The notes beneath the pieces are model-generated. The model was given only the letters and a program-made list of their open reading frames with translations. It did not search any database and was not told the origin of the DNA. The position numbers and the translations under genes are program-made. Positions 1 to 27,193 of a DNA stretch of 27,193 bases are shown here, in pieces. Numbering within the stretch: position 1 is the stretch's first letter; each line of letters begins with the position of its first letter. The stretch comes from a virus, in the IMG/VR virus record IMGVR_UViG_3300000265_000380, positions 1 through 27,193 of that record; one strand, 5' to 3'.

Positions 1-384
1 TACTATTGGGATAAAAGTAATAGCATTTGTGGTACAGAATGGGTTGATAATACAGGTGTTACCACTAAAGTAAAAGCAAGTGGTGAAATAATTAACTATG
101 AGACAGGTGATATAACTCAAACGGTAACAACAACTACAAATGGTGTTTCATCTTCGGTAACAAATACAGGTAGATATTCAACTTTTGATAATACAGCAAA
201 TTTTTCAGTTCACTCTGGCTCTGACGGTTATAAAAGAATGGATAGAATATTCCAAAATCATAGAACATATCTTACTACCAACTCTGTTGAAAATTTTGAT
301 ATTATGGTAATACAAGAAACAGAAACTCAGGCTTTAGTAGCTGGATCTAATGGTGCTAAGATCACAATAATACAGTCTAAATAG
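1..384 (+). CDS. C-terminal part of an unknown Thr/Ser/Asn-rich protein
   Basis: Open from the first base to a TAG at 382-384, giving the last 127 residues of a protein whose start lies outside the window. It is rich in Thr, Ser, Asn and Val, with short alternating polar/hydrophobic stretches (TVTTTTNGVSSSVTNTG) that suggest beta structure, as in phage surface or fibre proteins. No motif identifies it. The cyclase gene starts 4 bases after the stop, so the two are probably co-transcribed. A structural or adhesin-like role is inferred from composition only. Confidence 0.7.
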   Translation, partial: YYWDKSNSICGTEWVDNTGVTTKVKASGEIINYETGDITQTVTTTTNGVSSSVTNTGRYSTFDNTANFSVHSGSDGYKRMDRIFQNHRTYLTTNSVENFDIMVIQETETQALVAGSNGAKITIIQSK

Positions 385-388
385 TTAT

Positions 389-2023
389 ATGACTAAATTT
401 ACTTCCGTATGGGCGGTAATAGTAAGTGTGGTAATATTATTAGGATTAAAATTATATAATCCAGCACCACTAGAAACCCTCCAACTAAAGACCTTTGATT
501 TGTATCAAAAATTAGGTGATAACTATACATCTAAAAGTTTGGTAATGTTAGACATATCAGACGAGGCATTAGTTAAAGAAGGACAATGGCCATGGAAAAG
601 AGACAAATTAGGTCGTGCCATTATCAACGCATATAAAAATGGTGCAGCCGTAGTATTTTTGAACGTAGTATTTGTACACAAAGACAGGCTAGGTGGTGAT
701 GAAATGTTTTTGAAAATGATCTCAAAGTATTCAGTTATTCTAACTGAAACAGACACAGCAAAGAACTTAAAGAGTATAGAAAGGAAAGCGTTGGCAATCG
801 CTAACGTGGAAGTGGACGTAAGTGTTGACTCTGTTATACGAAAAATACCTCTGGATAATTCCGTGCCTGGAAAGATTTTGCAGATAATTAAATTTCCATT
901 ACCTAAGCAAGATGAAATATGGATTGATTTTAGACATAGTGTACCTAGAGTGAACTATGCAGATAAAGATTGGTCATCTATGAAAGGTAAAATAGTATTC
1001 ATAGGCGCCACATTTACAGGTTCTACTTTTGTACAAACACCTAATGGTTTAATGAACACACATGAAATCATGGCAGTATCAACAGAGACTTTACTATCAG
1101 GTAAGTTTATTAGTAGACCTGATTGGTTGCCTAAAGCGGAGTGGGCAGTACTACTAATTTCTTTACTTTCTTTTTTATTGATTATGCCTAGAGTTGGCTT
1201 ACTATGGTCTGCTAGTATGTTGTTTATATTTTATGGTACAATAGGTGCAGCTTCAACATATTTGTGGCAAAGTAAATTAATATTATCAGACTATTCATCT
1301 ATTGCAATAATAGTAAGTATAATATGGACACATTTAATATACAATAACTTTGCTAGAGAGAATAGATTAAAACTACAAATTAAAAAACAATTTGAACATT
1401 ACCTAGCACCAGCAATGGTTAAGAAATTACAAAACAATCCAGAATTATTAAAACTAGGTGGTGATACAAGAGACATGACTTTTTTATTCTGTGACATAAG
1501 AGGTTTTACTCCCATTTCAGAAAAGTATCAAAGTAATCCACAAGGTCTTACAAAAGTAATTAATAATTTTCTAACACCTATGACAGACATAATAATGAAG
1601 AACGGTGGTACTATTGATAAGTATATGGGAGATTGTATCATGGCGTTTTGGAATGCTCCTTTAAATCAACATAATCATAGATCACTTGCAGTTGATTCAG
1701 CGCTACAAATGATTACTAAATTAAAAGAGTTAAACAATAAGCAACATTTTGGGGAAGACAATCATATAAATATAGGTATAGGAATAAACTCTGGTCCTGC
1801 TGTTGTAGGTAACATGGGTTCTAAACAAAGGTTTGATTATTCTGTTCTTGGTGACGCTGTAAATCTAGCAAGTAGATTAGAAGGCATAAGCAAAAATTAT
1901 GAAGCAACTTTAATAGTAGGTCACGATACTTACAGCATGATAAGAAATAGGTACGATTGGAAGAAATTGGATATGGTTCAAGTTAAGGGCAAATCCAATA
2001 AGGTATCAATTTACACAATCTAG
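389..2023 (+). CDS. Membrane-bound class III adenylate cyclase with CHASE2 sensor domain
   Basis: A 544-residue protein predicted to make cAMP from ATP at the inner membrane. Order: N-terminal membrane segment (about 5-22), an extracytoplasmic CHASE2-type domain (about 30-245, with the DGQWPW-like EGQWPWKR and GKIVFIGAT), three membrane segments (about 250-318), then a cytoplasmic cyclase domain (about 360-540). The catalytic set looks complete: metal Asp369 (FCDIRGFT) and Asp415 (YMGDCIMAFW), adenine-selecting Lys411 and Asp483, transition-state Asn492 and Arg496 (DAVNLASRLEG). Lys/Asp at the purine positions favours ATP over GTP. Length and order match bacterial CHASE2 cyclases. A membrane cyclase is unexpected in a T4-like phage; it may be host-derived. 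CHASE2 ligands are unknown. The family call is secure; activity is inferred. Confidence 0.93.
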   Translation: MTKFTSVWAVIVSVVILLGLKLYNPAPLETLQLKTFDLYQKLGDNYTSKSLVMLDISDEALVKEGQWPWKRDKLGRAIINAYKNGAAVVFLNVVFVHKDRLGGDEMFLKMISKYSVILTETDTAKNLKSIERKALAIANVEVDVSVDSVIRKIPLDNSVPGKILQIIKFPLPKQDEIWIDFRHSVPRVNYADKDWSSMKGKIVFIGATFTGSTFVQTPNGLMNTHEIMAVSTETLLSGKFISRPDWLPKAEWAVLLISLLSFLLIMPRVGLLWSASMLFIFYGTIGAASTYLWQSKLILSDYSSIAIIVSIIWTHLIYNNFARENRLKLQIKKQFEHYLAPAMVKKLQNNPELLKLGGDTRDMTFLFCDIRGFTPISEKYQSNPQGLTKVINNFLTPMTDIIMKNGGTIDKYMGDCIMAFWNAPLNQHNHRSLAVDSALQMITKLKELNNKQHFGEDNHINIGIGINSGPAVVGNMGSKQRFDYSVLGDAVNLASRLEGISKNYEATLIVGHDTYSMIRNRYDWKKLDMVQVKGKSNKVSIYTI

Positions 2024-2031
2024 GAGGCTGT

Positions 2032-2154
2032 CTGGTAAAAAGGATAACGTTTACTTTCATAAAGTTTTTTTTATGTTGGTGTTTATTATGGACATGTACA
2101 CAAAATATAAAGTCAAGTAAAACAGAAACTATTATAAATATAGTTGATGAGTGA
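2032..2154 (+). CDS. Possible tiny lipoprotein-like ORF (non-ATG start)
   Basis: This frame encodes about 40 residues: a basic start, a hydrophobic Phe/Leu/Trp stretch with a lipobox-like LLWTC, then a short polar tail ending TGA at 2152-2154. The stop overlaps the next start in ATGAGTGA, as in coupled phage genes. AGGAGG lies at 2022-2027, but there is no ATG, GTG or TTG in frame; the only candidate is CTG at 2032, 4 bases from the Shine-Dalgarno, which is close. It may be a small outer-membrane lipoprotein paired with the membrane-anchored coiled-coil protein downstream, or simply a non-coding gap. Confidence 0.25.
   Translation: MVKRITFTFIKFFLCWCLLWTCTQNIKSSKTETIINIVDE
2133..2140 (+). promoter_or_regulatory. 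T4-type late promoter motif TATAAATA
   Basis: Exact match to the T4 late promoter box, 6 bases before the ATG at 2147. With T4 spacing, transcription would start at about 2146. The octamer also turns up inside genes in this AT-rich DNA, so chance is a real alternative. Confidence 0.3.
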
Positions 2155-2584
2155 TAACACAGAAATACAGGTACGATTAGCAGAATTAACCAAAGATGTT
2201 AAGCAGGTTAATAATATTCAAAATAGACTTGATACTGCTATTGACAAACTAACAGATGTTTCTACACATATTAAATCTATGTTGGCCGTACACGAGGAGA
2301 AGATTGAACATCAGGAAAAGATAGATGATGTAATATTCTCTAAACTAAAGATAAGAGCCAGTGAGACGGTAAGTATAGAAAAAGAACTTTCCGATAAAAT
2401 AGAAGAATCTGAAAAACATATAAGGGAAGAGTTAGTTGAACTAAAAGGCGAATTCCGTGGTAGAATTAGTCTATTAGAAAAGTACAAGTGGATTATCATA
2501 GGTGCTTTCATAGCTGTTGAATTTATTACGGTTTTAATGGTATCTAAAAAAGGTATGTTACCTTACTTCTCATTTTTCAATTAA
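2147..2584 (+). CDS. Coiled-coil protein with C-terminal membrane anchor
   Basis: 145 residues. Residues 1-110 are charged and show heptad-like spacing typical of a long coiled coil (runs such as IQNRLDTAIDKLTDV and KELSDKIEESEKHIREEL). One membrane segment follows at about 115-134 and then a short tail. The layout recalls XhlA-like phage proteins, which accompany holins, but XhlA is shorter and no specific motif confirms it. ATG at 2147 is preferred to the TTG one codon upstream. It follows the possible tiny lipoprotein ORF and precedes a promoter, so it probably closes the cyclase operon. The function is not known; tethering or lysis accessory roles are guesses. Confidence 0.8.
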   Translation: MSDNTEIQVRLAELTKDVKQVNNIQNRLDTAIDKLTDVSTHIKSMLAVHEEKIEHQEKIDDVIFSKLKIRASETVSIEKELSDKIEESEKHIREELVELKGEFRGRISLLEKYKWIIIGAFIAVEFITVLMVSKKGMLPYFSFFN

Positions 2585-2586
2585 GC

Positions 2587-2615
2587 TTGACTATTTGATA
2601 TAAATGGTGTATAGT
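2587..2615 (+). promoter_or_regulatory. Sigma70-like promoter for the primase gene
   Basis: TTGACT (2587-2592), a 17-base spacer, then TATAGT (2610-2615), preceded by the GC that recurs at other promoters in this window (AGCTTGACT). The predicted start at about 2622 leaves only about 4 bases before the ATG at 2626 and no room for a Shine-Dalgarno site, so the message would be nearly leaderless. Confidence 0.75.
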
Positions 2616-2625
2616 AATCTTTACT

Positions 2626-3627
2626 ATGTCGTCTTATATTGATCTAAAATTCATCAACCAACTATCAGGCCGATTACAACAGTTTAAACAAAAGACAGAT
2701 TATCTGTTTAACTTTCGTTGTCCTCATTGTGGTGATTCTCAAAAATCTAAAAGTAAAGCAAGAGCATATTTCTATAGAGTAAAAAATGACATGTTTTTTA
2801 AATGTCATAACTGTGGTCAAGGTCAAAGCTTTGCAAACTTCTTAAAATTCATAGACCCTAAAGTATATACAGAGTATCTATTAGAAAGATATAAAGGGTC
2901 AACACCATCTACAAAGAAACCAGATTGGCAGTTTGAAAAACCTATATTTAAAATTAATATATTAGAAGGACTAAAAACAATAAAAGAGTTACCTGAAGAT
3001 CATATAGCAAAAGAGTATTGTAATAAGAGAAAGATACCTGAAGAATTTTATGACAAGTTATATTATGCAGAGGAATTTGAAAAACTAGTAAACAAAGTTA
3101 AACCTAATACATATAAAACTCAATATGATCACCATAGAATTGTTATTCCTTTTTACGATACAACTGGTGAGTTATTTGCTTTTCAAGGACGTGCATTAGG
3201 AAAAGAAAATCCTAAATACTTAACAATAAAACTAAACGAAAACAAACAAAAAGTTTTTGGTTTAGAACGTATAAATTTTCAAAATCATGTATATATAGTG
3301 GAAGGTCCATTTGACTCTTTGTTCGTCAGCAATTGTATCGCAGCTGCTGGCGCCGATTTACAGTTAAAAAACAAAGTGCCTAATAATAAAATAACCTATA
3401 TATTTGACAACGAGCCAAGAAACAAAGAAATTATAAATCGTATGTATAAAATGATTGAACATGATTTCAACATCGTTATATGGCCTGAAGACCAAACACT
3501 AAAAGATATTAATGATATGATAATTAGTGGCTTGACAAAACTTCAAATTAAAGATATAATAGACAAGAACACATACTCGCAATTGAGTGCTCTTACTAAA
3601 CTTAACCACTGGAAGAAAATAAAATGA
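2626..3627 (+). CDS. 61: DNA primase, T4 gp61 type
   Basis: 333 residues, close to T4 gp61. It makes the short RNA primers for lagging-strand synthesis, working with the gp41 helicase in the T4 scheme (helicase not in this window). An N-terminal zinc finger is visible: Cys32/Cys35 (CPHCGDS) and Cys60/Cys63 (KCHNCG). The TOPRIM catalytic core follows: Glu226 in IVEGPFDSLF and Asp261 in YIFDNEP. The start is set by the promoter and the ATG directly behind it; the end overlaps nrdA by 4 bases (ATGA). A promoter for nrdA lies inside the last 100 bases. No residue of the core appears missing. A DnaG-like TOPRIM primase is the only close alternative. Confidence 0.92.
   Translation: MSSYIDLKFINQLSGRLQQFKQKTDYLFNFRCPHCGDSQKSKSKARAYFYRVKNDMFFKCHNCGQGQSFANFLKFIDPKVYTEYLLERYKGSTPSTKKPDWQFEKPIFKINILEGLKTIKELPEDHIAKEYCNKRKIPEEFYDKLYYAEEFEKLVNKVKPNTYKTQYDHHRIVIPFYDTTGELFAFQGRALGKENPKYLTIKLNENKQKVFGLERINFQNHVYIVEGPFDSLFVSNCIAAAGADLQLKNKVPNNKITYIFDNEPRNKEIINRMYKMIEHDFNIVIWPEDQTLKDINDMIISGLTKLQIKDIIDKNTYSQLSALTKLNHWKKIK
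3532..3560 (+). promoter_or_regulatory. Perfect consensus promoter inside the primase gene, for nrdAB
   Basis: TTGACA (3532-3537), exactly 17 bases, TATAAT (3555-3560): both hexamers are perfect sigma70 consensus, preceded by GGC as at the other GCTTGAC promoters. The predicted start at about 3567 gives a leader of about 57 bases to the nrdA ATG at 3624. It would let nrdAB be made independently of the primase. Confidence 0.8.
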
Positions 3628-5933
3628 CAAATGACATAAACATAAAAGTTGAAAAAAGAGGTGACAGAGGTTTAGAACCACTAAACATTGAAAAGATACA
3701 TGAAATGGTTGAGTACGCCTGTGAAGACATAAAAGGTGTATCAGCTTCACAAGTTGAAATGAGCAGTGGTTTACAATTCTTTGATGGTATTAGTACAAAC
3801 GATATACAACAAATTTTAATTAAGTCTGCTTCAGATTTAATATCATTAACAAATCCAAATTATCAATACGTAGCTGCTAGACTATTACTGTTTAGTTTAA
3901 GAAAACAAGTTATTGGTAGACTATGGGATCACCCAGCTATTTTTGACCACGTAGAGAAGTGTGTTAAACTAGGCGTATATGATCCCGACATTTTAAAGAA
4001 ATACGATAAAAAAGATTTCAGTAGAATGCAAAACTGGATAACGCATGAAAGAGATAACAACTTTACATACGCCGGTTTAAGACAAGTGATTGACAAGTAT
4101 CTAGTACAAGATAGATCAAGTGGAGAAATATATGAAACTCCACAATTTATGTACATGATGATATCTGCCACACTTTTTCAAAATTACGATAAAGCAAGGA
4201 GAATGACTTATGTCAAGAAATATTATGACTCGATATCCAATTTTAAAATTAATATACCAACACCTGTTATGGCTGGTGTTCGGACTCCTATTAAGCAGTA
4301 CGCTAGTTGTGTACTTGTTGATACAGACGATACTTTACCTAGTATCTTCTCTAGTGACATGGCTGTTGGAAATTACGTTGCACAAAGAGCCGGTATTGGA
4401 ATCAACGCAGGACGAATACGTGGAATCAATGCAAGAATTAGAGGAGGTGAAGTCCAACATACAGGCGTTATTCCTTTTCTCAAAAAATTTGAAGCAACGG
4501 TCAAGTGCTGTACTCAAAATGGTGTTAGAGGAGGCTCAGCAACTGTACACTTCCCTATTTGGCACCAGGAAATAGAAGACATTATTGTTTTAAAAAACAA
4601 CAAAGGTACCGAAGATAACAGAGTTAGAAAATTAGATTATTCAATACAGATTAGTAAACTATTCTATGAAAGATTTATTAACGAAGAACAAATAACGTTG
4701 TTCTCTCCACATGAAGTGCCTGAATTATATGAGGCATGGGGAACACCAAATTTTGATGATCTATATTTAAAAGCAGAAAGAAAATTGAGTATTAATAAGA
4801 AAAAGATAAATGCACAAGATTTATTCTTTGATCTTTTAAAAGAAAGAGCAGAAACAGGTCGTATCTATATTATGAATATTGACCACTGTAATACTCACTC
4901 CTCATTTAAAGATACTATTACAATGAGTAATCTTTGTCAAGAGATCACACTCCCTACCACTCCTATACAGCATATAGACGGTCCAGGAGAGATTGCTTTG
5001 TGTATTCTATCAGCAATTAATGTAGGTAAACTAAACGACCTAGATGAACTGGAAGAACTATGCGATCTTACAGTAAGAGCATTAGAAGAAATTATAGACC
5101 ATCAACAATATCCAGTAAAAGCCGCTGAGATATCTACAAAAGCAAGAAGATCATTAGGTGTAGGTTATATTGGTCTTGCACACTATCTAGCAAAAACAGG
5201 TTACAAATACGAGCAAAAAGGTGCCTGGAAAGAAGTAGATAAACTATCAGAGGCATTTCAATATTATCTATTAAAATCTAGTAATGAGATTGCACAAGAA
5301 AAAGGTCAGTGTGATTTATTTCATAGAACAAAATATGCAGACGGCATATTACCAATAGATACATACAAAAAAGAAGTAGACGAATTAGTAAATCGTAAAC
5401 TATCAATGAAATGGGACAAATTACGAGCAGACATTAAAGAATTTGGGCTAAGACATAGTACTCTATCAGCCCAAATGCCTTCCGAGTCTTCTAGTGTGGT
5501 TTCAAATGCTACAAACGGCATTGAACCACCTAGAGACCACTTATCAGTTAAGAAAAGTAAGAAAGGCACATTAAAACAGATAGTACCAGAATATAACAAA
5601 TTAAAAAATTTTTATACTTTATTATGGGATATGCCTAATAATGAGGGATATATAAATGTAGTTGCAGTAATGCAAAAGTACTTTGATCAAGCTATATCAG
5701 GTAACTGGTCATATAATCCAGATAATTACGAAGACAATCAAGTACCTGTATCTGTTATGGCACAAGACTTGTTAACAACGTATAAATACGGTTGGAAAAC
5801 ATCTTACTATCAAAATACATATGATAGTAAAAAAGACATTGAAGAGCCTAAACACTCCATAGATTACGATACACCTATTACACCAGAAACTCCACAAGAA
5901 GACGAGGAGAATTGTGATAGTTGCACAATATAA
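3624..5933 (+). CDS. nrdA: Ribonucleoside-diphosphate reductase, large subunit (class Ia)
   Basis: 769 residues, near full length for NrdA. It reduces ribonucleoside diphosphates to deoxy forms with NrdB, supplying dNTPs for phage DNA. An ATP-cone-like allosteric region covers about 5-95. Catalytic residues are present: Cys229 and Cys460 (redox pair), Asn436/Cys438/Glu440 in SNLCQEI (thiyl radical site), and Tyr728-Tyr729 in KTSYYQNT (radical relay to NrdB). The C-terminal CDSC (Cys764, Cys767) is the swinging dithiol re-reduced by glutaredoxin or thioredoxin; a glutaredoxin is encoded at 17868. It overlaps the primase by 4 bases and nrdB follows after 20 bases. Sequence runs such as QRAGIGINAGRIRG closely match enterobacterial NrdA. 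Confidence 0.98.
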   Translation: MTNDINIKVEKRGDRGLEPLNIEKIHEMVEYACEDIKGVSASQVEMSSGLQFFDGISTNDIQQILIKSASDLISLTNPNYQYVAARLLLFSLRKQVIGRLWDHPAIFDHVEKCVKLGVYDPDILKKYDKKDFSRMQNWITHERDNNFTYAGLRQVIDKYLVQDRSSGEIYETPQFMYMMISATLFQNYDKARRMTYVKKYYDSISNFKINIPTPVMAGVRTPIKQYASCVLVDTDDTLPSIFSSDMAVGNYVAQRAGIGINAGRIRGINARIRGGEVQHTGVIPFLKKFEATVKCCTQNGVRGGSATVHFPIWHQEIEDIIVLKNNKGTEDNRVRKLDYSIQISKLFYERFINEEQITLFSPHEVPELYEAWGTPNFDDLYLKAERKLSINKKKINAQDLFFDLLKERAETGRIYIMNIDHCNTHSSFKDTITMSNLCQEITLPTTPIQHIDGPGEIALCILSAINVGKLNDLDELEELCDLTVRALEEIIDHQQYPVKAAEISTKARRSLGVGYIGLAHYLAKTGYKYEQKGAWKEVDKLSEAFQYYLLKSSNEIAQEKGQCDLFHRTKYADGILPIDTYKKEVDELVNRKLSMKWDKLRADIKEFGLRHSTLSAQMPSESSSVVSNATNGIEPPRDHLSVKKSKKGTLKQIVPEYNKLKNFYTLLWDMPNNEGYINVVAVMQKYFDQAISGNWSYNPDNYEDNQVPVSVMAQDLLTTYKYGWKTSYYQNTYDSKKDIEEPKHSIDYDTPITPETPQEDEENCDSCTI

Positions 5934-5953
5934 ATTAATAAATAAAAAGAATT

Positions 5954-7057
5954 ATGAGTAAATCAGTTTTTAACAAAGAAAAAGGAATAAATCCAACAAA
6001 ACAATCAATGTTTTTTGGTAAAGATTTATCTGTACAAAGGTATGATACTTTTAAATATCCTATCTTTGATAAACTTACTCAACAACAACTTGGTTATTTT
6101 TGGAGACCTGAAGAAATATCTTTACAGAAAGATAGAAACGACTATTTGGATTTATCCGAAGGCCAAAAGTTTATCTTCACTAGTAATCTAAAATACCAAA
6201 CTATGTTAGACAGTGTACAAGGAAGAGGTCCATGTTTAGCATTTTTACCTTTCGTATCACTTCCAGAATTAGAGGGTGCCATAATAGTATGGGACTTTAT
6301 GGAAACAATTCACAGTAGAAGTTACACATACATAATCAAAAATTTATATTCAAATCCGTCAGACGTGTTTGATATGATTTTAGAAGATAAAAAAATTGAG
6401 GAACGAGCAGCCTCTGTAACTAAAACTTATGATGATCTAATTAAAAAAGGATATGAATGGACACTATCACCAGACAAAGTTGATCTATATGAACTTAAAA
6501 AGAAAATGTACCTTGCAATGGTATCAGTTAACATACTAGAGGGTTTAAGATTCTATGTATCATTTGCTTGTTCATTTGCATTTGGTGAATTAAAAAAACT
6601 AGAAGGCTCTGCTAAGATTATATCTTTCATCGCAAGAGACGAAAGCCAACACTTAGCAATGTCACAAAGAATAATTAACAATTGGAGAGACTATGAAAAT
6701 GATAAAGACTTTACGAAAATTATTAAAGAAAGCGAAAAAGAAGTTTACAAAATGTATGACCAAGCTGTAAACGATGAGAAACGTTGGGCAACTTATTTGT
6801 TCAGCAAAGGTTCTATGATTGGTCTATCAGAAAAATTATTACACCAATTTGTAGAATACATGGCGAATAGACGTATGAAAACGATAGGTCTAACGCCTGC
6901 TTATGATCAGAAAACTAATCCATTACCGTGGATGGAACACTGGTTAAATAGTAGATCAGCTCAAAATGCACCACAAGAAACAGAAATTGAATCTTATGTA
7001 GTTGGTGGTATAAAACAAGACGTTACTAAAAATCAATTTAAAAAATTCAAACTGTAA
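5954..7057 (+). CDS. nrdB: Ribonucleoside-diphosphate reductase, small subunit (class Ia)
   Basis: 367 residues, slightly shorter than E. coli NrdB. It holds the diiron centre and the tyrosyl radical that is passed to NrdA. Metal ligands and radical site are all visible: Asp86, Glu117 and His120 with Tyr124 (ETIHSRSYTY), Glu196 (NILEGLRF), Glu230 and His233 (ARDESQH). Retention of Tyr124 indicates a conventional Fe-Fe/Tyr class Ia enzyme. It is 20 bases behind nrdA. The gap contains AATAAATA at 5937-5944, similar to a T4 late box, and only a weak purine-rich Shine-Dalgarno site. The TAA is shared with the next ATG (TAATG). The iron centre may link it to the ferredoxin and SufE genes further on. 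Confidence 0.97.
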   Translation: MSKSVFNKEKGINPTKQSMFFGKDLSVQRYDTFKYPIFDKLTQQQLGYFWRPEEISLQKDRNDYLDLSEGQKFIFTSNLKYQTMLDSVQGRGPCLAFLPFVSLPELEGAIIVWDFMETIHSRSYTYIIKNLYSNPSDVFDMILEDKKIEERAASVTKTYDDLIKKGYEWTLSPDKVDLYELKKKMYLAMVSVNILEGLRFYVSFACSFAFGELKKLEGSAKIISFIARDESQHLAMSQRIINNWRDYENDKDFTKIIKESEKEVYKMYDQAVNDEKRWATYLFSKGSMIGLSEKLLHQFVEYMANRRMKTIGLTPAYDQKTNPLPWMEHWLNSRSAQNAPQETEIESYVVGGIKQDVTKNQFKKFKL

Positions 7058-7227
7058 TGGATAAAGTCTCAAAACACTGTTCCAATTGCCATACTAAATA
7101 TACTATAGAATGGGACGAGGACAAATATGATTTGCCTCCTTTAACATGTCCCTTTTGTGGATATGAGGTAGAAGAAGAACATGACAGTGAAGTACCAGAC
7201 GAAGCCGAACACGAGAGTTGGAATTGA
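7057..7227 (+). CDS. Small zinc-ribbon protein
   Basis: 56 residues, starting at the ATG that overlaps the nrdB stop. Two Cys pairs (CSNC near residue 8 and CPFC near residue 31), about 20 residues apart, form a typical zinc ribbon, followed by a very acidic tail (EVEEEHDSEVPDEAEHE). Its 3' end overlaps the next gene by 47 bases, an unusually long overlap here. It may be a nucleic-acid or protein adaptor acting with the RuvC-like nuclease; no family can be named. Confidence 0.8.
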   Translation: MDKVSKHCSNCHTKYTIEWDEDKYDLPPLTCPFCGYEVEEEHDSEVPDEAEHESWN

Positions 7228-7744
7228 TTATAGTTTAACAAGTCCGGCTGTCTGTATAAATGATGGCCAACTAAATTTTTATTACCTAACTACTAAAAAA
7301 AAGTGGATAGGAAAACAAAGTGATAATATAATTGGTTATGAACACAAAGAATGGAAGGACCCTATTGAAAGATTTACTTATATTTCAGATTTTGTATTTG
7401 ATATACTCACTCCCATTAATACTCCTAAAGAAATTTATATTGAAGGCTATTCATACGGTTCTAAAGGCCAGGGTCTTTTTCAAATTGCTGAAAATTGTGG
7501 CATCCTCAAATACAGGATACTTTATGAGGGTCTTAATTACAATACAGTTGTACCGAGTGTTGTTAAAAAAGGCGCAACAGGAAAAGGAAACGCAGACAAA
7601 GACATGATGTACGAATCCTTTCTAAAAGATACCAAAATAGATTTAAAGCAAATATTGGATACACCAAAGTGTGGTAATCCTTTATCCGATATTGTTGATA
7701 GTTATTATATACAAAAGGTAGGACATGAAAATAAAAGTAGTTAG
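7181..7744 (+). CDS. RuvC-like Holliday junction nuclease (RNase H fold)
   Basis: 187 residues. Features of the RuvC/RNase H fold are visible: an N-terminal Asp in a beta strand (VGIDYSLTSPAV), a Glu at the end of a second strand (IYIEGYSYG) and a C-terminal Asp pair (LSDIVDSYYI). Such proteins resolve branched DNA made by recombination-dependent replication and are found in T4-like marine phages, which lack a clear T4 endonuclease VII. The ATG at 7181 lies inside the zinc-ribbon gene. It could instead be another nuclease of this fold. The next gene starts inside its last 20 bases. Confidence 0.75.
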   Translation: MTVKYQTKPNTRVGIDYSLTSPAVCINDGQLNFYYLTTKKKWIGKQSDNIIGYEHKEWKDPIERFTYISDFVFDILTPINTPKEIYIEGYSYGSKGQGLFQIAENCGILKYRILYEGLNYNTVVPSVVKKGATGKGNADKDMMYESFLKDTKIDLKQILDTPKCGNPLSDIVDSYYIQKVGHENKSS

Positions 7745-8396
7745 TACCTGGAATAATAAACTATTTAAAGAATATGCTCATAGATTTCAATCTACTTATA
7801 ATTGGCCATTTGAATTAGAAATATACAATGAAGATGAGGGTATGTATGACGAGATACCAACTCTTAAAAAATTTGTAGATAGAAACAAAGTAGATATACC
7901 TTTAAGTTTTCAAAAAGACGCAGTAAGATTTAGTTATAAAGTATATGCATATACACAGGCAATCTTAACGACAAGAGATTGTGATGGTCTTATATTCATA
8001 GACGCAGACAGTGTATTTTATAAAAAGATTGATGAGGCATGGGTAAAAAAACATTTACATAGAGAAGATTGTATGATAACTTATCTAGAAAGACCAACTT
8101 ATAGTGAATGTGGTTTTATGTATTTCAATATGAAACATAATTTTATAAAACAATTTGCCATAGATATGAGAAAGATGTATGATGATAACTTATTATTTAA
8201 AGAAGATGAACAACACGATTCATTTATATTTGATATAGTTAGAACTAAATTTGAAGAAGATTATGGCATAGAGAACTATGACATAGGAGATGGAAGAGTT
8301 GGCCATGTACAAGCAAGATCAATATTAGGTAATATATACGATCATACAAAAGGGTCTAGAAAGAAAACAGGTAAAAGTAAAGAAAGTAGATTATGA
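7725..8396 (+). CDS. GT-A-like glycosyltransferase
   Basis: 223 residues. A short N-terminal strand (MKIKVVSTWNN) and a metal-binding DxD in LIFIDADSVFYK (Asp93, Asp95) after about 90 residues are typical of GT-A nucleotide-sugar transferases. A later stretch, TYSECGFMYFNM, fits the usual acceptor-side region of such folds. The C-terminus is strongly basic (KGSRKKTGKSKESR). First gene of the glycan island; it overlaps its neighbours by 20 and 4 bases. Donor and acceptor cannot be read from sequence. Product could decorate virion, DNA or host envelope. Confidence 0.75.
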   Translation: MKIKVVSTWNNKLFKEYAHRFQSTYNWPFELEIYNEDEGMYDEIPTLKKFVDRNKVDIPLSFQKDAVRFSYKVYAYTQAILTTRDCDGLIFIDADSVFYKKIDEAWVKKHLHREDCMITYLERPTYSECGFMYFNMKHNFIKQFAIDMRKMYDDNLLFKEDEQHDSFIFDIVRTKFEEDYGIENYDIGDGRVGHVQARSILGNIYDHTKGSRKKTGKSKESRL

Positions 8397-9082
8397 TTGA
8401 TATCTATATAGGGTATGATGAGGGCGAAAAGATAGCCTATCACACACTATCTGAAAGTATTAGAAAGTTTTCTAGCCAACCTGTACGTATAACACCATTA
8501 AGTTTAAATAATATACCAAAATTCACAAGAAAAAGAGAATCAAATCAATCAACAGATTTTTCATTTAGTAGATTTTTAGTACCTTATATATCAAAGTATA
8601 AAGGTTGGTCTATCTATATGGATTGTGATATGATGTTTAGAACTGATATTGCAGAGTTGTGGAAAAGATGTTTTTACTCACCATGGGGTGAACTAGCCAA
8701 ATATTCTGTTATGTGTTGTAAACATGATTATACACCTAAACAAGATATAAAATTCAGAGGCGCCAAAAACCAGGCATTTCCTAAAAAGAACTGGTCTAGC
8801 TTAATGCTTTTCAATAACTCACAATGTACACAACTAACACCAGATTTTGTAAATACAGTCAGTGGACTTGATCTACACCAGTTTAAATGGGTATTAAGAG
8901 AAGAATTGATAGGTCCTCTACCATTAGAGTGGAATTGGTTAGTAAGTGAATATGAATATAATAAAGACGCAAAAAACGTACATTGGACACTTGGTGGTCC
9001 TTGGTACAAAGAGTTTAGAGATCAAGATTATTCAGACGAATGGCATAAGTTGTATAAAGAAACAACAAAGGTAAACTTATGA
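8393..9082 (+). CDS. GT-A-like glycosyltransferase, GT8-like
   Basis: 229 residues. It starts with IDIYIGYDEGEKIAYHTL, resembling the start of GT8-like enzymes, and has the DxD motif in IYMDCDMMF (Asp77, Asp79). Trp- and His-rich C-terminal stretches (VHWTLGGPWYKEF) match the GT8-like pattern in which a late His helps bind the metal. It is translationally coupled to genes on both sides by 4-base ATGA overlaps. The sugar and acceptor are unknown. Confidence 0.8.
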   Translation: MIDIYIGYDEGEKIAYHTLSESIRKFSSQPVRITPLSLNNIPKFTRKRESNQSTDFSFSRFLVPYISKYKGWSIYMDCDMMFRTDIAELWKRCFYSPWGELAKYSVMCCKHDYTPKQDIKFRGAKNQAFPKKNWSSLMLFNNSQCTQLTPDFVNTVSGLDLHQFKWVLREELIGPLPLEWNWLVSEYEYNKDAKNVHWTLGGPWYKEFRDQDYSDEWHKLYKETTKVNL

Positions 9083-9984
9083 TCATAGGTATCAAAGGAC
9101 CTTTTAATGAAAACAATCATTATGTTTTTCCCACACATGAAGATTTTAAATTAATAGAATGGTCAGATAGAGATAATCATAAAGCAGACGCATATATTCA
9201 AACAAACATATTAGGTGTTATGAAAACAGTTAATGCTGATAGATATAATTGGATAATAAAACAAAAGAAACCTACTCTAGTTATAGAACAAGCAACATTT
9301 AGACAAAATTTAAATATACAAAAACCAGATTACTACTATAGAGTTGGTAAAAATTGTTATACTTACAATAAAGGTTACTTTAATAATAGTAATTGTAAAT
9401 CTGATAGGTGGTTACAAATACAGAAAGAACAAAATATAGAAATAAAACCTTGGAAGAAAAATGGTGATTATATTTTATTACTATTACAAAATCCGAAAGA
9501 TACTAGTTTAAATGATCTTTGTAGATATACCAATGACTATGAAAATTGGATAAGACATACTATTATGGAAATATCAAAGTATAGTGCTGAAGATATTATG
9601 ATTAGAGTACACCCTAGATTTCCTTTAAAGTATTTAAGAACACTATTAAAACTACCTGTAAGAAACACAATTCTTTTTAGTAAAAATGTTGGTCAAGAAT
9701 TTAATAAATCTAGTAGTAAAGACTTATACAAAGACCTAGATCATGCTAGAGTAGCCATTTCATATTCAAGTAATAGTTTGGTAGAAACAGTGTGTGAGGG
9801 TGTGCCTACTATTACACTATCAGAAACATCACACGCATGGCCAGTTTCTTTTCACTCATTGCATGTATTAGAAAACGAGGTAATGCCAGAGATTAATAGA
9901 ACACAATGGTTATACAATACAGCATACACACAATGGAAAATGAGTGAAATAAATACAGGTGAGGTACACAAAAGACTATTATGA
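9079..9984 (+). CDS. GT-B-like (capsule-type) glycosyltransferase, paralog 1
   Basis: 301 residues. The C-terminal half has features of GT-B sugar transferases: a strand-His-Pro region (IMIRVHPRFPL), then AISYSSNSLVETVCEGVPTI, where the ...E.V.EGVP.I pattern is the usual donor-binding end. It is followed by HAWPVS, which recurs in the next gene. The pattern resembles capsule polysaccharide synthesis proteins of the KpsS/KpsC sort, but the match is by motif only. It lacks signal peptide and membrane segments, so it should be cytoplasmic. Overlap of 4 bases with both neighbours. Confidence 0.65.
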   Translation: MIIGIKGPFNENNHYVFPTHEDFKLIEWSDRDNHKADAYIQTNILGVMKTVNADRYNWIIKQKKPTLVIEQATFRQNLNIQKPDYYYRVGKNCYTYNKGYFNNSNCKSDRWLQIQKEQNIEIKPWKKNGDYILLLLQNPKDTSLNDLCRYTNDYENWIRHTIMEISKYSAEDIMIRVHPRFPLKYLRTLLKLPVRNTILFSKNVGQEFNKSSSKDLYKDLDHARVAISYSSNSLVETVCEGVPTITLSETSHAWPVSFHSLHVLENEVMPEINRTQWLYNTAYTQWKMSEINTGEVHKRLL

Positions 9985-10811
9985 TTTATACACATAGAAT
10001 GCAAAGAGTTGATTGTCTATCACATGAAATTTGGCCTAGTTTTGAAAAAGGTTGGCCACATCCTAGTTTAGATACCCATTTCTTTTGGGGATTAGGTGGA
10101 GATAATGTAGCAAAGATAACAGAATTAGAAAAGAATAAACAAGAATGGTACTATGTTGATACAGGTTATTTAACTGAACAAATTACAAGATATCCTTCAC
10201 CTACAATAAACGATTACGATAAAACTTATTTTAGAATTGTAAAAGGTGGAATACATACACTAACAGGTTCTAAAAGAGGTGGTGGTGATAGAATAAAACA
10301 ATTAGATAAAAAAGGTATTAAAAGTATTTTTGAGAATTGGAATCAAGGAGAAGGAGATCATATACTAGTTTGTCCTTCCTCTGAAACAGTAACTTACAAA
10401 CACAATGGTATGACACAAGGAGATTGGATAGACAGTGTTGTTGATCAAATAAAAAAGTATACCAATAGAGATATAAGAATTAGAAATAAACCTAGACCAG
10501 ATAATGAGTGGTGGGGAAAACCAATCCAAGACGACCTAGAGGGTGCTCACTGTTTGGTTACTAATATGAGTTTAGCAGCTGTTGACGCAGTACTGGAGGG
10601 TGTACCTGTAATATGTGACACAAGAAACGTTGCATGGCCAGTATCAACAAGATATATGGAGTTTATAAATGACCCTTTGAAACCTACTATAGATAATGTA
10701 AACGAATGGTTAAAACTATTAGCAAATAATCAATTCACATTGAAAGAGATAGAAAATGGTACAGCATTTAATATTATAAGTAATCAATCAAAGAAAGTAT
10801 TTGTAATATGA
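9981..10811 (+). CDS. GT-B-like (capsule-type) glycosyltransferase, paralog 2
   Basis: 276 residues. It shares with the preceding gene the C-terminal signature: SLAAVDAVLEGVPVI followed by NVAWPVSTRY. Before that lie a strand and SSETVTYKHNG (about residues 130-145), plausible for a GT-B donor site, and a basic patch RIRNKPRPDNEWWGKP. Similarity in the last 80 residues suggests old duplication or two enzymes of one pathway. The N-terminal half, rich in Trp and aromatic residues, is not recognisable. Substrates unknown. Confidence 0.6.
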   Translation: MIYTHRMQRVDCLSHEIWPSFEKGWPHPSLDTHFFWGLGGDNVAKITELEKNKQEWYYVDTGYLTEQITRYPSPTINDYDKTYFRIVKGGIHTLTGSKRGGGDRIKQLDKKGIKSIFENWNQGEGDHILVCPSSETVTYKHNGMTQGDWIDSVVDQIKKYTNRDIRIRNKPRPDNEWWGKPIQDDLEGAHCLVTNMSLAAVDAVLEGVPVICDTRNVAWPVSTRYMEFINDPLKPTIDNVNEWLKLLANNQFTLKEIENGTAFNIISNQSKKVFVI

Positions 10812-11014
10812 AGAATAAGAAACCTAAATTAGATTTTGGACCAACAAAAGAAGAACACGGTTGGTTTTATTATGTTTGGAACTGGAAGACATATGTATTT
10901 TATGCTTTGTTGATTGCAGGTGCAACTTTAGGGTGGATAGACCAAGGTATTACAGGTGTTCTATCTGCTGTAGGTATATTATACGGACTTAAATTATTAG
11001 GAAAGTTGTTATGA
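10808..11014 (+). CDS. Small membrane protein in the glycan island
   Basis: 68 residues with a charged N-terminus (about 1-25) and two hydrophobic segments (about 31-47 and 49-66, the latter GITGVLSAVGILYGL). Coupled to its neighbours by 4-base overlaps. Topology suggests a small inner-membrane helper of the island; the fold is not recognised. Confidence 0.7.
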   Translation: MKNKKPKLDFGPTKEEHGWFYYVWNWKTYVFYALLIAGATLGWIDQGITGVLSAVGILYGLKLLGKLL

Positions 11015-11778
11015 AAAAAATATTATTAGTTAGTGGTTGTAGTTTTACGGATCCTAATATGCGTTCAACTTTTCACCCAGAAATGAATTGTGATTGGCCT
11101 AAATGGCCTGAACTAGTTGCAAAAGAACTAGATATGGATTGTGTAAACTTAGCAGATAGTGGTGCAGGTAATGAAAAAATCTATAGTAGTATATCAGATT
11201 ATTTAACTCAACCATATGCAGTTAGAAAAGGAATGACTTATCATAAACCGGATATAGGTTTAGTGGTAGCTGCTTGGTCACAAGGTCATAGACGTGATTG
11301 GTCAGAAAGAAAATTAGTATCTCGTACACAAAAACGAGACATGTGGACAAATACAAATTGGGATGATAAAGGTGATCTTTACTATTGGCTTTTAAAATCT
11401 GTAAGATATCAATATGCATATCAAAATTTATGCAAACAACTTAAATTACCATATGTACAATTTCAAATGATATCTTTATGGAGAGCATATGTACATTTTA
11501 AAATAGATGAGTTAGGTAAAGATAGACAATATTGGGAAACTGAAATGAAAGAATGTCTGGCTGCTACAGGTTACAATGAGTTGATGAATACAAATTTTTT
11601 AGGTTGGCCAGGTTGTGTAATAAATAACACATATTGGAATCAAAAATCATGGACATTGAGTAATTGTTTAAAAAGACAAGATAAAATATCAGATGAAGAT
11701 GTACACCCTAATAAACAAGGTCACGAGAAATTAGCAGAGGAATTTTTAAAACATCTACATGAAAATAAGATACTATAA
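11011..11778 (+). CDS. SGNH/GDSL-type hydrolase
   Basis: 255 residues. Block I is VSGCSFTD with likely nucleophile Ser11; block III is SGAGNEK with Gly53 and Asn54; block V is DVHPNKQGH with His232. These are the marks of SGNH hydrolases, which remove or transfer acyl (often acetyl) groups on sugars and lipids. The spacing in block V (Asp two residues before His, Glu three before) differs slightly from classic DxxH. No signal peptide is seen, so action in the cytoplasm or on the virion is likelier than export. Its position among glycosyltransferases suggests it edits acyl groups on the same glycan. Confidence 0.8.
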   Translation: MKKILLVSGCSFTDPNMRSTFHPEMNCDWPKWPELVAKELDMDCVNLADSGAGNEKIYSSISDYLTQPYAVRKGMTYHKPDIGLVVAAWSQGHRRDWSERKLVSRTQKRDMWTNTNWDDKGDLYYWLLKSVRYQYAYQNLCKQLKLPYVQFQMISLWRAYVHFKIDELGKDRQYWETEMKECLAATGYNELMNTNFLGWPGCVINNTYWNQKSWTLSNCLKRQDKISDEDVHPNKQGHEKLAEEFLKHLHENKIL

Positions 11779-12004
11779 AAGAATAGATGGCTGGAGATGG
11801 TTAGGTTTTTTATTAGCCATGGCTGGTGCATGGATACTTAGCAATGCCAATCCCGATACTCAATGGTTGGGGTGGTCAATTGCAATATCAAGTTGTAGTA
11901 TTTGGATTTACATGGGTTGGAAAGATAAAGATATACCTAGAGCATTAATGGAGTTTATGTACTTAATTATAGCAGTGAGAGCGATATGGAATTGGTTAAC
12001 ATAG
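11759..12004 (+). CDS. Small membrane protein in the glycan island
   Basis: 81 residues with three hydrophobic segments (about 13-29, 36-52 and 63-78), several Trp residues (GWRWLGF, WSIAISSCSIWIYMGW) and a basic N-terminus. It overlaps the hydrolase by 20 bases and the next transferase by 19. No recognised family; possibly a membrane partner for the glycan enzymes. Confidence 0.7.
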   Translation: MKIRYYKRIDGWRWLGFLLAMAGAWILSNANPDTQWLGWSIAISSCSIWIYMGWKDKDIPRALMEFMYLIIAVRAIWNWLT

Positions 12005-12690
12005 TTTGTGTATATTGGGGAAACAAGTATAGTCCTGATTATGTAAGTAAACTATACAACATGGTAAAAAGAAACCTTTCTATACCATTTAACTTTATAG
12101 TTTACACCGATCACATCCAGACCTTCGCTCACGAAAATTATGATTTTAGAAATAACCAGATACCTAATTACCAGACCAGAAAACTGCCTTTCACGAATTA
12201 CGATGGGTGGTGGAACAAACTAACTCTATTCAGTCCAGAAGCCAACTTAAAAGGTACATGTTTATACTTTGATTTAGATGTAGTGATACTAGACAACATA
12301 GATGATATGGTATTGTTTGGTAAAGAGGACACCTTTGGTGTTATAAATGATTTTAATACTGCCAGTGGTGTGTACAATTCAAGTATTATGAAATTCAACA
12401 ATATTACAGCTGAACATATATGGACATCATTTAAAAAAGATGAAACTAATATGATGAGAAACCATGGTGATCAACAAGTTATGAGCCATTTTATCAAATC
12501 AACTCCACATTGTAAAGTAATGCCAGACGAGTGGACATTTTCATACAAGTGGTTCTCCCGAGAGGCCCCCAGAATAGAGAAATCGCAGTGGACATTTGAC
12601 CAGAAACCGAATGCTAAAGTATGTGTGTTTCATGGCCAACCAAATCCACACGAATCAACGAAGAAATGGGTACAAGATAACTGGAAATAG
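11986..12690 (+). CDS. GT-A-like glycosyltransferase
   Basis: 234 residues. A first strand NIVCVYWGNKY, DxD in LYFDLDVVILDNID (Asp96, Asp98), SGVYNSSIMKF in the acceptor region and a late VCVFHGQPNPHE, whose His suits a metal or phosphate ligand as in GT8-like enzymes. Third DxD transferase of the island. Parts of the gene look a little less AT-rich than the neighbours (around 12100-12240 and 12550-12660), which could reflect separate acquisition, though this was judged by eye. It is the last gene before an approximately 90-base gap and a promoter, so the glycan operon ends here. Confidence 0.78.
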   Translation: MELVNIVCVYWGNKYSPDYVSKLYNMVKRNLSIPFNFIVYTDHIQTFAHENYDFRNNQIPNYQTRKLPFTNYDGWWNKLTLFSPEANLKGTCLYFDLDVVILDNIDDMVLFGKEDTFGVINDFNTASGVYNSSIMKFNNITAEHIWTSFKKDETNMMRNHGDQQVMSHFIKSTPHCKVMPDEWTFSYKWFSREAPRIEKSQWTFDQKPNAKVCVFHGQPNPHESTKKWVQDNWK

Positions 12691-12747
12691 AACAGAACCA
12701 GAACATCTTATATCTAAAACCCTTATCCCACAACAAAAAAATAACGC

Positions 12748-12775
12748 TTGACTTCCTTGGTCAGTATGATAGGAT
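12748..12775 (+). promoter_or_regulatory. Promoter A of the 12.7 kb early module
   Basis: TTGACT (12748-12753), 16-base spacer, TAGGAT (12770-12775) with an extended -10 TGA just before. Preceded by CGC, so it carries the GCTTGAC signature. The predicted start is 12782, exactly the A of an ATG. The 57 bases upstream (12691-12747) hold no gene that can be supported. Confidence 0.65.
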
Positions 12776-12781
12776 AATGAT

Positions 12782-12907
12782 ATGAAAACAAAAAAGATAC
12801 TAATAAAAACAAATCTTACAAAAGACTTGTTGCCAAATGTATTTTTTTATGATAGGATTACTAATATAAACACTAACAAAAAGGATATAACACTATGTCA
12901 AAAGTAA
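12782..12907 (+). CDS. Possible 41-residue protein from a leaderless message
   Basis: ATG at 12782 opens 41 codons to TAA at 12905-12907, overlapping the next start by 13 bases. The N-terminus is basic (MKTKKILIKTNLTKDLL). It has no Shine-Dalgarno site, but promoter A would start transcription on its first base. A second promoter and a leader lie inside it, so it may instead be only the 5' region of the next gene. Confidence 0.35.
   Translation: MKTKKILIKTNLTKDLLPNVFFYDRITNINTNKKDITLCQK
12830..12858 (+). promoter_or_regulatory. Promoter B of the 12.7 kb early module
   Basis: TTGCCA (12830-12835), 17-base spacer, TAGGAT (12853-12858) in the context TATGATAGGAT, the same 11-mer as in promoter A. 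Start expected at about 12865, giving a 30-base leader with CACTAACAAAAAGGATATA before the ATG at 12895; the AAGGA is the likely ribosome site. The leader is nearly repeated before 14660. Confidence 0.55.
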
Positions 12908-13083
12908 AACAATGGGCTGAAGATACAGCTGAAAAAGCAGTAGATACTGTTATCGCAAAACTTAAAAAATCATTGATTAATAATGATCAAGCAAAAGCAG
13001 AGATTATGAATATTGATAATCTTGATCTAGTTGGTATTAATGCTGACAATGTTGATGAAGTTTTAATGGCGGAGTTATCATAA
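12895..13083 (+). CDS. Small unknown protein, early module
   Basis: 62 residues, start set by AAAAAGGA 9 bases upstream. The N-terminal 30 residues look like an amphipathic helix rich in Lys and Ala (TAEKAVDTVIAKLKK); the C-terminal half is acidic. No family recognised. It is first in a tight run of seven small genes under the promoter pair and is probably expressed early; host takeover is a guess from position. Confidence 0.75.
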   Translation: MSKVKQWAEDTAEKAVDTVIAKLKKSLINNDQAKAEIMNIDNLDLVGINADNVDEVLMAELS

Positions 13084-13325
13084 TGATTACAATCAAAGAT
13101 TTAAACGAGTTATCAATTACTCAATTACAAGATACAAAAGTTTTAATTGACACTCTTGTACAAAACAAGATCAAGAGAGAATTTAAAGTTGGTACACAAG
13201 TTAACGTAGTACAAAAGACTAAAAAAACACTAGGTGTTATTACAAAAATAATGTCTACAAAATGTTTAGTTGATTTAAATGGTAGAATTTATAGAGTATC
13301 AATGTCAATGTTGGAGGCTGCATAA
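13083..13325 (+). CDS. Small protein with SH3-like C-terminal domain
   Basis: 80 residues. Residues 1-30 look helical; residues 33-78 (FKVGTQVNV...GVITKI...CLVDLNGRIYRV) have the beta-rich pattern of small SH3/KOW-like modules that bind RNA, DNA or protein. Coupled by single-base TAATG overlaps on both sides. Similar small proteins occur in marine T4-like phages to my knowledge, without known role. Confidence 0.75.
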   Translation: MITIKDLNELSITQLQDTKVLIDTLVQNKIKREFKVGTQVNVVQKTKKTLGVITKIMSTKCLVDLNGRIYRVSMSMLEAA

Positions 13326-13732
13326 TGAGTAAAAGTAAAGTTATTAGTTTAGTATATGGTAGAGAATACCAAGATTCAGATGAGAGGTGTGATGAGTTTT
13401 TTTACATTTATAATACAGTATTCAGAAATGTACCAATGAAACATCTAAAGACTTTAAATACTTTCAAAGAAAAAGTTAGAAAGTATTGTGACAGCAACTT
13501 TACTGAAACTGCTAGTAATTTTTGTGGAAATACTACAGTTAAGATTATACATGGCGATGATTACTATTCAACTTATCAAGATGTATTTGGTGAGGAGACA
13601 GTTGGTAGAGACAACTCATTATTTAATGATTATGGTCAATTGTGGAACGGTAGACAATTCTTTAAGAAAGATTATGATCCAAAACTAACAGAAAAATATA
13701 CATACAAGAATTTAAACAGAGAGGCAAGCTAA
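13325..13732 (+). CDS. Unknown early protein
   Basis: 135 residues, soluble, rich in Tyr, Phe and Asp/Asn (YGREYQDSDERCDEFFYIYN). A middle stretch TVKIIHGDDYYSTYQDVFGEE and a basic-aromatic end follow. No motif gives a function. It overlaps the previous and following genes by one base, so it is part of the same message. Confidence 0.75.
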   Translation: MSKSKVISLVYGREYQDSDERCDEFFYIYNTVFRNVPMKHLKTLNTFKEKVRKYCDSNFTETASNFCGNTTVKIIHGDDYYSTYQDVFGEETVGRDNSLFNDYGQLWNGRQFFKKDYDPKLTEKYTYKNLNREAS

Positions 13733-14070
13733 TGAAATACGGTGAAGACAAGATTGTAAAAGAGATAGACGAATATATTAAATCAACATACGGACAACAC
13801 TATAGTACAACCGAAGACGGTTTCCAGGTACAAGATATGTTGAGACAATTAGATATTGATAAAGATTTTTGCCAAGCTAATGCCATTAAGTATCTTTGCA
13901 GATATGGTAAAAAAGACGGTAAAAACAGAAAAGATTTACTAAAGGCTATTCATTATATAGTTTTATTGATGAGTAGCGAAGATAAAACATCTTCTATTTC
14001 ATGGTCTGAAATGGTTGATGAAGCTAAAAATAGACAAAACAATGAAAAGGAGAACACTAATGATAATTAA
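13732..14070 (+). CDS. DUF3310 (SaV-like) phage protein
   Basis: 112 residues. The pattern from about residue 25 on, with QVQDMLRQLDID...CQANAIKYLCRYGKKDG...RKDLLKAIHYIV, is that of DUF3310, a helical domain common in phages and usually placed near nucleotide metabolism or early genes. Its biochemical role is not established; some database records call it a nucleotide kinase-like protein without proof. It overlaps the next gene by 11 bases. Confidence 0.85.
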   Translation: MKYGEDKIVKEIDEYIKSTYGQHYSTTEDGFQVQDMLRQLDIDKDFCQANAIKYLCRYGKKDGKNRKDLLKAIHYIVLLMSSEDKTSSISWSEMVDEAKNRQNNEKENTNDN

Positions 14071-14374
14071 ATTAGGAGATACAGTAAAAGACGAAAAAGG
14101 AAGAGAGGGTGAGATAACTAATATTGGTATTGCTACCGATAAGAACGATATCGCCGGTGAGTTAGGAGTGAATGCTAAAGAGTATGATACAGAGTTAAAT
14201 TATACAGGTGCAATTACTTTTGGTTCTAACTGGTGTTATTTTAGTCAGATTGCCGAAGTAGTTAAAAAAAATGAATATGTTGAAGATAATTCATGGATGA
14301 CCGATGATGTGGATATACCACATGAGGTAGATGTGCAATTAGAATTAAATTCAGACTTACAGAGAGGTAAATAA
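14060..14374 (+). CDS. Small protein with KOW/SH3-like N-terminus
   Basis: 104 residues. I place the start at ATG 14060, behind AAAAGGAGAAC, rather than further upstream. Residues 1-30 (IKLGDTVKDEKGREGEITNIG) have the loop-rich beta pattern of KOW/SH3-like modules, with GDTVKD..GREGE matching the KOW turn. The rest is acidic, with a Trp-Asp stretch. Unknown role; same operon as DUF3310. Confidence 0.75.
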   Translation: MIIKLGDTVKDEKGREGEITNIGIATDKNDIAGELGVNAKEYDTELNYTGAITFGSNWCYFSQIAEVVKKNEYVEDNSWMTDDVDIPHEVDVQLELNSDLQRGK

Positions 14375-14375
14375 T

Positions 14376-14570
14376 ATGTCACTAATGCATGATTTGGACA
14401 GACCACTAGAAGACCTTAAAGAAATTAAGGTATCTTTAGGTAGTAAATGTCCTACAACTACTGATCTAATAGACAGTAAGATTAAAGAGTACGAATCAGA
14501 TATAGACGCCATTGATGAGTACTTAAAAAATGATAAAAGTAACGGTTTAACAGCTGGTACAGGCAAATAA
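14376..14570 (+). CDS. Small helical unknown protein
   Basis: 64 residues, charged, mostly helical by appearance (DLIDSKIKEYESDIDAIDEYLKN), with two Cys-free halves joined by SKCPTTT. GAGAGG about 9 bases upstream serves as ribosome site. Last gene of the first early operon before a promoter. No family recognised. Confidence 0.7.
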   Translation: MSLMHDLDRPLEDLKEIKVSLGSKCPTTTDLIDSKIKEYESDIDAIDEYLKNDKSNGLTAGTGK

Positions 14571-14598
14571 ATCAATGAAATCAACACTTTTTAATGGC

Positions 14599-14627
14599 TT
14601 GACATTTATTAAAAAGTATGGTAGGAT
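14599..14627 (+). promoter_or_regulatory. Promoter of the second early module
   Basis: TTGACA (14599-14604), 17 bases, TAGGAT (14622-14627) with extended -10 TGG. Preceded by GGC. Start expected at about 14634. The leader ACTAACAAAAGGATATACTAT to the ATG at 14660 nearly repeats that of the 12895 gene. Confidence 0.7.
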
Positions 14628-14659
14628 AAAGTCAAATAACTAACAAAAGGATATACTAT

Positions 14660-14992
14660 ATGTCATTTAGATACGATACAGACAATTTATACAAAGAGTT
14701 TAAGATTGCAAAAGACAAAGATATTGCATTATCACAACATACTGATTTAGATAGTGCAGAAAACGACTACTTTACTAATAGAGTCAAATTTTGTGTAGAT
14801 CACAAAGAACTTAAAATATCAAATCCTTCTTATTATGAAAACGTTGATATTAATTTTGACGCTTTAGAGAATGCATATAAGACTACCAACCCTAGAGATA
14901 CTTTTTATCAAGTAGGATTCGGCATGACTTATGCAGAGAAGAAAGCCAAAGAACATTTAGAATCAGAAGCAAACCTTAACAAAGAAGAATAG
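14660..14992 (+). CDS. Unknown early protein
   Basis: 110 residues, soluble and acidic, rich in Tyr, Asn and Asp. There is a helical C-terminus (MTYAEKKAKEHLESEANLN). No motif identifies it. Start set by AAAAGGA 9-10 bases upstream. It leads the operon that runs into the exported-protein cluster, ending with a one-base overlap with the next gene. Confidence 0.75.
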   Translation: MSFRYDTDNLYKEFKIAKDKDIALSQHTDLDSAENDYFTNRVKFCVDHKELKISNPSYYENVDINFDALENAYKTTNPRDTFYQVGFGMTYAEKKAKEHLESEANLNKEE

Positions 14993-15255
14993 TGAAGAAG
15001 ATCAAAGAAAGATATAGACCAGTTAATATCAAGTTAGTGCATGGTACTAAAAAAATGCCAGACTATACTTTAGATATTAATGGTATCAAGATGAACTCGT
15101 TACCAACGAGTGATAAGATTTCAGGCAGTTGTACTAAACGTAGTACTCCTAAAGTTACTTTGCCTGCTGGTAAAACAATAGGGATCGGTTACAATAAGGG
15201 AACATATCAGGTTGTAGATTCTTCCGATTTCAAAACTATGGGACGTAAAGTATGA
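14992..15255 (+). CDS. Small basic unknown protein
   Basis: 87 residues from a GTG start (TAGTG overlap). Basic, with Thr/Ser/Gly-rich beta-type stretches (PKVTLPAGKTIGIGYNKG). No signal peptide. A 7-base inverted repeat with a 3-base loop lies inside at 15095-15111. Overlaps the next start by 4 bases. Function unknown. Confidence 0.7.
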   Translation: MKKIKERYRPVNIKLVHGTKKMPDYTLDINGIKMNSLPTSDKISGSCTKRSTPKVTLPAGKTIGIGYNKGTYQVVDSSDFKTMGRKV

Positions 15256-15485
15256 AGACTATGATGATGTTAACCATTTGTGTATTGATGACAATGACAA
15301 TGGCCAAAAGTGATGAGAAAAAAACAATTACGCCACAAGAGTTTGGTAATGCAATTGCAGAAACACCAGGTAAACTTGTGAATTTTATTGGTAGTGAAGT
15401 TGAGAAAACAAAAGACTATCAAACTAAAGTTTGGGCTGAGGCAAAAACAAAATGGCCTTGGACAATGTTTAAGAAAAAAGACTAA
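15252..15485 (+). CDS. Small secreted protein
   Basis: 77 residues. A hydrophobic Met/Thr-rich segment (about 3-17) ending TMAKSDEKK is consistent with a Sec signal peptide, leaving a mature protein of about 58 residues with Lys and Trp near its C-terminus (AKTKWPWTMFKKKD). First exported protein of the cluster. No family recognised. Confidence 0.7.
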   Translation: MKTMMMLTICVLMTMTMAKSDEKKTITPQEFGNAIAETPGKLVNFIGSEVEKTKDYQTKVWAEAKTKWPWTMFKKKD

Positions 15486-15958
15486 TGAGAACTATACTAA
15501 TTATCTTAATCGGTTTAACACTAACCAACTGTGCCTCTACAAATAGATCACAAGTTGGTGCTGTGTTAGGTTCAACTACCACAACTGGTGCATGTGTGAG
15601 TATGGGTGTTTCAGATCCATACGCTATAGGCGCCTGTGCTGTTGTAGGTGCGTTTGCCGGTGCAGAAATTATGTATAATTCAGATTACGATGTACACAAC
15701 GCAGTATTCGTAGATCATTTAAATAATGGTCCAATAGGGTCAAGTTACACTAATTGGTACAATAAGAAGACAGGTAATTCTGGTATCATAAAAGTGACCA
15801 AGTCGTACATAGAAGCAGGTTTCAAGTGTAAAGATTATGACGCTACAGTGGACATAACAAGTCAATGGCCGTTGATCGGTGTTGGTGGTGTAAATAGAAA
15901 TACGGTATTTGGTACTACTTGTCAGTTACCAGATGGTCGTTGGGTGGAGTTAAAATAA
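15485..15958 (+). CDS. Lipoprotein related to the 17 kDa surface antigen family
   Basis: 157 residues. Signal peptide with lipobox LTNC (lipidated Cys16), then a Gly/Ala-rich zipper-like stretch (about 25-60, GACAVVGAFAGAE) and a C-terminal domain with SSYTNWYNKKTGNSG, FKCKDYDATV and FGTTCQLPDGRWVEL. This combination is characteristic of the RT0821/Lpp0805 or rickettsial 17 kDa antigen-like outer-membrane lipoproteins. The protein should be anchored to the host outer membrane. Such genes are normally cellular; capture from an alphaproteobacterial host is likely. Its last residues resemble those of the protein at 16618. Confidence 0.8.
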   Translation: MRTILIILIGLTLTNCASTNRSQVGAVLGSTTTTGACVSMGVSDPYAIGACAVVGAFAGAEIMYNSDYDVHNAVFVDHLNNGPIGSSYTNWYNKKTGNSGIIKVTKSYIEAGFKCKDYDATVDITSQWPLIGVGGVNRNTVFGTTCQLPDGRWVELK

Positions 15959-16146
15959 TGATACATAAAATAAGTGAACTATGTCAAAAGATTGATGGCA
16001 TTAAAAAAGTGAGTGACAATCTATATAATATTAAGTACAATCAGCCTAAAACTCCTGAAAGAGACGCTGAAGTGAATGCTTTAATAGAAGACATACAATT
16101 ACAATGTAAACTTGTAGCAAATGATAAAGGTGAATATGACAGATAA
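15958..16146 (+). CDS. Small unknown soluble protein
   Basis: 62 residues starting at the ATG overlapping the previous stop. Helical and charged (MIHKISELCQKIDGIKKVS), with KYNQPKTPERDAEVNALIEDIQ; no signal peptide. Sits between exported proteins and overlaps the next ORF by 11 bases. Unknown function. Confidence 0.65.
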   Translation: MIHKISELCQKIDGIKKVSDNLYNIKYNQPKTPERDAEVNALIEDIQLQCKLVANDKGEYDR

Positions 16147-16300
16147 TCCAACAATACAAAATCTTATAATAAGAAAAAGAATTTTAGAAGAATCTTTAGA
16201 GTGGAAACACAACCAGGCTCACGAAGATGAACTATATGAAACAAATGATACGTTAAAAAAACTTGGTCATAAGGAGAATGAAAATGTCAAAAGAATATAG
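16136..16300 (+). CDS. Small helical unknown protein
   Basis: 54 residues, charged throughout (RKRILEESLEWKHNQAHEDELYETND), probably one helical hairpin. ATG at 16136 overlaps the previous gene, and its stop lies 17 bases inside the next. It fills the gap completely, which supports it being real. No family recognised. Confidence 0.6.
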   Translation: MTDNPTIQNLIIRKRILEESLEWKHNQAHEDELYETNDTLKKLGHKENENVKRI

Positions 16301-16493
16301 CTCACACGATTGGCGAAAAAACACGGCTGACGCAATTGTGAGAAATGCAGAAACCTTTGATAAAATGCCTGTTAATGATTGTATAGTAACATTTAAAAAT
16401 CCACAATCTTTAAAAATAGAAGAAGTTGAATTATCAAGATTAGTTAGAGTCTTTGTTAATAATAGAGAAAGTCATAGAAGGAGTGTGAAGTGA
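16284..16493 (+). CDS. Small unknown protein
   Basis: 69 residues from ATG 16284, behind a strong AAGGAG 8 bases upstream; longer starts upstream lack such a site. N-terminal helix (YSSHDWRKNTADAIVRNAE), then a short strand region and basic end (NNRESHRRSVK). No motif recognised. Confidence 0.7.
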   Translation: MSKEYSSHDWRKNTADAIVRNAETFDKMPVNDCIVTFKNPQSLKIEEVELSRLVRVFVNNRESHRRSVK

Positions 16494-16618
16494 AAAATAT
16501 AATTACATTGGCAGTATTTGGCATGTTAGTTTATTTAACAATATCGGTACATAAACTTAACAGTGAAGTTTTTAGAGATTCAAGTATAATGATACCGATG
16601 GTAGGGAAACTTAAATAA
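16490..16618 (+). CDS. Tiny membrane protein
   Basis: 42 residues from GTG 16490, overlapping the previous stop and sharing TAATG with the next gene. One membrane segment (about 4-22, LAVFGMLVYLTISV) followed by a short polar tail. Too small to classify; it could be a signal-anchored peptide of the envelope cluster. Confidence 0.6.
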   Translation: MKNIITLAVFGMLVYLTISVHKLNSEVFRDSSIMIPMVGKLK

Positions 16619-17124
16619 TGAGATTTAGTTGGATTAGATTTTTTCTGTTATCAACCATAGTAATATCAATATTGTTAATGGTTAAAATGGCAAGAGCAGA
16701 GGTTGTAGGTTTAACGGCTGATCTATCTGGTAATATTGTACCTGTAAAAAGTGTAACAGTATCAGATACAGTTAATAAGACCATTGAGGTATTAGATAAA
16801 ATTGAAAGAGTTGAAAAAGAAAAAGATAAAGTTTATTACAATAAGATCACCACTATAGAACCGAAAAAGGCGGCTGATCAATATTGTTATGTAAAAATTA
16901 CCATAAAAGAAACAGATAACACTATTACTAAAGAGGAAACTTTAGAGTGTGCTGATGGTAGAAAAAAAGTAGACGGCCCAAGTTATTGGGAACTGTTTGC
17001 TCAGTTTTACTATAGAGATATCTCTACACCAGAGTACTGTAGAGTTTATAGTAGACCAAACCATGTCTTTAAATCGTTCGGAAAGACATGTCTTAACAAG
17101 GACGGTGAATGGAAGGTAAAATAA
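16618..17124 (+). CDS. Secreted protein with antigen-like C-terminus
   Basis: 168 residues. Signal peptide of about 27 residues with Ala-x-Ala-like site (KMARAEV), an acidic/basic helical stretch (EVLDKIERVEKEKDK) and a C-terminal domain with EYCRVYSR, FGKTCLNKDGEWKVK. That end matches the lipoprotein at 15485 in pattern (C-K/R-x-Y, FG-x-TC-xxx-DG-x-W). It lacks the lipobox, so the product is probably periplasmic. Likely a distant relative of the surface-antigen family, acting together with the lipoprotein. Confidence 0.7.
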   Translation: MRFSWIRFFLLSTIVISILLMVKMARAEVVGLTADLSGNIVPVKSVTVSDTVNKTIEVLDKIERVEKEKDKVYYNKITTIEPKKAADQYCYVKITIKETDNTITKEETLECADGRKKVDGPSYWELFAQFYYRDISTPEYCRVYSRPNHVFKSFGKTCLNKDGEWKVK

Positions 17125-17270
17125 TGATTAAAAATATGATCATTTTATCACTTTTATTTGTAATTATTACTGGTATCTCGGCTGGAGAGTTTCTGGACTA
17201 TGTTCAAATGGGGCTTGACAAACTTGGTCAACTAGTATATACTGTAAAAAGTGAGGTAAATAATATATGA
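17124..17270 (+). CDS. Tiny membrane or secreted protein
   Basis: 48 residues. Hydrophobic segment (about 4-18, MIILSLLFVIITGIS) ending GISAGEF, which may be a signal peptide or a membrane anchor, followed by an amphipathic helix (LDKLGQLVYTVKSEV). It begins at TAATG and its stop overlaps the next start. A promoter for the next gene lies inside it. Confidence 0.6.
   Translation: MIKNMIILSLLFVIITGISAGEFLDYVQMGLDKLGQLVYTVKSEVNNI
17215..17243 (+). promoter_or_regulatory. Promoter for the LPP20-like lipoprotein operon
   Basis: TTGACA (17215-17220), 17 bases, TATACT (17238-17243), preceded by GGC. Start expected at about 17250; GAGG at 17253-17256 is the ribosome site for the ATG at 17267. Confidence 0.75.
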
Positions 17271-17890
17271 TGAAAAACAAAGTAAGTAAACTTATTGGAG
17301 TATGTGTGGCAGGCCTATTAATGGCTAACTGTTCAGCAACTTACAATATGAAGTCAGAAAAAGGCAAAGTGTTAAATCAAGTACCGAAGTGGTATATGTC
17401 TGATTTTTCTGAATCAAAAGCATGTGATACGCCAAGATTTGGTAAACTAAAAGATAAAATGTGTATCTTTGGTGTTGGTACTGCTGTATCGCCAGACTTA
17501 AATCTAGCAATAGAAAAAGGTATGATGATAGCAAAGGCAGAGTTAGCCGACATTATCAAAGGCGAAATGAATAAGTCTAGTAAACAATTCATTACTGAAC
17601 TAGGAAAGAACAATAACAAGACAACTGTATCAGAGGTTGAGTCTACAATTGTAAACTTAATTAAAGAAACACCAGTTAGAGGTTATGAAATCTTTGCTAA
17701 AGATGTTACTATTACTAAAAACGGATACTACAGAGCTTGGATTGGTTTAAGATTACCAATGGGTGAATTTAACAAGATGTATAATTTCACTATTGAAGAA
17801 GCTGTAGATTCTTATAACGTTAAGATGAAAGCTAATGTAGCTTATGACAACTTAATGAAAGAAAAAAATGAAGATAGTAATATACAGTAA
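17267..17890 (+). CDS. LPP20-like outer-membrane lipoprotein
   Basis: 207 residues. Signal peptide with lipobox LMANC (lipidated Cys22). The mature part has PKWYMSD followed by CIFGVGTAVSPDLNLAIEKGMMIAKAELADII, the pattern of the LPP20 family, and near the end YYRAWIGLRLPMGEFN. LPP20 proteins are envelope lipoproteins of largely unknown function; the fold is a helix-beta domain thought to sit in the periplasm. Own promoter, then glutaredoxin gene overlapping by 23 bases. Cellular origin is likely, and it may bind wall or outer-membrane partners to alter host surface or help lysis. Confidence 0.75.
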   Translation: MMKNKVSKLIGVCVAGLLMANCSATYNMKSEKGKVLNQVPKWYMSDFSESKACDTPRFGKLKDKMCIFGVGTAVSPDLNLAIEKGMMIAKAELADIIKGEMNKSSKQFITELGKNNNKTTVSEVESTIVNLIKETPVRGYEIFAKDVTITKNGYYRAWIGLRLPMGEFNKMYNFTIEEAVDSYNVKMKANVAYDNLMKEKNEDSNIQ

Positions 17891-18143
17891 ATCAAACTGT
17901 CAATTTTGTGGCAAGGCCAAAGACTTGGTTAAGAAACTAGGCCTTGAATACACAGAAAAGTCTTTAGAGAAAGACTTTGGTTCTGATCCTAGTAAACTAA
18001 TTGAAGACATAGGTAAAAAAGTTATGTCTATGCCACAAGTTAAGATTGACGATGAGTTAATTGGTGGTTATAATCAGATGTTAGAATACTTTGTTGAAAA
18101 AGGTATGATAAACTTTCAAGGTGAAGTAATAGACAATGGCTGA
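17868..18143 (+). CDS. Glutaredoxin
   Basis: 91 residues. Active site CQFC (Cys11-Cys14) in IVIYSKSNCQFCGKAK, cis-proline in SMPQVKID and the GG of LIGGYNQ: a complete glutaredoxin fold of short length. It reduces disulfides with glutathione and would be a natural electron donor to the C-terminal dithiol of phage NrdA. A glutaredoxin near reductase genes is common in T4-like phages, though here it is 11 kb away, in the next operon. Confidence 0.93.
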   Translation: MKIVIYSKSNCQFCGKAKDLVKKLGLEYTEKSLEKDFGSDPSKLIEDIGKKVMSMPQVKIDDELIGGYNQMLEYFVEKGMINFQGEVIDNG

Positions 18144-18627
18144 TAAAGATAATGTAATACAGTTTCCTACAAATAAAATTGTAAGAAACGTAGATACTGA
18201 AAACCAAAAGGCACAGAATAAGATTAACGAGCAGTTAAAGTATAAACAAACAAAACAATTTATTGAACACCAAGTAGACGATATAGTTATGAATTTAATA
18301 AACAGTTTTTTAGACCTAGGCATTAAAACAGATAAGGTTAATTTTACAAAAGACCTTGCCATGGTTGTTGACTCTATGAGAGGTTTAATATACAGAGATT
18401 TTGGTATGAAACATACATCACACTCATTGATTGATAAGATTGTTGAAGTTAAACAAATGAAAAATGGTCATAGATCGGCTACCATAGACTACAGTAAGGT
18501 CATGGAGACAGGCACAACAACTAAACCATTTAATAAAGAGATAAAAACTGAACTAGATGACCTATCAAATGGTGCTGGTATGTTTTTTGAAACAGATAGT
18601 GATCTAGGTAATGATGATGACAAATAG
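18136..18627 (+). CDS. Conserved T4-like marine phage protein of unknown function
   Basis: 163 residues, soluble. Starts with DNVIQFPTNKIV, a phrase I associate with uncharacterised T4-like cyanophage proteins; the middle is helical (FLDLGIKTDKVNFTKDLAMV). Acidic C-terminal tail (DSDLGNDDDK). No domain gives a function. Overlaps glutaredoxin by 8 bases. Confidence 0.75.
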   Translation: MADKDNVIQFPTNKIVRNVDTENQKAQNKINEQLKYKQTKQFIEHQVDDIVMNLINSFLDLGIKTDKVNFTKDLAMVVDSMRGLIYRDFGMKHTSHSLIDKIVEVKQMKNGHRSATIDYSKVMETGTTTKPFNKEIKTELDDLSNGAGMFFETDSDLGNDDDK

Positions 18628-18712
18628 AATTTACAGAATTACTCCGGTAATCGCCTCAGCAGGTTGTAAAATAGCAATTAATAATAATATAGGAGACTTA
18701 AACAATGTTTAA
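18611..18712 (+). CDS. Possible 31-33 residue peptide
   Basis: Three ATG codons in a row (18611, 18614, 18617) open a frame ending TAA at 18710-18712, overlapping the stop of the previous gene and the ATG of the next (18705). Sequence includes RITPVIASAGCKIAINNN. It contains the AGGAG ribosome site of the next gene, so it may be a translated coupler, or it may be incidental. Confidence 0.35.
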   Translation: MMMTNRIYRITPVIASAGCKIAINNNIGDLNNV

Positions 18713-18995
18713 TTCAATTAAAAATGCGCTTAGAGGTAGACCATCTTTAAGTAAGACTCAAAAGGTATTAAATCTTTTGAACAAAGGTGAAGCTGTATCT
18801 TGGACAGTGCTAAGAAACAAGTTTGACCTTAAATCGCCAAGAGCGATGGTTGATAAATTAAGATCACAAGGTAACATGATCTATATCAACAAAACAGCAA
18901 AAGGTACTTCATACAGAGTTGGTACTGCCTCAAAAGCTATTATAGCTGCCGGTATTACTAAGCTTTATGGAACTCCATTCGCTTACAAGAACTAG
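18705..18995 (+). CDS. Small winged-helix protein, T4-like marine phage family
   Basis: 96 residues. SKTQKVLNLLNKGEAVSW, then TVLRNKFDLKSPRAMVDKLRSQG, then a beta hairpin (MIYINKTAKGTSYRVG) give a winged helix-turn-helix of the DNA-binding kind, with the second helix rich in Arg/Lys. I know similar proteins from cyanophages, without known target. ATAGGAG upstream is a good ribosome site. It may act as a small transcription regulator. Confidence 0.8.
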   Translation: MFNSIKNALRGRPSLSKTQKVLNLLNKGEAVSWTVLRNKFDLKSPRAMVDKLRSQGNMIYINKTAKGTSYRVGTASKAIIAAGITKLYGTPFAYKN

Positions 18996-19007
18996 TATAG
19001 TTAGTAT

Positions 19008-19027
19008 GGTGGCGAGAAATCGCCACC
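19008..19027 (+). terminator. Perfect stem-loop with GAAA tetraloop
   Basis: GGTGGCGA, loop GAAA, TCGCCACC: 8 paired bases, GC-rich in AT-rich surroundings, 13 bases after the winged-helix gene. There is no T run after it, so it is a poor intrinsic terminator; GNRA tetraloops on strong stems suit RNA ends, processing sites or stabilisers. The next ATG follows at 19049 with its own AACGGAG. Confidence 0.55.
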
Positions 19028-19048
19028 TACACCAACCAACGGAGATTT

Positions 19049-19258
19049 ATGTCAAGCAAAGCACAACTTAAAAAACAAATTGAAACATTACAAGATACCA
19101 ACAAATGGTTTAAAAAACAAATAGAACCACATGATTGTGGCTGGATGTGGACAACTATTGATGGTATCAAATACAGAATTAAAGTATTAAAGAGAAGATT
19201 AAAAGCAAAAGAAAAAGGTAAAACAATCAAAGAAAAACATTGGAGTGATTACGAATGA
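19049..19258 (+). CDS. Small coiled-coil protein
   Basis: 69 residues. Heptad-like repeat (QLKKQIETLQDTNKWFKKQIE), a central HDCGWMWTTIDG and a basic helix (IKVLKRRLKAKEKGKTIKEK). Ribosome site ACGGAG 8 bases upstream. Overlaps RNase H by 4 bases, so probably made with it. Unknown role. Confidence 0.75.
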   Translation: MSSKAQLKKQIETLQDTNKWFKKQIEPHDCGWMWTTIDGIKYRIKVLKRRLKAKEKGKTIKEKHWSDYE

Positions 19259-20106
19259 TTCTAGTAGATTTAAATCAAGTATTAATATCTAACTTAATGG
19301 TGCAGACCAGAGGCAAAGCAGAGGTCAAACCTAACATGGAAATGGTGAGAAGTATGGTATTAAATTCATTACGTGGTTTTAATCTAAAATTTAGAGACGA
19401 GTATGGTAAAATGGTGTTGTGTTCAGACGCTTCAAATCCATGGAGAAGAGCAATCTTTCCACACTACAAACACGGTAGACGAAAAGGTAGAACCGATTCA
19501 GATACAGATTGGAATAACATCTTTGCTATAATGGCAGAGATCAAAAAAGAATTAGTTGATAACTTTCCATACGTAGTTATGCATGTAGATAACGCAGAAG
19601 CAGATGATATTATTGCTACTATGATAAAGTTAAGAGAAGAAGATAAGTATTTGATCGTGTCAGGTGACAAAGACTTTATTCAATTACATCACTACGGAGA
19701 TGTGTATCAATTTTCTCCTATACTAAAAGGGTATATTGGTGAACAAATTGACCCTATACAATTCTTACACGAACAAATTATAAAAGGTGATAGATCAGAT
19801 GGTGTACCAAACATATTAAGTCCAGATGATATCTTTCTACAAGAGGGAGCCAGACAGAAACCTATCAACAAGAAAAGACTAGAAGAATTTAAAAATATTG
19901 AAAGAAATGCTACAATAGAATCTGAATATAAGAAGAACTATCAAAGAAATAAGACTTTGATTGACTTATCTCAAATACCAGATAACATAGAAAAAAGCAT
20001 TATAAATACTTTTAGAGACTATAAAGTTAAAGATAGGTCGCTCCTATTAAATTACTTTATAGAAAATAAAATGAAGACATTAATTGAACAAGTGAATGAC
20101 TTCTAA
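19255..20106 (+). CDS. rnh: Ribonuclease H, T4 Rnh type (5'-3' exonuclease)
   Basis: 283 residues, somewhat shorter than T4 RNase H (305). It removes RNA primers from Okazaki fragments. The FEN-like metal cluster is visible: the first Asp (LVDLNQVL), ADDIIA near residue 118 and SGDKDFIQL near residue 140, then helix-hairpin-type basic stretches (GARQKPINKKRLEEF). Overlaps the coiled-coil gene by 4 bases. With the gp61-type primase it makes the lagging-strand maturation set. Confidence 0.92.
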   Translation: MILVDLNQVLISNLMVQTRGKAEVKPNMEMVRSMVLNSLRGFNLKFRDEYGKMVLCSDASNPWRRAIFPHYKHGRRKGRTDSDTDWNNIFAIMAEIKKELVDNFPYVVMHVDNAEADDIIATMIKLREEDKYLIVSGDKDFIQLHHYGDVYQFSPILKGYIGEQIDPIQFLHEQIIKGDRSDGVPNILSPDDIFLQEGARQKPINKKRLEEFKNIERNATIESEYKKNYQRNKTLIDLSQIPDNIEKSIINTFRDYKVKDRSLLLNYFIENKMKTLIEQVNDF

Positions 20107-20127
20107 CACATATATGGAGAATAAATT

Positions 20128-20655
20128 ATGGCTATAGTAAAACAATCATCAGCAATGATGGCCGCTAACAGAACCAGTGGGTCAACAGAACCTACTGTAC
20201 ACGAAATCTTTACATTGATTAACAATGCAAAAGACAAAACAAAAAAAATAGAAATCTTAAAAAAACATGACACTCAAGCAATGAGACAGTTGCTTAAGGC
20301 TGCATTTGATCCTAAAATAGAGTTTGCATTACCAGATGGTACACCACCATTTATTAGAAATGAAGCTCCAGCAGGTACAGAGCATACAAGTCTGTTTTAT
20401 GCAAGTAAGAAACTATGGAGATTTGTTAAAGGTGCAGATAATGAAACCAAACAAATGACCAGAGAGAAAATGTTTCTAGGTCTATTAGAGTCTTTACATG
20501 AGAAAGACGCCGATGTATTAATTGGTATAAAAGACAAGAAAATTAATAACATGTACAAAGGTTTAACAGCACAAATGGTCAGAGAGACTTTTAACTGGAC
20601 AACAGACTTTGTAAAATCAGACGGTAAGTCGATTCTAAAAGAATTACTATCTTAA
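20128..20655 (+). CDS. DUF6433-like protein of T4-like marine phages
   Basis: 175 residues. Characteristic phrases: VHEIFTLINNAKDKTKKIEIL, then ALPDGTPPFIRNEAPAGTEH, a helical FVKGADNETKQMTREKMF and MYKGLTAQMVRETFNW. I recognise this as the cyanophage-wide DUF6433 pattern. No enzyme motif; role unknown, but conserved in position near replication genes. Ribosome site TGGAG 8-9 bases upstream. Confidence 0.8.
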   Translation: MAIVKQSSAMMAANRTSGSTEPTVHEIFTLINNAKDKTKKIEILKKHDTQAMRQLLKAAFDPKIEFALPDGTPPFIRNEAPAGTEHTSLFYASKKLWRFVKGADNETKQMTREKMFLGLLESLHEKDADVLIGIKDKKINNMYKGLTAQMVRETFNWTTDFVKSDGKSILKELLS

Positions 20656-20664
20656 AACCTCACA

Positions 20665-20699
20665 TTTTTAAGGGTGCGACACAACGTACCCTTGAAAAA
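20665..20699 (+). terminator. Long stem-loop after the DUF6433 gene
   Basis: TTTTT-AAGGGTGCG, loop ACACAA, CGTACCCTT-G-AAAAA: 9 paired bases with one G-U pair, extended by five A-T pairs after a bulged G. Lies between a stop and the next promoter, where a terminator is expected. It lacks a T run on the + strand, so termination may be weak or Rho-assisted. Confidence 0.55.
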
Positions 20700-20735
20700 C
20701 CCTTATAAATCAACGCTTTTAAATTTATTTTCTGC

Positions 20736-20764
20736 TTGACTTTTATGTCAGGTTGTGGTATCCT
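20736..20764 (+). promoter_or_regulatory. Promoter of the 20.8-23.5 kb operon
   Basis: TTGACT (20736-20741), 17-base spacer, TATCCT (20759-20764) with extended -10 TGG, preceded by TGC. Start expected at about 20771; leader of 24 bases with AAGAAAGG as ribosome site. CCTTATAAATC upstream (20701-20711) resembles a T4 late box imperfectly. Confidence 0.65.
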
Positions 20765-20794
20765 AAATATATAAAAAGAAAGGTATATTACATT

Positions 20795-21124
20795 ATGAAA
20801 AAAGCGATACTATTTTTAGCTGTACTTTGGTTAGGTTTAAACGCCTTTGCTAATTCAGTTAAAGCAGATGACTATAGCAAGGCAGTTATTGGCCATGTTA
20901 TATCAGAGACTATTAAGAACAATGAGATAGATCACAAGTCTATTATGGAGGGTGAACTATCTAAACTTGGACACCTTTACGCTTTGGAAATGGTTTCTAT
21001 TTTAGAAAAACATTTACCATACATACTTGATTCTGTTATGACAGAGTTGAGATTGAAAGCAGACCTTGAATATAAATGCAAGTTGCTTGAAGATACTAAA
21101 GCAGTTGACAAAGATTGTATATAA
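20795..21124 (+). CDS. Secreted small protein
   Basis: 109 residues from ATG 20795; an upstream in-frame start would cross the promoter. Signal peptide (KKAILFLAVLWLGLNAFA) with likely cleavage at or before VKADD, leaving a helical mature protein with two Cys (EYKCK, KDCI) near the end. Not recognised. First gene of an operon that includes a wall hydrolase, so a periplasmic lysis or inhibitory role is possible. Confidence 0.75.
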   Translation: MKKAILFLAVLWLGLNAFANSVKADDYSKAVIGHVISETIKNNEIDHKSIMEGELSKLGHLYALEMVSILEKHLPYILDSVMTELRLKADLEYKCKLLEDTKAVDKDCI

Positions 21125-21154
21125 TGATTAACTTAAAATTAGGAGAACAAAAAA

Positions 21155-21571
21155 TTGTTAAGAAGATCAACAAAATACACAAAGACAAAGAAGCTATTGA
21201 CTGCTGACCTTACCAAAAAATCATCTAAAAGGAAATATAAAACAAAATATATTGACATAAAAAGATATTTTATTATGATAAATGAACTAGTATTTGATAA
21301 CAAATTGTCGCCGTTTAATAAAGTATATATTAAACAGATGAGAAATAGAACACTTGGTCAAGTTATAACTTATGATTGGGAAAGACGAGGTACAAGAGAG
21401 TACGAGCTTCATATGTTACCGACATACGAAGACAAACAAGAATTTGCTAATACGTTAGCACATGAAATGGTTCATCTACACCAGATGGCCAACGAGGGCG
21501 ATACTGGTAACCATAACGCCTTATTTTATAGTTACCGAAGTAAATTAAACAAAGTAGGATTGGACTTATAA
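21155..21571 (+). CDS. SprT-like zinc metalloprotease
   Basis: 138 residues from TTG 21155, which has AGGAG 9 bases upstream. The zinc site LAHEMVHLHQ (His103, Glu104, His107) with third ligand His120 (GNHNALF) and an upstream FDNKLSPFNKVYI fit a SprT-like protease as found in phages. The N-terminal 38 residues are very basic and may bind DNA. Alternative ATG at 21275 would remove them but still keep the whole core. A 27-codon ORF (21124-21207) in another frame overlaps the start and is probably not real. Confidence 0.82.
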   Translation: MLRRSTKYTKTKKLLTADLTKKSSKRKYKTKYIDIKRYFIMINELVFDNKLSPFNKVYIKQMRNRTLGQVITYDWERRGTREYELHMLPTYEDKQEFANTLAHEMVHLHQMANEGDTGNHNALFYSYRSKLNKVGLDL

Positions 21572-21573
21572 TT

Positions 21574-21885
21574 ATGAGTAATATGATGAGAAGAAAAGTG
21601 AAAGAACTTGACCCTTACCTTAAAGGTAGAATAGGCGAGGCAATAATACAACTAGAAGAATTAAAGAAACCATCAAATGTAATAGGTACTTCAAAAGTAT
21701 ACTATACTGGCAATTGGGCTAAAGATGTATATGATAACTTTACAGATAAACAGGCAGCTGTTATATTTTCTAAAGTGGCTAAAATGAAAGATGGTTTATC
21801 GTTAACACAAACGAAGTTACCAGGTTTTGTAGATGAGGAAGGACAAGAGTGGACTGGTTATGATTATGTTGCGAGGAAAATATGA
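21574..21885 (+). CDS. Unknown small protein
   Basis: 103 residues, soluble, starting MSNMMRRKVKELDPYLKGRI and rich in Lys, Asp and Tyr. No motif. It overlaps the wall-hydrolase gene by 4 bases and so probably belongs to the same operon. Function unknown. Confidence 0.75.
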   Translation: MSNMMRRKVKELDPYLKGRIGEAIIQLEELKKPSNVIGTSKVYYTGNWAKDVYDNFTDKQAAVIFSKVAKMKDGLSLTQTKLPGFVDEEGQEWTGYDYVARKI

Positions 21886-22454
21886 TTGTAGTAAAAACAA
21901 TAGTAAGAACTTTAATGTTCGTAGTTGTAGTTTTATTTTGTGTATCAACTTTACACTTCTATAAGATACAAGCTAACGAGAGTCTACCGACTAGACCTAA
22001 CTTTGAACATACAAACAATCAACAATTTATAGACAACGTTAATCAGTGTATAGATTATATCTATTTCTATGACAAGACAGTTAACAAGGTAGATAAAGAT
22101 TTACTATTAGCACAGGCAGCTCTAGAGTCTGGTTGGGGTAACAGTAGATTTGCCAGAGTTGGTAAAAACCTATTTGGTATTAGAACTTATAATCTACAAG
22201 AACCACATATGTTGCCTTCAAACAATCCTAAAAAATGGGGAGTTAAAGTATTTCAACACGAGTGTGATGGTGTATTACACTATATAAATACTTTAAGTAA
22301 TCACCATGCTTACGAGAAGTACAGAGAACTATTAGCTACAGGTGCAGATAGTTTAGAATTAGTTGAAACACTTGACTCATATGCCAGTGATAAAGACTAT
22401 TTCTGGAAAGTAAAAAGTATCATTAAAAAGATAAGAGAAAACTACAAACACTAA
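21882..22454 (+). CDS. Bax-like glucosaminidase (peptidoglycan hydrolase)
   Basis: 190 residues. An N-terminal hydrophobic segment (about 6-28) ending KIQANES is a signal peptide or signal anchor. The catalytic domain contains LLAQAALESGWGNSRFA (likely acid Glu82) and GKNLFGIRTY, the hallmarks of the glucosaminidase/Bax family (PF01832), which cuts the sugar backbone of the wall. The export segment suggests it acts in the periplasm, as a signal-anchor-release type endolysin or as a lysis accessory. An M15 peptidase at the end of the window is a second candidate endolysin. Confidence 0.85.
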   Translation: MIVVKTIVRTLMFVVVVLFCVSTLHFYKIQANESLPTRPNFEHTNNQQFIDNVNQCIDYIYFYDKTVNKVDKDLLLAQAALESGWGNSRFARVGKNLFGIRTYNLQEPHMLPSNNPKKWGVKVFQHECDGVLHYINTLSNHHAYEKYRELLATGADSLELVETLDSYASDKDYFWKVKSIIKKIRENYKH

Positions 22455-22455
22455 T

Positions 22456-23376
22456 ATGTTCCTAATTATACTAACATTTTTAAGTGCGATATCTATATCT
22501 GTAATAGCCGCTGGTTATTCTATCATAGGTCTTGCAACACTATTTGCCGGTGCAGTAGTACCAATTATTGCTATGGGTACGGCATTAGAAGTAGGTAAGT
22601 TAGTAGCAGCCTCATGGTTGTACCATAATTGGCAAAGTGATGTACCTAGATTGTTAAAAACGTATTTGTTTACAGCAATCATTGTATTAGTTTTTATTAC
22701 CTCTATGGGTATCTTTGGTTTCTTATCAAAGGCACACCTTGATCAAGTTAAACCTACATCTGGTAATAATATAAAACTAGAACAAATTACCGACCAGATT
22801 TCAAGACAACAAACTATTATAGACAGATCACAAAATACGTTAACATTATTAGACAAGGCATTAGAGGTCTACATTGATAAAGAATATGTGACTAGAGGTT
22901 TAAAAGAAAGAGCAAAACAAGAAGAAGAAAGAACTGCTTTAAACAATGCAATTGAAGACGCAAGTAATAAGATCGCAGAGTTATCAGATAAGAAAGCAAC
23001 ACTATCATTAGCACAAGATAAGATAGAGGCAGAGGTTGGTCCTATTAAGTATGTTGCAGAGTTAATATATGGTGAAAGTGCAAAAGATAATATTGACAAG
23101 GCAGTTAGAATTGTTATACTGATATTAATATTTGTATTTGACCCATTAGCAGTATTGTTATTGATAGCAGCCAACATATCATTGAGACAATGGAGATTAA
23201 AGAAACAATTAACAAAGTCTAATAAACAACAAAATTTACAACAAAAATTAAATAGATTAATGAAAAGAAATAAGAACTTGAAAAAATATAAAAATGTGGT
23301 AAAAGACCTTGGCGATAATCCAGATGAGATTAAGTTGAAGTTAAGCCAGATAGTGAATTTAGATGATAAGAATTAG
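22456..23376 (+). CDS. Membrane protein with cytoplasm-sized coiled coil
   Basis: 306 residues. Membrane segments at about 2-24, 26-46, 68-90 and 215-240, with a long coiled coil between the third and fourth (about 105-195, runs like QTIIDRSQNTLTLLDKALEV) and a basic C-terminal tail (KKQLTKSNKQQNLQQKLNRL). Similar multi-pass coiled-coil proteins are widespread in marine T4-like phages. Immediately after a wall hydrolase and overlapping a tiny lipoprotein, it could belong to a lysis or envelope module. Confidence 0.82.
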   Translation: MFLIILTFLSAISISVIAAGYSIIGLATLFAGAVVPIIAMGTALEVGKLVAASWLYHNWQSDVPRLLKTYLFTAIIVLVFITSMGIFGFLSKAHLDQVKPTSGNNIKLEQITDQISRQQTIIDRSQNTLTLLDKALEVYIDKEYVTRGLKERAKQEEERTALNNAIEDASNKIAELSDKKATLSLAQDKIEAEVGPIKYVAELIYGESAKDNIDKAVRIVILILIFVFDPLAVLLLIAANISLRQWRLKKQLTKSNKQQNLQQKLNRLMKRNKNLKKYKNVVKDLGDNPDEIKLKLSQIVNLDDKN

Positions 23377-23527
23377 TATTTTAATATTATTGCTCGTGAC
23401 TTTGGGTGGGTGCATGAAAACGACCTGTGTATCAGACCTAGAATGTAAGAAGACGTTAGATTGGAATAACCCTACTTTTACAGCGGTACGAACAATAATA
23501 TCACAAGGCACCAATTTAGGTAAATAG
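23363..23527 (+). CDS. Tiny lipoprotein, possible spanin-like
   Basis: 54 residues, overlapping the end of the previous gene by 14 bases. Signal peptide with a canonical lipobox TLGGC (Cys17), then two further Cys (TTCVSD, LECKK) and a polar tail. Size, lipidation and nesting at the end of a membrane gene recall Rz1-type outer-membrane spanin lipoproteins, but it lacks the proline richness usual in Rz1. The preceding membrane protein would be an unusual inner-membrane partner. Confidence 0.7.
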   Translation: MIRISILILLLVTLGGCMKTTCVSDLECKKTLDWNNPTFTAVRTIISQGTNLGK

Positions 23528-23531
23528 TGGC

Positions 23532-23560
23532 TTGACAAAAACAAATAAATGAGGTATAAT
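23532..23560 (+). promoter_or_regulatory. Consensus promoter with leaderless start
   Basis: TTGACA (23532-23537), 17 bases, TATAAT (23555-23560): a perfect sigma70 consensus, preceded by GGC. The ATG at 23564 is too close to the -10; the predicted start 23567 is exactly the A of the second ATG, so the message would be leaderless. Confidence 0.8.
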
Positions 23561-23563
23561 TAT

Positions 23564-23749
23564 ATGATGAGACAATACATAGAACGAATCAGTAACACTC
23601 CAGAAAAACAAGAAAGACTTATAAACAACGCTGTGGAGGCAACTAAAAGTGCTACTACAGAGTGGTCTAAAGACTTCTGGTTTGGTATATTTACCAAATT
23701 GTGTACTAAATTCAATAGAAGCGACCTATATCAGAAAAACATACACTAA
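23564..23749 (+). CDS. Small unknown protein under a leaderless promoter
   Basis: 61 residues (60 if the second ATG at 23567 is used). Helical and charged at the start (RQYIERISNTPEKQERLINN), then aromatic (EWSKDFWFGIFTKLC). No signal peptide or membrane segment. It has its own perfect promoter, so it is probably an early, well-expressed product. No family recognised. Confidence 0.7.
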   Translation: MMRQYIERISNTPEKQERLINNAVEATKSATTEWSKDFWFGIFTKLCTKFNRSDLYQKNIH

Positions 23750-23753
23750 TCGC

Positions 23754-23781
23754 TTGCCTTTTGGGCCAGATGTGATACTAT
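23754..23781 (+). promoter_or_regulatory. Promoter with leaderless start
   Basis: TTGCCT (23754-23759), 16 bases, TACTAT (23776-23781), preceded by CGC. The predicted start 23788 is exactly the A of the next ATG. The match to consensus is weaker than at 23532 and other -10 choices exist (TATATA at 23779). Confidence 0.5.
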
Positions 23782-23787
23782 ATAGAT

Positions 23788-24057
23788 ATGGAAAAAACAG
23801 TAACAATAACACTAAAGAAAAAGACCTTACTAGAGGTCTATAATCAAGTTAATCTATTAAACAATATGGGTTTTCCTAACTTTCAAAAAGGTGAACCTGT
23901 AATGAACTTGATGTTAGAGATCAAAAAAGAAGTTAAAAAGGATAAGAAACAAGAAAAGGTACCAACATGGAAAGAATTATTAAACTTTTGGCCCATGACT
24001 ATAGTTGTACCAGCTTTGTTGCTTGCCATTTTGTTTGGTCCGTATATAATGAGGTAA
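23788..24057 (+). CDS. Small single-pass membrane protein
   Basis: 89 residues. N-terminal half charged (EKTVTITLKKKTLLEV, EIKKEVKKDKKQEK); one membrane segment at about 66-86 (MTIVVPALLLAILFGPYI), with Trp-containing approach. No ribosome site, consistent with the leaderless promoter before it. Unknown function. Confidence 0.75.
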   Translation: MEKTVTITLKKKTLLEVYNQVNLLNNMGFPNFQKGEPVMNLMLEIKKEVKKDKKQEKVPTWKELLNFWPMTIVVPALLLAILFGPYIMR

Positions 24058-24058
24058 C

Positions 24059-24637
24059 ATGAATATATTTTACCTAGACAGAAATCCATACATAGCTGCT
24101 AAAATGTCTTGTGACAAGCACGTATGTAAAATGATTATAGAGTCTGCTCAGATGTTATCTACAGCACATAGAATGTTAGATGGCGAACACTATACAGGCA
24201 GGACTAAAAACGGTCATAAGATACAAAGATGGCGTCTAGACGAAGACAAAGAAGATTTAATTTACAAAGCATGTCATACAGGTCACCCTAGTACAGTGTG
24301 GGTAATGGCAAATGTATTTCACTATGCTTGGCTATACAAACATATGATTGCTCTTAATGAAGAATTTAAAATGCGTTATAATCATACAGAGGATCATATG
24401 ACTATACGTAAACTCAAAGAAGTATTACGGCAACCGCCTAAAAATATACCTATAAATAAGATTGCAACAGACCCAACACCTGCTATGCCAGATGAATGTA
24501 AAATACCTGGCGATGTGATTGGTTCTTATAGAAAGTATTATGTAATGAAGAAAAGAGAATTTGCTACCTGGAAAGCACCTGCTGTTATTCCAGAGTGGTA
24601 TAAAAATGGAGTTAAAGATGGCGAAAAACAAATTTAG
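24059..24637 (+). CDS. Conserved T4-like marine phage protein
   Basis: 192 residues. Phrases MNIFYLDRNPYIAAKMSCDK, KMIIESAQMLSTAHR, CHTGHPSTVWVM and SYRKYYVMKKREFATWK are typical of a family that I know from cyanophages without assigned function. Rich in His, Cys and Tyr, suggesting a metal-binding enzyme, but no known active site is clear. Starts one base after the previous stop. Confidence 0.8.
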   Translation: MNIFYLDRNPYIAAKMSCDKHVCKMIIESAQMLSTAHRMLDGEHYTGRTKNGHKIQRWRLDEDKEDLIYKACHTGHPSTVWVMANVFHYAWLYKHMIALNEEFKMRYNHTEDHMTIRKLKEVLRQPPKNIPINKIATDPTPAMPDECKIPGDVIGSYRKYYVMKKREFATWKAPAVIPEWYKNGVKDGEKQI

Positions 24638-24824
24638 GACAGATGGACGTAGCAGAGTATCAAATGCTACCTATGAGAAAAGGTGGAACGAGATATTTGG
24701 TAAGAAGTCTAATCCTATGGCTAAAGAAGTACGAACACCAAAATATAAACCAAAAGTTGTAGAGTCTAAAAAGACATATAATAGAAAAAAGAAAGAGAAG
24801 CACGATACATGGATATGGACATAA
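24618..24824 (+). CDS. Small very basic protein
   Basis: 68 residues, ATG 24618 overlapping the previous gene by 20 bases. Strongly basic (KAKNKF-type start, KYKPKVVESKKTYNRKKKEK), ending DTWIWT. Nucleic-acid binding is plausible from charge only. First of a set of small overlapping frames. Confidence 0.65.
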   Translation: MAKNKFRTDGRSRVSNATYEKRWNEIFGKKSNPMAKEVRTPKYKPKVVESKKTYNRKKKEKHDTWIWT

Positions 24825-24973
24825 ATAATGACCACCTGGAGATTTCTAGACAGATGAGTAAACAAAACAGAGACGAAAGACTTGCTAAAGACAAAGGTAT
24901 GTTAAGACTATATACTATAACGGAAGAAGATATATTAAAAAAAGGACTAAAAGATGGCGAAAGAGAAAGCTAA
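24809..24973 (+). CDS. Small charged protein
   Basis: 54 residues from ATG 24809 (an internal ATG at 24854 would give 39). Highly charged helix (SKQNRDERLAKDKGMLR, EEDILKKGLKDGERES). Overlaps the previous gene by 16 bases and the next by 20, keeping the region fully coding. No family recognised. Confidence 0.6.
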   Translation: MDMDINNDHLEISRQMSKQNRDERLAKDKGMLRLYTITEEDILKKGLKDGERES

Positions 24974-25100
24974 AATATACGAAAGAAATCCTAATACAGG
25001 AGTTATTCGTTGGAGATTTGTTGGTGAATCACCAGACAAATTTGGCTGGCCAAACTATGGTAGGATTTTAAATGAAAAGAAAAAAAATAAAAAAAAGTGA
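24954..25100 (+). CDS. Small basic protein
   Basis: 48 residues. KIYERNPNTGVIRWRF, then FGWPNYGRI, then a lysine-rich tail (KKKNKKK). The first part reads like a small beta module with Trp/Arg. Overlaps neighbours by 20 and 29 bases. The initial ATGGCGAAA repeats the start of the gene at 24618. Confidence 0.6.
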   Translation: MAKEKAKIYERNPNTGVIRWRFVGESPDKFGWPNYGRILNEKKKNKKK

Positions 25101-25230
25101 ATATTCTGATTTATACGTTTGTATAAAAAGTGATCAAGTACCAGCAAACCATATTGCTGAATACTTTCAAGATGAAGACTTTTTTAAATATGTTAAAAGG
25201 AGAGAAAAGAAAAATGATAAGAAACTTTAG
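25072..25230 (+). CDS. Small charged protein
   Basis: 52 residues. Lysine-rich start (KRKKIKKSEYSDLYVCIK), then acidic helix (AEYFQDEDFFKYVKRREKK). Overlaps the preceding and following genes by 29 and 17 bases. Not recognised. Confidence 0.55.
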   Translation: MKRKKIKKSEYSDLYVCIKSDQVPANHIAEYFQDEDFFKYVKRREKKNDKKL

Positions 25231-25414
25231 AGATATAATAATATTACTAATAACAAGTGGTGTCTTAATACTTCTTGGTGTTATTATTGTAGGAGATTAT
25301 TGGGTAGCATTAGAAGAAAATAGACCAGTAGATGAAAGCGTAATTACATTGATGAAGATGTCAGTTACAGGATTGATTGGTGTTATTGGTGGTTACATAG
25401 GAGCAAGTAAATAA
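25214..25414 (+). CDS. Small two-pass membrane protein, holin-like
   Basis: 66 residues from ATG 25214, behind AGGAG; upstream in-frame starts lack a site. Membrane segments at about 8-27 (ILLITSGVLILLGVII) and about 50-63 (SVTGLIGVIGGYIG), with an acidic loop between (LEENRPVDES). Size and two segments fit a small holin, and similar proteins exist in marine T4-like phages, but no test is possible from sequence alone. Shares TAATG with the next gene. Confidence 0.7.
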   Translation: MIRNFRDIIILLITSGVLILLGVIIVGDYWVALEENRPVDESVITLMKMSVTGLIGVIGGYIGASK

Positions 25415-25599
25415 TGATAAAAGAAGCATTGATTAAAAAACTAGAGGGTGATATTGCAGTGGCAAAAGCAGATATTAATTTGTTTATGGAAAAACCTATC
25501 GGTGTTGCAGAGCATATAGATTATGTTGTTACTGCCGAGAAGAAGTTAGAAATCTTAGCAACTGCTGAAGACAAACTATCATCACTTAAAAATCTATAA
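25414..25599 (+). CDS. Small helical phage protein
   Basis: 61 residues, two helices: [20 protein letters not shown] and [19 protein letters not shown], joined by EKPIGVAEH. Resembles small uncharacterised marine T4-like phage proteins. Starts at the stop of the holin-like gene; two bases before the ferredoxin. Confidence 0.7.
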
Positions 25600-25601
25600 T
25601 A

Positions 25602-25925
25602 GTGGCGTACAGTGTTAATGATAAGTGTATCATGTGTAAACACACTGATTGCGTTGAGGTCTGTCCTGTAGATTGTTTCTATGAAGGAGAGAACATGTTA
25701 GTGATCAATCCAGATGAATGTATTGATTGTGGTGTATGTGAGCCAGAGTGTCCTGAAGGAGCAATACTATCAGACATGGAAGAAGAAGGCAAGAAGTGGA
25801 TTGAGTTTAATGATAAGTGGTCAAGACAATGGCCAGTTATAACAGATAAAAAAGATAGTATGGATCCAGATAACAAACATAGAGACGAACCAGATAGATT
25901 AAATAAATATTTTAAAAACAAATGA
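25602..25925 (+). CDS. fdxA: FdxA-type ferredoxin (two iron-sulfur clusters)
   Basis: 107 residues from GTG 25602. [18 protein letters not shown] and [16 protein letters not shown] carry nine Cys (9, 12, 17, 21, 25, 40, 43, 46, 50), as in the 7Fe ferredoxins of the Azotobacter FdxA family; the C-terminal [10 protein letters not shown] also matches that family. It carries low-potential electrons in the cytoplasm. Length is normal and it looks intact. It overlaps sufE by 4 bases. The partner is not known; class Ia reductase activation or cluster assembly are candidates. Probably taken from a host. Confidence 0.93.
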
Positions 25926-26338
25926 TACTAGATAAAATCAAAGAGACAGGTAGCGATTTACATATGTTAGAAGGACATGACCGACTTCACTATCTAGTAG
26001 ACAAAGCAAAAGAAGTTAAACCATTACCAGAATGGTTGAAAACAGAAACAAACAGAATACATGGTTGTGCTAGTAAACTATGGATAACTGGTATGAAAGA
26101 CCCTAAAGATGGTTGTATGATATACCATGCTGATGGTGAGTCTCATATAACAAGAGGTACTGCTAAATTGGTAACTGATATAGTTAATGGTGAGAAGTGT
26201 GAGGAAGTTGCTAATCTAACTGTAGATAGTTTTACACCATTAGGCATAAAAGAACTACTTACTATGCAGAGACAAAATGGATTAGGTGAGTTAATTAATA
26301 GAATTATAGGAATTGCAAATGCCAATATACACATTTAG
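25922..26338 (+). CDS. sufE: SufE-like sulfur acceptor for iron-sulfur assembly
   Basis: 138 residues, normal SufE length. The sulfur-accepting Cys49 lies in [10 protein letters not shown], matching E. coli SufE Cys51 in [47 protein letters not shown] and the C-terminal helix follow the family. SufE takes sulfur from SufS cysteine desulfurase and passes it to the SufBCD scaffold; phage SufE would have to use the host machinery. Coupled to ferredoxin by 4 bases, so both proteins are made together. Confidence 0.93.
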
Positions 26339-26633
26339 AAATAAAAAAAGTAAAAAAGAATTTACAGAAATGATGACCATTGCAGAAATGGAGACTTATA
26401 TGAAGAAGAATAAGCACATAACACAAGTACCACAGGTACTAAATATATCAGGTGGTGTAATGGGTGTCAATATGAAGAACGATGGTGGTTGGAAAGACAA
26501 TCTATCACGTATAGCAGAGGCACACCCTACTAGTGCATTGGCAGACAGATATAGAAGCCGATCATCTAAAGAAATTGCAACAAGACAAGTTGTACAGAAA
26601 CACCTAAAAAGACAAGCAAAGGGGAAAAAATAA
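26319..26633 (+). CDS. FmdB-like phage protein lacking zinc cysteines
   Basis: 104 residues from ATG 26319. The start [20 protein letters not shown] has the form of the FmdB zinc-ribbon N-terminus, but the Cys pairs are absent. Then a run through SRIAEAHPTSALADRYRSRS and a basic tail. I associate this with T4-like cyanophage proteins of unknown function. Overlaps sufE by 20 bases. Confidence 0.7.
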   Translation: MPIYTFRNKKSKKEFTEMMTIAEMETYMKKNKHITQVPQVLNISGGVMGVNMKNDGGWKDNLSRIAEAHPTSALADRYRSRSSKEIATRQVVQKHLKRQAKGKK

Positions 26634-27028
26634 TGGCGACAAAAGATTTACCAGATTACATGAGAGGTTTTGACCTCCAAGATGATTGGGGTGTTACAGC
26701 AGTAGCGGCTCCACCTAAACAGGAAGTACCAGTAGTTGACACAAAAGCAAATGAAAGTACAAATTTAGAAATATCAAAGGTCAAACAAGACGTATCATCT
26801 ATCAAGTCCATGATGAACGAAGTAATGCAGATAGTGGCAGAGAAGGATACTATTACTAAAGAAATAACAGATGAAGATACTAAAGCTAGATTCAAAGAGT
26901 TAGAGAAAGTAATATTACCGTTTCTATACAATTTAAGTAAGACAACAGAACCTTACATACATTGGCCTAACAGAGGTCCAATTATCAAGGCACAAATAGA
27001 GAAAGTGTTAAAAATAACGAGAGGATAA
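26633..27028 (+). CDS. Conserved T4-like marine phage protein
   Basis: 131 residues. N-terminal DLPDYMRGFDLQDDWGVTAV, a helical middle (SKVKQDVSSIKSMMNEVMQI) and LPFLYNLSKTTEPYIHWPNR, the last being a phrase I know from cyanophage proteins of unknown role. GGGG-AAAAA ribosome site just before the start. Single-base overlap with the previous gene. Confidence 0.75.
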   Translation: MATKDLPDYMRGFDLQDDWGVTAVAAPPKQEVPVVDTKANESTNLEISKVKQDVSSIKSMMNEVMQIVAEKDTITKEITDEDTKARFKELEKVILPFLYNLSKTTEPYIHWPNRGPIIKAQIEKVLKITRG

Positions 27029-27029
27029 A

Positions 27030-27193
27030 ATGAAATTAAGTAATAATTTTAGTTTAAAAGAACTTACAGCTTCACAAACAGCTGAACGTAAGGGTATTAA
27101 TAATAACCCTAACGAAGACCAGATTGAAAAGTTAAAGTTACTATGTGAAAACGTTTTACAAAAGATAAGAGATCATTATAAAAAACCAGTAAC
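27030..27193 (+). CDS. Peptidase M15-like protein, N-terminal part
   Basis: 54 residues before the window ends. KLSNNFSLKELTASQTAERKG, then NPNEDQIEKLKLLCENVLQ and IRDHYKKPV: the start of a peptidase M15_3-type domain (D-Ala endo/carboxypeptidase family), in which the next part would hold the His/Asp zinc site. A probable wall peptidase, possibly the phage endolysin. GAGAGGA lies 4-10 bases upstream of the ATG. The 3' part is missing because of the window edge, not a mutation. Confidence 0.7.
   Translation, partial: MKLSNNFSLKELTASQTAERKGINNNPNEDQIEKLKLLCENVLQKIRDHYKKPV

Follow-up and report, generated by a model that had tools for sequence, protein, structure and literature searches.

The window analysed here, a stretch of 27,193 nucleotides that makes up positions 1 to 27,193 of IMG/VR record IMGVR_UViG_3300000265_000380, carries near its start a gene for a membrane-bound adenylate cyclase. 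The locus raises the question of what a T4-like marine phage might gain from an enzyme that makes cAMP in its host and is joined to a predicted envelope sensor. Comparison with related phage and bacterial loci, referred to below by L numbers, suggests a role connected with a surface fibre.

The cyclase gene and its phage

The cyclase gene occupies positions 389-2023 on the plus strand, begins with an ATG codon 4 bases past the upstream stop codon and encodes a protein of 544 amino acids. The Pfam families CHASE2 (E 8.8e-27) and Guanylate_cyc (E 3.4e-24) both match the protein well above their cut-offs. The CHASE2 match (residues 17-264, positions 437-1180) covers the predicted periplasmic sensor and the start of the second transmembrane helix, and the class III cyclase domain (residues 361-542, positions 1469-2014) is of the PF00211 family, with two metal-binding Asp residues and the Asn/Arg transition-state pair. 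An AlphaFold2 model built from a 46-sequence phage alignment (mean pLDDT 87.6) places the first transmembrane helix at residues 7-23 (positions 407-457), followed by an alpha/beta sensor and by helices at residues 246-268, 271-296 and 302-335 (positions 1124-1393), the last of which merges with the signalling helix; the periplasmic location of CHASE2 is predicted from these four helices. The cyclase fold was matched by Foldseek to CyaB (3r5g, TMt 0.86, rmsd 1.7) and CyaC (1wc1). The sensor-membrane-cyclase architecture proposed in the sequence-only reading is thus upheld by both the Pfam matches and the modelled helix layout.

The catalytic residues named in that reading are all present on the plus strand, at positions 1493-1495 (D369), 1619-1621 (K411), 1631-1633 (D415), 1835-1837 (D483), 1862-1864 (N492) and 1874-1876 (R496). 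In an alignment of 83 phage homologues D369, K411, D415 and R496 occur in 83/83, and D483 and N492 in 82/83. K411 and D483 align with identical residues in the Pseudomonas aeruginosa adenylyl cyclase CyaB, and the guanylyl cyclase Cya2 has Glu at the K411 position; the window enzyme has the adenine-selecting Lys/Asp pair and is predicted to use ATP rather than GTP. Whole-gene dN/dS is 0.13-0.21 against relatives that are 75-83 % identical, which indicates purifying selection. The gene was confirmed as an intact CHASE2, four-transmembrane, class III adenylate cyclase that is, judged by its sequence, catalytically competent. Unlike the window enzyme, the Melnitz cyclase (L003:11998-14049) has lost two of these residues, with Ser at both the adenine-binding Asp (D483) and the transition-state Asn (N492) positions, and carries a C-terminal extension; activity may therefore be dispensable in some phages.

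The assignment to a T4-like marine phage was borne out by T4-type replication and nucleotide genes that are closest to those of Pelagibacter myophages. The best matches of the window NrdA are from the Pelagibacter phages Mosig (82 %) and HTVC008M (78 %), the primase is likewise nearest to these two, and gp23 is present in the relatives L017, L053, L055 and L074. Chimerism of the contig, which would have undermined the sequence-only reading, is excluded: the order FecR C-terminus, cyclase, DUF7201, primase, NrdA repeats on the independent contigs L004, L006 and L008, the DUF7201-primase-nrdA-nrdB backbone is also present in Mosig, and homologues of the cyclase occur in complete genomes of the isolates HTVC008M and Melnitz. 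The contig is a 27-kb fragment, and this would favour an assembly error or bacterial contamination, but with the arrangement shared by many independent contigs and isolate genomes the chance of either is negligible.

The gene after the cyclase (positions 2144-2584, plus strand) is a backbone gene that adjoins the cassette described below, and encodes a DUF7201 coiled-coil protein with a C-terminal transmembrane segment. It is kept in Mosig, which has no cassette; a holin-like gene lies near it there, and in the curli phages it adjoins the cassette. Elsewhere in the window, positions 22456-23376 encode a membrane protein with a long coiled coil and a weak, below cut-off match to Tetraspanin, and positions 25602-26338 encode a ferredoxin-like protein (Fer4, DUF3470), which is followed by a putatively SufE-like ORF.

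Fibre-export cassettes linked to the cyclase

The open reading frame directly upstream of the cyclase (positions 1-384, plus strand) is the C-terminal 127 residues of a FecR-family envelope protein, cut at its 5' side by the contig end and terminating in the curlin-type strand AKITIIQSK. It clusters with the FecR proteins of about 719 residues in L005, L006, L007 and others and belongs to their C-terminal family, so that the window has a FecR-family gene directly 5' of its cyclase, one of the marks of membership in the pelagiphage type VIII secretion (T8SS) module. In L005 and L006, whose cyclases are 81 % and 75 % identical to that of the window, the order is csgF, csgG, curlin, FecR and cyclase, followed by the phage backbone with primase; the region of csgF, csgG and curlin lies beyond the contig end in the window. 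The best reading is that the window cyclase is the final part of a phage cassette that equips infected cells with a surface fibre. The sequence-only reading overlooked this context because the contig begins within the module. The 3' end of the cassette is marked by TATAAATA, a T4 late-promoter-like pattern match at positions 2133-2140 (plus strand), 5' of the DUF7201 gene.

Genes for FecR and an adenylate cyclase have been described as part of the curli (type VIII secretion) module of pelagiphages, in both myo- and podophages, and an alphaproteobacterial origin was inferred (PMC9599517, 2022); two other papers treat the curli genes without mention of the cyclase (PMC7029224, PMC9004378). The cyclase is also annotated in HTVC008M (AGE60353.1) and in the Melnitz methylophages (QZI95054.1), and the gene is consequently not new to marine myophages, as the sequence-only reading had allowed it might be. 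Among the isolates of the phage collection, CsgG and a full-length cyclase co-occur in HTVC008M and four Melnitz records, and Mosig has no homologue of either. The presence of the cyclase in the curli module is thus already known, and what is added here is the type I cassette, the curlin-type FecR ends, the bacterial FecR pairing and the half swaps set out below. Curli made by SAR11 phages have no agreed purpose.

The compared phage loci are mostly metagenomic fragments, and all 35 that reach 4.5 kb or more beyond the cyclase on its upstream side contain part of a cassette (33 with curli genes, 34 with FecR). Cyclase and csgFG are neighbours in divergent orientation in 12 loci, so the link between cyclase and curli outlasts rearrangement. 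On the short contig L016 (L016:1277-4381), csgF and csgG are flanked by two CHASE2 cyclase genes.

In L039 and its relatives no curli genes lie beside the cyclase; the order is instead a FecR-coiled-coil-cadherin adhesin, a TolC-like OEP, a 250-residue ABC protein, HlyD and then the cyclase. The FecR adhesins are 1299 residues long in L039 and L170 and 1209 in L177, with cadherin in L039, and RTX repeats are present in an adhesin fragment of L040. The 250-residue protein matches the membrane portion of type I ABC exporters from bacteria and has no ATPase domain, and no ABC ATPase scored over the cut-off in the seven contigs searched, mostly fragments. A scan with the type I HlyD protein recovered 19 phage loci, and the cyclase lay just downstream in 19/19. 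Cassettes of this kind with FecR-cadherin/RTX adhesins were seen in L170, L039, L177 and L166-L183; gp23 was not found in L170, a 148-kb contig, and the T4-like status of that phage is not supported. A search of the open literature for RTX adhesins secreted by a phage type I system returned nothing relevant, and the type I version, with an ABC permease lacking an ATPase, would be a new phage cassette.

Taken together, the gene orders indicate that in phages a FecR-domain protein and a fibre exporter remain genetically linked to the cyclase; the exporter is either CsgF/CsgG/curlin or a type I adhesin exporter. This persistence bears on the suggestion that phage-made cAMP serves a general takeover of the host by driving its Crp-type regulators, the curli link reflecting nothing but shared module ancestry. 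Such a role would agree with the near invariance of the catalytic residues in the 83 phage homologues and with the absence of a cNMP-binding protein from all 12 phage records searched (0/12), by which any receiver must be the host's. It is nevertheless unlikely, since the cyclase accompanies FecR and fibre export even where the exporter is replaced or the gene inverted, since Mosig, whose NrdA and primase best match those of the window, infects a SAR11 host with no cyclase of its own, and since SAR11 is described as having very little transcriptional control (PMC11102524). The related proposal that cAMP triggers a nucleotide-based defence, or interferes with cyclic-nucleotide immunity, has in its favour just that the enzyme makes a nucleotide. 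Among the families searched, neither the window nor the cassette yielded a defence gene, and the linkage is to fibre export; either role is thus very improbable.

The FecR protein and the exchange of cyclase halves

Proteins of the FecR cluster with a true C-terminus end in the pattern [IVL]x[IVLT]xQ in 48/52 cases, against 4/1259 other ORFs; three of the four exceptions are near-misses and one is a type I adhesin. The Escherichia coli CsgB protein has the same kind of C-terminus (AIRVTQR) as the curli-linked FecR proteins; in CsgB it is the final repeat that is connected with anchoring at the surface. In an AlphaFold2 model of the L005 homologue the region that matches positions 1-384 of the window forms a beta-strand ladder (pLDDT mostly 65-83), and the N-terminal half is poorly modelled. 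The phage FecR proteins have signal-peptide-like N-termini in the curli version or adhesin bodies in the type I version. On the sequence evidence the FecR domain is part of the very protein that is exported or associated with the fibre; in the curli cassettes this protein ends in a curlin strand, and in the type I cassettes it is a cadherin/RTX adhesin.

A different use of the same gene linkage was put forward in PMC9599517, in which FecR is an iron-responsive regulator of the curli operon, and cAMP would switch on curli as it does via CsgD in enterics. CsgD is absent, as that paper itself notes, and the N-termini, adhesin bodies and curlin-type ends are unlike the layout of an iron regulator. 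The T4-type late promoter motif TATAAATA directly precedes csgF in 16 of 39 loci and other ORFs in 37 of 797 cases, which points to late transcription by the phage and not to control by cAMP; it was found before 0/74 cyclase genes. Regulation of the curli operon by cAMP is therefore quite doubtful. The cyclase genes in the 12 divergent loci cannot use the csgF promoter, and the timing of their expression may vary among phages.

The two halves of the cyclase have, on pairwise comparison, separate histories and are exchanged between phages, with the change point in the signalling helix. The window protein and that of L030 are 29 % identical over residues 1-320 and 90 % over residues 325-544, with identity rising from about 30 % to more than 90 % at a swap point near residues 315-330 (positions 1331-1378, plus strand). 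Sensor and catalytic halves are 27 % and 92 % identical between L027 and L064, 85 % and 53 % between L011 and L027, and 24 % and 85 % between the cultured HTVC008M and L027. With sensors only 24-29 % identical where catalytic halves are 85-92 % identical, the stimulus need not be uniform across phages.

These exchanges also bear on whether the cyclase domain might serve as no more than a scaffold or be a relic, only the CHASE2 and transmembrane part being of use. The loss of two catalytic residues in Melnitz would fit, as would the finding that in several pairs CHASE2 is the better conserved of the two domains (75 % against 57 % for the cyclase domain, to L017), a finding that also agrees with the fibre-sensing role proposed below. 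That explanation is improbable in view of the full catalytic set in 82 of the 83 homologues, a cyclase-domain dN/dS of 0.10-0.30 and the swapping of catalytic halves as whole units.

Bacterial relatives, proposed role and known systems

The nearest cellular relatives of the phage cyclase are almost all from Alphaproteobacteria, and a class-wide scan found CHASE2 in 137/289 genomes. In 40 alphaproteobacterial CHASE2-cyclase loci from separate genomes, sampled from the better-scoring ones and searched with a FecR profile iterated on the same sequences, a FecR ORF lay within 4 kb in 24/40 and none lay farther away within the 298 kb of flank. In a Pfam annotation of the genes next to the 80 nearest cellular relatives, FecR was present in 16 of 60 upstream neighbours and in 4 of 60 on the downstream side, HlyD in 8 and 4, respectively, and csgG was found beside 0/120 bacterial CHASE2 cyclases. 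Capture of the cyclase from Alphaproteobacteria, as proposed in the sequence-only reading, fits these data as regards the nearest relatives; in the unrooted trees, which cannot show nesting without an outgroup, the phage set forms one side of a branch.

The data suggest that the cyclase has a fibre-bound FecR protein as its partner and that it monitors the state either of the fibre or of the export machine. It is somewhat more probable than an even chance that FecR and CHASE2 act as one signalling unit, which makes cAMP to report on a surface fibre encoded by the phage; the model draws on the intact enzyme, the linkage, the fibre-type FecR ends and the bacterial pairing, all read from sequence. 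The unit would have been acquired from Alphaproteobacteria, in which pairs of FecR and a CHASE2 cyclase are common and often stand beside type I adhesin exporters. The FecR domain would lie in the periplasm, on or beside the fibre, and be read by CHASE2, a contact that we infer from gene linkage alone. CHASE2 may restrain the cyclase, an idea taken from CyaD1 of Sinorhizobium meliloti (PMC5498481). Information on the fibre (whether exported, anchored or engaged) would reach the cyclase through the transmembrane helices and the signalling helix, and the cyclase would set the cAMP level in the host cytoplasm. The cAMP would act on cAMP-binding proteins of the host, as the phages searched encode none.

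A broader formulation is that FecR and the CHASE2 cyclase are a portable envelope sensor, its FecR half built into the fibre, which phages combine with either curli or type I export, two unrelated systems, so that a phage-made fibre signals by cAMP into the cell; we put this forward tentatively, at a little below an even chance. Were FecR the means by which the cyclase reads the fibre, phage fibres would be sensors as well as glue or pores. The bacterial comparison suggests a general role, in which FecR-CHASE2 cyclase pairs monitor exported adhesins across Alphaproteobacteria.

The closest known systems are those of HTVC008M and Melnitz, T4-like marine phages that likewise have a CHASE2 cyclase 3' of csgF, csgG, curlin and FecR (the csg genes being seen, for the window, in its relatives L005 and L006). 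The cyclases are 611 and 683 residues long in HTVC008M and Melnitz, against 544 in the window, and sensor identity is 26-27 %. The FecR proteins of the nearest relatives of the window differ from theirs in a length of about 719 residues and a central part that is acidic and rich in aromatic residues, and a second, separate curlin was not seen.

Alphaproteobacterial type I adhesin loci like L107 share with the phage cassettes a CHASE2 cyclase, an RTX protein and the HlyD and ABC genes of the exporter. In L107 (L107:6270-10793), from a marine alphaproteobacterial single-cell genome, a cNMP-binding domain is fused to the HlyD that immediately precedes the cyclase, a second cNMP-binding protein immediately follows the cyclase, and, in contrast to the phages, the ABC ATPase is complete; the fusion and the adjoining protein suggest that in that bacterium cAMP acts on the exporter directly. 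A cluster in Campylobacterota also pairs FecR with a CHASE2 cyclase, and contains a FecR-domain outer-membrane protein, a phosphodiesterase and a TPR protein; it differs from the phage cassettes in the phosphodiesterase and in that a fibre export system is not reported there (PMC9239204). In S. meliloti the CHASE2 cyclases CyaD1, CyaD2 and CyaK, acting with NsrA and Clr, read an envelope event, as is proposed for the window, and the FecR protein SMc02177 is among the Clr targets. Unlike the phage genes, those of S. meliloti are chromosomal and not reported with curli, their receiver, Clr, is known, and the signal is a plant protein (PMC13001267, PMC5498481).
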